A stretch of 64,000 nt of DNA from Yarrowia lipolytica. Lineage: Eukaryota > Ascomycota > Dipodascomycetes > Dipodascales. Below are positions 1-64,000 of this stretch, one piece after another. The DNA lies in the NCBI RefSeq assembly GCF_001761485.1, contig NC_090770.1, positions 620,001 to 684,000 of the forward strand, written 5' to 3'. Position 1 is the stretch's first letter; each line of letters starts with the position of its first letter. The position numbers and the translations under genes were made by a program. The notes under the pieces are model-generated. The model had not been told where the DNA came from. It did not search any database and was given only the letters and a program-made list of their open reading frames with translations.

Positions 1-290
1 GCACCCATGTCATGATACGAAGGATACGGCGTTTGGGCGGTTGCGGCTGGATCTTTGGAGTTCATTCTCTCGCGATCTACCAGGCACAGAGGAGGATCGC
101 TGTGGTTTGTGTCTGCACATTCCGGGTTTGTTTAGGTTGAGCTGCGAGTATGTTGGACACCATTGGGAAGGTGTCTTTCCACGCTGGGTGGGAGACTGTC
201 GATCGTCGCAGGAAATGTCAAAAGGGTGGGTGGGCATAGCAAAATCTGAAGTGGCCGCAAGTACAAACACAGCAGGTGAGCACAGCGAGT

Positions 291-330
291 GAGCAGCAGT
301 GAGCAGCAGTGAGCAGCAGTGAGCAGCGAG
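291..330. repeat. 10-bp minisatellite, about 4 units
   Basis: The unit gagcagcagt is repeated three times exactly from 291 and once with changes. No coding role is evident. Confidence 0.85.
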
Positions 331-569
331 TGAACACAAGTTTTGTCCAGTGCAAGGTAGTATATGGGCTAGGACGAGTCAACCAAGGGTAATACAAGTA
401 CGAGGATGGTAAGAGTACGATATGTACGAGTAGCAGTACATACAATTAATAACTGGCATGTACGTGCGGTGCTTGATCTCGTGTAATGGCCGGGATGGCC
501 AGGTCTAGACGCAGGTCTACGCTACGTCGTACGTAAAGTACCTGTACGGTCGTCTGATGGTTTATTTTA

Positions 570-680
570 TTTAATTTTTCAATTTTTTCAATTTTTTCAA
601 TTTGTTCAATTTTTTCAATTTTTTCAATTTGTTCGATTTTTTTAATTTGTTCAATTTTTTTAATTTGTTCAATTTTTTGT
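570..680. repeat. T-rich repeat of caatttttt/caatttgtt units
   Basis: A strongly strand-asymmetric tract. Units of 9-10 bp (caattttttt, caatttgtt, gaattttt-like) are repeated more than ten times with drift. It encodes a Phe-rich frame by chance. Confidence 0.85.
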
Positions 681-805
681 TTTGTCTACGAAAAAAGTAC
701 GGTACAGTCGAACTCGTTCAGCAAACATGTCTCATCCCTTTTCTCCAACGGCTCCAAATGAGACAGTCAGCGAGGGTCTATTGCGAGTACTTGGAGACAT
801 ACGAT

Positions 806-871
806 CGCACTCACTCTCGCACTCGCACTCACTCTCGCACTCGCACTCACTCTCGCACTCGCACTCACTCA
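806..871. repeat. 18-bp minisatellite, about 3.5 units
   Basis: The unit cactcactctcgcactcg is repeated nearly exactly. It lies at the start of a chain of unrelated repeats that runs to about 1215. Confidence 0.85.
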
Positions 872-1044
872 CAACTCTGGCGAAAAAGAAGACACACGAC
901 AGCTGCGACTGCTGCTGTACGGGTCCATACGCCCAGGGGAAAATGCAGAAATACGACCTCTTTTACCGACAGACAAAGCCCAATAAAGAACAAACAAGCC
1001 GGAGAAGTGTTCATTTACGGGAATGGAGGTGCAGCAGGAGAGAG

Positions 1045-1215
1045 GGAGATGGAGACGGGGATGGAGACGGGATGGAGGCGGAGATGGAGGCGGAGATGGA
1101 GGCGGAGATGAGGGACGGAGATGTGGGACGGAGACGGGAGACGGGAGATGTGGGACGGAGACGGGAGACGGGAGACGGGAGACTGACTGAGCTGAGCTGA
1201 GCTGAGCTGAGCTGA
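1045..1215. repeat. compound purine-rich minisatellite ending in CTGAG repeats
   Basis: Successive blocks: gatggagacggg units, then gatggaggcgga units, then gggacggagacgggagacgggagat units, and finally about five ctgag(ctgag) units. Almost all purine on the plus strand until the last block. Confidence 0.85.
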
Positions 1216-2953
1216 AACCAACCGTTTTTTATATAACAACGACCGACCTATTTACCGCTCCCCTCTCGCTCTCCACCACAATGCCCCTTTTAGAGCTTGC
1301 ATGGTTGAGTTTTCGGGTTCCTAGAACGTTGAGGTACAAGGCGGGTTTAGGTTGTTAATTAGTTATTTACGTCATCGCCCTCGGCTTGGATTGTAGCGGC
1401 CACAGCCAACGCGAGGGGCACCTGTCACGAGAAAGCAGCCATCTCACACTGGTTCCGACACGTCGACCGCTCTCCACTGTACGAATCTCCCTTTCCACGC
1501 GATTGGTGGCTCGCAAAAGACGTGCTCGTACCAATAACAACCGTATCCTACACCGTACCAGGCGCGCTCTCTGCACCTCCGTAAATTACGTTTCTGCGGT
1601 TGTGCAAACTTGCCTCTTCATCTCATCTCTCTCTCTTTCCATCTGAAACACAATAACGCCAATCAAGGCCAATTGCAGCCACTAGCTTTGGCTCTCTTCC
1701 GACTTTGAGCCAATGTAGCATCGTCAGGTACCGATCTGTGTCAAAATGCGGCGGCTCCGTCGTCCATCCCCTCCGCCGCTTCTCGCCGAACTTACCACCG
1801 TGTTCGCTCCTCCACCGTTAAGCTCGCTCCGCGAAAATCCCCGCGCCCAAACGGCTAGACGCGGATACCGACAGGGTAAAACTCGGACCTACACACTGGG
1901 TACGGTACGATAGCTACAGTACATGCTGGCCAATGTTATGTCTGCTCTAAGTTCGACTTGCACCGGAACCTTGACCCAAAGATTGCAAGTGTATCTGGTG
2001 CTGGAAGCCTCTTTCTGTCAATCCTAGCAGGGGTGTGGGAGACCAAGAGGACGAGGAGGTGACGATGAAGAGGCGGCGACGGGAATCAAGAACGGACGAC
2101 GAAGTCTTCGGATCATGTGTACACCTGCTCGTACCGACCCGTGCCCCTGTCGCCACAGCTATTACTCCGTCCATTTGCTCCTCTGCTCTGCAAGTTTCTG
2201 CGCGCATAGAGGTTACCTGCCAAAATGCGAAAAAAGCCATTCCGAAGATCCCGACTGGGGGTCCAATGGCAGTGGGGAAATGGAGTAGACGAGATCAACC
2301 AGGTCGCAGTCCACCGGGCAACCCACCGGACAATTGCGCTCTGCCTGGTGACGTCCTTCACTGGGCACGTCTTACTGGTAACGTCTTATTGGTAACGTCT
2401 TACTGGACAACAACCTGGGGGCTCGCGACCTACTGTCGGTCCACTTCGATACTCGTACCTACTCGAACTCACAATTCGTTACCCCGTACATCAGTCATGC
2501 CGCGTGATGTCACCCCACAGCCCAACAAACACAGCAAGAGAAACCCAGGAATATTATGGACACACAAAGAACAAAAACCGCGCCATCAACGCCTCTTCTG
2601 GACGAAACCTGGCCCCATCTTTCGGCGCGGTCGCAGAGTCGTGCCTCGCTAATGGGGCCCTAAAAACAAGGCACTAAAAAAAATGGAGACCTTCCCCAAC
2701 TCTATTTTCCCGGCGAGCGCCGCAGAACAAAGGTCGGAGGCTAAACAAGACAAGAAAGCCAGTTTCGGTGCTTTTTCGAAAACCTAGAATGTGGTACCGG
2801 CTCCCCTAAAAAAGTGTGCCCCAAGAGAGTGTGCCTGGTGTGTACATAAGCGAGTAGCTCTGGCATGCCACTTGCACGTTTCCCCATTTTCGTCCCTAGC
2901 TAAACCACCGCCACGCCGCCGCCACAGCTAGCTACCACAGCGTCTTGTTCGGG

Positions 2954-4465
2954 ATGAGAATACGCCTATCTCGCGGCCAGATCCGCCTCACCACCCTCAC
3001 CATTCTCTCCATGGTGGTGGTGTTTCTCGTCTACGCCTCCTTGTCGGGAGTGCGAGTGCAGGGCTACGAAATCCGAGTGACGCAGAAGGACTCCAGTCCA
3101 AACGGTGACAAGCACCACAATGTGATGCACAACGTGCACGAAGCCCCCAACCCACCCCAGAAGAAAACGCAGAAGGTGGTCAACACCCACAACATCAACG
3201 GCGACTTTGGCAAGTCCATAGACGAGCTCAAAAAGGGACACCTGGAGGAGGAAGAGGCCAAGGCCAAGGAGCTGGAGGAACAGTACCAGAACCGAGGCGA
3301 GGCCCAGGCCGTGAGCGGCTCCGAGACTGAAGACGAGGAGCCCTCCCACACGGAAATCATTCTGCCGTCCAACTCGGCCACCCCCTTCGTCATGAAGGCC
3401 CCTTCTCTCATGCATTCGTCCCCTGGTTCCAACCCAGACCCCAACATCCAAATTGCATTCGACTACCCCGCTCTCCGTCAGCAGACGGAGCGAGCCAACG
3501 CCACTCTAGTTTCGCTGGTCCGAAACAAGGAGCTCAAACAGATGGTGCGCACGGTCAAGAACTACGAGGACCGCTTCAACCACAAGTTCCGCTACGACTG
3601 GGTCTTCCTCAACGATGAGCCCTTTGACGACGACTTTATCGAGACAATGACAAACCTCGTGTCGGGTAAAGCCAAGTTCGGACTTGTCCCTAAAGAACAC
3701 TGGTCTGTACCCTCCTGGGTTGACAAGGAGAAGGCAGACAAGGCGAGAAAGGCCATGGCCGAGCAGGTCATCTACGGAGACTCGGAGTCATACCGACACA
3801 TGTGCCGATTCAACTCTGGCTTCTTCTTCCACCATCCTCTCATGCAGGAATACAGATACTACTGGCGTGTGGAGCCCGAGACCGCCATCCACTGCGACGT
3901 CAACTACGACATTTTCCAGTTCATGCAGACCAATAACAAGACGTACGGCTTCACCATCACCTTGCTGGAAAACCCTCTCACGGTTGCGTCTCTGTGGCAG
4001 GAGACCAAGGCTTACACCAAGGCTCATCCCGAGGTGCTGGCCAAGGATAACCTGCTCAACTGGCTCTCGTACGATAAGGGTGAGAACTACAACATGTGCC
4101 ACTTTTGGTCTAATTTCGAGGTGGCCGACATGGACTTTTGGCGGTCGGAGGCGTACCAAAAGTATTTCGACCATCTGGACAAGTCCGGTGGGTTCTTCTA
4201 TGAGCGGTGGGGTGATGCGCCTGTTCACTCCATTGCCGCAGCTCTGTTTCTGCCCAAGAGCGAAGTGCATTTCTTTAACGACATTGGATACACGCATCCT
4301 CCCTTCACTCACTGTCCCATTGATGGCGACACCCGGAAGGAGGGCAAGTGTTCGTGTCTTGCTGAAGAGACGTTTGATTGGAAGCCGTGCTCGTGTCTGG
4401 GGCGGTATCTGGACGTTCAGCGAATCAAGCGGCCCCATGACTGGGAGAACTATAGTGACTGGTAG
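2954..4465 (+). CDS. alpha-1,2-mannosyltransferase, KRE2/MNT1-KTR family (GT15)
   Basis: A Golgi type II membrane mannosyltransferase that would add alpha-1,2-mannose to N- and O-linked glycans from GDP-mannose. The start is the ATG at 2954, giving 503 residues; the open frame extends three codons upstream but without an ATG. A short basic N-terminus is followed by a membrane anchor at about residues 12-33, then an acidic low-complexity stem to about residue 160. The GT15 catalytic domain follows, with YDWVFLNDEPF near 214-224, CRFNSGFFFHHP near 284-295, and NYNMCHFWSNFE near 378-389, the family's most conserved block. The C-terminus is Cys-rich (KCSC, PCSC). Family membership is secure. Which of KRE2, KTR1, KTR3 or YUR1 is the orthologue cannot be decided by eye, so no symbol is given. 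Confidence 0.93.
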   Translation: MRIRLSRGQIRLTTLTILSMVVVFLVYASLSGVRVQGYEIRVTQKDSSPNGDKHHNVMHNVHEAPNPPQKKTQKVVNTHNINGDFGKSIDELKKGHLEEEEAKAKELEEQYQNRGEAQAVSGSETEDEEPSHTEIILPSNSATPFVMKAPSLMHSSPGSNPDPNIQIAFDYPALRQQTERANATLVSLVRNKELKQMVRTVKNYEDRFNHKFRYDWVFLNDEPFDDDFIETMTNLVSGKAKFGLVPKEHWSVPSWVDKEKADKARKAMAEQVIYGDSESYRHMCRFNSGFFFHHPLMQEYRYYWRVEPETAIHCDVNYDIFQFMQTNNKTYGFTITLLENPLTVASLWQETKAYTKAHPEVLAKDNLLNWLSYDKGENYNMCHFWSNFEVADMDFWRSEAYQKYFDHLDKSGGFFYERWGDAPVHSIAAALFLPKSEVHFFNDIGYTHPPFTHCPIDGDTRKEGKCSCLAEETFDWKPCSCLGRYLDVQRIKRPHDWENYSDW

Positions 4466-5634
4466 GAATATTTATTGTAACATATTATTTATTAATTGGC
4501 ACACTTTGGTGCTCGAGACCGAAACTGGATCCGTGCAGCTCTCTGATCGACGGCCTACATTCAAGGCGGACTGTCTTGTTACAGCCCGACCAATGTCTTG
4601 TCTCATTACAGCTCAACAATGTCTTGTACCGTTAATGCTCGAGTGTTTGACAATGTCTGACTTGATGGTTGGAGATGTTCATGACTCGATACAGCTCATC
4701 AGTCCAGGAACCGGCAGCGTTGCATGCAATGACTGCAATTTCGCAAGCTGACGATTTTCCGGTCTTTGTTTCGAGCCAGCCTCCGCAACCCGTGTCATTG
4801 TGTGCCCAGGTTACATTGTTACCCCTGCCTCTCCACAGCTTGCATTCCGTGTCTCAGTATTGTGAGACATGTTTTGGAGAATGACGTCAATTATTTTCAG
4901 AGTTTGGGTTATCGGATGAGATGACCGTGGAGGGAGTGCGGAGAAGACAGGTGACGATTTGTAGGACGCGGATAGGAGAAAGAAGGAGAGGTTTTTTTGC
5001 GTCTGGAGCGCACGATAAGCGATTGATATATGGTGCAAAAGATGGAGCTGGTCGGGAGCAAACCGCCGGGAACCTGGTAGCTCTTCATCAACACACTCTT
5101 TGAACTGGTGCACAGCCTGGGTGCCGTATGAAGTTTACCGTCTCAGAACTTTGAGGGTAGCGTGAACTCTTTGCTACCAGAGAGTGTGCGAGGAGGTGTG
5201 ACCGGTCCTAGGTCTCGGTAGGATTGCTTTCTTCGCAGTCGTTAGCTCCGGTTTGGATAAGGTGTTGGTTGCTTCTGATGCGACTCCCCAAGGTACACCC
5301 AGTACAAGTGCAGTACGACGTTCAAGTACATACAGTACGACGTTCATGTACGACGTTCATGTACAGTACATAGTCATAGCGATATGTTGTACGACACTTT
5401 CAGCATTCCAATTCACTAAATCCTATCCACTTATCAGATCATTCACCAACAGTACATGTGTACATGTAAACTTATGCCTCCAACTCCCCTAGAAGATCCC
5501 CAACATCGCGAGAAACACACCTGCACACAATGCCGCACCGTCGTTTATACGGAGCCTGGATTTGGACGACCCGCGCGTGTCTCAAAGGAGGAACTAGTGG
5601 CAGATTCCAATGGCTCACAGGCTCACAAAGGGGA
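4466..5634. other. intergenic, no gene seen
   Basis: Downstream of the mannosyltransferase. It holds short imperfect repeats of tcttgt..ctcgatacagctca type at 4570-4700 and GTAC-rich words (gtacgacgttcatgtac) at 5300-5370. The small open frames on both strands show no recognisable protein character. Confidence 0.5.
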
Positions 5635-5976
5635 TCACAAAGCTTCTCGTAGTAGTCGACTAGCGTTTGTGTTTGGGATGCGTGGGTTCTGGGTAACGAG
5701 TCCAGTTCGTACGTCCGAGACAACTCCAACAAACGGCCATATGTAGCCGGCGATCTTGAGAAGAATCGGTCGGAGCTGGACCAGGAGTTGCCAGAGCCAC
5801 TCAACCGCCGTCTGTACATATCCGCGCTGTCGGGGCTGGTTTGGGGGGATCACAGGGATGGTCACTCGACCTGGAAAGTGGTGTGTGTGTCGGGGCGGTC
5901 CAAACAGTCGGTTGAGTTTTGAATCCTCGTTCTCTCGCAGTTCTCTGAGGATTAAAGAGAGCCGATCTGGCGTCAT
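5635..5976 (-). CDS. doubtful small ORF with a C-terminal hydrophobic segment
   Basis: A 113-residue frame with an ATG at 5976. The N-terminal half is polar (MTPDRLSLILRELRENED...). A hydrophobic run of about 25 residues (LLVQLRPILLKIAGYIWPF core) lies near 67-92, followed by a short polar tail. This resembles a small membrane or tail-anchored protein. The same frame stays open upstream of the ATG for about 40 codons without another ATG, so a missing 5' exon or a decayed gene is possible. I recognise no family. Confidence 0.3.
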   Translation of the reverse strand: MTPDRLSLILRELRENEDSKLNRLFGPPRHTHHFPGRVTIPVIPPNQPRQRGYVQTAVEWLWQLLVQLRPILLKIAGYIWPFVGVVSDVRTGLVTQNPRIPNTNASRLLREAL

Positions 5977-6422
5977 AACAATGGCGGGGAACTGGGTAGA
6001 AACAGCGGAAGGCGCGCTGTTAGATGAGGGTTCTTTGAAAGGTGCTGTTGGACAACTCTCTGTGAGTGATGTAAATATCGAGGGTTCCTGGGTCTACTTT
6101 ATTATTCCAGTTTTAAATACAAGTAGACTGTTTGGGGTACAAATGCTGGGACTGTAGCTATATCGACTTTGCTATTGGAGTGACATACTGAAGAACGACT
6201 AAATGAGTGCTCAAGAACAGCTGGATGAGAGCTCAAGAAGTCTACAGTATTCGCAGCAAAATACCCCAATGAAGCTCTCGAATGATTAATTGTAGGTCTC
6301 GTACGTAAAATCGCATCTTTTCATGTTGCTCTCCTGATAGTACGTGCTCTCCTCTTTTTCTCCGTTTTTTCCCCATTTTCCCATTTTTCTTTGATCAATA
6401 ATTTAATTCATTACTATGTACA
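5977..6422. other. intergenic, no gene seen
   Basis: Lies beyond the 3' end of the minus-strand PPR gene. Contains AT-rich sequence near 6360-6420 that may include its polyadenylation region, and one TACAAGTA octamer near 6118. Confidence 0.5.
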
Positions 6423-8744
6423 TCAAATGCTGAAAACGTCAAATTCAGCTGATTTTTCCGAGTCGGGGTTTCTAATGACCTCATCCAGGTGCTTGGACCG
6501 AGACACGGCCTTGTGGATCTGCTTCATAGCCTCCTCATGGTAGAAAGCCTGAGCAACATTGTGGAAGAAGGCCAGATCGTGCTTCTTCCAGTTGAAAGTG
6601 GCAGGCGTAGCCGACAGAATCGCAGCAGCTTCTCCAAGCTGTTTCAGGGCAGCCAGAGCATTGATAATCTTGAGCGCAAAATTGTAGTCTGCGCTAATCT
6701 GCTGAGCCTCAGTCCTATACTTGTTCTTGTATGCATCGGACTTCCGCCACTTGCCTCGCTCTACCCACACGTCCTGGGAAAATTCAAGTCTATCGGTCAT
6801 CTCCTGAGGGGTGAGGCGTCTCAAGGGGTGGTTGAGGTTGGGATCCCGTTCACTGGCATCAGCAATGCAGTCAGCCTGAACAGCGTTCAGGGCAATAAAG
6901 AAATGAGCATCAGAACGGGGGGCAGGAGAGAACTGAGTCTGCAAATCGTACCGCTGAGGCTTCTTCTGTCGAGCAGAGTAAGTCTTCATCTCAGAAGGAC
7001 TGATAACAGCGCCCTCGGCTTCTCCAGCACCCACAGAAACCTCGTTGTATCGTCTCAGAAACTCAGGGAAATCTCTATGTCTAGCTCCCGCCTTGAGATA
7101 GTCAGTGGCAGCAATGTTATCCAGCAGCTGAGGCTTGTTGTTCTTCAAGAACTGGAAAATGGCTCGAGATTCAGCAATGATCTTCTTACGGTCGAAAGAA
7201 AGACTTTCAATGGTATTGGTAGGCAAGAAAGGAGGGATCATGCCGGGATGCTCCTCGTTAAGCTGCACCATACCCTCAATATCAGGGAACAAGAATCCTC
7301 GCATCATTTCTTGAGCGTTACCTCCATAAAGACGGCCCCAAGTAGCCCGAAGAGCAGAAGAAGCAACTGGTTTGGTCCGTGTGTCGTACCGAGCATAAGC
7401 CTGCATCAGAAGCTGAGTCAGAATGGCATCAGGGTACGTCTCAGGAGACATGCAGAGCTGCTTGTAGAGTGATCGAAGGAACACCAGGTCTCCAGTGACG
7501 GCTGCGGCCTGGAAAACAACAACCAAAGTGTGTCTGGAGTAGAAACTCTCACTATGTTGTTCTCTGAGCTCCAAAAGAAGCTCCCATGCCTTGAGATGAT
7601 ACTTTTCCTGTCTCAAACAGGCAAGAATCAGCGATTGATATGTTCTAACGTTGGCAACCGATTTCTGTTTCATTTCCTCGAACAAATCCAATGCTCGTTC
7701 GGTATTGGAACGAATGGCAGACGCTGTAATCAGCGAGTTGTATGTGTGTGCAGTTGGCTGGGTCTCCAGAGAAGCATACTTCATGTATTCGAAGATCTGA
7801 GATGCAAGTTCCACCTTGTGGTTTCTTAGAGATGTGGAAATGAGGGTTGTGAAAATGACCTGGTTGGGTCGGATACCGTAGAGTTGTTGGGCTAATTTGA
7901 GATCGTCGAAAATCTCCATGGCCTGCTTCAGATCCCCCCGTTTATCGCATGCCTTCAGTCGATGCGCATAAGTATGTACAGTAGGAGTGATATTGTTATC
8001 AATCATTTGTCGGAATCTCTCCTCCACCTTTTCCACGTTGCCGTCCTCGGCGTATCCTAACATGACCTGGCCATACGTGATGGCAGAAGGCTTCACTCCC
8101 CGCTGAGAAATCCACTCCTCAATCTGAGGCAGAAACTGCGCTCGAATGTCGACCGGGATAGTCGTCATCAGAGAGTTAAAGTCTGGAATCTGAAACTTGG
8201 ACGTGTTGAGCGTCGAAATGACATGTTTCCAAAGATCGTTTTGGTATGCAGGGGTGGAAATGTGATGGCTAGCAGGCGTGGCTAGCAAAAGTTGCGTGGG
8301 CGAGCCAGCCATGGCCTTGGCTACCTGTCTACTCACATGAGGCGTGAGCTTGGACTTTGCCAGGTACTCCATGGGGCTCTTTGTGTCATGCTTGATGGGT
8401 GCAGTGTGTGTATTTGCTCCCGACGGTCTCTCTTGTTCAGCTGGAGGCAACTCCTTGTGCTGTTCGGTGGCTTCAGCAGCCTTGTGGTCGCTCATGAGTG
8501 AGTCAAAAAGACTGTCAATATCCTCGTCGGAAACGTGGGTCTTGTTCTCCTTGAGAGGCTTGTCGGGCGTCTCCTGGACAAACAGCTCTTCTTTAACCGG
8601 CACATCAGGAAAGTCGAACTTGAGCTCCGAACGAACTGCGTTTGATTTTCGGAACCTGGACCCCAGAGCGGTGCTGTAGCATCTGTCGAGTCTGTGCACT
8701 AGAGCTGGTCGTACCAGCGGCACTAGAAGGCGTGCTCTGAGCAT
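6423..8744 (-). CDS. mitochondrial pentatricopeptide repeat (PPR) protein, possibly Ccm1-like
   Basis: 773 residues from the ATG at 8744. The N-terminus is basic and hydroxylated, free of acidic residues until about residue 19 and typical of a mitochondrial presequence (MLRARLLVPLVRPALVHRLD, then RCYSTALG). Residues 40-120 are acidic and variable. From about 220 to 395 there are roughly five tandem PPR-like units, seen as ITYGQVMLGYAEDG, HTYAHRLKACDKRGD, HTYNSLITASAIR and RTYQSLILACLRQ followed by helical partners. PPR proteins bind organellar RNA, so the likely role is processing, stabilising or translating a mitochondrial transcript. The closest fungal candidate I can suggest is the 15S rRNA/intron factor Ccm1 (Dmr1), but this is inference from length and layout. 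An ARCCCTAA element sits about 157 bp upstream of the start. Confidence 0.85.
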   Translation of the reverse strand: MLRARLLVPLVRPALVHRLDRCYSTALGSRFRKSNAVRSELKFDFPDVPVKEELFVQETPDKPLKENKTHVSDEDIDSLFDSLMSDHKAAEATEQHKELPPAEQERPSGANTHTAPIKHDTKSPMEYLAKSKLTPHVSRQVAKAMAGSPTQLLLATPASHHISTPAYQNDLWKHVISTLNTSKFQIPDFNSLMTTIPVDIRAQFLPQIEEWISQRGVKPSAITYGQVMLGYAEDGNVEKVEERFRQMIDNNITPTVHTYAHRLKACDKRGDLKQAMEIFDDLKLAQQLYGIRPNQVIFTTLISTSLRNHKVELASQIFEYMKYASLETQPTAHTYNSLITASAIRSNTERALDLFEEMKQKSVANVRTYQSLILACLRQEKYHLKAWELLLELREQHSESFYSRHTLVVVFQAAAVTGDLVFLRSLYKQLCMSPETYPDAILTQLLMQAYARYDTRTKPVASSALRATWGRLYGGNAQEMMRGFLFPDIEGMVQLNEEHPGMIPPFLPTNTIESLSFDRKKIIAESRAIFQFLKNNKPQLLDNIAATDYLKAGARHRDFPEFLRRYNEVSVGAGEAEGAVISPSEMKTYSARQKKPQRYDLQTQFSPAPRSDAHFFIALNAVQADCIADASERDPNLNHPLRRLTPQEMTDRLEFSQDVWVERGKWRKSDAYKNKYRTEAQQISADYNFALKIINALAALKQLGEAAAILSATPATFNWKKHDLAFFHNVAQAFYHEEAMKQIHKAVSRSKHLDEVIRNPDSEKSAEFDVFSI

Positions 8745-10016
8745 ATTTTTTTGAGCGGTTCTGTGTACACTTGAGCTGTAGTGTTAGTGGTTCTGTATGA
8801 TTTTATTCTCTGGTATTTTTTGTACTGAAATCATGCATGGTGCACGTGAGTTTTTTTTCACCCAAGGCCAAACTGGCGCCTCTGCTTTTGCCACAGTGGA
8901 TTAGGGCTTTGCCACCAAACTGGACTACAAGAACCTTGACTAGGAAGAGACGGCGTGGGTTTCTGTGCGTTGGCAGGATCTAATAGCAGACACGGCCATT
9001 AAATAATGCTGAATGCGGCAATTATTTTGGTACCAATAACAGCTGCAGGTCCTGCTAAAATACCGGGTCCAACGTTGTTAAAGTTGTCAGATCGGGGTGG
9101 CTTGAAGAAGGAAGAGCTACACATTGCATCTTTTCACGAGTGTCTCGAAGAATGTCCCGTATAAAGAGTAACTGAGTAACTTGCGGCGGACGGAAACATA
9201 TCTCACGACCAAATGTGTTCATGACGTCCGCGTCTTTAGATTCTTGATGTTTTCGCCCGGTGTTGTTTACACCTTTGGGTCGTGTGAGACAGGGTGGGGT
9301 GGATTGAGACAAGATGATGACTAAAAAGTCTCCAAACGAATGTCGAGTGGGGAGCGGGGAACACTCTAGAATGACGGGTAGAGACGAAATGTTCTCACTA
9401 GACTGCGAGCACAACCACAGTAGCTACAATAGTAATAGTAATAGTTACCGACACTGCATCTACAGTTCGGTCTGTATCATAATGACCCAGTATCCTCCTG
9501 GTATGAAAGTCAATGCTTAAGTAATCACTCACATTCAGCTCACTCGTACTTGTAGACGATTCCACTTCATCCACCATTCATATTGATTACATATACAATG
9601 AAAGGATCATATTTCGAACTCTCTGGCAAAAGGTGGGGTGGGTGGAGCTTAAGCAAAAAGCTAAAGAGTCGGTCGATGAACTTTCGGACAGATGATTTGA
9701 CATCTACTACAAGAGCCTGGGGATGGATTTCTTCCATTTTTTTCGATGAAAGAGACATTAAACCCACGTTTTTTCGATTTCCCCAGCATACAGCTCCCAG
9801 GATCTTGTATAGAGGAGTTGGCACTCACACAAACCCCCCTGCCGCACACCTATTAAAGGTACATTCCAGAGACGCGCATAACCAAGAGTAAGTTAAACAT
9901 GGATATAGAGATAAACATGAAGAAAAGATACAAATACAAGTACAATACCGGGGTACAAGTAGTTACTTGTAGGCCGGGGTGATTCTTCGACACTACCACT
10001 CAGTCGCTTGCTCGCC
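8745..10016. other. intergenic, no convincing gene
   Basis: Contains the PPR promoter with TTAGGG at 8901-8906. Beyond that are GTAC/TACAAGTA words clustered near 9545 and 9935-9970. The small frames on both strands around 9055-9890 carry no recognisable motif. Confidence 0.5.
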
Positions 10017-10289
10017 ATGTCTGCACCAGCTGTACCATCAGGACACTCTTATGACGCGGCTGCCATCTCATCGGTGCTTGCAGGAGTGCCTACAGAAGTG
10101 TGGGTTAGTTTACAGAACTACGTGGGGGCCATGAGTACTCCACCACCTGGATCTACTCTTCAAATTCCCGGCGCCGGTTCCACAGCCGTCCTTACTGCGT
10201 CTCCTCAAAAGCAGAAAACCAATTCAGCTTCACACATGGTTGTTCCAGCTATTCTCGTCGCTGCTCCTGCGCTTGTGCTCTTGATCTAG
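10017..10289 (+). CDS. small ORF with a GPI-signal-like C-terminus, possibly a relic
   Basis: 90 residues from the ATG at 10017. The sequence is Ala/Ser/Pro-rich and ends in a small-residue stretch, a short polar spacer (KQKTNSAS) and a hydrophobic tail (VVPAILVAAPALVLLI). That is the layout of a GPI attachment signal. No N-terminal signal peptide is present, which a GPI protein needs, so this may be the last exon or surviving tail of a larger wall-protein gene. Upstream I see no clear CTAACnCAG acceptor to join it to another exon. Function unknown. Confidence 0.4.
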   Translation: MSAPAVPSGHSYDAAAISSVLAGVPTEVWVSLQNYVGAMSTPPPGSTLQIPGAGSTAVLTASPQKQKTNSASHMVVPAILVAAPALVLLI

Positions 10290-10819
10290 CATAACACCAC
10301 TCGATCTCGCTTCTTCTTATGATCTCACTACTCATGATCTCATAACACATCTACGACCCACACATTCACTTCTACAAATCTACAAACACAACGACCTTTC
10401 GTTATTGTACAGTCTTAATTTATTCTTTTCACACCAACAATGTAGATGTTTATAATGGTCCTCCCTGACTGACTGCAACAAGTACTAGCTGTCTATGTAT
10501 CTAGTTTCAGCATTGTCTTCTGTGTTGGGTTCTGATGTGCTTCCAGATAATGTTCTACTGGAGCATCTTAGTTCAAGACAGTACGAGTACAAGTAGTTAG
10601 TATTACTCCAAAACTATTTTTATTTTGAGGACTACAAAAATCAACATTACAATACAAAAACTACAGTTTGGAAAATCGGGTGGAACTCAATGGTCCAAGA
10701 TTTATTATTAACCCAAGAGGTTCGGAATTTCACCTACTCCTCTGTAACTAGATAACAGGTTCGGTCAGTTACATCCTCTGCCAAGAGGTTCACTGCCTAC
10801 TCCTTCAGTATGACTTCAG
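10290..10819. other. intergenic, no gene seen
   Basis: AT-rich sequence after the small ORF with short repeated words (catgatctca, tcttatgatctcac). Around 10570-10600 is a GTAC/TACAAGTA cluster. Confidence 0.5.
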
Positions 10820-11960
10820 CTCATGCTCCGGCTCTTATCGCTCTTTGGACTTATTGGCTACTGGCTGGCCTCGGCTCTTGGGCCCTGGCTCCTTTGGCTT
10901 ATTTCTGGCGTTTTGCACTTATTGCATCTGTGGACTCATTGGCAATGCTCAGCGAGAGCTCTTATTGCCGTTAAGGACTTAGTGGCTTTGGTGCTCTCGT
11001 ATGGCACGTATTGCTCTCTGGCTCTTTGCCCTCGTCTTCGCTCCTATTGCTCTTCGGACTAAGTGGCTTTGCTCTTTGGCGGCTCTGGCGGCTCTGGCAT
11101 TCGCTCTGACTCTGGCATTTCAGCTCTAGTGACTGGCGTAACAGCTCTGGCTCTTGAGTGGCTCTGGATTTGGCACTTATGCCTCTGGGGGACTCACAGG
11201 CTCTGACTCAGGCATCTATTGCTCTTTTGACCATGTATGGCGTTTGTCTGGCAGATCTTTGCTCTAGTTTCAGCTTTACTGCTGTAGTGGCTCTTGCATT
11301 TCAGCTTGGCTCTTCAGTTCTAGGCGGCTTTCTCATACAGGAATTGCACCCTATGAGACTTTCACAAAGGAGTTTCACCCCGTGAGTATGAGTATCTCGA
11401 ACAGGAGTTTCGCCTGTGAGAATGATGGTCCTCTCAAAAGGAATTGCACCCTTGAGTCCTCTCAGTCGGTGGCTCGGGCTCAATGGCTCTGGCACTTTGC
11501 TCTGGCGGCTGCAAATGCGGTTCTAAAGAACTCACAAGGCACGAAGGTGGTTCTGACATTTGTCAGTCAGCACAATCACTCGCTCTTTGCTCACGGCACT
11601 TTTTCAGCTCATGGCGGTCAACCGGACACAAAAGGTTACAGACTTAAGACACTTGGCTCAGGCGGTTGTACTCGCTTCTGCAAAGAACTCGCCGATTTCT
11701 CAGCTCAAACGCTCAATCAGGAGCTGTCGCACTGGGCTCATGCGATAAACGCGTCATTGCCTTTCTTAACCGACTCTTGGGATTCTGGAATTTCACCACA
11801 TTGCCCAAAAACAACTCAATCGGACGGCAAAAAAAAAATGGAAACGTCCTCGCTGTAGACAGATCAGGTCAACTGTCTGGTGAGACAGGTCTGCTTGTCA
11901 GCTCTGCATCTCAGCAGGCTATAAAAGGCACCTTCCGTCTCCAGAATGGCTCAGAGTAAA
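10820..11960. repeat. decayed GCTCT/GGCTCTGGC-rich tract
   Basis: About 1.1 kb in which words such as ggctctggc, tggcact, gctctttg and aactcac recur at irregular short spacing, with the plus strand rich in T, G and C and poor in A through the first half. It looks like an old minisatellite or repetitive coding sequence that has drifted. Several open frames cross it but none shows protein-like constraint that I can recognise. Confidence 0.45.
11337..11460. repeat. four diverged direct repeats of about 30-36 bp
   Basis: The core AGGARTTKCRCCY(N)TGAG appears at about 11338, 11367, 11403 and 11439 (aggaattgcaccc, aggagtttcaccc, aggagtttcgcct, aggaattgcaccc), each followed by tgag within a few bases. 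It sits inside the decayed GCTCT tract. Confidence 0.6.
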
Positions 11961-12040
11961 CTGGTCACATTCTGAATGAAAAAGTGGGTCGTGGAAGGGG
12001 TTTATATATTCTTGACCGAGCCCTTTACAGTTCGACAGAG

Positions 12041-12097
12041 ATGGCTGGTGGCAAAAAAATACGCATCAAATATGCATCAAATATGCGTACCAGCCAT
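12041..12097. repeat. interrupted inverted repeat (hairpin)
   Basis: The right arm at 12083-12097 reads ATGCGTACCAGCCAT. Its complement ATGGCTGGTACGCAT appears at the left, split by a 9-10 base insertion (ggcaaaaaa). The loop carries a repeated atgcatcaaat word. It could be a small foldback element or a chance structure. Confidence 0.6.
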
Positions 12098-12605
12098 TTA
12101 GGTGCATGACTCGAAACAGAGAGAAAGGAAAGGAAAGTTGTAGAAGCGTAGAAGCGATACAGAAACAACAATTATCAGATAAAAAAACAGCACGATCAGA
12201 AATATATAGAGCAAGTTACGCCTTACACCCATTCCAGAATGTACCACAGTCACTTTATACTCCTTTACACACTCCCTTCATCGTCTATCCCCCTTGCATA
12301 TACGAGAATCTTATTTTAAACCTATGTAGCCAGCCGCTTCCAAAGAACGCTGAGGAATATCAGCACTTTTGTAAGCCGCTCGAAGCGGAAAATTTCCAAG
12401 AAAATTACCAGGGGATAGAGCTGGTGGCAAAAAGAGGGTATTCGGCGCTTCCACATATCCGAAAATATCTTCTGAATATACAACTGAAAGGTTTGAGTTT
12501 CTACACAGGCCCACATCATGATGGTGAAAGCAGGTAGGGGACAGAACATGGCAGATTATGGAAAGGGCAAAAAAGGGAAACAAGAAGCTCCGCAAGGGGC
12601 AAAAC

Positions 12606-12723
12606 AATTGCAGCACCCAGGATTCTCGTATGGTCTCCCACTACAATACTAACTAGGCTCTCTGGTGCTTGACTATGGCTGATCGGACGGGAAGCCGTAT
12701 TTTCACCAGGATATGGCCGCAAC
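12606..12723 (-). rRNA. 5S ribosomal RNA, copy 1
   Basis: On the minus strand this reads GTTGCGGCCATATCC...CCCGTCCGATCAGCCATAG...AGCACCAGAGAGCC...GTAGTGGGAGACCATACGAGAATCC...GGTGCTGCAATT, which is the standard eukaryotic 5S layout: the 5' and 3' ends pair, and the internal control region (A box, intermediate element, C box) lies in AGCCATAGTCAAGC...GTGGGAGACC. About 118 nt; the ends are accurate to one or two bases. A short T run (TTGTTTT) follows at the 3' end as Pol III terminator. It stands alone, not fused to a tRNA gene. About 50 bp of 5' flank is shared with the copy at 22.3 kb, ending at a CACGTGA. Confidence 0.93.
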
Positions 12724-12780
12724 TGGGTTCGGACAAAAGGACGAGGTTGGAATTGGGCCTTGTAAGCCACGTGACAGCTA
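12724..12780 (-). promoter_or_regulatory. conserved 5' flank of 5S copy 1 with CACGTG
   Basis: Nearly identical to the flank of the second 5S gene over about 50 bp, then similarity stops. It contains CACGTG at 12768-12773, about 45 bp upstream of the RNA start. A role in Pol III transcription is inferred. Confidence 0.55.
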
Positions 12781-12980
12781 ATTCGAACATCCACGAGCTG
12801 GGTTCTCTAACTGGATCTCTCACGCCAGTAGCCATTGGGCCAGGTATGTACGATGGCGCAGCTATTAGTAACTAAGACACTCTTCATGTATCCACACATG
12901 ATCATCACACGTGACTTGATTGTACGACTAGGAATAATCTGACAAACATTGAATCCGTTCCCATCTGAAATTTTCCCAGG

Positions 12981-13145
12981 TTAGCCAAACGATAATGCAT
13001 CACCCTCAAACTCCTTAGAATGGGTTTTGTTTTGATCCTCCATCTCCTTCTTGGGCTCAGCTACATCCTTCTAACGCTCCTCAATCTCTTCCTCCTTCTC
13101 GGCGAGATTCTTCTGCACCTTGTCGAATTCATCCTTGACTTGGCT
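12981..13145 (-). pseudogene. coiled-coil protein relic
   Basis: On the minus strand a 55-codon stretch reads as a charged heptad-like coiled coil (SQVKDEFDKVQKNLAEKE, then EEIEER, and after an in-frame TAG at 13071-13073, KDVAEPKKEMEDQNK). It ends at TAA 12981-12983. The composition is too protein-like for random DNA, yet it has no start and contains an internal stop, so it looks like the remains of a gene. The parent is not identifiable. Confidence 0.4.
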
Positions 13146-13359
13146 GTTTTAATGCGGCACCTTTCAGAGTGTTCAGGAGCCGAGTAGAGGTAGAAAGATA
13201 AGAAAACCATTGGAATGGAATTGTATAATAGATTCGCCAATATCGGTGGAGCCATAGACTCTGCGAAAATGGTGGTATACTAATCGACCTACTTGAGAAT
13301 ATAACCCACCGGTAGGGTGTGCCCCTCCGCGAACATACATACAAACAGGAATCGATAAA

Positions 13360-16152
13360 TTATTTCTTCTCGGACTTCTTGGGATTGCTAGTCTTGGCGG
13401 CGGCAGGCTTGTCGGCACCACCCTCAACCTTCACATCTCCCTTATCGGTCTTCTCCTTGGCAGCCTCCAGCTTTTCAGTAGCCTCGTTCAGCTCTTTGGC
13501 GGCCTGCTCCTTGACGGAAGCATCACCCTCAGCCTTGACAACTGAGCCCAGCTGCTGCTTCATCTCCTTGACGTCCTCCTCCTCGCTCTCCTTGCCAACA
13601 CCCACAATAGTGTCGGTTTTCAGCAGAACGCCCGTATCATCACCAGTATTCTGGACATTCTCAGTGACAATCTCCTGGAAGCCGGGTTTCTGCTCATGCT
13701 TGACCTCGCCTCGCAGAATGGCCTCCACCTCGGTCTTTCGCTTCTTCCACTCGTCCACCTTGGACAGCTTCTCCTCAAGCGATTGGATCTCCTTCTCCAC
13801 ACTCAGACGAGCCTCCTTGGATCCCACAATCTCAAGATCCCAGTCCTTGCCGTCGTTGCCGAGACCCAGCTTGAGCTGGGCCTTGTGGTACTTCATCAGA
13901 GAAGGTCGATGAGATATGGTGATCAGAGTAATACCGTCCTTCTTGCAGTTCTCGTAAAGGGAGCCTTCCACATCAGAAGAAACAGCAGCAGTACCCTCAT
14001 CAATAACAGCAAACTTGGGGCGATGGTATAGGATTCGGGCAAACATGACTCGCTGCTTCTCTCCTCCAGAAAAGACATCCTTCCACTCCTTTCGAGTGTT
14101 CCAGCCACCCTCACGCGAGGGCAGGTAGCCCAAATGGACTCGGTCCAGAATAGTCTGCAGATCAGCATCAGTGACGTTCTTGCTGATCATGTCGGCATGC
14201 GAATCAGGGTAGATAATCTGATCCCGCAGAGATCCAATGGAGAGGTAGGCTCGCTGGGGCAGGAAACCAATCTCGGAAATGTCGGGACGAGAGAGCAGAC
14301 CACGGTAAACAGGCCACAAACCGCCAATGACTCGAGCAACTGCAGACTTACCGCAGCCGTTGGGTCCGGAAATAAGGATGTGTTCTCCGGGCTTGATGAG
14401 AACGTTAAGATCTCGAACAAGCAACTCACCAGAGCCGACAGCAGAGGGTGCAACAATCGGAACACCCTCGAATCGCACACCAGGGTACCGGGGCTGAATG
14501 GTACCTGAAATGGAGTTCAGAGTGAACTGCTCTTCCTCGGAGAGCTCACTGCTGCTGTCGGGATCGGGCTTCTCGCCGATAACAATGCCCTCCTCCTTGG
14601 CCTCCTTTGAAGCAGCCTCCTTGATGGGAGTCTTGAGTATTCGCGAGGTGTAAGCTCGAGCATGGACTCGATGCAGCACCGAAAGCAGCATGTAGACTCG
14701 AGAGGTGTAACCGGACAGCTCGGCAAGATCCTTGATGGAATACATCATTCGTCCACCGGCATCGGCAAGGGACAACATGAGTCGCTTGTTGGTGATGAAA
14801 TCTCGCATGTGGTCCTGCTCAGAGAAATCCATGGAAGCGGTAACAGCAGATGCAGTCGTCTCCTTGGTCTTCTCCTTGATGGAGGTCCATGCGGGAAGGA
14901 AAACTGGCAAAGAGGCAAACATGTATCCAATGGCAGACCATGTGTACTTCAGAATGATATCCTCAAACATGTTGTAGAAGATTTTGATTCGGTAGATTCC
15001 TCGAATGTGTCGAGCCAGTCGAATGTATGCCTTTTCGAGAATAGTTCGCTCCAGGGAAGTACCATCGTAGAAAGCAATTTCCTCTGCGTTGGTGATGAGC
15101 TTGGAATGCGCTGCTCGGTACTCACCCTCCAGCTTGGCCTGAATGGCGGCAAGCTTACCGAAGGAAGGGGCCAGACGTCGCAGCAGGTATGCAGTAAGAC
15201 CGTAGTTGGCGAAAATACCAATGAGGGCCATGGGTCCCAGGTTCTTACTCAGCTGGAAGGTAAAGATGAGGAAGTCCACAAAAGGCTTACCCAGGTTTGA
15301 GTACAGTGCTGCAGCCTTGTCACAGAACCGGGCCAGATCTGTGGTGATGAACTGGTCGGCAGAAGTACCGACGTTGCCTCCATCAATGTCCGCAATCTTG
15401 TAGTATGCGAGATCGGCATCCAAATACAGATCATGTACGTATCGGGTAAGACGCGTTCGGAATGCCAGCGAGAGCTTGGCCTGCAGGTACTTGATGACTG
15501 CGTTTGTGTAGGATGCAGGGACGGCGATGGCGAACCAGTAGCCCAGTCCTCTGAGGAACTTGCGGCCGTCTCCGGCAATCATGTCTCGCACAATTTGGCC
15601 GTCGAGCTTGGCCACGAGAAGCGAGATCCATGTTCGCAGAAACAAGAACAAGGCGTGCACCAGCAGAATGAGGGATTCTCGGGACTGCAATCGGGGGACC
15701 ATGATGACCCACAGCGCGGAAAACTGTCGCAGGAACCTGCCGTTGATGCCAGATTTGGCTTCTCCTCCCTCCGAGTCGTCCGGTCGCAGAAACAGTCGTC
15801 GATGTGCCTCGAACGTGACCTGCTTGGTAGGCTTGATGGTCACGGTCGTTTGTCCCTCCTTGTATGGCACCACAATCTGCTTGGACCCATCCGACAGTTT
15901 CACCGCGCTGTCCATTCGGTGTAACGGCACCTTCTTCTTGCTCTTTTTTGTGTTGAGATTGTCCAGCAGCGCCTGGCCCGCAATGCCCGTGCATGAGCCA
16001 ACCAGCAGGAACGCCACGACAGCAATCACCCTCAGACGTCGGGGAGACATTTGCCGCAGACTCGCCAGGTACGTGGAGATGAACGCCCGCAACTTGACGG
16101 GGTCCTGCAGAGCCTCGATGAGCAGCGGTCGTAGTGTAGAGACGTTTGCCAT
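13360..16152 (-). CDS. PXA1: peroxisomal long-chain acyl-CoA ABC transporter (ABCD family)
   Basis: A 930-residue half-transporter that, paired with Pxa2, imports long-chain fatty acyl-CoA into peroxisomes for beta-oxidation. The membrane half covers residues 35-490 and includes the ABCD-type loop EGEYRAAHSKLITNAEEIAFYDG-like at 343-364 (the EAA motif, with its NAEEIAFY core). The nucleotide-binding domain has Walker A GPNGCGKS (596-603), signature FSGGEKQR (694-701), Walker B FAVIDE (714-719) and the H-loop ISHRPS (746-751). The last 130 residues are a Lys/Glu-rich coiled tail longer than usual for the family. The choice of PXA1 over PXA2 rests on general resemblance and is less certain than the family. 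GTCACGTGAT lies about 550 bp upstream. The nearby IFA38 makes the very-long chains this transporter would move. Confidence 0.93.
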   Translation of the reverse strand: MANVSTLRPLLIEALQDPVKLRAFISTYLASLRQMSPRRLRVIAVVAFLLVGSCTGIAGQALLDNLNTKKSKKKVPLHRMDSAVKLSDGSKQIVVPYKEGQTTVTIKPTKQVTFEAHRRLFLRPDDSEGGEAKSGINGRFLRQFSALWVIMVPRLQSRESLILLVHALFLFLRTWISLLVAKLDGQIVRDMIAGDGRKFLRGLGYWFAIAVPASYTNAVIKYLQAKLSLAFRTRLTRYVHDLYLDADLAYYKIADIDGGNVGTSADQFITTDLARFCDKAAALYSNLGKPFVDFLIFTFQLSKNLGPMALIGIFANYGLTAYLLRRLAPSFGKLAAIQAKLEGEYRAAHSKLITNAEEIAFYDGTSLERTILEKAYIRLARHIRGIYRIKIFYNMFEDIILKYTWSAIGYMFASLPVFLPAWTSIKEKTKETTASAVTASMDFSEQDHMRDFITNKRLMLSLADAGGRMMYSIKDLAELSGYTSRVYMLLSVLHRVHARAYTSRILKTPIKEAASKEAKEEGIVIGEKPDPDSSSELSEEEQFTLNSISGTIQPRYPGVRFEGVPIVAPSAVGSGELLVRDLNVLIKPGEHILISGPNGCGKSAVARVIGGLWPVYRGLLSRPDISEIGFLPQRAYLSIGSLRDQIIYPDSHADMISKNVTDADLQTILDRVHLGYLPSREGGWNTRKEWKDVFSGGEKQRVMFARILYHRPKFAVIDEGTAAVSSDVEGSLYENCKKDGITLITISHRPSLMKYHKAQLKLGLGNDGKDWDLEIVGSKEARLSVEKEIQSLEEKLSKVDEWKKRKTEVEAILRGEVKHEQKPGFQEIVTENVQNTGDDTGVLLKTDTIVGVGKESEEEDVKEMKQQLGSVVKAEGDASVKEQAAKELNEATEKLEAAKEKTDKGDVKVEGGADKPAAAKTSNPKKSEKK

Positions 16153-17074
16153 GATGTTAGACGGGGTCTTGAGAGCTGTGGCTACGAGTCTTGTGAGTCT
16201 TTTGTTTGTCTTGGTGTCGCACTTGTTGTTGTATCAGAGTCGTTGGTGTCGCTGTACCCGTCTGTCGCTTTGTGTGTATCTGTAATGCACCTGCTTGCTA
16301 GCAACCACTAGTACCGTCCAAAAGTTGACGTTGTAGTGTCACGTTGTGCGCTATGTTGCGGGGAGGAGTACATGTACAGATTGCACTTTAAGTTTTGGGA
16401 CTTGGGGTTCATTTAACTTCCTCGGTTCGGCAGACAGACTGGGGAACGACGAGGCCGAAAGAGACGAATATTGGTAGGCAACATGGGCCGGAGAAGACAG
16501 CGACTTGCTGTTGGCGTCCATTAAAACGGTTATGCCGCTTTTGGTTTTCCATTAGCACAGGTTTAAGCCGCTTTAGTCACTGCTGCAAGCGGAGCCACCC
16601 TACTCCCGAAAGACCTGGAAAATGAAAAAAAGCTTGCCTCCAATCAAAGCAAGTGTAAATGACGGCAACGATAAAGAATCATCTCCGGGAGAGGCGGTCG
16701 GTCACGTGATCTTTGGACAACGAACCCCGACAACCGCATCGGATGGTGAACCGCTCTTTGCGCCCCTGAAATCGCTTACGTAATCTCGGTGTGTCGACTT
16801 TTCACGAGCCCCTCTTCGTATTCGGGTTTAAACGCATCTATGCATGAGCTGGGGTAAGATCAGGGCGTTGTCTTAAGTAAAAGGTTCAAGTGTAACTCTA
16901 TTATAGATGGTCGGGTTACTTAGTAGTTAGGTGGTGTGGTGAGCATTCCATATGAAAGGGAACCGATATGTGAGCACACCACGGGAGTTTTCGGTTAAAA
17001 CTAGAGTACACTTGCTGTGTAATCAAATATGCGCACTTATTCAAAGGCAACCTGTTACCAGTGGAGAGTTGTGG
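16153..17074. other. intergenic between PXA1 promoter and F-box gene 3' end
   Basis: No gene seen. Contains the PXA1 upstream region, a TCACGTGA site at about 16703, and an imperfect inverted repeat of ggtggtgtg/cacaccac around 16930-16985. Confidence 0.5.
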
Positions 17075-18166
17075 TCACAGCGAAAGAGCGACTGCCGTGC
17101 TCTTCAGATTGGGCATGGTGTTTTTGATCTCCTCCACAAGATCAGGTTCAATGAATCCAAGACGCAGGGTCTGAACAGAAGGAAAGATCTTTCCGGGTGG
17201 CTCGGCGCTGATAGGCATTAATCTGCTGGTGCTAAAGGCGCTTCTTGTGATATCGACAGTCTTCAGCTTGGTCAGTCGAGATGCGGCTCCTATCAGCATA
17301 TGCCACGCTATCAGAGGCTGAGTGTCACGTGAAATGAACTCGGTGAGACCACTGGGAAGGTCATTTGAGTCGTTGACTAGGGCTGTGGTGATCTTCTCAC
17401 TCAGCTTGAGTGTAGTGATCGGCAGCTTGGCCATCCAAGAGTAATCTGGCGCCGGTGGGATCTGTAGAGACGTCTGGAGGTCGTGGTCTGTGATAGGCGT
17501 GATTGGCGAAGCAAACAGTTCGAGATATTTAATGCGAGTCAATGCAGGGGCGATTTCAGCCAGAGTCTGGTGGTCTTCCGATCCCCAGATGAGGCTGACT
17601 GGGACTCGCAGAAAGATGATTTGTTTGAGCGACTCGGGGATAAAGTATTTGATCTGATCAACAGAACGCACCTGGACCAGCAGGTCGGCCTTGTATTTTG
17701 CTGCGTAGGCGCTGAGTTGGGACACGACGTCATGTAGCTGCTCGCTGAGGTCTGAATCGGCCGTGGTGTGATCTATGGTCATGACGATGGAGATTTTGTT
17801 GATATTTGTAAAAACTGATCTGTTGAGAAATGCCAGAGCCGCCAAGAACTGCTGTTCTCCCCACCAGGGCGTGAAGCTGAACTCGACTGTCCGAACCGAT
17901 GACGACGCGAACATCCCAACCTGTTTCTCTTCCAGCGCACCCTTGAAGCGGTCCACGTTGAGGTTGTGTAGAATAGTGAAGTCATCGTGACGTGGTAACA
18001 ATCGCGTCTCCACATAGTGTTTCGGCATCTGGGTGATGTGTGTCCATAGTAACGGGATGACGTTGTTGTAGAGACCTTGACAGGTGCATGCAAGGTGGAC
18101 CAGCTGCGTCTGATCCTCGACGTATCCAGCAATGATGCGGAAGATTTCGTGCGGCAAGTTCTCCAT
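17075..18166 (-). CDS. F-box protein of unknown target
   Basis: 363 residues when started at the ATG at 18166, which puts the F-box right at the N-terminus (MENLPHEIFRIIAGYVEDQ, then LVHLACTCQGLYNNVIPLLW). The frame is open 81 codons further upstream but begins with a non-ATG codon, and that part lacks protein character. F-box proteins recruit substrates to the SCF ubiquitin ligase through Skp1. The rest shows irregular Leu-rich segments (for example LTRIKYLELFASPI and TKLKTVDITRSAF), suggesting a degenerate leucine-rich-repeat fold. This is common among fungal F-box proteins, often as lineage-specific copies. Substrate unknown. Confidence 0.8.
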   Translation of the reverse strand: MENLPHEIFRIIAGYVEDQTQLVHLACTCQGLYNNVIPLLWTHITQMPKHYVETRLLPRHDDFTILHNLNVDRFKGALEEKQVGMFASSSVRTVEFSFTPWWGEQQFLAALAFLNRSVFTNINKISIVMTIDHTTADSDLSEQLHDVVSQLSAYAAKYKADLLVQVRSVDQIKYFIPESLKQIIFLRVPVSLIWGSEDHQTLAEIAPALTRIKYLELFASPITPITDHDLQTSLQIPPAPDYSWMAKLPITTLKLSEKITTALVNDSNDLPSGLTEFISRDTQPLIAWHMLIGAASRLTKLKTVDITRSAFSTSRLMPISAEPPGKIFPSVQTLRLGFIEPDLVEEIKNTMPNLKSTAVALSL

Positions 18167-18823
18167 AGCTAGCGAGAGATTGAAGCTGCAGTTGTAGCTG
18201 GTTGTGGAGTGGTGGCAAAGGTGCCGGGGTAGTGAGAGTGGAAGAAGGTTGATTCGAATTCGCTTCCGATAAGATAATGCATGTATAGCGCTGCAATAGG
18301 GTAATTGGTAGGGTGGAGAAGTGAATGAAAAGTCAGCATACAACTTGGTATATGTGCTGTAACTGGAGGTTTTGAGACCAAGGCTGTTGAATTGGGCCAA
18401 TAGTGTCACCTGTCAAGGTCGTAATCACTCCAATGTCAACATATTTCCGAGTTCGAGGAACTCTATCAGAGATGGTAGGCGTATCTCAGCTATATGGAGA
18501 AGGCTGCTGGTTTATGGGTTTTTGGAAACAGACAGAATGTGTATTGTTTCATTTCAGAATGTGTAGTGTTTCCATTTTGCATCAAAGAAGCACTGTTCCT
18601 GTTGGACTGGTTTGCGTCAAATATACCTAGAGCTCAACTATCGCGCGCCTCACTAGTCTGATGTCGATGACGGCGACGACAACTGCAACGATAATGATAA
18701 GCACCAGCTTGTCCGTGTCTTTATTTCTTTCTCTGTTCAACTTGACTCTTCCTTTCCTGATCAGTCCAGTCACTCAAGGCAGACGTTCCTGACAAACGTC
18801 TTGAGGACCTAGCTGGATGCTAT
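18167..18823. other. intergenic, no gene seen
   Basis: Promoter side of the F-box gene and the far end of the WD-like relic. No motif recognised beyond AT-rich patches. Confidence 0.45.
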
Positions 18824-19105
18824 TCAGGTGATGTTGAACAGAAAAGATACCAAAGTTCTTGAGCCTTGTTCTTCTGCGAATCTGGAGCCCAGGATAACTA
18901 GGTCGTAAGTCGCAACAATCAGACCTTCTCCATTCTTGTCGTCAGCCCAGCACGCCAATGAGTAGAGAGCACTTGTCTTCAGGTTCCAGATCTTGACCAC
19001 AATCTGGTTTATGTCAAAGACGGCTTGGCTTATGTCAGAAAGACACTCCGTAGACGGCGCTGAGACGAATGTCGAATTGACATCCCTATCTTGAGAGGAA
19101 TCCCA
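18824..19105 (-). pseudogene. WD-repeat-like gene relic
   Basis: A 94-codon minus-strand frame, free of stops, bounded upstream by TGA and ending in TGA at 18824-18826. It contains VVKIWNLKTSALYSLACW, then ADDKNGEGLIVATYDLVI. The (V)KIWNLKT block is characteristic of the end of a WD40 blade. The frame has no methionine at all, so it cannot be a complete gene. It is best read as the 3' end of a decayed gene or a lost exon. Protein-like sequence may continue upstream to about 19250 in another frame. Confidence 0.45.
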
Positions 19106-19653
19106 TCAACAGTATGTAGTACATGCTGTAGAATAGTGCGTCTTTCCATTCCAGATGGTTGTTGGTGCAACGATAGCTGTCCCCCGTACGATTCTGGAAC
19201 GATAACTGCCAACCGTACATTCCGTGGAATTTGATCAAAAATCATCTGATAATATCAACAAGTAATCATCGCGAGATTTTGCCCGATCAATCGTAATTCG
19301 TCCCTGTTGCGTCTGCCAAGCGCCGTGTGGCAAGACGCGCAGATGAGATAAATGAGACGATACTATGTATATCGAGGTGAATGGGAAACAGAGAAAGGGG
19401 CCACGATATGTAAATAACATGTAGAGGCACTTGAAGGCATGTAGAAATACGACACTAGCCTCCGTTTCTGCATCCGGACCTCTTCTTCTAGGGATATTTC
19501 ACTCCACACTCCGCCGTTAAACTTGGGTGGGGTTCGTGTGGCCAAGAGTGCATGAAAACATATATCTGGTAGAGAGAGAAAGAGAGAAAGAGGGAAAGAG
19601 AAGATGGTCTCTGATTATCACCACAAACCCCACATTCTTTCCACCACATCAAC
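19106..19653. other. intergenic, Ste18-like gene promoter
   Basis: Contains possible upstream remains of the WD-like relic to about 19250. Closer to the G gamma gene is an (agag)n purine tract at 19570-19605 followed by a pyrimidine-rich leader just before the ATG. Confidence 0.45.
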
Positions 19654-20154
19654 ATGTCTGTTTGGTCCCCAGAATCACCTGTTTTCTCCTACAGCGAGCG
19701 CCAGAACCACCTGCTTCCCCGGTCCCACGAAGATGAGCCCTTGTCTCCCACAACGGAGTATGCACACGAGCTGACCCACCAGGCGGTCCAGTATGGCAGC
19801 CAAAGTCCTGAAGTCAGCAAGATCGAGATGACCGAGGACTTTACTCCAAACGCCGGGTACATTGAGGTCAAGCCTCCAGCCCGACCTCGTCAGAATATCG
19901 CCAAGGATAATCAGCAAATGCGACTGGCCCTTCTGCGAGTCAAGAGATACGAGACCGCCGTTCAGCGACTGCAGGAGGAACAGGATAGAGAAAGACAGAC
20001 CGCCCGACAGGCTGGAAGGGATCTCATCAAGTACACAACGTCGGTCAAGGACCATGCGGTTCCAGAGCTGTGGGGGTATCTTCCCCCGGAGAAGAACCCT
20101 TATGCCCTGTATGAGGAGGAGAACAAGACGACCGGATGTTGTGTTATTTCGTGA
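19654..20154 (+). CDS. STE18: heterotrimeric G-protein gamma subunit, Ste18-like
   Basis: 166 residues. The C-terminal half matches yeast Ste18: a helical region from about residue 85 (NQQMRLALLRVKRYETAVQR), then DLIKYTTSVKDHAVPELWGY, where VPELWGY is the fungal G gamma signature. It ends CCVIS, that is a CAAX box (CVIS) for prenylation preceded by a cysteine that can be palmitoylated. G gamma pairs with the WD40 G beta Ste4 and relays the pheromone signal at the plasma membrane. The N-terminal extension of about 80 polar residues is much longer than in Saccharomyces Ste18 (110 residues in total) and is of unknown purpose. The gene has no intron. Confidence 0.88.
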   Translation: MSVWSPESPVFSYSERQNHLLPRSHEDEPLSPTTEYAHELTHQAVQYGSQSPEVSKIEMTEDFTPNAGYIEVKPPARPRQNIAKDNQQMRLALLRVKRYETAVQRLQEEQDRERQTARQAGRDLIKYTTSVKDHAVPELWGYLPPEKNPYALYEEENKTTGCCVIS

Positions 20155-20290
20155 CCCGCGCCGAATAAACAGGGACCGTTTTAGCTGAGGTAATAAATTG
20201 ACGCTATATCAGAGAAGCTGGAGCACATGTGCGCCCGAATAAATAGCACAGGATGGTTGCAAAAGTGGTGTCATTCTGTGGCATGTCTGC

Positions 20291-20710
20291 TCAAATTGCA
20301 AGAGTCAACAAATCATCAACAAGCTCGGTGTCAGTATACTCAATGCCCCGGTTGCGCATCTCGTCCTCACACCATCGCTTGTGCATGAGAGTCGCAAACA
20401 GAGCCTCGCTCCGAGCCTCACGAATCTCACCCATCTTCTCAAGACTAATTGATCGGAACTGGTTCAGGGCCCGCACCTGCGTTAAAAGCGCATCCGAGTG
20501 GTCAGTGCCCTTGAGCTCGTCGTGGATGAACAAGCACGACTTGACGCAAAAGTCAATGCTCTCCTGGAGCTGGATGACACCCTGGCCAATCCCTCTGTCT
20601 CTCTTAGCCAGAGCGGCTCGCTCGTCCAGATATTGTTCTCGCAGAAGCTTGAGCTCGTGGTCAGACGCGGAGGTGATGTGCTCGGGAACTTGGCTAGGTT
20701 GGTTGAACAT
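20291..20710 (-). CDS. small helical/coiled-coil protein, unknown
   Basis: 139 residues from the ATG at 20710. The sequence is strongly helical and charged: HELKLLREQYLDERAALAKR, then GVIQLQESIDFCVKSCLFIHDEL, then a conserved-looking C-terminus RWCEDEMRNRGIEYTDTELV. Its size and composition suggest a subunit of a small coiled-coil assembly such as a tethering, kinetochore or BLOC-like complex. I cannot match it to a named family. It sits in the compact stretch between the G gamma gene and the glutathione transferase, with its own short promoter. Confidence 0.75.
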   Translation of the reverse strand: MFNQPSQVPEHITSASDHELKLLREQYLDERAALAKRDRGIGQGVIQLQESIDFCVKSCLFIHDELKGTDHSDALLTQVRALNQFRSISLEKMGEIREARSEALFATLMHKRWCEDEMRNRGIEYTDTELVDDLLTLAI

Positions 20711-20915
20711 TGATGGTGTAATATGTGTTTAGATAAAGAGGAAAGAGGAATAGTGGCCAGCTGCCTTTCTTATATCTACATCAGGAACGTTACATGAGGC
20801 ACACTACCACATGATACCTGTGATAAGGGAGTTGTAAAGACGTAATTGCTACATCTGGTTCAGAATGTCTATATATAAACCCGTTAGCGTCCAATAAATT
20901 ACCTACCTGTGCTGA

Positions 20916-21602
20916 TTACAACTTCTTCTGAGCCTCGGTAAAGTTGGGATAGTCAATGGGAACATTGAAGCCCTTCTTGACCTCTGGAATTGACAGCAGT
21001 CGAGTCAGCCATTTGTCCAACTCAGGGAACTCGCTCAAGTCAATACCAATGGCTTCCGAACGCTGCACCCAGCCAACAAGAGTAATGTCGGCAATGGAGA
21101 TGTGGTCACCGGCAAGATATCCAGTGCCGTTCTCCTTCAGACGGGTGTCCAAGACGCCATATAGACGCTTGGTCTCGTCGGTATAACGCTTGATGCCATA
21201 CTCAATTTTTTCGGGGGCATAGATCTTGAAGTGGTTGGCTTGGCCCTGCATGGGTCCAACGCCTGCGTTCTGGAAAAACAGCCACTCAATTGACTTGTAA
21301 TAGTCCAGGGTGCCCTCAGGATAGGAGATTTTGTGGTCTTTGTCGTACTTGGACACCAGGTACTGCAGAATGGCGCCAGACTCGAAGATGGCAAACGGAG
21401 CAGAAGAGGTAGCCCCGGGACCCTCGGTATCGGTGATGGCGGGAATTCGGCCGTTCAAAGACACCTTTCGAAACTCGGGGGTGTGCTGCTCGCCATTTTT
21501 GATATCGATGGAAACCACCTTGTATGGCAGCTTGAGCAGTTCGAGAGCGACGGAGATCTTCACGCCGTTGGGAGTGGGCCAGGTGTACAGTGTGATTGCC
21601 AT
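20916..21602 (-). CDS. glutathione S-transferase, Ure2/nu-class type
   Basis: 228 residues, a full-length cytosolic GST. The N-terminal thioredoxin-like half has TWPTPNGVKISVALELLKLPY (residues 7 onward) and the glutathione-binding block ESGAILQYLVSKY near 74-86. The helical C-terminal half has the N-capping region GDHISIADITLVGWV near 164-178. The TPNG.K. start, with Asn in place of a catalytic Tyr, Ser or Cys, is typical of the Ure2p/YfcG/YghU group, which uses glutathione or its disulfide in redox and detoxification reactions. It lacks the prion-type Asn-rich N-terminus of yeast Ure2, so nitrogen regulation is not implied. Confidence 0.9.
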   Translation of the reverse strand: MAITLYTWPTPNGVKISVALELLKLPYKVVSIDIKNGEQHTPEFRKVSLNGRIPAITDTEGPGATSSAPFAIFESGAILQYLVSKYDKDHKISYPEGTLDYYKSIEWLFFQNAGVGPMQGQANHFKIYAPEKIEYGIKRYTDETKRLYGVLDTRLKENGTGYLAGDHISIADITLVGWVQRSEAIGIDLSEFPELDKWLTRLLSIPEVKKGFNVPIDYPNFTEAQKKL

Positions 21603-22252
21603 TGTGTGTGGTATTTGGGGTGTTGAGGAAGAGCGAGAGTCAGCCTCGGTGTCAAGAGAGGGCCTTCATACACTGGTGGTGTGGCTTGCTTAGATGACGC
21701 ATTATCACCAAATCTTAAAGATCACCCCACACTTTTGCCTTTGAACCACGGAAATTTCAGGCAACTAAACTCCCAACAAAGTACTGGGATTTAGGACTGG
21801 AAATTGTGAAGAAAAACAGAACAAAAAGAAACAGGAGCAGATATGGCGCCACAGTTGGTGAGTATGCGCGAACTTTTCTGCAGTAAAAGTTGATCTGCTG
21901 AAAGAAGAGCATAACAAGTACGACTGGTGAGTTGTGGGTTTGTCGGGTGCTTGGACGAGTCCATATTGAATCTTTCACTTTCGCAGCATGGTCACTCACC
22001 GAAGAACATATGTACAAAGTACGTACTAACAGGAGACCGCAAATAACAATGCGAGCCTCCGAGAGTCGTACTTGTAGTAGTTCTTACAGCTTCTGCAAAA
22101 CCATACCTTCATATTTGGTCTCACATGGTTACTTTTAGTTCCAGTTTTCTACTCGGAACCTCACAACGAGCTTAGTAAGCAGAGACTACGGAATTCCGAG
22201 CCACTCGCCCACTCGTCCACTATCCACTCGACACTCACAGGATTCAAAAAAC
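21603..22252. other. intergenic, no gene seen
   Basis: GST promoter and the 3' side of 5S copy 2. One TACTTGTA near 22070. Short ccactcg repeats at 22200-22235 lie just downstream of the 5S gene. Confidence 0.5.
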
Positions 22253-22370
22253 AATTGCAGCACCTAGGATTCTCGTATGGTCTCCCACTACAATACTAAC
22301 TAGGCTCTCTGGTGCTTGACTATGGCTGATCGGACGGGAAGCCGTATTTTCACCAGGATATGGCCGCAAC
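22253..22370 (-). rRNA. 5S ribosomal RNA, copy 2
   Basis: Identical to the copy at 12.6 kb except for a single substitution near the 3' end (cacctagg in place of cacccagg on the plus strand). The same internal control elements are present. The 3' T run here is TTGTTTTTTG. Also unfused to a tRNA gene and on the same strand as copy 1. About 118 nt; ends accurate to one or two bases. Confidence 0.93.
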
Positions 22371-22425
22371 TGGGTTTGGACAAAAGGACGGGTTTGGAAT
22401 TGGGCCTTGTAAGCCACGTGACCAC
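22371..22425 (-). promoter_or_regulatory. conserved 5' flank of 5S copy 2 with CACGTG
   Basis: Matches the flank of copy 1 over about 50 bp with three substitutions. CACGTG lies at 22415-22420, about 45 bp upstream of the RNA, at the same distance as in copy 1. Similarity ends just after it. Confidence 0.55.
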
Positions 22426-22641
22426 CGAAATTTGCCGTCCGTCGGAAGAAAACCGTGAAGAAATTCCACTGTCGGTCTATTTTCTGTCGTTATCGTGTCA
22501 ATTGAGTCTTCGGGAACGTACTGTCTGACGTATGTGTTGTCATGATACTGCAACAGCCAATTATCCATACTAGTGTTTGTTGATTACTCTTACACATCAA
22601 TACATGGCACAGGCCGTCTTAACTATTCAATACTATATACA

Positions 22642-23439
22642 TTAGGCGACAACGTCACGGATGGAGGCGAGGTAGGTCTTGTAAGATCGGTTCTCAAAGG
22701 TCTCGGCAATCTCGGGGAGCAGCAGCAGGAAGGTGGTGTCGACACCTCGAGACTGGATGTAGTCCTGGATAGATCGCTGGAGATCCTCGTCGAGAGAGTA
22801 GAAGTAGGGACCCTCGTAGGCGTTTCGTCGCTCAGCAGCAGTGTTGGCGTCGTCAATGGTGGCGAGCTTGCCGTCCTTGTAGGGGGTGATGGTGGAGATG
22901 ATGAACTCTCCCTCGTCAATCTGGCCGTGGATGGACAGAGCGCCCTGGGCGGCTCGGTCGATGACAACGTTGATGTCCATCATCTCGGGCATCTCCATCT
23001 CCTCAGCACTCTCCACCTCGGCCTCCTCGGGGAAGGCGTCGGGGGCAGGCTGGGCAACGGCGCCCAGAGACACAAACACTCGGGTGACGTCGCCGTTGTC
23101 AAGCTTCTTGACAAGCTCGAGCTCGTCCTTGGAGGGGGAGTAGACAATCTCGAAGCCGCTCTTGGTCAGCTCGTTGTCAATCTCCTTGGGAAGTCGGTAC
23201 TGGCCGGTGGAGCCGGACTCCTCGGCAATCTCGGCCTCCACGGAGTTCTCGTAGTCAATCTCCTTGGTCAGTCGAGCCACCAGTTCGGTAGCAATGGCCT
23301 CGGAGGAGAAGGCGGGTCGAGAGGTGCTGAGGGCTCGAGTGAAAGCGGGAACAGCAAATCGGGTCACCTGGGGAGCAGATGCTCGCAGGGCCTGTCGCAC
23401 AATGTTGGAGGCGTTGATTCGCAGAATTGCTCGGGACAT
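22642..23439 (-). CDS. MAM33: mitochondrial matrix acidic protein, p32/gC1qBP family
   Basis: 265 residues from the ATG at 23439; the 13 codons upstream in frame begin with TTG and are not used. The N-terminus is a classic mitochondrial presequence rich in Arg and Ala (MSRAILRINASNIVRQALR, continuing to ALSTSRPAF). The mature part is acidic and shows the p32 fold's features: VARLTKEIDYENS near the start and the C-terminal DLQRSIQDYIQSRGVDTTFLL helix-strand block. Mam33 forms an acidic trimeric ring in the matrix and supports respiration and mitochondrial translation. Upstream are an A run of about 32 and an AGCCCTAA element about 102 bp before the start. Confidence 0.95.
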   Translation of the reverse strand: MSRAILRINASNIVRQALRASAPQVTRFAVPAFTRALSTSRPAFSSEAIATELVARLTKEIDYENSVEAEIAEESGSTGQYRLPKEIDNELTKSGFEIVYSPSKDELELVKKLDNGDVTRVFVSLGAVAQPAPDAFPEEAEVESAEEMEMPEMMDINVVIDRAAQGALSIHGQIDEGEFIISTITPYKDGKLATIDDANTAAERRNAYEGPYFYSLDEDLQRSIQDYIQSRGVDTTFLLLLPEIAETFENRSYKTYLASIRDVVA

Positions 23440-23642
23440 GATGTCTGTGGTTGTGTAAAAAACTGTGGACTTGCTCAAACTGAAGGGGGTTATCGTTCGT
23501 TATATAATTTTATTCATGCATGCTGCACGTCTCTTCAGGGTTAGGGCTGGAAAACCGCACTACAATCCATTGCCACTCTCTATTGGGAGACCCAATCCCA
23601 ATCAAGTTTTGGGCAGTGTGAGAAGCCCGCAGAATTCCCAAC

Positions 23643-23677
<35 letters not shown>

Positions 23678-24018
23678 AAATCTGGGGGCAGCGCTAAATA
23701 AGCTCGTATTTTTTAAAAAAATGTTTGTTTTTTTTTTTAGCAGAAATTCGCCACCAAATAGAAAATGACTTTTGTTGAACATCTCAACTGCACGGCACGA
23801 TATAGAAGTCTTGCAAGAAATGAAAAGAAATCTGCTACAAAGAGAAAAGCGGGTACGAGTGGAGGAAGAGGAGTAGGTCGCCACCATATTTGGCGGGTCA
23901 GTTTCCCAATTGAGCAATCTACACATGCCTCTGCATCTTCTACAGGTTGGTACATATAATTTCAAGTGACTAGAGGTTACAGAATGAATGAAGCCGTCGT
24001 AAGAGAGCGCATTCAAAA
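23440..24018. other. intergenic with a poly(A) run
   Basis: MAM33 promoter, with TTAGGG at 23541-23546, and the 3' side of IFA38. An uninterrupted A run of about 32 (23644-23675) and further A/T runs at 23715-23740. Confidence 0.6.
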
Positions 24019-25188
24019 TTAGTGCTTGAGAGTCTCGTTCTTGAGAGACTCGGTGGCGTAGCCCTCTCGAGCAGCGGTGGTGTTCTTGGGGTCGGCAACG
24101 CCTCCAGCAGCCTGTCGGGCCTGCTTCTTGAGAGCCCGCTTTCGGATGTCGACGTGCATCTTGTAGTTGAAGCCGGCAACGAGCTTGGAGAAGACGCCGA
24201 CGGTCTGGGCGATCCACCAGTGCAGCAGGGCGTGGGACCAGTAGGGGGTGGAGGTGGCAAACTTCTCCTGGGCTCCTCCGGCTCGGCCAACGGACGACAG
24301 AGTGGCGGTGACAAACTGCTTGGGGTTGGGGATCAGAGCAGAGGTCTTTCGGACCTTGGACATGGCAGAGGTGACGAGGTAGGAGACAACGAGCTCGACA
24401 TCGACGTGCTCGGGGGCAAGCTCCACGGCCAGAGCGTTGGACCAGTGCTGGAGGAAGGCCTTGGAACCAGAGTAGGTAGCGAGCAGGGGGGTGGGCAGCA
24501 AGCCGCCAAAAGATCCCATGGTAAGAATGAGACCCTTCTGGAACTTCTTGGTGGCTCGGGCCTCCTTGACGGACTCGACAATCTTGGGGGCAATCAGCTG
24601 GGTGATCTTCAGAGTAGCCAAGTTGTTGATGGCGATGATGTTGTGCAGCTCGGCGGGGGGGGTCTCGAGGAAGGGGGTGGGGATGGAGTGGGACAAGCCG
24701 ACGTTGTTGATGAGGATAGACACGCTGGGGATGGTCTCCAGCACGGTCTCGATGTCCTTGTAGTTCTGGGGGGAGTCGGTGGACACGTCGATGGCCAGGA
24801 ACTTGGTCTCGACCTTGGACTTTTCGGCAATCTCCTGGGCCAGCTCTCGCAGCTTGGACTCGGTTCGAGAAATGAGGAACACGTTGAAGCCTCGGAGACC
24901 CAGCTGTCGGGCGTACTCCTTGCCAATGCCGTCAGAAGCACCGGTCACCACGGCCCAGGCGCCCCGCTGGGAGCCGTAGGGCAGGTAGTTGGTGGGAGGC
25001 AGCACAAACACGTCGAGAAGAACGGCCACGTAGGACACCACCTTCAGAGCCACGTGGAAGAGGCCAATTGCCAGCAGAAAGACGGCAATGATGGAGAGAC
25101 CATGGTACTTGATGAGAGCAGACAGCACCCGGTCCGTGTTGTTGATGATCGAGTCACAAAAGTAGTTTTTCGCGTTCACGTAGACCAT
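24019..25188 (-). CDS. IFA38: very-long-chain 3-oxoacyl-CoA reductase
   Basis: 389 residues from the ATG at 25188 (MVYVNAKNYF). An ATG 45 codons upstream is in frame, but that part does not resemble the family. An ER-membrane short-chain dehydrogenase that performs the NADPH-dependent reduction of 3-ketoacyl-CoA in the fatty-acid elongation cycle, working with the elongases, Phs1 and Tsc13. Hydrophobic N-terminal segments lie at about 30-62. The cofactor motif GASDGIGKEYA is near 83-93, NNVG near 160, and the catalytic YSGSK near 235-240. The C-terminus is rich in Lys and Arg (RKRALKKQAR), as expected for a cytosol-facing tail. PXA1, which takes acyl-CoAs into peroxisomes, lies 8 kb away. Confidence 0.95.
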   Translation of the reverse strand: MVYVNAKNYFCDSIINNTDRVLSALIKYHGLSIIAVFLLAIGLFHVALKVVSYVAVLLDVFVLPPTNYLPYGSQRGAWAVVTGASDGIGKEYARQLGLRGFNVFLISRTESKLRELAQEIAEKSKVETKFLAIDVSTDSPQNYKDIETVLETIPSVSILINNVGLSHSIPTPFLETPPAELHNIIAINNLATLKITQLIAPKIVESVKEARATKKFQKGLILTMGSFGGLLPTPLLATYSGSKAFLQHWSNALAVELAPEHVDVELVVSYLVTSAMSKVRKTSALIPNPKQFVTATLSSVGRAGGAQEKFATSTPYWSHALLHWWIAQTVGVFSKLVAGFNYKMHVDIRKRALKKQARQAAGGVADPKNTTAAREGYATESLKNETLKH

Positions 25189-27226
25189 TGTGAGGGTTGT
25201 GTGAGTAGTGGTTGAGTTGGTGTATAGCAAACTCCAACCTATTAAAATACCATATGCACTCTGCCACTTCTCGGGTATCTTGACGCAAGGTCGTGGGACA
25301 TTGCTGTGATCGACACAATCCATTGTCTATAGAGTTCCGGTTTATTGTCCGGGTTGTGCGACGGGTTTGTGGTTCTGAGTAGTATATATAGCGCTTGTTT
25401 CCCTTCGATTGGGCCCATTCCCTTCAATTGAGCCATTTTTTCTTCTTGTCTCATCCCAGCCTTTCTGCCAGTCGCTAGCGTCTCCGTGGAGGGACTCTGA
25501 CAGGCCGCCCCACTGAAACTGTCCAATGTCTACATGAAACCGGCAAGACGACCTTGAGTTTCAGACGAGTGGCTGTGACCGGAGCGCTCATACAACGGTG
25601 TGTAAGTACAGGTACTGTACGATATTGCACCATGTACTCGTGCGATATTGAAGTATGTACTCGTACTCGCACCGTACCTACTGCTCATGTCGTGAACAGC
25701 ACGTGGGAAGAGATGTAAAAAGACGCCGCAGAAGTTTATCTGTACAAGGAGATGGACTTGTAGGTTGTAGAGTAATGGTAAATGTGTCCGTTAGAGCACG
25801 GTTTCACGTGACATTTTATGGCTTTTATGGGCATTTTATGACCATTGTCGCCATGCTGAATCCCCCAGACTTGTTGTTTTGTCAGCTGCTCCTCTGGAAG
25901 ACGAGTTATGGCCACTGTCTCCATTCCTCGTTGGTGGAGCAAGGCAGATGGATAGAATACGATCTTGTACATACTGTACTTGGTCTTGTAGGGCAAGTCC
26001 AGGGGTTAGGGATACTCAAGTGGTGAATTCCGGCTCATTGATGAGTTTGGACTTCAACGCGTCGCTTTACAGCACCAAAAGTTGCACGCGTGTTCGGGAC
26101 GCTAGCACGGCCGCCTACAGCTATTAAACCTCATTTCGACAAGGTCAAGCATTTCTAGAAGGTCAAGAAAGCTTGGGGGCGCTTGCGAATGCTTGGGGAC
26201 GCCTTGTGCGGTTCCTTCAAAACCTCTCATTGCTGATCCGCAATACTATGGAACTGGACGCGGGAGCAGCGGAAACGGCGCTCTGTCGGGCGACATGGCT
26301 TGGTCGTGAGGACAGTGCGAGCTGCCGGACCATGACAGCCTGACCGGTTTAGGCGGTGATGAGGCCTGGCGGAGCTGAATGGCACGTTTTTGATCGGAAG
26401 ATTGAGGTAAATGCCCGATAGACGTGGGGGGGGCGAGCATGACAGATTCAGAGATGGTTGCCATGTCCCTAGGACCGTGGGTTGCGAACACGGAGAGAGG
26501 TCGTCATACCAGAGGCAGGAGTTGGCCGTCATGTTCCGGGACACGAGTCTTTGACGAACGCGGAGTAGTCGCAAACCCCATTCAGCAGCAGCTTGGGTTG
26601 GACGCCTTCACGAACGAACGGGGAACGGTGTTGAGCTCCGTTCAGAGATGGCTACCAAATGTCGTAGGTGAGTCCAGAGGTTAGGGAGCTGCAAGAATGT
26701 CCTATGAGCGAGGGACGGCGAGACAGGTATACGATGACAGTGACAACAGTGACAACAGTGACAACAGTGACAACAAACGTAATGTGTTAAAAGTACAGAG
26801 ATATACAGGAAGTAGATGTGGATGGGCCAAGTATGTACAGTATTGTAGCAACGAGCAAGCAATACAAGGTTTAAATACAATGCTGGGTCAAGTCTCATTA
26901 ATCTGGATCTGAGACATGAAGACATGTCTTATAGGTCAGAAGAGCAGCTTTTGGTGAGTTCAAAAGTCTGACTAAGCCGAATTGTTCAGATTATGAGCAA
27001 TATCATCCCTAGTTTGGTTTTGTGGGATAGTTCTACAAACTGCTTACACTGTTCTGAACTGCAATATGGTTGCATTTTTGTTTGTAGGTGCACTGTACTC
27101 AACTAGTTAGGATCTCAAATGAGGGTGTCCAAATGAGGGTGTCATAAGCCGGACAACAACGGAAACTAGTTGTAATACCACAAGCCCGACGTTCGCAACG
27201 CTCAAAAACAGCTTCGCAGCAATTGC
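25189..27226. other. 2-kb gene-poor stretch
   Basis: No gene supported. Contains the IFA38 promoter, GTAC-rich words near 25600-25680, CACGTG sites near 25700 and 25806, and two ggggttaggga/gaggttagggag words at about 26003 and 26676. Short direct repeats are at 26140-26210 (aaggtcaag, gcttggggNcgc). Open frames here lack recognisable protein character. Confidence 0.5.
26735..26776. repeat. 9-bp minisatellite (cagtgacaa), 4-5 units
   Basis: The unit cagtgacaa is repeated exactly in tandem. No gene overlaps it. Confidence 0.85.
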
Positions 27227-27237
27227 TATATATATAC
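27227..27237 (+). promoter_or_regulatory. TATA box of the spliced small gene
   Basis: The sequence ctatatatata lies about 130 bp before the ATG at 27369. A GGGTTAGG word on the opposite strand (27276-27284) lies between them. Confidence 0.5.
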
Positions 27238-27368
27238 CAACGCCCTTACTCCCCACAGACACCGAAAGAATCCCTCCTAACCCTGATTGTGCAGCAACTC
27301 AAACAACGTTAATACTGCCAAATGTCCAGTGATATGGTTGGCTCTCATCACCGGCAATCTCTCCAGAC

Positions 27369-27838
27369 ATGAATCTGTTTTCCAAGTCCGAGGACGGCTC
27401 CAACACGGCTACCAATGCATCTCAGCCCGACAACGTGACCGCTGGCGCAGGGTCCGCTCCCTCCACAGCCACCCCCGCCCCCGAGGGAGACGGTACCAAC
27501 TCTCAGGAAAAGACTGAGCTCGGAAAGCTGACGGCTTTTGTCAAGGAGGACCCCCAGAACACGTACTACATTGATGGCGAGCGGGAGGTGGCTCGAAGCA
27601 GCGTGTGCAGAAACACCCAGCAGGGCCGAACCTGTCTGCAGCTGCTCATCTCCTCCAAGGTCATGTTTCAGCAGATGCAGAAGATGGTGAGTATAGACAT
27701 TGGACGGTAACAGATGGGCCAACACGCCCAATGGTGCTGGACGACACCCTTCTGCCTCATCCACTAACACAGAACTTTTACTGTGCTCTTACAGACGAAA
27801 TTGGCCGAACAGACATGGAGTGCAAGTACGTCCCATAG
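27369..27838 (+). CDS. small spliced gene, unknown protein
   Basis: Exon 1 is 27369-27686. The intron starts with GTGAGT at 27687. The preferred acceptor is the canonical Yarrowia-type ACTAACACAG ending at 27772, giving exon 2 at 27773-27838 and a 127-residue product. A second AG at 27794 would also splice but in another frame, with a stop near 27881. The protein has an acidic, Thr/Ser/Ala-rich N-terminus, then KTELGKLTAFVKEDPQNTYY and a helical CLQLLISSKVMFQQMQKM block just before the intron. Without splicing the frame stops eight codons on. I recognise no family. The gene converges on the RD-rich gene, 126 bp apart. Confidence 0.7.
27687..27772 (+). other. spliceosomal intron
   Basis: 86 nt, 5' GTGAGT, branch point ACTAAC joined directly to ACAG at the 3' end. 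Phase 0. An alternative 3' end at 27794 (ctcttacag) has a better pyrimidine tract but is 22 nt further on. Confidence 0.7.
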
Positions 27839-27964
27839 TGGTTGCACCTCCCCCCCCATGCTGTGGCAAGACAGACTCTAAAAAAAATTCCATTTCATAT
27901 CATACACAGAAATACAAACATATATATATACATGCTTTAACACAAGTGTCCAAGCGTTTGGTCT

Positions 27965-28852
27965 CTACGCCTGTGAGTTCAACACCTCCAACGCATGGCC
28001 CGTCACCTCGGCCCTAACCCCTTCACGAACCACATCGGTCTCAATGCTGGCATACTCGCCCTCCAACTTGCGTTTTTTCGCCTCCAGAATCTCCAACGCC
28101 TGATTGAACGCCTCCAGCTCGGTCAAACGCTTCTGGATACCCTCCGTTTGGGCAGTTTTAATGTGATACGGCTCCGACGCTCGAGACACCGTGGTTTCCG
28201 ATCCCAGATAAAAGTGCGCCTCCTGGTACGCCTGGTTGGTGTGTGTCTTCGGAGTACCCACCACGGGCGTTGTTGGCGTGCTACTGTGGTGTGAGCTGTT
28301 GTGTCTAGACCCGTTTCCGCTGCTGGGCTTCGGACCATGCGGTCTAGAAGGAGAGTCCTTGTCACGCTCAGGCGGGCGATGAAACTCACCCCTTGGCTCC
28401 CGCGGTGGTGGACGACCGCTGTGATTGCTGCTGTGACTGTCGTGGCGTTCCCTAGGACCGCTGGGGGGCCGATCTCTAAACTCCCGCGGAGAGTCTCTAG
28501 CATCACGCTCCCTGCTATCACGCTCCCTAGGATCACGCTCCCTAGGATCATGATCGCGTGGGTCACGATCGCGTGGGTCACGATCGCGTGGGTCACGTGG
28601 TGGAGGTCTGTCACGTGACTCCCATGGTCTCGGCTCCCGTGGGGGTTCTCGGGGCCAGTCTCTGGGGCCTTCCCGAGGTCCTCGCGATCCGTCTCTTCTG
28701 TAGTCTCTCACTTCATCACGTCGAAAACCTGCTCGATCAGAAATCTCGCGATCCCGCGCGTACTCCTGCTCGTAAGCATGTCGCCGTTCTCTTCCGTATC
28801 CAAATCTCTCGTTTCCACGGCCTCTTCCGCGACCTCTGTATGGTCTCGACAT
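27965..28852 (-). CDS. Arg/Asp-repeat protein with C-terminal coiled coil, possibly Lge1-like
   Basis: 295 residues. It opens with an RGG-type box (MSRPYRGRGRGRGNERFGYG), followed by about 110 residues of RD/RE/PR repeats including DPRDRDPRDRDPRDHDPRER-like units, then a Ser/His/Pro-rich linker. The last 70 residues form a predicted coiled coil (EGIQKRLTELEAFNQALEIL, then KKRKLEGEYASIETDV). A disordered basic N-terminus that can phase-separate plus a short C-terminal coiled coil is the plan of Lge1, the partner of the H2B ubiquitin ligase Bre1. This is inference from architecture only. An RNA-binding or splicing-related RD protein is the alternative. Confidence 0.7.
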   Translation of the reverse strand: MSRPYRGRGRGRGNERFGYGRERRHAYEQEYARDREISDRAGFRRDEVRDYRRDGSRGPREGPRDWPREPPREPRPWESRDRPPPRDPRDRDPRDRDPRDHDPRERDPRERDSRERDARDSPREFRDRPPSGPRERHDSHSSNHSGRPPPREPRGEFHRPPERDKDSPSRPHGPKPSSGNGSRHNSSHHSSTPTTPVVGTPKTHTNQAYQEAHFYLGSETTVSRASEPYHIKTAQTEGIQKRLTELEAFNQALEILEAKKRKLEGEYASIETDVVREGVRAEVTGHALEVLNSQA

Positions 28853-29316
28853 TGTTGCTGGTGACTGTTGTAGTGGTGTTTGAAAACTCTGATACAGGTT
28901 ATGACGACTGGGGATATCACCAAACCTTGTGTGTACCGATACTGTACAGTATGTACTGGAGCTACGATTGCACCCTTCAGAGTACTGTACAAGTATCGGA
29001 TTATTTATATATGGAAAAGTTCGACAAGGAACGGGACTGTTGCTCCATAAATGGAAATTCTTAGTATAGTCGTCAGTTATTCACCCCACATCCAGTCCAT
29101 TGATTTCCCTAATCTAGAGCATACAGCTAATATTCTTAACTACTGTCATCATTATTCCTAACTATTATCACCACTATTGGAAATTTTACTTGGACAAGAC
29201 TAACAAATTCCAGATAAGATTACAACTAACAAACAGCTACAGTACAAGTAGTACAAAATAATAATCCATTAACATATCAAGTAATGACAAGTGGAGAAAA
29301 GACACAATTGAGAATC
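28853..29316. other. intergenic, no gene seen
   Basis: Promoter of the RD-rich gene and the 3' region of the giant wall-protein gene. Repeated actattatcaccactatt-like words at 29120-29180 and TACAAGTA octamers near 28988 and 29242. Confidence 0.5.
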
Positions 29317-30092
29317 TTAGAAGAGGAAGGCAACAAGTGCTACAGAGACGAGACTAGCAGGAATACTGTAGCGAGAGGCCGAGTTGGCTTGAGCGGCACC
29401 GGAGCCGGTACCAAACTGGTCAGGTCCAGACTCATCAGTTCCCAAACCAGATCCAGAGCCTGAGCCGGAATCAGAGCCTGAGCCAGATCCAGAGCCTGAG
29501 CCGGAATCAGAGCCTGAGCCAGATCCAGAGCCTGAGCCGGAATCGGAGCCTGAGCCGGATCCAGAGCCTGAGCCGGAATCGGAGCCTGAGCCGGATCCAG
29601 AGCCTGAGCCGGAATCGGAGCCTGAGCCGGATCCAGAGCCTGAGCCAGATCCAGAGCCTGAGCCTGAATCAGAGCCTGAGCCCGGAAATCGGAAGCCTGA
29701 GCCGGGATCCAGAGCCGGAGTCGGAACCAGAGCCAGATCCAGAGCCGGAACCGGAGTCAGATCCAGAGCCGGAACCAGAGCCGGAACCGGAATCGGATCC
29801 TGAGCCTGAGCCAGAGCCTGAGCCGGATCCTGAGCCTGAGCCGGAATCAGAGCCTGAGCCAGATCCAGAACCGGAGCCGGATCCTGAGCCTGAGCCGGAA
29901 TCAGAGCCTGAGCCAGATCCAGAACCGGAGCCGGAACCAGAGCCAGAATCAGAGCCAGAGCCAGAGCCAGAACCGGATCCTGAGCCAGAGCCAGAATCAG
30001 AGCCTGAGCCAGATCCTGAGCCTCCGTTTCCTCCAGAAGATCCAGAGCCAGAGCCAGAAGTACCATCACCAGATCCAGATCCAGAGCCAGAG

Positions 30093-30128
<36 letters not shown>

Positions 30129-33100
30129 GTACCATCACCTCCAGATCCAGAGCCGTTACTGGAAGAACCATCTCCACCAGAGCCAGATCCAGAGCCGTTA
30201 CCAGAAGTACCATCTCCTCCAGATCCAGAGCCAGAGCCGTTACCAGAAGTGCCATCTCCTCCAGATCCAGAGCCAGAGCCGTTGCCGGAAGAACCATCTC
30301 CTCCAGAGCCAGATCCAGAGCCAGAGCCGTTACCGGAAGTGCCATCTCCTCCAGATCCAGATCCAGAGCCGTCACCGCCATTGCCGGAAGAACCATCTCC
30401 TCCAGATCCAGATCCAGAGCCAGAGCCAGAGCCGTTACCGGAAGTGCCATCTCCTCCAGATCCAGAGCCGTTACCAGAAGTGCCATCTCCTCCAGATCCA
30501 GATCCAGAGCCGTCACCGCCGTTGCCGGAAGAACCATCTCCTCCAGAGCCAGATCCAGAGCCGTCACCGCCGTTGCCGGAAGAACCATCTCCTCCAGAGC
30601 CAGTTCCAGAGCCGTCACCGCCGTTGCCGGAAGAACCATCTCCTCCAGAGCCAGATCCAGAGCCGTCACCGCCGTTGCCGGAAGAACCATCTCCTCCAGA
30701 GCCAGATCCAGAGCCGTCACCGCCGTTGCCGGAAGAACCATCTCCTCCAGATCCAGATCCAGAGCCGTCACCGCCGTTGCCGGAAGAACCATCTCCTCCA
30801 GAACCAGAGCCGTCACCACCGTTTCCGTCACCATCACCTCCAGATCCACTTCCGCCATCGCCGTTGCCGCCGTTTCCAGAAGTGGAAGTAGAAGAAGTAG
30901 GAGAAGCAGTTGTGGGAGTACCAACATTACCACCGCCATTCGTGGAAGACGTGAGAGGAGTTGAAGATAGAGAGTCCGAGGTGTCACCGGACTGAATCGA
31001 CGTGGGAGCATTGGTGTTAGTACCATCAGGGATTGACGAAGTAACCGTGCCAGACACACCAGTGTCGGTAGCAGTAGCTCCAGTGTCGGTAGCAGTAGCT
31101 CCAGTGCCGGTGTCGGTAGCACCAGTGTCGGTAGCAGTAGCTCCAGTGTCAGTGGCAGTAGCTCCAGTGTCGGTAGCAGTACCGGTGTCGGTAGCACCAG
31201 TGTCAGTAGCAGTACCGGTGTCGGTAGCACCAGTGTCAGTGGCAGTAGCTCCAGTGTCAGTGGCAGTAGCACCAGTGTCGGTAGCAGTACCGGTGTCGGT
31301 AGCACCAGTGTCAGTGGCAGTAGCACCAGTGTCGGTAGCAGTACCGGTGTCGGTGGCACCAGTGTCGGTAGCAGTACCGGTGTCGGTAGCTCCAGTGTCA
31401 GTGGCAGTAGCTCCAGTGTCAGTAGCAGTAGCACCAGTGTCGGTAGCAGTACCGGTGTCGGTAGCACCAGTGTCGGTAGCAGTACCGGTGTCGGTAGCAC
31501 CAGTGTCAGTGGCAGTAGCTCCAGTGTCGGTAGCAGTCGCTCCAGTGTCAGTGGCAGTACCGGTGTCGGTAGCACCAGTGTCAGTAGCAGTACCGGTGTC
31601 GGTAGCACCAGTGTCAGTGGCAGTAGCTCCAGTGTCGGTAGCAGTACCGGTGTCGGTAGCACCAGTGTCAGTGGCAGTAGCTCCAGTGTCAGTAGCAGTC
31701 GCTCCAGTGTCAGTGGCAGTACCAGTGTCGGTGGCACCAGTGTCAGTAGCAGTACCGGTGTCAGTAGCACCAGTGTCGGTAGCAGTAGCACCAGTGTCAG
31801 TGGCAGCACCGGCTGTCGGTAGCAGTGTCGGTGGCAGTGGCACCAGTGTCGGTAGCAGCACCGGTGTCGGTAGCAGTGTCGGTGGCAGTGGCACCAGTGT
31901 CGGTAGCGGTGTCAGTGGCAGTGGCACCAGTATCGGTAGCAGCACCGGTGTCAGTAGCAGTGTCAGTGGCAGTAGCTCCAGTGTCGGTAGCAGTTGCACC
32001 AGTGTCGGTAGCAGCACCGGTGTCGGTAGCAGTGTCAGTGGCAGTGGCACCAGTGTCGGTAGCAGTGTCAGTGGCACCAGTGTCTGTAGCAGTGTCAGTG
32101 GCACCAGTGTCAGTAGCAGTAGCTCCAGTGTCGGTGGCAGTGGCACCAGTGTCGGTAGCAGCACCGGTGTCGGTAGCAGTGTCGGTAGCAGTGGCACCAG
32201 TGTCGGTAGCAGTAGCACCAGTGTCGGTAGCAGTGTCAGTGGCACCAGTGTCAGTAGCAGTAGCTCCAGTGTCGGTGGCAGTGGCACCAGTGTCGGTAGC
32301 AGCACCGGTGTCGGTAGCAGCACCGGTGTCGGTAGCAGTGTCAGTGGCAGTGGCACCAGTGTCGGTAGCAGTGGCACCAGTGTCGGTAGCAGTAGCACCA
32401 GTGTCGGTAGCTGTGTCCGTGGCACCAGTGTCAGTGGCAGTAGCTCCAGTGTCGGTAGCAGTTGCACCAGTGTCGGTAGCAGCACCGGTGTCGGTAGCAG
32501 TGTCAGTGGCAGTGGCACCAGTGTCGGTAGCAGTGTCAGTGGCACCAGTGTCGGTAGCAGTGTCAGTGGCACCAGTGTCGGTAGCAGTGTCAGTGGCACC
32601 AGTGTCGGTAGCAGTGTCAGTGGCACCAGTGTCGGTAGCAGTGTCAGTGGCACCAGTGTCAGTAGCAGTAGCTCCAGTGTCGGTGGCAGTGGCACCAGTG
32701 TCGGTAGCAGCACCGGTGTCGGTAGCAGTGTCAGTGGCAGTGGCACCAGTGTCGGTAGCAGTGGCACCGGTGTCGGTAGCAGTGGCACCGGTGTCGGTAG
32801 CTGTGGCACCGGTGTCGGTAGCTGTGTCTGTAGCAGTGTCTGTAGCAGTGTCTGTGGCAGTGTCTGTAGCAGTGTCTGTAGCAGCAGTGTCTGTAGCAGT
32901 GTCTGTGGCAGCAGTGTCTGTAGCAGTGTCTGTAGCAGTGTCTGTGGCAGCAGTGTCTGTAGCAGTGTCTGTAGCAGTGTCAGTAGCAGCAGTGTCTGTA
33001 GCAGTGTCTGTGGCAGTGTCAGTAGCAGTGTCAGTAGCTCCAGTGTCGGTAGCAGTAGCTCCGGTATCTGTGGCAGTAGCTCCAGTGTCTGTGGCATCAG

Positions 33101-35917
33101 TGGTCTGAGATACAGACTCTTCAGTGGTCGTGACGGGCAGAGTGCTCACAATAGTGGTGCATGAACCAGTAATGGTGTCTGTTACACACGACGAAGAAGC
33201 CGTAGTGGACATTCCGCATCCTCCAAGGTTGTCGAGGAAAATAGCAGGGAGGTTAGGAATGGATGACAGATCGAAGATAGAGACACACTGCAGACACTGA
33301 CCAGCTGCCACAGCTCCCGCCAAAAGACGGTCACAAATACAAGTACCACCAAGAATATTGCAGGGAAGAAGGTTGTTCACAATTCCTGTGCAGATTGAAA
33401 TGCACTGCGCCAATGTAAGTCCGTCATCGATCGGGGTACAAGTAGTAGACGAAGTGTCGGGCTCGCAAGATGTCATGGTTGTAACCACATCAGTTACAGT
33501 AGCAGCACCGGTGTCGGTAGCAGTGTCAGTGGCAGTAGCACCAGTGTCGGTAGCAGTGTCAGTGGCAGTGGCACCAGTGTCGGTAGCAGCACCGGTGTCG
33601 GTAGCAGTGTCAGTAGCAGTGGCACCAGTGTCAGTAGCAGTGGCACCAGTGTCGGTAGCAGTGGCACCGGTGTCGGTAGCAGTGTCTGTGGCAGCAGTGT
33701 CTGTAGCAGTGTCTGTGGCAGCAGTGTCTGTAGCAGTGTCTGTGGCAGCAGTGTCTGTAGCAGTGTCTGTGGCAGCAGTGTCTGTAGCAGTGTCAGTAGC
33801 AGCAGTGTCAGTAGCAGTGTCAGTAGCAGCAGTGTCTGTAGCAGTGTCTGTAGCAGTGTCTGTGGCAGCAGTGTCTGTAGCAGTGTCTGTGGCAGCAGTG
33901 TCTGTAGCAGTGTCAGTAGCAGCAGTGTCTGTAGCAGTGTCTGTAGCAGCAGTGTCTGTAGCAGTGTCTGTAGCAGCAGTGTCTGTAGCAGTGTCAGTAG
34001 CAGCAGTGTCTGTAGCAGTGTCTGTGGCAGCAGTGTCTGTGGCAGCAGTGTCTGTAGCAGTGTCAGTAGCAGCAGTGTCTGTAGCAGTGTCTGTGGCAGC
34101 AGTGTCTGTAGCAGTGTCAGTAGCAGCAGTGTCTGTAGCAGTGTCTGTGGCAGCAGTGTCTGTAGCAGTGTCAGTAGCAGCAGTGTCTGTAGCAGTGTCA
34201 GTAGCAGCAGTGTCTGTAGCAGTGTCAGTAGCAGCAGTGTCTGTAGCAGTGTCTGTGGCAGCAGTGTCTGTAGCAGTGTCTGTGGCAGCAGTGTCTGTAG
34301 CAGTGTCTGTGGCAGCAGTGTCTGTAGCAGTGTCTGTAGCAGTGTCTGTAGCAGCAGTGTCTGTAGCAGTGTCTGTGGCAGCAGTGTCTGTAGCAGTGTC
34401 TGTAGCAGTGTCTGTAGCAGCAGTGTCTGTAGCAGTGTCTGTAGCAGCAGTGTCGGTAGCAGTGTCTGTAGCAGCAGTGTCGGTAGCAGTGTCAGTGGCA
34501 GAGGCACCAGTGTCGGTGACATCAGTGGACTGAGACTCAGTTGTAGACTCGTCAGTGGTGATGACGGGCAGAGTGCTCACAATAGTGGTGCATGCTCCAG
34601 TTTGAGTCTGTGTAACACACGATGAAGAGGCAGTTGTAGCCATTCCACAGCCGCCCAAGTTGTTCAAGAACAATGCGGGGAGGTTAGGAATGGATGACAG
34701 GTCGAAGATAGAGACACACTGCAGACACTGACCCGCTGCTACAGCTCCAGCCAAAAGACGGTCACAAATACAAGACCCGCCGATGAGCCCACAAGGAATT
34801 AGGGTAGTCACCAGACTTGTACAAACGGAGGTGCACTGAGCGAGCGTCATACCGTTGTCAACTGGACTGCATGTGGAAGAGACAGTGTCTGGCTCGCATG
34901 AGGTCATGCTGGTGACCTGTTCTGAAGGTGAGGCGGTAATGGAACGACAAGCACCAGGGAGAGTGGTAGTATCACACTGAGTCTGGGGACCAACAGGAAT
35001 ATTGCAATCAGCGTAGTAGTTCAGAAGGTTGCTAGCCAGATTGGGAATTGCGGCTGTCAGGTCAAATAGCTGGGAACACTGCAGACAGGCGGCAGCAGTT
35101 GCCAGCATGCCTCCAAGTCTATCACAGATGCAAGTGGTCACACCGACACAGAGACCAATTTGAGCAATCAGGTTTGTGCACTGAGTTGAACATTGGACGA
35201 AGGTGAGATCCTGAGGATTGGGAACCGAACAAGTGGAAACAATTTGAGGTGGGTCACAAGTCACAGCAGGGTCAATTGTGGTGGTTTGACACACGGGCTG
35301 GGGAGTTGTAGGCTGTCCACAACCGGCAACAAATGTAAGAAGTCCACTTGTGATGGGGAGAACAGAGACATCGAAAATTGAAGCACAGGCGATACAGTCG
35401 TTAATGTTTCCAATTGTCTGCACCACCCGGTCGCAGATGCACGACTGGATGCCCAAACAGAGGGCGATATCGTTAATAACGGCGGAACAGATTGACAGAC
35501 AGCTAGCTTGGTCGGGAACGGATGGGAGAGCACAGCTGGTAATCGTAGTCTCGGGGGCTCGCCGCTGCAGGGCAAAATGACGAGGCGCGGATGTGATAGT
35601 CGGAAGAGGGGCGCCGCAAACGGGGACTTGGGGAGCGAAGGGCTCACCTCTCGATTCAAGTTCGTTGTAGACGGCGTTTTTGTTGTCCAGGTGGAACACT
35701 GTCAGACATTGCAGACACTATGTTAGTACGGTTAAGACACAGGGTACAGCAGCATGATACTCACTTTCTCAACATCGGCATTGTAGATGAGAAAATCATT
35801 ACAAGCACTCAAGCAAGAGTTCTCGTTTAATGTGGTCGCTGGGATGCACGTTAGGGGACGTTGCACCGGACCAGCTGCTACCAAGGCGGCAGCAGTCAGC
35901 AACAATGATAGTTTCAT
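29317..35917 (-). CDS. giant Cys-rich, repeat-rich, GPI-anchored cell-wall protein
   Basis: Start ATG at 35917; exon 1 35765-35917, intron 35718-35764, exon 2 down to 29317. If the repeat indels are ignored, the product is about 2,180 residues. Order: signal peptide ([16 protein letters not shown]); a short Cys module; three full modules of 11-12 Cys sharing CICDR, C-x2-C followed by a FDL-like segment, and GCG (about 35.53-34.58 kb); a TDTA-type Thr/Asp tract (34.52-33.49 kb); a fifth module almost copying the fourth (33.48-33.15 kb); a second tract of TDTGATA type (33.10-31.03 kb); [12 protein letters not shown] repeats, then GSGSDS repeats; and a GPI signal ([21 protein letters not shown]). 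It is likely heavily O-mannosylated, an adhesin or structural wall protein. As given, the frame shifts at 31813 and within 29681-29706, so no single frame spans it. I do not recognise the Cys module; it resembles but does not match CFEM. Confidence 0.8.
29440..30050 (-). repeat. Gly-Ser-Asp coding minisatellite of the wall protein
   Basis: Units of agcctgagcc(g/a)ga(t/a)cc coding [12 protein letters not shown]. It includes the cluster of extra bases at 29681-29706, where four homopolymer-like steps are each one base longer than in neighbouring units. Confidence 0.85.
30050..30860 (-). repeat. [17 protein letters not shown] coding minisatellite of the wall protein
   Basis: Tandem units of about 48 bp (tctcctccagagccagatcc...ccgttgccggaagaacca) coding [17 protein letters not shown]. 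At least six near-identical copies lie between 30500 and 30800. Confidence 0.85.
31030..33100 (-). repeat. TDTGATATD-coding Thr/Asp tract B
   Basis: About 2 kb of units of 12, 15 or 18 bp reading (g/a)caccggtgtcggtagca on the plus strand, coding [17 protein letters not shown]. The single extra C at 31813 (ccggctgtcgg for ccggtgtcgg) changes the frame here. Confidence 0.9.
33490..34520 (-). repeat. TDTAATDTA-coding Thr/Asp tract A
   Basis: About 1 kb of 21-bp and 12-bp units reading gtctgtagcagtgtctgtggcagca on the plus strand, coding ATDTATDTA. It separates the fourth and fifth Cys modules. Confidence 0.9.
35718..35764 (-). other. 47-nt intron in the wall-protein gene
   Basis: On the minus strand it begins GTGAGTATC and ends TACTAACATAG. 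Phase 0. Splicing joins NADVEK to CLQCLTVF and so restores the C-x2-C of the first Cys module, matching CLQC in the later modules. This is good evidence for the intron. Confidence 0.85.
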
Positions 35918-35966
35918 CTGCGTTAGTCTCACTCGTAAAGATTGCAATTGAGGGAAAAGTACTCAC
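35918..35966 (-). other. 49-nt 5' UTR intron ending at the start codon
   Basis: On the minus strand it begins GTGAGTACTT and ends GACTAACGCAG, directly abutting the ATG at 35917. A TATA-like element (CATATAACC) is about 60 bp upstream. An upstream ATG in the leader is out of frame and would stop at the splice junction. Confidence 0.65.
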
Positions 35967-38051
35967 GTTGTTGAAGAGGTTGTCGTTCGATGGGGGTCCA
36001 GCATAGACGGGGCCGGTGGTTATATGTTCTCGAGGGAGTCCTTGTGTGCCTCGAGTTTGCTTGTCCTCACCTTCATTCCAAATATGGCCAAGCTAACCGT
36101 TTTCGTAAGGAATTCGAAGCCTGCAGCGGGCCGCGGATAGTGTCCTTGTCATTATGCACACTCTTTTGGTGATATTGGATGTCACACACTCACGCAAACA
36201 CATTTTCTCCCGCCCCCTTTCTTTGTGTCGAGAAGGCAGCCATTCTTTACACGCAATTGAGAGGACGGATAGAGCCACTTTGTCGCTGACAGGTCTCCAT
36301 TGTGACTGCGGGTGTCAGAGCCGATCCATTGAGTGCTCAGAGGAATGGTTCGCCGAGAATAAGGATCATAAACCGAGTTGCCATTATCATAGTGTTAAGG
36401 TGTGGCCCATTTGCCGGTCCCACTACTCCGATAGCTGCGTGAGATGCACATGTTTGTGGGGGACCCGAGACTCTATTAGTTGTTCCATGCCCAATGCGTC
36501 CTTGTCGGGGAGCCGTATAGCGGGAGTCAGCTGCAACTCAATCACAATCACTCAATCACAATGACAATGTGTTTGTCAGCCACGCATTGTCACTCTCACA
36601 TCACATCACATCACATCACCCACATTCCAGAATGGGTCGCATCGCATCTGGTTGGGGTGGCTACGCCCTCACGGTCTCGATAGAGCACCTTCTTTGTCAT
36701 GTTGATGGGAGGTTGCATGGACCGTGTGGTTGTCATGTCTGATATCGACAGTTTTGACAGCAAAATGGTCCGTAATTAGCCAAATCCGTAGTCTAGCCGT
36801 GAAGCAGCCACAGGAGCCAATAGCTGAGCCCCATGCCGGTCATATGACTCTTGTCTCACTGCCTGCGGGGGGATTTATCGGCATTCTGGGGATCGTAGAC
36901 TTATGTTTGTCGGGGTTGGTGCAGGTGTGTATGGGGGTTTGTCCTTCACAATAGGAGCGGTAGGAGAACAATGTCCAGAATGAAACCTAATACGACCCTT
37001 GAAAAAGACTAATAAACGATAGTGTCCTAACCGTAACTCTGTTTTTCTTTGATCCCCGCCAGGGCCCACAAACTCTGCAGCAAACTAGTGGCGAAATCGT
37101 GGGCTGACAATGGGCGCCCTGGCGACGGGCCATCATCAGTAGCTCGCAGGCTATCGTGGGACGGCCGCAAGTGGTAGTGTCAGCGACTGAGACACGGCCA
37201 AAAAATATTACTTGTCTAACGGGAAACGCTCAGGCAGGGATCGGCAGAGACATATGTCCGTATAACTGTGCTTTTTTTTGAGACATACGACTCCTCACGC
37301 AAGATTTCTTGGTCCACCGCATGACCCTGCTGCCTTCTTCGGCGGGGCCACTTGTCGAGATTGCCCATCTATTATTCCTTGGTTCCAATACCCTGCGCGT
37401 GCTAAGCACAAGCTGCCACAGTTTGGCTCAGAGCTTCCTAAACCGGCCATGGGTTTGGCGCTACCCAAAGACACTAGAACCGACGTCAACCCGAGCCGTA
37501 TTGCTACAGTGGGGGCTCGGGGGGCTCGGGGGGCCACTTGCTGCTTGGTGCAGGTGAGTGACATCTCTCGATACGGCGAGCAAGCCAGAAATCTGGCACC
37601 GGGATGCAGATAACAAGTAGCAAGCTCGTACGGGGCACGCAACAGCTGCATCTGTCTACCTTGTACTCGTAGCTTAACTTATCTGATGGCTGGTGGAGAA
37701 TAAACAAAGTCAAAGACGCCCAGAGAATGCCATGTCTGATGCATTGGCCAAACCTACTGTCCCGATTGTCTCGAATTGTTTCGTCAGCCTTGGTCTTGTC
37801 TCGACACTAGCTGGTGCAAATACAACTCTCGGCGACCTGGGCCATAACACTGTCCCCCCTGTACTGTAGGGTGACATCATATATTGAACGAAGACTTTTT
37901 GTATTACAGGGTTTTGAACCAATTTTTTCTTATATATATACCATTATAATAAATACATGACACCTTATTGCTTCTAGAAGACATCCATAAGAGTGTCGGG
38001 AGAATCATGCCCGGCCGGAAAAGCCCTTTCGGGACAGTAGCCGGCCCCCTG
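35967..38051. other. 2-kb intergenic, no gene supported
   Basis: Upstream of the wall-protein gene. Contains short repeats (tcacaatcactcaa and tcacatcacatcac at 36535-36620) and a run of ggggctcgggg units at 37510-37530. Open frames of up to 136 codons show no protein-like pattern. Such a long promoter would fit a heavily regulated wall-protein gene, but no operator can be named. Confidence 0.5.
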
Positions 38052-39197
38052 TCATGCCAACGCACGGCAGGCCCACTCGTACTTGACTCCCTCAGTCCTG
38101 ATCCATTCGTCTGTCATGTTCCAGCCCAAAGCCGCCGCCTCCTGTAACGACGAATAAACATGCAGAGGCAATGCATATTCGTCCGACCAAGGACGGTAAC
38201 CACCGCCGTGAACAACCGGCACCGCTGTTCTAGAACGCCGCCCATACGACTGGGGGAAATGTTGAGAAATCTGCGACAACGGCAGACTTCGACTGGCCCT
38301 TCGAAAGTCGGCCGTGTATCCCTCTTGCGTGCGACATAGGCTCAGCGCCAGCGTCTCAGCCGGAGGCACCTCGTCGTTACCCTCGCCTCCACGTGCCAAA
38401 GCCTTGGCTTGAGTGCCGAGTACCAGACCAACTCGGACATGAATCATTGCCCGCATCAGGTAACAGCATCCAATCAGGTGAGGTTGTTTGGCAGCTTCCA
38501 GCAGAAAATTGACTCTATTGACAAAGTTAACCAGTGATCCCCAGCTCTTGTCCTGCGGCACACGGCCTGTCAGGATATCTGCACGCTCTTCGTAGTTGAA
38601 GGCAATGATATAGCACAGCAGCGAGTCCATAGCCGCGGCTGACGCCAGCGCAAACTCCTCAGATGTGAACTTGGCGTCTGACATGTGTTTTTTTGCGCGC
38701 GCCAGATCCAGCCAGGTACGCATCTTCTTTCGCAGTAGCTTGAATTGCTGTTTGGTCTCTTCGTCGCGCGTGGGAGATACCGCCTTTGACTTTGCCTTGG
38801 TTGGAGTTGTGCTTTTGTCAAGATCGCGGGCCGCGGGGATTCGCGCCGATGATGCTGATGATCTTGCTGATGATGATGGTTCCTCCTTTTCCTTTCTGTT
38901 TTCCGTGCGGCCATTGGTCTTGCTCTCCCTGCTCCCCTCCCTGGCATCGTCCTCCGTGGCTTTGGAAACATCGCTCTTGCTGTCGAGCCGAGACAGCGCC
39001 TTTTTGGAAACCTTGAGAGTGACAGGAAAGCTCTTGTCCTTCATCTCGTGACTCAGACCCGTCTTCTGGGCCGTCTTCTTGCTGCCACCAAACTCGAAAA
39101 CTGCAGGCAAGGTGGGCGACAGCATTTTCGGAAACTCGACCTGCACGCAATCCGTCCATGGCGGAAGCGTGGGACTGAGCATGGGCGGAAGCGACAT
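38052..39197 (-). CDS. LSPTLP-motif protein, possible AF4/Ebp1-like elongation-complex subunit
   Basis: 381 residues. The N-terminus carries the motif twice: PPMLSPTLPPW at residues 4-14 and PKMLSPTLPA at 23-32. A disordered, charged middle (about 50-150) is followed by a helical C-terminal domain beginning RTWLDLARAKKHMSDAKFTS, then AAAMDSLLCYIIAFNYEER and LVNFVNRVNFLLEAAKQ. A helical domain with an ARxxKHxAD start is the mark of the AF4/FMR2 C-terminal homology domain, and LSP-type motifs recur in AF4-family and fission yeast Ebp1 proteins that join ELL in the super elongation complex. The link is inference from these patterns. It is divergent from POA1, with 235 bp between the start codons. 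Confidence 0.75.
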   Translation of the reverse strand: MSLPPMLSPTLPPWTDCVQVEFPKMLSPTLPAVFEFGGSKKTAQKTGLSHEMKDKSFPVTLKVSKKALSRLDSKSDVSKATEDDAREGSRESKTNGRTENRKEKEEPSSSARSSASSARIPAARDLDKSTTPTKAKSKAVSPTRDEETKQQFKLLRKKMRTWLDLARAKKHMSDAKFTSEEFALASAAAMDSLLCYIIAFNYEERADILTGRVPQDKSWGSLVNFVNRVNFLLEAAKQPHLIGCCYLMRAMIHVRVGLVLGTQAKALARGGEGNDEVPPAETLALSLCRTQEGYTADFRRASRSLPLSQISQHFPQSYGRRSRTAVPVVHGGGYRPWSDEYALPLHVYSSLQEAAALGWNMTDEWIRTEGVKYEWACRALA

Positions 39198-39432
39198 GTT
39201 GCGATTGTGCTTCTCGCCTGGGGTCCAGCTCGTTTGTGAGTGCTGAATCGATGGTCACTGGAGAGAGTGGTGATTACGCATTCTGAACGCTAGAGTTTGT
39301 CACTCTATGCACACACACCTCCCACAGTGGGAACTCTCCGTCCGGGTAACCCCCGCTTAGCCTTTCCCCTCCCCCACATGGAGTGTAAATAATTCAATAC
39401 GAAATCACACATTCCATAAATCACCAACCAAC

Positions 39433-39942
39433 ATGGGATACAGACTTTCGGCGCTGACATATGTGCAGGGCGACCTGTTTGAGGAGTCGCCGCGACCGGC
39501 CGTACTTGCACATGCGTGCAACTGTCTGGGATCGTGGGGCTCCGGAGTGGCAGCCGGCTTCAAGCAAAAGTTCCCCGGGGCCTTTGTGGAGTACAAGCGA
39601 CACTGCGACAAATACTCGGACGATAACTCGGCGCTTCTGGGCACCTGCCAGCTGATTGAGACGCACGACGCGCAGACCGGCGAATTGGTTTATGTGGCTT
39701 GTCTGTTTACTTCTGTGCGTTTTGGAGCGCGTGTGGACGGCCCCGAGCAGATTGTGAAACAGACTAAACTAGCCATGCAGGATCTCCAGAAGCAGTTGGC
39801 GAAAATGTCAGGTCCAATTGACGGCAACTCGACCGTCCACATGCCCAAGATCAACGCTGGGTTGTTCCGAGTGCCCTGGAGAGACACGGAAAAGGTGCTG
39901 GAGGAAGTTGGCCAGCCCTGCACTGTTTACGTCATTGATTAG
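39433..39942 (+). CDS. POA1: ADP-ribose 1''-phosphate phosphatase (macro domain)
   Basis: 169 residues, a complete single macro domain. The N-terminal strand and loop read [12 protein letters not shown], then [21 protein letters not shown], the family's ADP-ribose-binding loop with Asn and the Gly-rich turn. The C-terminal [15 protein letters not shown] is diagnostic of the Poa1 group. The enzyme hydrolyses ADP-ribose 1''-phosphate, a by-product of tRNA splicing. The promoter is shared with the divergent LSPTLP gene. Confidence 0.95.
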
Positions 39943-39954
39943 TGTGGGCGATGA

Positions 39955-40150
39955 AGCACTCTTATCTACAGTAGGGGGGTTTTGACATTCATGTGCACTC
40001 TTCTAACAGTAGGGGAGTGTTGACATTCATTGTGCACTTTCTACAGTAGGGGAGTGTTGACATTATGTGCACTCTTCTACGTAGGGGAGTGTTGACCATT
40101 CATTACTCTTCTACAATACGCGAGTGTCAACATTCTACAGGTGGGCGAGT
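39955..40150. repeat. five tandem repeats of about 40-48 bp
   Basis: The unit gcactcttctacagtaggggagtgttgacattcatgt is repeated with frequent one- or two-base indels directly after the POA1 stop codon (first unit at about 39956, last at about 40110-40145). Confidence 0.85.
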
Positions 40151-40327
40151 ACCAATTGGGACATTCTGTGACTACAAGTAGACATCTGTTGAGTCCAGTC
40201 AGCGTTGGGGTTGGACATGGGCTACGTGTGCTCGTACTAGGGATGGGTGACTTGCTACTTATTTACACCTATATTCGCAGCGTATATTAGGTAATTAGAA
40301 AATTTGATTGAGCTGTGTCCAGGGAAA

Positions 40328-41299
40328 CTAAATGAGAGCGGCGAAGGCAGCAACGACGGCGACACCGGCAGCCAGCTGGGTGTTGAAAGAAGAGCCAGTG
40401 TTGGCCTGGTCAATACCGTTTCCATTGGGGATAGAGGGGCCCATGGTGGAGTTGGAAGGAGAGGACTTGGAAGGAGAGGAGTCGTCGGAGATGGACGAGG
40501 AGTCGTCGACGATGGAAGAGGAGTCGTCGACAACGGTGGAGTCGTCGGAGTCGTCGACGACCTGCTTGTCGGTGGTGTCGTTGACGATATCATCGTTGGA
40601 GTCGTCCTCAACGTTGGAGTCGTCCTCGACATTGGAGTCATCCTCGACGTTGGAATCGTCCTCGACGTTGGAATCGTCCTCGACATTGGAATCGTCCTGA
40701 GAATCACCGGTCGCCTCGGGCTTGGCATCGCCAGTGGCAGTGGGAGCGGCATCATCCTCGGCGGCAAAGTTGGGGGCGTTTCCGGCAAGACCAAGGTCCT
40801 GGGCAAGAGCCTGAACTCGCATGGTGGCTCGGCTCCACTGCTCGGGGATCTTGGGAGTCAGCTGGGGCAGGTTGGGGGTGACGATTGCCATAACTCGACC
40901 CAGGTTGTTCTCGACGTTGGCCATGGCCTTGGGAACATCGTAGTGGGGCAGGGCAGAGTGCAGACCGTTGGAGACCTTGGCGTAGTCGGGAGAGCCCTCA
41001 AAGGCAGCCAGGGACTGGCCGGCGGCAGACAGAAGCTCGGGCAGGTTGTCGTCGTTCAGGCCGGCCATGGCAACGGGCATGGCCTTGGAGAAGAGACCGA
41101 TCATGTCGGGGTTCTTGGTGACAACCTCCAGAACGGCCTGGAGCTCGGAGGTGGCCTGCTCGGGAGACACGGAGTCGTCCGTCTTGGCGGCAGCAATGCC
41201 GTCGACAATCTGGTTAGCCAGAGAGGCCACAATGGGGTTCTGGGCGGCAACAAGAGAGGCCAGAATGGCAAAAGTGGCGGAGGTGGAGAGAGAAACCAT
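40328..41299 (-). CDS. secreted GPI-anchored protein with DDSNVE repeats
   Basis: 323 residues. A signal peptide (MVSLSTSATFAILASLVAAQ) is followed by an Ala-rich helical domain to about residue 180. Then comes an acidic region with five or six exact DDSNVE hexapeptide repeats, DSS-rich sequence, and a GPI signal (SSFNTQLAAGVAVVAAFAALI). It is probably a plasma-membrane or wall mannoprotein. The globular part is not one I recognise. Codon use is strongly biased towards GTC, CTC, GCC and GAG, which suggests high expression. A TATATATA box lies about 55 bp upstream. Confidence 0.88.
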   Translation of the reverse strand: MVSLSTSATFAILASLVAAQNPIVASLANQIVDGIAAAKTDDSVSPEQATSELQAVLEVVTKNPDMIGLFSKAMPVAMAGLNDDNLPELLSAAGQSLAAFEGSPDYAKVSNGLHSALPHYDVPKAMANVENNLGRVMAIVTPNLPQLTPKIPEQWSRATMRVQALAQDLGLAGNAPNFAAEDDAAPTATGDAKPEATGDSQDDSNVEDDSNVEDDSNVEDDSNVEDDSNVEDDSNDDIVNDTTDKQVVDDSDDSTVVDDSSSIVDDSSSISDDSSPSKSSPSNSTMGPSIPNGNGIDQANTGSSFNTQLAAGVAVVAAFAALI

Positions 41300-41352
41300 T
41301 GTTAATGTGTTAGAAACGGCAGTGTTTGAAGTCCATGGAGCCCGCCACCAAG

Positions 41353-41362
41353 CTATATATAC
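41353..41362 (-). promoter_or_regulatory. TATA box of the DDSNVE-repeat GPI protein gene
   Basis: The sequence gctatatata lies about 55-60 bp upstream of the ATG at 41299. Confidence 0.5.
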
Positions 41363-42220
41363 CAGGGATTGGGTACAGTATCACTACTCCTCCGGGTGGC
41401 AGGGGTCAGGGGTGCCTGGCTTCAGGCAACTGCTGTAGTTTCGGGGCCATACTGTTCTCACTGGTCTAGTTACGGTTGCCATAGAACTGAATCGGCAACA
41501 AAGTCCCTCGTAATATGGCATAATCACATGACCTATCTAGGGTAGAAAAGCGGCATATCGTATCGTATGGTACAACTGAGTACTGAGTACATTTTTCTTG
41601 CACCGCACCTACTACTGCTCATCATCTCAGTACAGTAGTCTATGACGTTCTTGCGTTCCATTAGCATATAAAAAATAAAAAAGGTTTGTTACAAGTATCG
41701 TATAGTGCATACTACATAGTGTGCACTGTACGTATGGAAGGGGTTGAAGGAAGGCTGAACAGGGTGTTTCTAGGGTTTCTATTAATAGCCATGCATTAAA
41801 TGGCCCAATTTGCCGGGTTATTTGCTCCTTTCCACCTCTTCTTTCCTGTTCAGCTGCTATGAAACACCCCATATGCTCCCCTTGCTATACATGTCTTGCG
41901 GGTCTAAATTTGGGTGCATATGTTGAAAGTCGAAAGGGTCGAGAGAGAAAGAGTAGCTGGAGTGGGACCGAAATTGGACTAGAAACTCGTTTCGTTGTTG
42001 CAGAGTACGTGTACTTGTACTTGTACACTACTTTTTTTTTACTCGTACTGTACATAAACCGACAGTCTAGCACACATCCCTCTTGCATTATCTCCAGGTA
42101 ACTCCGACCATCCCAATTCGTCCAAGCCCTGCAGGGTCTTGCTCCGTGACAAGAAGGTGTAACGGTCGAATGAGTGGCGGAAGGGTGTCGTATTAGGTGT
42201 GAGACTAGGCGGACGGAAGG

Positions 42221-42306
42221 GTGTTATTAGTGGGTGTTATTAGTGGGTGTTATTAGTGGGTGTTATTAGTGGGTGTTATTAGTGGGTGTTATTAGTGGTT
42301 GTTATT
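42221..42306. repeat. 13-bp minisatellite (gtgttattagtgg), 6 units plus
   Basis: Exact tandem copies begin at 42221, 42234, 42247, 42260, 42273 and 42286, followed by a degenerate unit. Confidence 0.95.
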
Positions 42307-42635
42307 GAGTGACTGGAGCGTGTTGGTCTCTATGAACAAGACTTGAAGCCCAGGATGGTGAACGCCGCGAGTCGATCGACGGATGACCAGGAGCAATTTA
42401 CATACATACAAACCCATTGATTCTGTTTCGAAGCCTTGAGCCAGTAATCTGTTGGCCATCAGCACTCCCGTGCTGTACTATAGTGGTCGCTCAAACCACC
42501 CCGGCCAAACGGACCCTCAGGTAGTCGATGAGGTCCGTGACAAGTCCTCCCGGCCAAGCTGGTTTAAGGCTCGAGAAATGTTGGAGCTGTTTATGTCCCT
42601 CTTCGCCGTCTCCATAATAAAAGTTCGAGATACAG

Positions 42636-42735
42636 ACTGTCAGACAGTTAGACAGTCAGGCAGTCAGATTGTCAGATTGTCAGATTGTCAGACTGTCAGA
42701 CTGTCAGATTGTCAGACTGCCAGATTGTCAGAGAT
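42636..42735. repeat. 8-bp minisatellite (tcagattg/tcagactg), about 11 units
   Basis: Units alternate between tcagattg and tcagactg, flanked by variants with cagacagt. A related block of gacagactcc units follows to about 42805. Confidence 0.9.
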
Positions 42736-43194
42736 TATCTTTCTGACAGACTCTTTCCCGCAGACTCCCCGACAGACTCCGACAGACTCCGAAAGAAACC
42801 GACAGACTCTTCCCGAGGTCACGGACAGTCGTAGATGTAGGTTTATATTCTGTCTGACTTTTCATCACAACTGTTTATGAGTGAAGTGAGTAATCATCCA
42901 TCCACGTACATTCGTCTACTGTACGTACATTGGTCTACTCGCTCTTCTGATGGCGTTCGGAGAAACGGAGACTCGTGACTGCTGCTGTACGCGCTCCAGT
43001 CTGACACAATTACACCGATAATCGCTCAGGTCGTTGTCACTCGCCGAGCTCTTGTTTCCGTGTTCTGCCGGGTAACCGTCGGAAACCGAGCCGACGGTGT
43101 TGTGACATAAAACTAGGTTCGTCCGTCGGGCGGACCTGAGGAAACAGGAACACACGCGGCAAGGACGAGTCTCAAGCGGTGAAGAAATGTGCGA

Positions 43195-43405
43195 CCAGCA
43201 AAGATGGGGCAAAACGAGGCGAAAACGAGGTGAAAACGAGCGAAAACGAGGCAACAAGTGAGATGAAGAAGAGGCAAAAAGAGGCAAAAAAAGACAACAA
43301 GAATGATGAACAAGAGCCAACAAGAATGATGAAAAAAAGGCAACAAGAATGATGAAAAAAAGGCAACAAGAATGATGAACAAGAGCCAAAAAGAATGATA
43401 AAGAG
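43195..43405. repeat. purine-rich repeats (aaacgaggcg and aaggcaacaagaatgatgaa)
   Basis: First a series of gaaaacgag units, then about four units of ggcaacaagaatgatgaaaaaaa. The plus strand is more than 80 percent purine over 200 bp, which could allow triplex or unusual structure. Confidence 0.85.
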
Positions 43406-43923
43406 GCAAAAACAGACAAGAGAAGAGGGACTTGATCAACGAACGAGGTGAATTTGATTGAAAAGCAACGTACACTCACGTACGACACTCACGTACGGCT
43501 TGTGCCGGTTGTTTTCTCACAAGACACCCACTCGCACTACTGTAGCTACAATCTGCACCAACAAGCAATATCCATTCGCTTATGCGTGATTGGTGCAGAT
43601 AGGCCGTTTCGCCGACCTGGGGTAGGATACTAGTCTAGAGATAACCAAATATGAAGATGAAAAACCACCAACACAGATTACGAGCGTTTTTACCGTGAAA
43701 CAGACATGTCGTGGACTTATGGCTTCGCTTGGGACACCCTCAGACGGCTGTTTCTCCGCCGCCCATCTCCCATCTCGTCCTGTTTCAAGGTTGCAAGCGT
43801 GCATTATCAGCTGAAATGAAGCGGCCAAACTCTAAGCTCAGGACGCAGGTTGATCCGCGGCAGAGACCGGGCCAATCTTGTAGGCCCGATAAACACCCCA
43901 CGCGATTAGAGCCAGGCAGCTAA

Positions 43924-43932
43924 GATATAAAG
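43924..43932 (+). promoter_or_regulatory. TATA box of the xanthine dioxygenase gene
   Basis: GATATAAAG about 95 bp upstream of the ATG at 44025. Confidence 0.5.
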
Positions 43933-44024
43933 GTGAGCCATCCCGCAACTAGACCCCTCCTCCAAACGACACCAGTCACGACACTGACACCAAGCGCAGT
44001 CGCAACACTTACACAAACGACGAC

Positions 44025-45143
44025 ATGACAGCAGACACTCTCACGGCAATTCCTCTGCCCGACGCTCCTCTGGGAGCCACCATCCAGCTGCCCACCGGCA
44101 TCACCGATCCGGCGGATCTGAACGACGCCGACTTCCAGAAGCTCAAGGAGGCGCTCATGACATACTCCGTGGTGGTGATCCCCGACCAGGCCAAGCTCAA
44201 GCCATCGTCGCAGTACGCCATCACCAAGCGAATGGATCCTTCCTGCGGAGAGGGAGCATACGGCCACTCCAAGGAGTTCCGACACAAGCAGTCCGTGCTG
44301 GCCAAGGACGGTCATTCAGTGCCCCACCAGCCCCAGGTCCAGATTCTCGGCCAGGGAACCCACTACAACCACGAGGGCGTCGACCAGCTGACCCTCACCC
44401 ACCCCATCCACGACACCTTCCACAAGAACGTGCTCACCGACGAAGAAAAGGCCCAGGGATACACCCGGTTCTACCGATGGCACATTGACTCGGCACTGTA
44501 CGGACTTTCCCCCCCTGTCTGCACCACTCTGCTCGGAATCGACGTGCCCCCTTCCTCCAAGCACCAGAAGGTCAAGTACACCGACACCGGCGACGAGCTC
44601 GAGCTGACCCAGGCCGCCACCTGCTTTGTGTCTGGCGCCAATGCATTCAAGCTGCTGTCGCCAGAGGACCAGAAGCTGGCTTTGGAATCTACCGTCGTCT
44701 ACGCTCCCCACCCTTACATCTTCATCTCGCCTGCCAAGGCTACTGATGATGGTCTGACTATGGTCAGCGAGGGCAAGGAGATGGATCTCGAAAAGCTGCC
44801 CGAATGGGAGGAAAGCAAGGTCAAGCGACTGCCCATGGTCTGGACCAACCCCGTCACCGGCGAGCATCATCTGCAGGCCCACGGCTGTTGTGTCCACAAG
44901 ATTGAGCGAAAGAACGGCGAGGTTTTGCAGCTCGAGGACGCTCGAAAGGAGTTGTATCGAATCATGCGACCCAACATTGATCCCAAGTACGTCTATGCCC
45001 ACTCGTGGAAGGCCGGCGATCTGGTGCTGTTCCACAACCAGGGTGTTTGGCACTCCGTCACCGGTCAGTTTGCTCCTGACGAGAAGCGACTCATGCACCA
45101 GTGCAACATTGCTTCTGGAGTTGATCCCGTGTGCAACGCCTAA
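44025..45143 (+). CDS. alpha-ketoglutarate-dependent xanthine dioxygenase (XanA type)
   Basis: 372 residues, a cytosolic Fe(II)/2-oxoglutarate oxygenase of the TauD superfamily that converts xanthine to uric acid in purine catabolism. The metal ligands are visible as HID in YRWHIDSALYG (His153, Asp155) and the distal His343 in GVWHSVTGQF, followed by the Arg of PDEKR (about 355) that would bind 2-oxoglutarate. Length and the HSKEFRHKQS block fit the fungal XanA group. Fungi with XanA can use xanthine without, or alongside, the molybdenum enzyme. Regulation by nitrogen source is likely from the family, but no element is identified here. Confidence 0.92.
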   Translation: MTADTLTAIPLPDAPLGATIQLPTGITDPADLNDADFQKLKEALMTYSVVVIPDQAKLKPSSQYAITKRMDPSCGEGAYGHSKEFRHKQSVLAKDGHSVPHQPQVQILGQGTHYNHEGVDQLTLTHPIHDTFHKNVLTDEEKAQGYTRFYRWHIDSALYGLSPPVCTTLLGIDVPPSSKHQKVKYTDTGDELELTQAATCFVSGANAFKLLSPEDQKLALESTVVYAPHPYIFISPAKATDDGLTMVSEGKEMDLEKLPEWEESKVKRLPMVWTNPVTGEHHLQAHGCCVHKIERKNGEVLQLEDARKELYRIMRPNIDPKYVYAHSWKAGDLVLFHNQGVWHSVTGQFAPDEKRLMHQCNIASGVDPVCNA

Positions 45144-45513
45144 TTTATGAGATTGATTTATGTATTCATGTAATAATTTATTCGTGTTAAGATGATAATG
45201 GGTACAGGCAAAAGTACATACTGTACTCGCGTAGAAAATCTGTTCCACATAACCCGTTTTTTATGGGTCTTTCTTCGACCATCTATAGTACTTGGGACGG
45301 ACAGAAGTCTTCGTCCAGCTTATCGTGTTGACGGGGTCTCATGTCCACTTGGTGTTGGTGTTGGTGTTGGTGTTGGTGTTGATTTGGTCAGAAAGTTTCA
45401 CTACAACACTCAGCGACCCGTGTTTGTAGAAACCACCAACGGCACGTACAAGTACGATATGATTAAATAATGCATTCTATGTTAATGTTGCGGTAGCTGC
45501 TACCATGGGACAA
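45144..45513. other. intergenic between convergent genes
   Basis: Holds a (ggtgtt)5 repeat at 45353-45380 and one TACAAGTA near 45445. No gene seen. Confidence 0.55.
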
Positions 45514-46614
45514 TTAGGACTGTTCAGTGGACGCAGACGCAGACGCAGACGCCGACGCCGGAGCAGAAGCATCTGTTGTCGATGCAGACGCCGAAGCAGA
45601 AGCCTCTGCGGATGCAGGCTCAGTAGAAGCGGAATTGGACATGTCTGGAGGCTGAGGAGTTTCCGAGTCCAGCTTCTGCTTCTTTGCGTCGCCCTCTCCC
45701 TGCTCCTTAAGCTTGCGTTTCAGCAATCTCGCCTTGGTTTTCTCCACGTCACACGACCGCAGCTTCTTTCCAATCTCCTGCACATACTCCTTGGTCGGCT
45801 TGTCCACCTTTTGCAGCATGTCAACGCACTCCTGAACCAGCTTTGTGGTCAGGTTGAACTGCGCTGGGTCGCTCATCTTCACTCGCAAATACTGCTCGGT
45901 TATCTGGCTATTTGTGCACATCATGGCCGCGAGCGAGATTTGCGGAGGGGTAAAGAGGAAATTTGCGTCGGTTAGAAAGCTCAGAGACACGTACTTTCTG
46001 GCTCCATCGTACAGAGACCCGACTGTCGAGGCAGGAACGTGGGGCAGCGACGTCTGGATGTCGAGATAGAAGCCATGCAAGGGAGTGTATGCGCTCTGGG
46101 CGCTCAAAGAAAACAGCATCGACTGCATCACCACAAACTCGAGTTGCAAAACGTCCTTGGCCACCGCTCCAGTGTATTTGCAGAACTGGTTGATGGAAAA
46201 GAAGTGATTCTCGGCTTTGGTGGCCAAAAAGAAACACGTATGCAAGACCTTGACGGGGTCACTGTACACCATGACGGAGTTGATGAGGAAAAACTTTTTG
46301 AAGAAGAGTACAGCTGTTGCCTTCACTTTAGAAGGTAGATTGAGAACTTGGGCAATTCCCTCGCTCTGAGAACACATGTAATTGACCATGGTAAGTTCCT
46401 CGTCAACAGAGAGGATTTTGGCCATGGCGGGATCGAGATCCGCCGCTAGAAACGACTGTTTGACAAACTCGCGGCCGTTGGTGTTGGTTTGAAGCCGTCT
46501 AGCTGCCAGTTGCGTCGGCGTAAACGACCATTTTTTGAACTGCGACGATTGCCGGTAAATATCGTCGTCCGTGACCGTTTTTGTGGCCTTGGATGATGCT
46601 GTAGTGCTTGTCAT
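45514..46614 (-). CDS. CCL1: cyclin H homologue, TFIIH kinase subunit
   Basis: 366 residues. The N-terminus has the cyclin H-specific start DIYRQSSQFKKWSFTPTQLA, in which yeast Ccl1, fission yeast Mcs2 and human cyclin H all agree. The first cyclin box spans about 70-165 (VKATAVLFFKKFFLINSV, then KVLHTCFFLATKAENHF) and the second about 170-265. A Lys-rich helix and an unusual Ala/Ser-repeat tail (ASASASAS) end the protein. Ccl1 activates the kinase Kin28, which phosphorylates the RNA polymerase II C-terminal domain within TFIIH. The gene is divergent from SLA1. AACCCTAA lies about 94 bp upstream of its start. Confidence 0.93.
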   Translation of the reverse strand: MTSTTASSKATKTVTDDDIYRQSSQFKKWSFTPTQLAARRLQTNTNGREFVKQSFLAADLDPAMAKILSVDEELTMVNYMCSQSEGIAQVLNLPSKVKATAVLFFKKFFLINSVMVYSDPVKVLHTCFFLATKAENHFFSINQFCKYTGAVAKDVLQLEFVVMQSMLFSLSAQSAYTPLHGFYLDIQTSLPHVPASTVGSLYDGARKYVSLSFLTDANFLFTPPQISLAAMMCTNSQITEQYLRVKMSDPAQFNLTTKLVQECVDMLQKVDKPTKEYVQEIGKKLRSCDVEKTKARLLKRKLKEQGEGDAKKQKLDSETPQPPDMSNSASTEPASAEASASASASTTDASAPASASASASASTEQS

Positions 46615-47293
46615 TGAATGAGTATTGTAGTGTATTGATGCTGCTTAGTTCTGTTTCGAATCTTGATTCAGAATTATGTAAGCTGCGATGGGAAGGCTTG
46701 ACCGGGGTTAGGGTTGGTTTCATTCTAAAAATTAAAAAAATAATTTTAGACGGTGAGACTTTAAACACGTGATCTGTATACAGCTCAAGTAGTACATACG
46801 GGTAGTAGCGCTAGTTGCAGCTGTACACCTTTGAAGAAAAACGGCGGGATTGTTGATAAGCTTAGTAAGCAAAACGAGCCGAGTCCGTTGGGTCCTCCGG
46901 TCGCTTATTAATCCAAGGGAGTGGAGTGTGCACAGCCCTGGGCAGGTTAGGGCTACATGCATGAGTTGCGTGGCTTTAACGATTATGTACTCGCACTGTA
47001 CTAAAGAGGTTGGGGGCAGAGATGAGGTGTCACGTGTGTGGGGGTGTAGTTGTGGTTTGTTTTGTGTAACTTGAGACCGGTCGCCAAAAAGTATTTAATC
47101 TCTCTGTTTCCCGCGGTTTTCTGCTACCCTTATCGCTTGATGGCTTGTGCTCTGGTGCATCACTTTGTTGAGCCAATTCACTCACGCTGTATAGCTACTC
47201 CCACACACCTCCCACCACATAAGCTCACAACCATTGCTGTGCGCATCTGACAAGTCATCAACATAGCTCTGGCCCAGCATCGCGACATCGACA
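46615..47293. promoter_or_regulatory. divergent CCL1/SLA1 promoter region
   Basis: 679 bp. Contains TTAGGG at 46708-46713 and 46947-46952 (Tbf1-type on the CCL1 coding strand) and CACGTG-containing sites near 46767 and 47030. No other gene. Confidence 0.6.
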
Positions 47294-50200
47294 ATGCCGT
47301 CTCTGTTCCACGGCGTGTACCAAGCGCTCTACGACTATGAGGCTCGTACGGAGGACGAATTGACCTTTTCCGAGAACTCGCTTCTCTACCTTTTGGAAAA
47401 GTCGTCGACCGACGAGTGGTTAAAGGCCAAAAAAGCTGGACCTGCGGGCACCAACGAAATCGGACTGGTTCCCTTGACTTACATTGAGCCGGCGCCGGCC
47501 AAACGACAAGCCTATGCTCTTTACGACTACGACAAACAGACAGAGGAGGAGCTGACCTTCAAGGAGGGAGACGCACTGACAGTCTACGATGACAGTGACA
47601 GTGAATGGTTGCTGGTGTGCCGCGGAGGAGACGAGTACGGATTTGTGCCTGCAAACTACACCGGCGACGCTCCGCCATCCGCGGCCCCTGCCCCCGTGGC
47701 TGCTATTCCCACGCCTGTTGCCGCCATTCCCACCCCCGCTGGCCAACCGACGACGCCCATCACCAAAGACTCACCACTACCTCCTCTTCCAAAGGATGCC
47801 TTCCCCCCGCCCCCACAAGCGTACCGACCGCCTGCCTCGACCACCCATGCGTCCACCGAGCCCGTCTACGCCAACGGACGGGACGAAGAGTCTCCCCCTC
47901 CCATGCCTGCCCGACCAGGCGGAAGCGGAAATGGAAGTGGACGGCCCTCTTCGGGAGCAGGCGACAGCCGAAGCCGAGGCTCGTCCGTGTCTCGATCTCG
48001 AAACGCTTCCTCTGCAAATGACAAGCCTTCCTCGTCTTCTGCCAACTTCTTCACATGGCCTGTCCAGGAGGTGGACGGACGGAAAAAACGAAAAGCGACT
48101 CTGGCGATTGGCAACGGCATGATCATGTTCTCCCCGGAGCGATCGTCCGGACAGCCCCAACAATGGCCAGTCAAGGATCTCGTTAACTACAACAGCGAGA
48201 AGAAACATGTGTTTCTAGACTTTAAGCACCCCACCGTCTCGTTTGATCTGCACCTGGGAAGCAAAGATACCGCTGACGAGGTGATCTACGCCCTTGGCGA
48301 ACTCGCAGGAGCCTACAACTCTTCGGGACTCACCGAGGTAATGATGGCAGCCAACTCGGCCGGCCAGAAGCTCGGAAAGGTGCTGTACAAGTTTGACGCT
48401 CAGGGTCGAGACGAGGTGTCTGTGGAGGAGGGCGAGAATGTGTTCATTATAGATGACACAAAGAGCCGGGACTGGTGGATGGTGAAAAACTCGTCTGGAG
48501 TCGCTGGTGTCGTCCCCAGTAGCTACATTGAGATTGCGCCCAGCGAAAAGACCCTCAAAAAGGTAGTTGACCAGCAGAGGAAGGCCAGCGGCTCGTCGCG
48601 TGATAAATCACGTGACCGATCCCGTGACGACCGGTCTCGAGATCGAGCGGACAAGCGATCGTCTCGATCTTCCAGAGACGCTCCCAAGTCCAAGCCTGAT
48701 CCTAGAAAGGTGCGAACTTGGACCGATCGGTCCGGTGCATTCAAGGTAGACGCCGCTCTGCTTGGATGTGTGGACGGCAAGATCCATCTGCACAAGGTCA
48801 ACGGTGTCAAAATTGCCGTGGCCTGTTCCAAAATGGCCATTGAGGACTTGGAGTATGTGGAGGACGTGACGGGCGTTGATCTGGAGGAGGACAAGCCCCT
48901 TTCTCGAGATCGGGGCGGATCTTCGCGAGACCGACGACGGTCCACCTCTCGGTCCGACCGGCGAAAGTCGTCATCGGGAGCAGCGTCTTCTGCAAACGCT
49001 CCCAAGCCAACTCCCGAGTCGGACTACGACTGGTTCGGATTCTTTTTGGATTGTGGAGTCGACGTGCATGCCTGTCAGCGATATGCCACCTCGTTCACAC
49101 GAGATCAGATGGACGAGTCGATTCTGCCTGAAGTGACTCCCTCCACTCTGCGATCTCTGGGTCTCAAGGAAGGTGATATTCTGCGAGTCACCAAAAAGCT
49201 TGACGAAAAGTACGGTCGAAGCGGCACTGGTACTTCTGCCAGCACTCCTGTGGGCGGCAACCCCTCCGGTGGCCTGTTCTCAGACACCACTGGTGCTCTG
49301 AAGAACAACACCAGCAAGACTCTTACCAAGGCAGACGATACCGATCCCTGGTCGTCTCTGGATAAGCAGCAGGCTCCTCCCCAGCAACAGGCGCCCCCAG
49401 TTCAGCAGCAGCCCCCCGTTCAGCAGCAGCCTATCCAGGCTCAGCCCACAGCTCCTATTCAGCAGCAGCCCATTCAAGCTCAGCCTACTGCTCCCATCCA
49501 GCCTGTTCGAACCGGCTCCATCAACGATCTGATGAACATCAAGCCTCTGCAGCCCACCCCGACATCTTCCAACCTGCAGACACAAGCTACTGGTGGTATC
49601 ATGCAGCCCATCCAGCAGCAGTACACCCAGCAGCCAATGTCCCAGTCCACGAGTGCTCTCCCTCAGCAGAGCATGAACACCGGCATTCTTCCCCAGACCA
49701 CTGGGCCACTACAACAGTCTCTTACCGGATCTGCTCCCGTGCAGAATCCTTTCCTAACTGGTGGTCCCAACACTCTTCTCAGTCAGCAGACTGGTGGGCT
49801 GGTTGGTGTCCCCACCGGCGGTCTTGTTGGTGTCCCCACAGGTGGACTTCAGGGCGTTCCTACCGGTTACACTGCTCAGAATGTTCTTGGCATGAACCAG
49901 CCTGCAAACACGGGCGGGTACTCCATGAATGCCATCACCAACGCTCTTGCCGGTGCTTCCCTCAACAAGCAGCAGCAGCAGCAGCAGCCCATGGTCCAGC
50001 AACTTACCGGAGGCAGCATGTTTGGCCAACAGCCCATGCAGCAGCAGCTGACGGGCTCCAGCATTTTCCAGCAGCAGCCCATGCAACAGCAGTTCACCCA
50101 GCAACAACCAATGCAACAGCAGTTCACTCAACAGCAGCCAATGTCGCAGCAGCTCACTGGTGGCAGCATTTTCAATTCTCAGCCGCAGCAGCCTTTTCAG

Positions 50201-50724
50201 CAGCAGCCTATGCAACCTCAGCAGACTTCCTTCCAGCAGCAGCAGCCCTTTTCCACTGGAGCTTCTGCTTCGCCGTTTGGAAGCCAGCCTACTACTCCTT
50301 TCGGACAGCCCCAGCAGTCTGCCGGTTTGAGCTACTTTAACAACATCCAGCCTCTGCAGCAGCAGCAGGCGTTTGGTCAACAGATGCAGCCGCAGCAGAC
50401 CTTCCAGCCGCAGCAGCCTTTCCAGCAGCCTTTCCAGCAGCCTTTCCAGCAACAGCAGCAGCAGCCTTTCCAGCAGCAGCAACAACAGCCTTTCCAGCAG
50501 CAGCAGCAGCAGCCCTGCAGCAGCAGCAGCCGTTTGGTGGCCTGCAGTCGCAGCCTACCGGCTTTGGTTTTGGAAACAGCTCGTCACCCTTTGGAGGCAT
50601 GCAGTCTCAACAGACCGGAGCACCTTCCACTTCTTTTGGTCAGCAGCCGCTACAGCCCACCGCCACGGGTCGTCAGCGAGCCAACCTGGCCTCTGCCACT
50701 CCTAACAATCCCTTTGGTTTTTGA
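47294..50724 (+). CDS. SLA1: actin cytoskeleton-regulatory endocytic adaptor Sla1, frame-shifted near the end
   Basis: Sla1 couples NPFxD cargo, clathrin and Las17/Arp2/3 at endocytic sites. Domains: SH3 at 5-67 and 72-125; a Pro/Ser-rich linker; a PH-like domain at about 248-342; a third SH3 at about 360-415; an RD/RS-rich linker; SHD1 (KVRTWTDRSGAFKVDAALLG) at about 473-531; SHD2/SAM-like at about 578-642; then a Gln-rich tail with many LxxQxTG repeats, the targets of Prk1/Ark1 kinases. In the CAG-rich tail at 50513-50515 a C run is one base short relative to the surrounding reading. After it the original frame gives an unrelated tail to 50758, while the adjacent frame carries further LxxQxTG-like motifs and the family-typical end ATPNNPFGF, stopping at 50724. 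Either a sequence error or a truncating allele. Confidence 0.93.
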
Positions 50725-51083
50725 GAGGCTATGTATGAATAATGTTATGATAATGTAATTGGCGACTTGTATGTGAATGGACGAGCTAATTGAAAATGTG
50801 TAACAGGTATTTTGATAACCAGAATGTATAATCTCATGTGACTTACAGTTGCTGCCATCAAGATTAAATAGATTAATAAATGATTTGTAACAGCAACAAC
50901 AATAATGGGCATTTTTACTCCTCTAATCTCCAAACCGAGGTGTAGTTGCAGCAGTCAAAATTACGGTTTGGAAACAACATTAAGGTTTTATTGTCTAACA
51001 GAAACTGCATTTTGAAACTTTGGGGTCACGTGACCCGTGAGTCATGTTGAAACCTCCATTGCGATGTAGCCAACCCATCACGG
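50725..51083. other. intergenic, SLA1 3' end to tRNA
   Basis: AT-rich 3' region of SLA1. Contains the perfect 14-bp palindrome GGGTCACGTGACCC at 51023-51036, about 50 bp before the tRNA. Confidence 0.6.
51023..51036 (+). promoter_or_regulatory. GGGTCACGTGACCC palindrome upstream of tRNA-iMet
   Basis: A perfect 14-bp palindrome around CACGTG (51027-51032), ending 47 bp before the tRNA. It resembles a Cbf1-type or general CACGTG factor site. Confidence 0.55.
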
Positions 51084-51155
51084 AGCGGCATGGCGCAGCG
51101 GAAGCGCGCAGGGCTCATAACCCTGATGTCCCTGGATCGAAACCAGGTGCCGCTA
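51084..51155 (+). tRNA. initiator tRNA-Met (CAT)
   Basis: 72 nt without an intron. Acceptor AGCGGCA pairs with TGCCGCT, discriminator A73. The A1-U72 pair is the eukaryotic initiator hallmark. The D arm reads TGGCGCAGCGGAAGCGCGCA (A box), the anticodon arm CAGGGCTCATAACCCTG with anticodon CAT, and the T loop has the initiator form GGATCGAAACC (AUCG in place of T-psi-CG). A T8 run directly after it (TGTTTTTTTTGC) is the Pol III terminator. Confidence 0.97.
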
Positions 51156-52182
51156 TGTTTTTTTTGCTTATGGGGGGAATCTTGTGGTTAGCGTGCTGGG
51201 TGTGGCAGTACGTCAAGTACATCCAGTAATGTCAGTGTGATTCACGAGTAGCCATTGCTGTGTTATAAATCGACTTTCGGAAAACCTGTGTAGACCAAAG
51301 ATAGGCGGAGAGGTGTACTAGGGATGATTGGAGTCCAACTTCAGGATGTATTATACCTTGCAACCGTGGCTCAATAAACAGTAGCTGATGAGTATACATG
51401 TTGGCGAACGTCGGAGAACTCGCCTTGGCCAGAGGACCTGGGCCCTGTAAGATTTCTACTTGTAGTGCAAGGCTGTCAGTTGACCCAATTATCCTCAAAG
51501 GTAGTCTGCAATTCGTCATCTCAGACTGTCAAAGGTCAACAGGTTACGATTCCTGCGAGTATTGGTTCGTCCATCGGTCAATAGTAGTCACTTTGACAGT
51601 ATGTTTTGTACTGTAACTGATGGTCGAGTTGTAAGCGCCAACCTCAGACTCTTTAGTTGAGGGCTACAAGTAGTTGGAGAGAAAGTTGTTCTGCGAAAGT
51701 TGAAAGAGCTCATGTAAAGAAGTGCTTGATAAAATGTACACTTGGGCCTTTCGAGTAACGTGACGGCCGAAACGGTACACTTTCTGTTTCACTATTCAGA
51801 GTTATTTTCGGTTTTGAAGTTGTTTGATGCATTGAAGTTATGCATTGTTAACTTGTTTTTAGTTAGATATTAGTTAGATATTAGTGATGTATTAGGAAAA
51901 CATAAGTAGCCTCAACAGCATTTCAAACAAGTATTATGTGCATGGATGTACTGTACAGACAGTATGTACACTGTAGTAAGCCTTCAGCCTACAGGGACAG
52001 TGGTAAATGTGATGGATAACTGACAGAAATTGGCCATTCATTTCGTCTTCCACCCACTATCGGAACTCCATCTTCTCTACAGTCGCGATTTCAGTCTCAG
52101 CAATACATCACCACATGCGTCAAAATAAACTCTTGCAGAGACAAAATCACAACATCTGGTATCCTCACCATCACATCCAACA
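51156..52182. other. intergenic, no gene seen
   Basis: About 1 kb. TACTTGTA/TACAAGTA octamers near 51459 and 51664. Repeated ttagttagatattag words at 51858-51890. Pyrimidine-rich leader before the ELYS-type gene. Confidence 0.5.
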
Positions 52183-53154
52183 ATGTCGGATTTCACACAA
52201 AAGGTGGAGAAGAAGTTTGGTGAGCTCGTGATCGAGCACTACTTCAAGAGCGAGCCGTTTGTGTACTCGTCTCCGCTCTTCAACACGATTGGCGACACGC
52301 GAAAGCTGTTTCCGGACCGAAAAAACATGTTTGATCGACTCTACGAAGACAACATCAACCGGGAATCGCTAGCCGAGACGCAAAAGCTGTTTCCTCCTTC
52401 GAATTACAACGACCTCGTCAAACTTGTGCGGCGGATCGAGACCGACAAGACCACAGAAACGCTCCAGGATGACCTGCAACAAAACTGTCTAATCTACTAT
52501 CTGCTTCTGGACGCCAACCAGGAGGCAGCTGACGCCTACGCGACCGAGATTCTGCTGCCTGTGGCTTACAAGCATTTCATGAACGGCTGCTACGCCCTGG
52601 ATCGAGCCGACATGAACACAGCTGTGGAGGAAATCACCTATCCAGGAACAGCTTCCACTTACCCTGACGCGGTTGTGCGGGCTCTCAACGCTCAGGCCGT
52701 TGCCCAGAAGAAGCGCCGCGAGGGCGACCAGCTCATTGTGCGGTACTTTGACGAGACCACACCGAAATGTGACCAGCGAGAGTCCGTGACCATCTACATC
52801 GCCTGCCTGGCGCGTCTGGACCCCATGATGGCTCTTACATACATCCGATCTCTCACGGCCAGCGCGCAAATGGGCGCCTTTGAGTGTCTCGTCAAAGCAT
52901 GCATTGAAGAACGGTACCTGGGGGGCGTGTGGCGTCTGAGTAATCTTCCCTTTACTGACCGCGAGGGAGATTTGCTGCAACAGGCTCTGGACGCTGTCAG
53001 CACTGACGAGGATCTCAACAACGACATTCTGGTTACCCGGGCTCTGCATCTGGGCCAGGTTCGAAAAGCAAAGAGTCTCATTAACCTGGCCGTGGCGAAA
53101 CGAGGAGGAGAGGAAAAGTGGGGCGAGTACGAGGCCACGTTGGCGCTGTACTAG
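52183..53154 (+). CDS. ELYS-domain-like nuclear pore protein (tentative)
   Basis: 323 residues, all helical, with no signal or membrane segment. It shows a solenoid-like helix-pair pattern and the blocks QNCLIYYLLLDANQEAADAY, DRADMNTAVEEITYPG, TYPDAVVRALNAQA and ALTYIRSLT. The phrase 'helix-D-ix-xA-xxxL-xxP' around a domain of roughly 200 residues fits fungal ELYS-like proteins (fission yeast Ely5, Aspergillus ElyS), which bind the Nup107-160 outer ring of the pore. The assignment is by pattern only; another alpha-solenoid protein is possible. One open frame from ATG, no intron. Confidence 0.75.
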   Translation: MSDFTQKVEKKFGELVIEHYFKSEPFVYSSPLFNTIGDTRKLFPDRKNMFDRLYEDNINRESLAETQKLFPPSNYNDLVKLVRRIETDKTTETLQDDLQQNCLIYYLLLDANQEAADAYATEILLPVAYKHFMNGCYALDRADMNTAVEEITYPGTASTYPDAVVRALNAQAVAQKKRREGDQLIVRYFDETTPKCDQRESVTIYIACLARLDPMMALTYIRSLTASAQMGAFECLVKACIEERYLGGVWRLSNLPFTDREGDLLQQALDAVSTDEDLNNDILVTRALHLGQVRKAKSLINLAVAKRGGEEKWGEYEATLALY

Positions 53155-53900
53155 ACGCAGCATCAGCGGTCTAGATGTACAATAAATTATTCAGTTGTGT
53201 GGATAGTAGCTCTGGTATTTGATGCCAGTATCGTAGGTTCAACAAAACACGTGGTAGAGGTGATGGGCGAGCAGCGTCAGTACAATACGACGATACGACG
53301 ATCTGAAGATATGACGATATGACGAAGTGACTGTCACATAGTCACTGGCGAGATTCTGTCGAGACCAAGTGTCTTTGTCTGCTTCTGACTCTGCTGTAAT
53401 TTTCAGAATGCATTGTTGCATGATGCGATCCAACGAACAATGAAATCCGACACTGTCTTCTTCTTCATCACCAGTGGTACAAACACCTACCACGACACAG
53501 ACACGAAGCAATAATGGACTGTCTTAATGATACACCGACACTGTTACAAGTCTCAGCCCTTCGATCCCAACACTTGCCATGACACTCTCGGAGTTAAGCC
53601 AACTTTATGGCTGAGCAGCCGTCCTTCACAGCTAGGTCAAACTGACATTACAAGTAGTCAATTGACCCACTACAAGTACGCACCGTTTGGTCACCATCGG
53701 GGCTGATTCATTGGCTACAATGCGCACTATCGCTGTGGTACCTAGACTGCCTGCTACAATCTCCTCCTCCTACAGGAATGTGTCTCAGGAGTGTCCGGAG
53801 GTTTGGCTGGCACTCAAACTCCTCGCTCAACTGGGAAGCCGTCAGACTCATCGCGCTCCACTAACGTCAATCGATCCATACTATATACATACATCTCCGT
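53155..53900. other. intergenic, no gene seen
   Basis: 3' regions of the ELYS-type and TOM20 genes. Short acgatatgacgat repeats at 53283-53325 and two TACAAGTA octamers at about 53650 and 53672. Confidence 0.5.
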
Positions 53901-54395
53901 TTACTCGACGGAAGCATCGAGCTTGGCTCCCAGAGAGGCGAGCAGAGACTCGGGGGTTCGGGCAGAGATCATCTGCAGGACGAGCTCCAGAATGGGCTGC
54001 TTGACGGACTGCTCGTAGATTCCCAGAAGGTCGGTGGGCACGGGGTAGACGGACAGAGCCTTGTAGTAGGCAATGGCGGCGTTCTCGATGTCGTTGGCCT
54101 GGGCAAACTCGTCGGCCTGGGTCACCTGGGCCAGGAAAAACTCCTCCTTCTCCTTCATGCCGGAGGGGATCTGCTGGGATGCCAACGAGGCGTCGAGCTT
54201 CTTGATGATCTGCTGCTTGATTTCGTTCTTCTTGGCGGTGGCATGGGCAGCTTCAGCCTTCTCCAGATCTCGGTTGCTCTTCTTGAGCTTTCGTCGGAAG
54301 TCGGCGTTGTGTCGTCGCTGGTAGTCAAAGTAGACAACGTACGACAGGGCGCCCACGGCCAGGGCGGAGGTCACAACGGTGGCGGTGGAAGGCAT
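53901..54395 (-). CDS. TOM20: mitochondrial import receptor Tom20
   Basis: 164 residues. An N-terminal outer-membrane anchor (TVVTSALAVGALSYVVYFDY, about 6-25) is followed directly by a positively charged stretch RRHNADFRRKLKKS, as in all fungal Tom20. The cytosolic receptor domain has GMKEKEEFFLAQVTQADEFA and the single TPR-like NDIENAAIAYYKALSVYP. An acidic, Gln-rich end follows. Tom20 binds presequences and hands them to the TOM channel. AACCCTAA lies about 109 bp upstream of the start. Confidence 0.96.
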   Translation of the reverse strand: MPSTATVVTSALAVGALSYVVYFDYQRRHNADFRRKLKKSNRDLEKAEAAHATAKKNEIKQQIIKKLDASLASQQIPSGMKEKEEFFLAQVTQADEFAQANDIENAAIAYYKALSVYPVPTDLLGIYEQSVKQPILELVLQMISARTPESLLASLGAKLDASVE

Positions 54396-55455
54396 TTTGG
54401 GGGGTGATGGAGGATGTAAGGTTGTTCAAGATGATGTTGCTTCCTTTCCTGCGCTGTATTTTCGAGGAAGTGAAAATTCAAACCGAACCGGGTCTAAATA
54501 ACGTTAGGGTTGTCCCACTCGCAGAAGCGTGTAGAAGGGTGGAGGCAGAGCGGTGGACAGAAAAGGCCCAGATAGAGGAGCATCCTGGCGCATTTCGGCG
54601 GTGGCTTCTCTGGTCGATTTCCCCCCGATTTTTGTCATTTTTTTCCCCAATTTTCCACTTTTCTCCTGCGCGGTTTATTGCCTGAGCCAAAAAGGCGGTG
54701 TATTTCCGGCAATACCGAACCTTACGAGTTGGGAAGAGTAGCGAACTAAGTAAAGAGATTAAAGTTATTGGGATTTTGTTAAGAGGAAGAGACTGGAGGA
54801 GTGAGAGGCGGTGCAGATTCACAACAGCGTAAACAGGCAGCCATTGCAGTTGAAAAGCGATTTTTTTTTTATTTTCCGCCACAGCCATACAAAAAGGCGA
54901 GTTCAATGCTTGTTCAATACCGATGGCGCACGTAGCTCACTTGGTCGTCAGTAGTCTGATGATGCCCCAGAAGCTGTACATACAAGCTGTACATACAGTG
55001 TGACAGATTGTTGCAGTGTAGCCGTGTTGAGACGTGATCAACGCGAGATCAAATACTCATAGGGTTATGGCTCTGTGTGAGCTACAGTAAGCACCGTCCA
55101 GGTTCGTTATTCAATAAGATAGCGTCGGGTAATTGGTACGGTGTGTACTTGTAGCTGGTAAATGTACTGTATCTTCTTGTTGCTGTACCTTCTTGTTGCT
55201 GTATCTTCTTGTTGCTGTTCTTTCTTGTCGCTGTTCTTTTTTGTCGCTGTTCTTTTTTGTCTCCGTTCTTCCACATCGCCGTATCTTTCTATCCGTATCA
55301 TCCATATCGCCTATCACCCCCTTCCCTATCCTCTCAAAGATTCAAACCTGTTCTCCCAATTTACAATCTATCACGCTCTGCTTTCCTGCTCACGCTTTCC
55401 CTATCCTCGGCGTTCCGAGTCTCAACCAGCTGCAGTCCCTCTTTTGTTGCAAGTC
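54396..55455. other. intergenic, repeat-bearing
   Basis: TOM20 promoter with TTAGGG at 54504-54509, then pyrimidine-rich tracts. A short direct repeat of acatacaagctgt at 54978-55000 and the cttcttgttgctgt repeat listed below. No gene seen. Confidence 0.5.
55171..55272. repeat. 18-bp pyrimidine-rich minisatellite, about 6 units
   Basis: Unit cttcttgttgctgtatctt and variants (ctttcttgtcgctgtt, cttttttgtcgctgtt) in tandem. Confidence 0.88.
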
Positions 55456-56154
55456 TCAGTTGCCTGGCATTTTTTTGCTGGGGTTCTTTTCATACACGGC
55501 CTTGATGTAGTCCATCAGCATTGCGGCCTTTTTGAGCGAGTACTGGCGAGCGGTCTTTACCCCAGGTAGAGGAGAATTTCGGTGATACCAGGATCTGTAT
55601 TCCTCGGCAGTTCGGTAGTTGAGAAACATGTCAGAAAACGACTTCCAGATTCCAATTTGGAAACGGTAGCGTTCAGGACAAAGATTGGCGTCGCTCACAA
55701 TCACCTCCCTCTCCTCCGCGGTGTAGGGCATCTCTGGGGTGTTGATTGGCTTTTCAACGGGCCGTGTGTTGAAGTAGGTATTGCTGATGGAGGTTCGTGG
55801 ACTCTAGCTTGATTTTCCGTGACTCTAGCTTGATTTTCGATGACTCGTAGGCTCCCTTGATCTTCGACGTATAGTGGCCTCGCTTCTTTGCTGGAATTCA
55901 ACCAGCCTGGAATATTCGGTTGAATAGAAGCTGGGGATTGGGGCGGTGGTATCAATATTGGGGCGGGATGGGGACACGTGCGACGAATCCGGGAACATTT
56001 CCACTCGAGTCTTTGTTAACTCGTCGCACTGTTTGTCGGACAGCAGGAGATCCTCTCCCAGAGGCTCAGGCAACTCTTCTTCCCCATCAGCGAGTGAGTC
56101 GGGCTCACCAGGCGGACAGACGAAAAAACTGGGGCGGATTGATTCTATCGGCAA
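55456..56154 (-). pseudogene. Myb/SANT-like gene, interrupted
   Basis: One minus-strand frame runs from about 56154 to the TAA-type stop near 55456 but contains two in-frame TAG codons close together near 55820, inside a short direct repeat (aaaatcaagctagagtc, twice). Upstream the frame opens after a TAG and has no ATG. The first part is acidic and Pro/Ser-rich (GEEELPEPLGEDLLL-like). The last 91 residues look like a SANT/Myb-like helix set: PYTAEEREVIVSDANLCPE, IWKSFSDMFLNYRTAEEYR and SWYHR. It may be a recent pseudogene; ORF-like sequence also continues upstream to about 56354 in another frame. A functional shorter protein from the ATG at 55731 is the alternative. Confidence 0.5.
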
Positions 56155-56354
56155 ATGATTCTATCGACAAAGGACTGAGGCTGGTCAATTCGATCAGCAA
56201 ATGACATGGCCTTGGCTGACGATTCCATGACCCTTCCAAACCTGACAGCCAACGGAATGTGTTTCTGGACTTTCGCCATGAGCCGGATCCCGCCCTTGTA
56301 AGTTGCTCTGTTGCTCTGTGGTGTGGCTATCAAAGTTGTGGTAAGATAGTGCAT

Positions 56355-57877
56355 GAGCCTGCGTTCGGAGATATCGGAGATATATATCGGGATGAGGACG
56401 TCAATGGTTCATGACCTGAAGGAAAGGACGGGACTCTGTGAGTTTGAACAAGTCTTTGGGAATGTTCAGTTGAGAGCCTGGATGGGGACATTGAAACTGT
56501 CACGAGTGGCACTGTCACGAGTGAAAGGGACTAGTGAGGGTGTAGATCTACCTGTGCGGGAATGACAAGACATTCAATGGGTTTCCAGAATGAGTTCCCG
56601 TTGACAAGAATGGGTATACGCGACAGAAAAAGCTTTGGTACAAGCATTTGTAGTCTATCAATCATCTAACTCGCAACATTAATCTTCCATTGAACTTGCT
56701 CTAGACCCTTTTTGCCTCGTCCAACTATTCCCGCACAACCCTGAAGCGTAGAACAACTGTCCCGGAGAGCAAGCAACGTCCAATGGTTCCTTACACATGG
56801 AGCACAGTACTTACAGTACCTAAGCCCAAACCGGATACTCAATTGAATGTCTAAGACCACAAAGGACTGTCTCACTCATGAAATAACGTCAGCCACACGG
56901 CTTCCCCGGATTCTTCCAGCAGTATGTACAGTAAGTCAGTATGCACAGTAGGAAGCAGGCAACTTTGCGAGGAGTGACCCTACAAGAATGAAAATTGCTG
57001 CATTTCAATTGGCATGACTGTTAGTACTTGTACAAGTACAAGACTTGGTTATAAACAACTTCCTTCCCTGGATGGGGCCAAGTTATCTCTTTCCATGACA
57101 TCTTCTTTAGGAGCTAGAACAGTTTGCTACGAACCTGCTACGAACCTGCTACGAACCTGCTACGAACCTGCTGCGAACCTGCTACGAACCTGCTACGAAC
57201 CTGCTACTAAAACCGTCAAAAAAAGTTCTTTAAGAACCAGTTTTTTTATTAAACATTTGTCAACACCTGAAAAGTTCTATAAACGCCACTTTTGTCTTTT
57301 CCATGGCGTTTTTCGGCCTCCAGCTCACCACCCGTCCATTACGTCATAAGCGTAACCGCAGCAACGTGTGTCAACATTGAAAATATTTGAAGAGGCCCAA
57401 ACACTCCGACACTCCACCAACAGAGGCGGAAAAACTTGCTACAGAAACAGCAGAAAAGCCGAAACTTCAAAATCGAACGTTGACACTGTTAATAACCACC
57501 ACAAGCAACTACTTTAGTATCTGCTCTCCCCACTTCACCACTAACCCTGGCTACCATTCAAGTACAATATACCCCACAATTTCTTTGAACAATTGCCCCT
57601 GAAGTTTAGGTTCAGTGGATTAACGGCTAGAAGAAGGGTCACGTGAGCCTCGGACGTGCTAGAGACTACTTTGGAGACGCTAAGAGGCACCGGAAACGGC
57701 CTCTTCATCTCTTGTTAGTCCGTCTTTGCACCTTGGACAGCCGGTTGCACTCGTTCTCTGACACTCGGTTTTTAGGTTCCACAACATGCACGAAACGCCC
57801 TCCTTGTATCTGCATCTTCAACTACAGTGCATACAAGTACAGTTGCGATATCAGACCGACATCCGAGCTCTCCAGCC
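56355..57877. other. 1.5-kb intergenic upstream of YVC1
   Basis: No gene supported. Contains the 11-bp array at 57125-57208, TACTTGTA/TACAAGTA words near 57025-57040 and 57833, GTCACGTGAG near 57640, and ACTAACCCTGG near 57540. Confidence 0.5.
57125..57208. repeat. 11-bp minisatellite (gctacgaacct), 7-8 units
   Basis: Exact tandem units with one substitution (gctgcgaacct) and a degenerate last unit. Confidence 0.93.
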
Positions 57878-60511
57878 ATGGCCGAAACGACCCCGCTACT
57901 AGGTCGCGACGATCTCGGTGACGCGACGGCGTCTCAGCCGCTCGACCTTGTGCCCATCTACTCGTTGGTGTTGTGGGTTCACGACATTATCACCGACCGG
58001 GTCGAAACGTCTCTCAAGTATGAGCAGATTAAAACACCCCAAATTTACGCCTATCTGATCAAGCCGATTGTGGAGGAGTGTATGGTGACGGTTGGTCCCT
58101 GCGAGGAGGAAAACCGAGCCGAAACGCACCTAGACTCGTGCGATCACGACGAAACCATCTCGGTTGGTATCATCTACTCCCTGCTCGCAAACCAAGTCCA
58201 GTTCCTGAGAGAGAGTGACACAGATGGAGGAGTCCACGGAGGCGTACTGGAGACACGCGCCATTGTGTGTGAGATTGTGGCTCTCAAACTGCTGCGTGAA
58301 CTGCACGAAGACGATCTCATCCAGGCTCTCACTTACGACTTCTACCCACTGGCCACAGGCAAGCCATTCAACGTGATTCCGCGGTACCAGCGCATTAGTG
58401 CCCTCGAAATGGCCATCAAGGCAGGCGCAAAACACTTTCTGGCCCACAGAATCGTGGTTGCGGTCGTCCAGGAGATCTGGGACGGATCTATCATGTTTCA
58501 AAGCAGCATGGACAAGCTGCACAGAAGGAAAAAGCCTGACAATGTGTTCACCCAAGAGCTGGTTGGATACGGACGAAGGGGTCCAGGCGTCAAATACTGT
58601 TATGAGGACGCGTCGCTGTTCAAACTGTCACGACTCAGAGTACCCAGATACAGACACAGTATTGGCATAGTCACTTTTGCGGTGCTCATCGTCCTGTATC
58701 TAGGAGTACTATATCAGCAACACAAGCAACTGGGCACTCTAGAAGTAGTCTTTTGGTTGTGGTCATTGGGGTTTGTGCTGGAGGAAATCATCAACTTCAC
58801 AGATGCGGGATACACCCTCTACGTTATTTCGATCTGGAACATCATCGACCTCATCATTCTGGTGTTTCTCGTATCGTACTTTGTGGTGCGAGTCTATGCG
58901 CTCGCTGTGGCGTCTCCAGACGCATTTTATTACTGGAATGCCCGAGCCTTTGACCTACTTGCCACCGTCGCCATCTTCCTCTTCCCTCGCATGTTTTCTG
59001 TTCTCGACAACTATCAGTACTTTTCGCTCATGCTGATTGCCGTCAGAAAGATGACCATTGATCTCGTGGTCTCGTCTGTAATGATCATCCTCTTTTCGGC
59101 AGGGTTTTGGGTCGCCTTCACCATGGCGTTTGCACGAGACGTGTTTTCAGCCAAGAAGATTGCATACGACCTGATGAAGATTCTGTTTGGCTTCACACCC
59201 ACCGTATGGGATTCCTGGAAGTACTACTCGGTCCTGGGCCGTGTCAATCTCATGTTCTTCCTATTCGTGACACATTTCGTGATAATCACTATCCTGGTGG
59301 CTGTTCTGTCCAACACCTTTGCAGCCGTATCTACCAATGCTTACGAAGAGGTCAAGTTTTTGTTTGCGGTTAACACCATCACTATGATCAAGTCTGAATC
59401 GTCGTCTTTGTTCTCCTACGCTCCCCCTCTCAACCTGCTGGAGTGGGTGGTCAGACCACTGTACTACGTTCTGCCTCTGCGCCAGTTTCTTGTGCTGAAC
59501 CGGACCATCATCAAAATCACGCATGCGCCGATCCTGTGGACCATCTTCTTCTACGAGTGCTTGCATCTGCGCCTCTCAGGGGAGAAGGCTCTCAGAAGAC
59601 GGCAGAATGAGATTATCAAGCACGAGATCATCAAGGGGCAGAACTTTAGAAAGAAGGGCGCCTTGAACTCGTCCACGGCGCCATCCACCAACGCCAGCTC
59701 TACTGCTAATCTCAACACACAGCCCAGCCATGATCTGAGAGCTGTGGTTCCCAACCCAAATAAGATCAGACCAAAGCGGTCATTATTCAACAAGATGGCC
59801 CACAAGCTGCGCAAGCCGTCCAAGCCGGAAATCAAGGTGTCCAACGACGATCTGCTGGACGAAGTGTTCAAGCGGCCATATAAGGGCACTGTCCGCATCA
59901 AAAACAACACAGGAACGGTCCAGATGGAAACCCTGTTTGATGGACAGGATGACGAGGAGGAAGAGAACGCCGTGGATGGAGAAATTCCGTTGGAGAGAAC
60001 CACTTCTCGTGTCACTTATGAGTCTGGAAGACGGACTCACAGTATGACTTCCAGCTCCAGATGGATCCCTACTCGCATTACTGGAAATAGAAACACTTCG
60101 GGAAGCACGTCTGGAAGCACGATTTTGCCCCGAAACAGACTGGCCTCTGCCAATTCGTCTCTCATGCAACAAAATCTCGCCATCAGTCCCTCCAGAACAG
60201 TCAACACGGCTCTCTATCATTACGACAGCGACATCCGGTCCCAGGCACTCAAGTACCAGAAACGACAGCAGCTATTGGACAAGCTGAAGCGCAAGACCTC
60301 GATTGACGACGTGTCTCTTGGCAGTTTGGATGATGACGAGGAGGAAGAGCATGCTGACGACGATGATGACGAGAACGACGATATCTTGTCGGACGCCCAG
60401 CCGGACGGAGAGCTTTTGGACATGACCGCCATGTTGGTGGGCCGAATGGATGATCTCCAGGAGAGCATTCAGAAGATTGAGCTGTTGCTTGGTCATTTCA
60501 TGGAGAGGTGA
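57878..60511 (+). CDS. YVC1: vacuolar TRP-type cation channel
   Basis: 877 residues from the ATG at 57878; the frame opens 17 codons earlier at a GTG. The cytosolic N-terminal half is helical (to about 270). Six membrane segments follow between about 285 and 505, for example GIVTFAVLIVLYLGVLYQ, VVFWLWSLGFVLEEIINF, IWNIIDLIILVFLVSYFVV and NLMFFLFVTHFVIITILVAV. The pore helix/filter region FGFTPTVWDS lies just before the last one. The long C-terminal tail is disordered and ends with a highly acidic run (DDDEEEEHADDDDDENDD region), comparable to the Ca-sensing acidic patch of yeast Yvc1. TRPY1 channels release calcium from the vacuole on stretch or cytosolic calcium. Longer than Saccharomyces Yvc1 (675 residues) owing mainly to this tail. 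Confidence 0.93.
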   Translation: MAETTPLLGRDDLGDATASQPLDLVPIYSLVLWVHDIITDRVETSLKYEQIKTPQIYAYLIKPIVEECMVTVGPCEEENRAETHLDSCDHDETISVGIIYSLLANQVQFLRESDTDGGVHGGVLETRAIVCEIVALKLLRELHEDDLIQALTYDFYPLATGKPFNVIPRYQRISALEMAIKAGAKHFLAHRIVVAVVQEIWDGSIMFQSSMDKLHRRKKPDNVFTQELVGYGRRGPGVKYCYEDASLFKLSRLRVPRYRHSIGIVTFAVLIVLYLGVLYQQHKQLGTLEVVFWLWSLGFVLEEIINFTDAGYTLYVISIWNIIDLIILVFLVSYFVVRVYALAVASPDAFYYWNARAFDLLATVAIFLFPRMFSVLDNYQYFSLMLIAVRKMTIDLVVSSVMIILFSAGFWVAFTMAFARDVFSAKKIAYDLMKILFGFTPTVWDSWKYYSVLGRVNLMFFLFVTHFVIITILVAVLSNTFAAVSTNAYEEVKFLFAVNTITMIKSESSSLFSYAPPLNLLEWVVRPLYYVLPLRQFLVLNRTIIKITHAPILWTIFFYECLHLRLSGEKALRRRQNEIIKHEIIKGQNFRKKGALNSSTAPSTNASSTANLNTQPSHDLRAVVPNPNKIRPKRSLFNKMAHKLRKPSKPEIKVSNDDLLDEVFKRPYKGTVRIKNNTGTVQMETLFDGQDDEEEENAVDGEIPLERTTSRVTYESGRRTHSMTSSSRWIPTRITGNRNTSGSTSGSTILPRNRLASANSSLMQQNLAISPSRTVNTALYHYDSDIRSQALKYQKRQQLLDKLKRKTSIDDVSLGSLDDDEEEEHADDDDDENDDILSDAQPDGELLDMTAMLVGRMDDLQESIQKIELLLGHFMER

Positions 60512-61400
60512 GATAGTACTAAAGAGGAGAAGCGGTCAAGAGAAAATGACGCCAGAGAGAAGTGGAGATGAAAACGAAAACGAAAACAACAGTTTACAAC
60601 ATTGGGTAATATAGGTAATGGTAATGATTTAGTATAATGGGTTTGAAGGAGAGGTTTAGAAAACTCATCAAGAGAATAACGGCTAGTCTGGATGTGAAGG
60701 GACTTTACATACTACTTGTAGAACCAATATCAGCTTATAATGGTGGATTTTTCCAGTCTGTTTACTCGTTACAGGCACTGTAGTTGTTGTAGTTGATGGG
60801 ATAGTGATTCACAAAGGTAGTTGTCATTTACATAAGAGTTAACAAATATCTATTCAACTATTCAAGTAAAGTTTAAGACGTAGTTAATATATTCTTAACT
60901 TTAGAAGAGATCAAAGTGAAAATATAAGTACCTTTACTGCTGTGGAATCAGTATAATAAGCACACAGTGAAGCCTGAAACTTGATTTTCAACACACTGTG
61001 GCCTTCATTTATCCATCTATACTCCATTTACTGCGTTTAAGATCATATTTATATGTCATATACTCACCCATCACAGCTACCCTGTAAGGTCTTCTACAAC
61101 ATAAGTACCCCCCCCCCACCAATCCCACTTCACCCACTCCTCTGCAATCGTGTCCAGTCGACCCACGACTCACTCAAACCAGTCTCGGGAGAAAAGACGC
61201 AACGAAGAGACGTTTGAAACAGACTATGGTACCATCTCCGGCTCTGGTCTCCGAGAATGACTCTGATACGACCGACTTCCAGGCCAAAATTGCACGCCTT
61301 GACAACCCTGACCAAGTGGAGAGGCGGAAGGAGGAGGAATGGTCCGAGAAGCAGCGGATATGACTCGAGACTGGGTGGTATAGTTGTCGATCTTGGGCTC
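60512..61400. other. intergenic, no gene seen
   Basis: 3' region of YVC1, AT-rich, with aaaacg repeats at 60570-60590, a TACTTGTA near 60711, and a C run of nine at about 61109. The last part may belong to the decayed gene that follows. Confidence 0.45.
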
Positions 61401-62162
61401 GGACATCTCGGTGAGCCGTCTAGACCTGGAGAAAGCGTTGAATCGTCCTTAACAGACTTGGGAGTCGCATCATCTAATCGCCGTCGTCTCCACCAATGAT
61501 AATGGGGGGCTTCTTGAAGGGAGTAGGTGCAGAAGAAGACTTGGAGGGCTTCTGGAAGGCATTTATTTCTGTCATTGAGAGACATAGGCTCGCCGTCCTC
61601 GTCCCCGTTCTGGTGGCTCTCATGAGGTCCGTCTTGATGGGGTTGTTTTCAGAGAACTCCTTGTGTCCGTTGCCCTGACTCGAATGGCTGCAATGTCAAT
61701 CTTACCTAGGGACTTGTAGGAGTCACCGACATTGCCTCGATCTGAGTTTGCGTCTCGTCCCTCGAGTGTGAAGGTCAAGCATCCCGGCTTCTTTCGGATC
61801 TCGGCCAGGTCACCCTTGACGAGCTTGTAGGACGACTCGACAGGTGTGGCGGAATGTCGAGGATGATTTTTTTCTTAGGTCTCTGTGATTGGTGGGACGA
61901 GTACGGGACCAGTTGCCTTGATAGTACTCCTCTATGCATGCCCAGAGCGGGAATCAGTTGCCACACCGTTGCCCCACCAGTGTGGATGCGGGGTAATTGT
62001 AGTGCATGAATGAGGCTGTCTCGAGATTTCACCAGGGAGAGCAGCGTATAGCCTGCCTCGTCTTACACAATCGCAGCATCTCTGAAACAAGCCCCATTCA
62101 TTCTGCCATTTATCTTGCAGTTCTCGGAACTTGATTTGAGGATGATGCATGAACCTCACCAA
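61224..62162 (-). pseudogene. decayed gene, unknown family
   Basis: Minus-strand protein-like segments occur in succession but in shifting frames: MHHPQIKFRELQDKWQNEWG (62.16 kb), SLIHALQLPRIHTGGATVWQ, PKKKIILDIP, ATPVESSYKLVKGDLAEIRK then KPGCLTFTLEGRDANSDRGN (61.85-61.72 kb), KEFSENNPIKTD, and KPSKSSSAPTPFKKPPIIIG followed by GDDGD and a stop (about 61.47 kb). The segments are too ordered to be chance and at least three frame changes separate them, so this is a host gene in decay. I do not recognise the parent. A paralogue elsewhere in the genome is likely. Confidence 0.5.
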
Positions 62163-62212
62163 CTGACTGCCTCATTGGTTTCAGGTGGGTTTGGTTGCAG
62201 GTATTAGGAGAT

Positions 62213-62221
62213 GTATATATA
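62213..62221 (+). promoter_or_regulatory. TATA box of the 553-residue gene
   Basis: The sequence gtatatata about 105 bp upstream of the ATG at 62325, followed by an (ag)n tract and an AC-rich leader with aactaaaacc repeats, typical of strong yeast promoters. Confidence 0.5.
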
Positions 62222-62324
62222 GAGAGAGAGCTGTTCAATGTTTCTTGATTCTCTCACTGCTACCACCTAACTACGATCCAACTAAAACCCAACTAAAACC
62301 TCAACTACCACTTCCACACAATCA

Positions 62325-63986
62325 ATGGTCACCAACAACCGGGATATCGACAACATGAGTTTTTCTCAGCTGAATCACTTGGTTCGTGCAATGAGAAAGC
62401 GCGAAAACCAGCTTTCCCGAGTGACCTCGCAGTTTTTCGACTCTGTCAACAAGCATCTGGAGAAGATGCTCCGTGACACGAACTCTCCTACTTCCAGACA
62501 AGAGTGTTCCGAGGCGGCTCGGACTTTGAAGCGGAATTTCGCCCTGATGCTTGTCCTGTGGAAAGAAGACCGAACCAATCTGGTTCAACTGCTGACAGAA
62601 TGTGTTTCTACGCTCGCAAAAACGATGCAGCGACTGGCTCAACTCCCCAATGATTCCGGAAAGGTGCTTAGTCGAAACGCCAAATCCATCATCACAAGAG
62701 CCGAAAAGACATTAAATTCGATCACTGAACGTTTCGAAAATATGGAGAAAACGACACTATCGACACTATTGCGCAAGTTCGTTGTACGCCAGAACCCGGA
62801 GTTGAAAAAGTGGTTTCGCCAGGAACACCTCAGCCGTCGCCGCAATACCCGACCTATCGTGGCTTTGGCCCAAGAGAGATTTTGGCCAAAGGAGTCATTC
62901 TATACGCCTCCCGAGCTCATGGTACTGTTTTACATCAATGCAGATATCCTGGCATGTGTAAAGTCCAGTCGCATCAACTCTGACTGGCTCCGTTGCTTTC
63001 AGGACCCGCACATGGAAAAACACTGGGAGGCGAAGATGCGGGCTCAGAATCCAACTTTTCGGCTAGGGGATGCGGATACCCAGACTTGGGCTGACTGTAT
63101 CTTGGCTTATGCAGGCCGACTCGAAACCTGGCAAGCTGTTGATTATGTGAGTGGCAACACTACAAACAAGACCCCTGCTGAGGGAGACTCCCACAATCTC
63201 CAATCAGACGTCTTTCAACTGGAACCTCGACATTTTGTACCTCTCAAGGACTCATGGGAGTACTTTTGCTACCATCAAGATGTTCCGATGTTCCATAGTG
63301 GCGGTCCGCTCACGCCTTCTGAGCTTCTCCAAGTCTTGTATCTGGACAACGGTGCTGCATTCATTAAATATGGGGGCATTGAATTCACGCTTCCTCCCAG
63401 CATTCTTCCGGATGAAATGCTTGGCTATGTCGAAGATCATAATTATTCGCTACTTTCTGTCAAGCTGACTGATCGCACAATCCAAGTTCGGTTGAAGAAC
63501 GGACAAGTTGTCTTATTTTCCCGCGACGACCCCCATTCCCAGAAATTCTTCTTGGGAGCAGTTGGAGAAGACTACTTTGAAGTCGGAGATGCTCTTTTTG
63601 CGAGGGCAAAACAAGGCACGGGTTGGACTTACTCCATTTTTGAAATCGGCAATCAGGAGACTGTCAGGGTGTTCGCCGGAAGCTCGAAGTTCTCAACTCC
63701 TGTGACTTGTGGAAATGGCATCATTTGGTGGAGGATCGATCGACATCTCGTCCCTGCGTTTTATGACCAGAGTGGTTCGGGAACAGTGTATGTACCACCA
63801 AGCACTATCAAACTGGAACAACAACCGGAGCCAGTGAGTGCCGATCCCCAACATTCTACAAAGCAAGTGGGCAGCCAACTGGCTGGGTCGTCGTGGGAAT
63901 GGGTGTCCCTCGCCGTAAACCACAACGCTACCCGCTTGGGATTGGTCATGTCTGCTGCTGCAGGATTTATGGCAATAGTACGTTGA
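62325..63986 (+). CDS. unrecognised 553-residue protein
   Basis: A complete frame from ATG to TGA. The first 160 residues are helical and basic with coiled-coil character (MSFSQLNHLVRAMRKREN, SQFFDSVNKHLEKMLRD, then KSIITRAEKTLNSITERFEN). The middle (about 165-300) is Trp- and Phe-rich: FWPKESFYTPPELMVLFYIN, WLRCFQDPHMEKHWEAKM. The following 200 residues look like mixed beta structure (IKYGGIEFTLPPSILPDEML, QVRLKNGQVVLFSRDD, GNGIIWWRID). The C-terminus ends in a weakly hydrophobic stretch (LGLVMSAAAGFMAIV) that might anchor it in a membrane. No signal peptide. I match it to no known family; a lineage-specific gene is possible. Confidence 0.75.
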   Translation: MVTNNRDIDNMSFSQLNHLVRAMRKRENQLSRVTSQFFDSVNKHLEKMLRDTNSPTSRQECSEAARTLKRNFALMLVLWKEDRTNLVQLLTECVSTLAKTMQRLAQLPNDSGKVLSRNAKSIITRAEKTLNSITERFENMEKTTLSTLLRKFVVRQNPELKKWFRQEHLSRRRNTRPIVALAQERFWPKESFYTPPELMVLFYINADILACVKSSRINSDWLRCFQDPHMEKHWEAKMRAQNPTFRLGDADTQTWADCILAYAGRLETWQAVDYVSGNTTNKTPAEGDSHNLQSDVFQLEPRHFVPLKDSWEYFCYHQDVPMFHSGGPLTPSELLQVLYLDNGAAFIKYGGIEFTLPPSILPDEMLGYVEDHNYSLLSVKLTDRTIQVRLKNGQVVLFSRDDPHSQKFFLGAVGEDYFEVGDALFARAKQGTGWTYSIFEIGNQETVRVFAGSSKFSTPVTCGNGIIWWRIDRHLVPAFYDQSGSGTVYVPPSTIKLEQQPEPVSADPQHSTKQVGSQLAGSSWEWVSLAVNHNATRLGLVMSAAAGFMAIVR

Positions 63987-64000
63987 CTATCGTGAAGAAC

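Follow-up and report, generated by a model that had tools for sequence, protein, structure and literature searches.

The gene at positions 29317-35917 (minus strand) of the window, a 64,000-nt stretch of Yarrowia lipolytica DNA, is best explained as encoding a GPI-anchored, adhesin-like wall mannoprotein with CFEM-like heads, whose most likely function is adhesion or surface contact and not haem capture. We hold this explanation with evenly balanced confidence. The cysteine-rich module that makes up the heads, as judged from its sequence, fits no named domain and echoes CFEM in cysteine spacing only. As a wall protein the product is ordinary, and its architecture is of a known kind. Apart from those of the Als, Flo and Epa types, the heads of fungal adhesins and wall proteins are, to our knowledge, poorly catalogued.

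Gene structure and reading frame

Re-reading of the open reading frames places the ATG at 35917 and the stop at 29317 on the minus strand. The original prediction had given the same ends and strand but had overlooked two introns and two frame breaks. From the N- to the C-terminus, the protein of ~2,180 residues consists of a signal peptide, half-module 1, modules 2-4, a first Thr/Ala/Asp tract, module 5, a second such tract, a linker, two Gly/Ser tracts and a GPI-type tail, encoded as follows:

35918..35966 (-): putative 5'UTR intron, 49 nt, GTGAGT...GACTAACGCAG; predicted from sequence signals
35765..35917 (-): coding exon 1, 51 aa, with the signal peptide and the beginning of half-module 1
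about 35870-35917 (-): signal peptide
35718..35764 (-): intron within module 1, 47 nt, GTGAGT...TACTAAC-AT-AG
35574..35854 (-): half-module 1, 6 Cys, no CICDR, intron included
35265..35552 (-): module 2, 10 Cys
34929..35264 (-): module 3, 12 Cys, from sequence and an AlphaFold2 model
34566..34916 (-): module 4, 12 Cys
33486..34565 (-): Thr/Ala/Asp tract 1, 360 aa, 43% Thr, 30% Ala, 21% Asp
33135..33485 (-): module 5, 12 Cys, between the two Thr/Ala/Asp tracts, from sequence and an AlphaFold2 model
31059..33134 (-): Thr/Ala/Asp(/Gly) tract 2, ~690 aa, richer in Gly than tract 1
30875..31058 (-): Ser/Thr-rich linker, no strong repeats
30030..30874 (-): Gly/Ser/Asn/Asp tract, repeat unit 51 nt with identity up to 95%, contains NGS sequons
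29440..30029 (-): Gly/Ser/Asp tract, repeat unit 18 nt
29317..29410 (-): hydrophobic C-terminal signal of the GPI-attachment type, from composition and hydropathy, no dedicated predictor

Two open frames become one once the 47-nt intron (35764-35718) is taken out, and the 3' end of the 49-nt 5'UTR intron directly abuts the ATG. Both introns carry GTGAGT and a branch point adjacent to the 3' splice site, and thus match the description of Y. lipolytica introns, in which the branch point almost touches the 3' splice site (PMC2911113). The window also contains two dispersed 5S rRNA genes (12605-12724 and 22252-22371, both on the minus strand), a Yarrowia trait that is consistent with a nuclear gene; dispersed 5S rRNA genes together with such introns are hallmarks of this yeast (PMC2911113).

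Hydropathy and composition bear out the signal peptide and the GPI signal that had been proposed earlier, and composition likewise bears out the two Gly/Ser tracts. The two tracts formerly described as Thr/Asp are indeed two in number and rich in both residues, but are properly Thr/Ala/Asp tracts (43-44% T, 23-30% A and 17-21% D). The modules hold 52 cysteines and the in-frame stalk none; the remaining two arise from out-of-frame reading at the first frame break. Antisense ORFs of 248-720 aa at 30249-33164 and 33358-34533 (plus strand) were rejected as genes, being mirror products of the in-frame repeats. In the 1 kb upstream, one Mhy1 motif and one Rim101 motif were found, which is near background and uninformative. 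Elsewhere in the window, a second wall-type protein (40328-41299, minus strand) with a signal peptide, DDSNVE repeats, a Ser/Asp stretch and a GPI-type tail belongs to no Pfam family, and a homologue of the YVC1/TRPY1-like vacuolar calcium channel lies at 57827-60511 (plus strand).

The frame is broken at about 31797-31821 (31.80-31.82 kb), in Thr/Ala/Asp tract 2, and at about 29669-29720 (29.67-29.72 kb), in the Gly/Ser/Asp tract. With the intron out, the ORF as sequenced ends after 1,357 aa, in tract 2 and ahead of the GPI signal. If both breaks were genuine, the gene would be a pseudogene or truncated allele and the cell would secrete a 1,357-aa product at most, lacking the Gly/Ser tail and anchor, as the stop of the given sequence in tract 2 and the second break in the Gly/Ser tract would have it. 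However, the repeats are undecayed on both sides of each break and run on in the shifted frame for hundreds of codons, as far as a GPI-type tail that is intact. Within the tracts, repeat copies are spaced by multiples of 3, except where the interval crosses one of the two breaks. A like break is present next door in an SLA1 homologue (47294-50758, plus strand) with SH3, SHD1 and PH_SLA1 domains, in which the frame changes in a CAG repeat near 50528 and a plausible Sla1 C-terminus ending in NPFGF carries on in another frame; this suggests that the assembly is prone to indels in repeats. Because the repeats are undecayed across the breaks and this conserved neighbour is broken in the same way, sequencing or assembly error is, though not proven, likelier than gene loss, and we consider a pseudogene or truncated allele improbable.

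Relatedness and duplication of the cysteine modules

All of modules 2-5 contain CICDR and a C-x2-C that is followed by FDL or FDV. The GCG motif, which had also been ascribed to all four, is found in modules 2, 4 and 5 but not in module 3, which has DCN at this place. In an alignment of modules 2-5, C1-C8, CICDR, F-D and the flanking cysteines are invariant, and the conserved non-cysteine positions are D52, R53, F71 and D72. Pairwise scores among these modules stand well above those of cysteine-preserving shuffles (Z 7-26, with 0/1000 shuffles as high). This relatedness, together with a mean of 0 strict matches per shuffle vs 3 in the head region, led us to reject a chance cysteine pattern. 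Half-module 1 covers C4-C8 at the C-terminal side of the core, the N-terminal part being missing. When it was scored against a modules 2-5 profile, 0/597 shuffles did as well, and its relationship is weaker than that among modules 2-5. The five cysteine modules of the original prediction are related, but they amount to four full modules and one half. Growth of the gene by internal duplication is supported.

Module 5 does lie between the repeat tracts (33486..34565 and 31059..33134), as had been described. It was also held to be almost a copy of module 4; at 79% protein identity and 76% DNA identity, with a dS of 0.74-1.0, it is not a near copy, and the duplication is not recent. With this dS and a dN/dS of about 0.15-0.2 (dN 0.15), module 5 is an old duplicate under purifying selection. 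A 78-nt patch (34683-34760 vs 33252-33329, minus strand) is 95% identical between the two modules and the rest about 70% (permutation p 5e-5), which could reflect gene conversion or local constraint.

Searches of the first 447 aa against Pfam returned no family, including no adhesin head of the Flo11, PA14, Hyphal_reg_CWP or Als type. Pfam hits of module 1 to DUF4215, Zn_ribbon_RPB9 and Glyco_hydro_2_N2 were weak, all below the cut-off, and were discarded. The module had no match in NCBIfam, and no relatives were found by sequence in the PDB or in viral and prokaryote DNA (viral contigs and genome contigs). The earlier statement that no named domain has this pattern therefore stands for the copies of Pfam, NCBIfam and the PDB sequences that were searched. 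Many fungal secreted proteins contain similar C-x3-C...C-x-C...C-x2-C stretches that are not known to carry a family name, and for this reason the module may prove to be common rather than unique.

Comparison with CFEM and predicted fold

The CFEM domain (PF05730), which is found in Rbt5, Pga7 and Csa2 of Candida albicans, has the consensus PxC[A/G]x2Cx8-12Cx1-3[x/T]Dx2-5CxCx9-14Cx3-4Cx15-16 (PMC8867779). Modules 2-5 have eight core cysteines in the CFEM order, C-C-C-CxC-C-C-C, with C-x-C formed by C4-C5, and half-module 1 has this order only in part. Modules 4 and 5 share the spacing C-x3-C-x9-C-x6-C-x-C-x12-C-x2-C-x22-C, and modules 2 and 3 have a third gap of 5. From C1 to C6, including the C5-C6 gap, the gaps of modules 2-5 (3-9-5/6-1-12) lie inside the CFEM ranges (x3, x8-12, about x5-10, x1 and x9-14). 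In Csa2, a CFEM protein of known crystal structure (4Y7S), the gaps taken from the PDB are 3-9-6-1-11-4-15 vs 3-9-6-1-12-2-22 in the module core, so that C1-C5 of modules 4 and 5 are spaced exactly as in Csa2. By contrast, the C6-C7 gap of 2 (3-4 in CFEM) and the C7-C8 gap of 21-23 (15-16 in CFEM) are both out of range. In denying the module a CFEM spacing, the original prediction is thus correct for the last two gaps and wrong for C1-C6. For eight randomly placed cysteines, a combinatorial estimate puts the probability of matching the first four gaps exactly at 1.3e-5 and that of falling within the C1-C6 ranges at 7e-5, both before correcting for the choice of family.

The likeness extends to a core that is predicted to be small and mainly helical and to occurrence in GPI-anchored wall proteins. 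In contrast to CFEM, the modules have extra cysteines in flanking strands, and the haem-ligand Asp that CFEM carries between C3 and C4 is absent; modules 4 and 5 have a Gly there, and in modules 2 and 3 the segment is devoid of Asp. The modules also differ in going unrecognised by the CFEM model, by profile comparison and by Foldseek. Pfam PF05730 matched none of the modules at E up to 10, the positive control being the Rbt5 CFEM at 1.3e-17, with an Rbt5 sequence that was checked by its match to PF05730 and 4Y7S. A profile-profile comparison by hhalign with a two-sequence CFEM profile (Csa2 and Rbt5) did not reach significance (probability 0.1%, E 0.48). Smith-Waterman similarity to Csa2 was not above that of cysteine-preserving shuffles. 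The placement in an existing family that the original prediction had named as evidence against a new domain was not obtained, as Pfam and the profile comparison fall short of CFEM.

Structure prediction had been proposed along with the module, and it gave one topology at fair confidence in two models. Modules 5 and 3, modelled separately by AlphaFold2 from 4-5 sequences and with no positive-control fold, both form strand-four helices-strand (pLDDT 80 and 78; pTM 0.55 and 0.56), and in both models the four helices fall on C1-C3, C4-C5, C6-C7 and before C8. Because the two models agree, the module does have a stable predicted fold. Foldseek searches of the PDB with both models gave no significant match, and Csa2 (4y7s) was absent, which is a weak negative because only four or five sequences went into the models. 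No significant match to the module model was found in BFVD (viral structures). The top Foldseek matches (MIT domains, 4dci) were set aside, with E of about 1-2 and a TM of less than 0.5.

A precedent for a CFEM fold in diverged form is provided by the extracellular N-termini of fungal ferric reductases, which keep only six of the eight cysteines and show that the fold can persist when cysteines and the Asp are lost and sequence similarity is low (PMC9635878). These N-termini are part of membrane reductases, whereas the modules described here keep eight core cysteines in a GPI wall protein. That the modules are a distant or diverged branch of CFEM in which the haem-ligand Asp was lost seems to us about equally likely to be right or wrong, and they are not filed as CFEM.

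Proposed role in the cell wall

GPI wall proteins are secreted, O-mannosylated on Thr, cleaved at the GPI site and attached to the glucan of the wall. By analogy, the product would be secreted and probably heavily O-mannosylated on its many Thr, and its GPI remnant would be joined to wall glucan. The Gly/Ser tail would then span the wall and the mannosylated acidic Thr stalk would keep the cysteine modules outside it, where they may serve as compact, protease-resistant contact heads, as in Yarrowia Hyr1/Flo11-like adhesins. Tract length would be expected to differ among strains through repeat slippage.

Y. lipolytica has repeat-rich, GPI-anchored Flo11/Hyr1-like genes that are induced in filamentation and respond to alkaline pH and to filamentation regulators (PMC8265631, PMC9769893). 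The features of this broad class, namely a signal peptide, Ser/Thr-rich repeats and a GPI signal, are all present here by hydropathy and composition. With the Hyr1/Flo11-like proteins, YALI0C11165 and YALI0B18194 among them, the protein shares the signal peptide, long Ser/Thr or Gly/Ser/Asn repeats, NGS sequons and the GPI signal; it differs in that the published repeats are SSTGGADA, NGNGSDGS and PESSEA and that no cysteine modules are mentioned for those proteins (PMC8265631, PMC9769893). We can only infer a role in contact or adhesion, because the heads are without a known adhesin domain.

The main rival to adhesion is a purely structural role in the wall, in which disulphide-bonded modules and acidic mannosylated tracts would bind no particular ligand and would mainly serve to cross-link the wall, to space or hydrate it and to determine how permeable it is. 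Such a role would suit a protein made up mostly of low-complexity acidic Thr/Ala/Asp and Gly/Ser tracts, and the GPI-anchored CFEM proteins CfmA-C of Aspergillus fumigatus are reported to affect wall stability (cited in PMC9318983). However, purifying selection on the modules and conservation of D52, R53, F71 and D72 suggest a defined fold or surface, although this is still compatible with a structural protein, and we regard that role as rather unlikely. Still less likely is the haem binding of the original prediction, by a multivalent haem- or iron-binding surface protein derived from a CFEM hemophore: the CFEM-like C1-C6 spacing, identical to Csa2 over C1-C5 in modules 4 and 5, and a GPI-anchored multi-module layout reminiscent of tandem-CFEM wall proteins would agree with it, but no Pfam CFEM match and no Foldseek match to Csa2 (with models from 4-5 sequences) were found, and the idea is weakened further because every module is missing the Asp at which a change to Ala leaves Rbt5 and Pga7 unable to bind haemin (PMC4183699), so that we hold it to be very improbable. 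The CFEM-like heads thus probably do not bind haem as Rbt5 and Csa2 do.

Within the preferred explanation of an adhesin-like wall mannoprotein, a more specific and tentative possibility, which we think doubtful on balance, is that the module represents a new, unnamed fungal surface domain. This would be a 12-Cys unit with a CFEM-like helical core clasped by two strands, rebuilt from a haem-capturing CFEM into a multivalent adhesive head and shown at two heights of the stalk, by modules 1-4 and by module 5 in mid-stalk.

Should the module prove to be a fungal domain that is common but unlabelled, the outcome would simply be one more annotated wall protein. If instead it is derived from CFEM without the haem ligand, it would tie the hemophore fold to another surface role, in parallel to the ferric-reductase N-termini, which tie the fold to iron reduction. 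A profile of the module could then be used to find more such heads in the industrially used yeasts of the Yarrowia clade.
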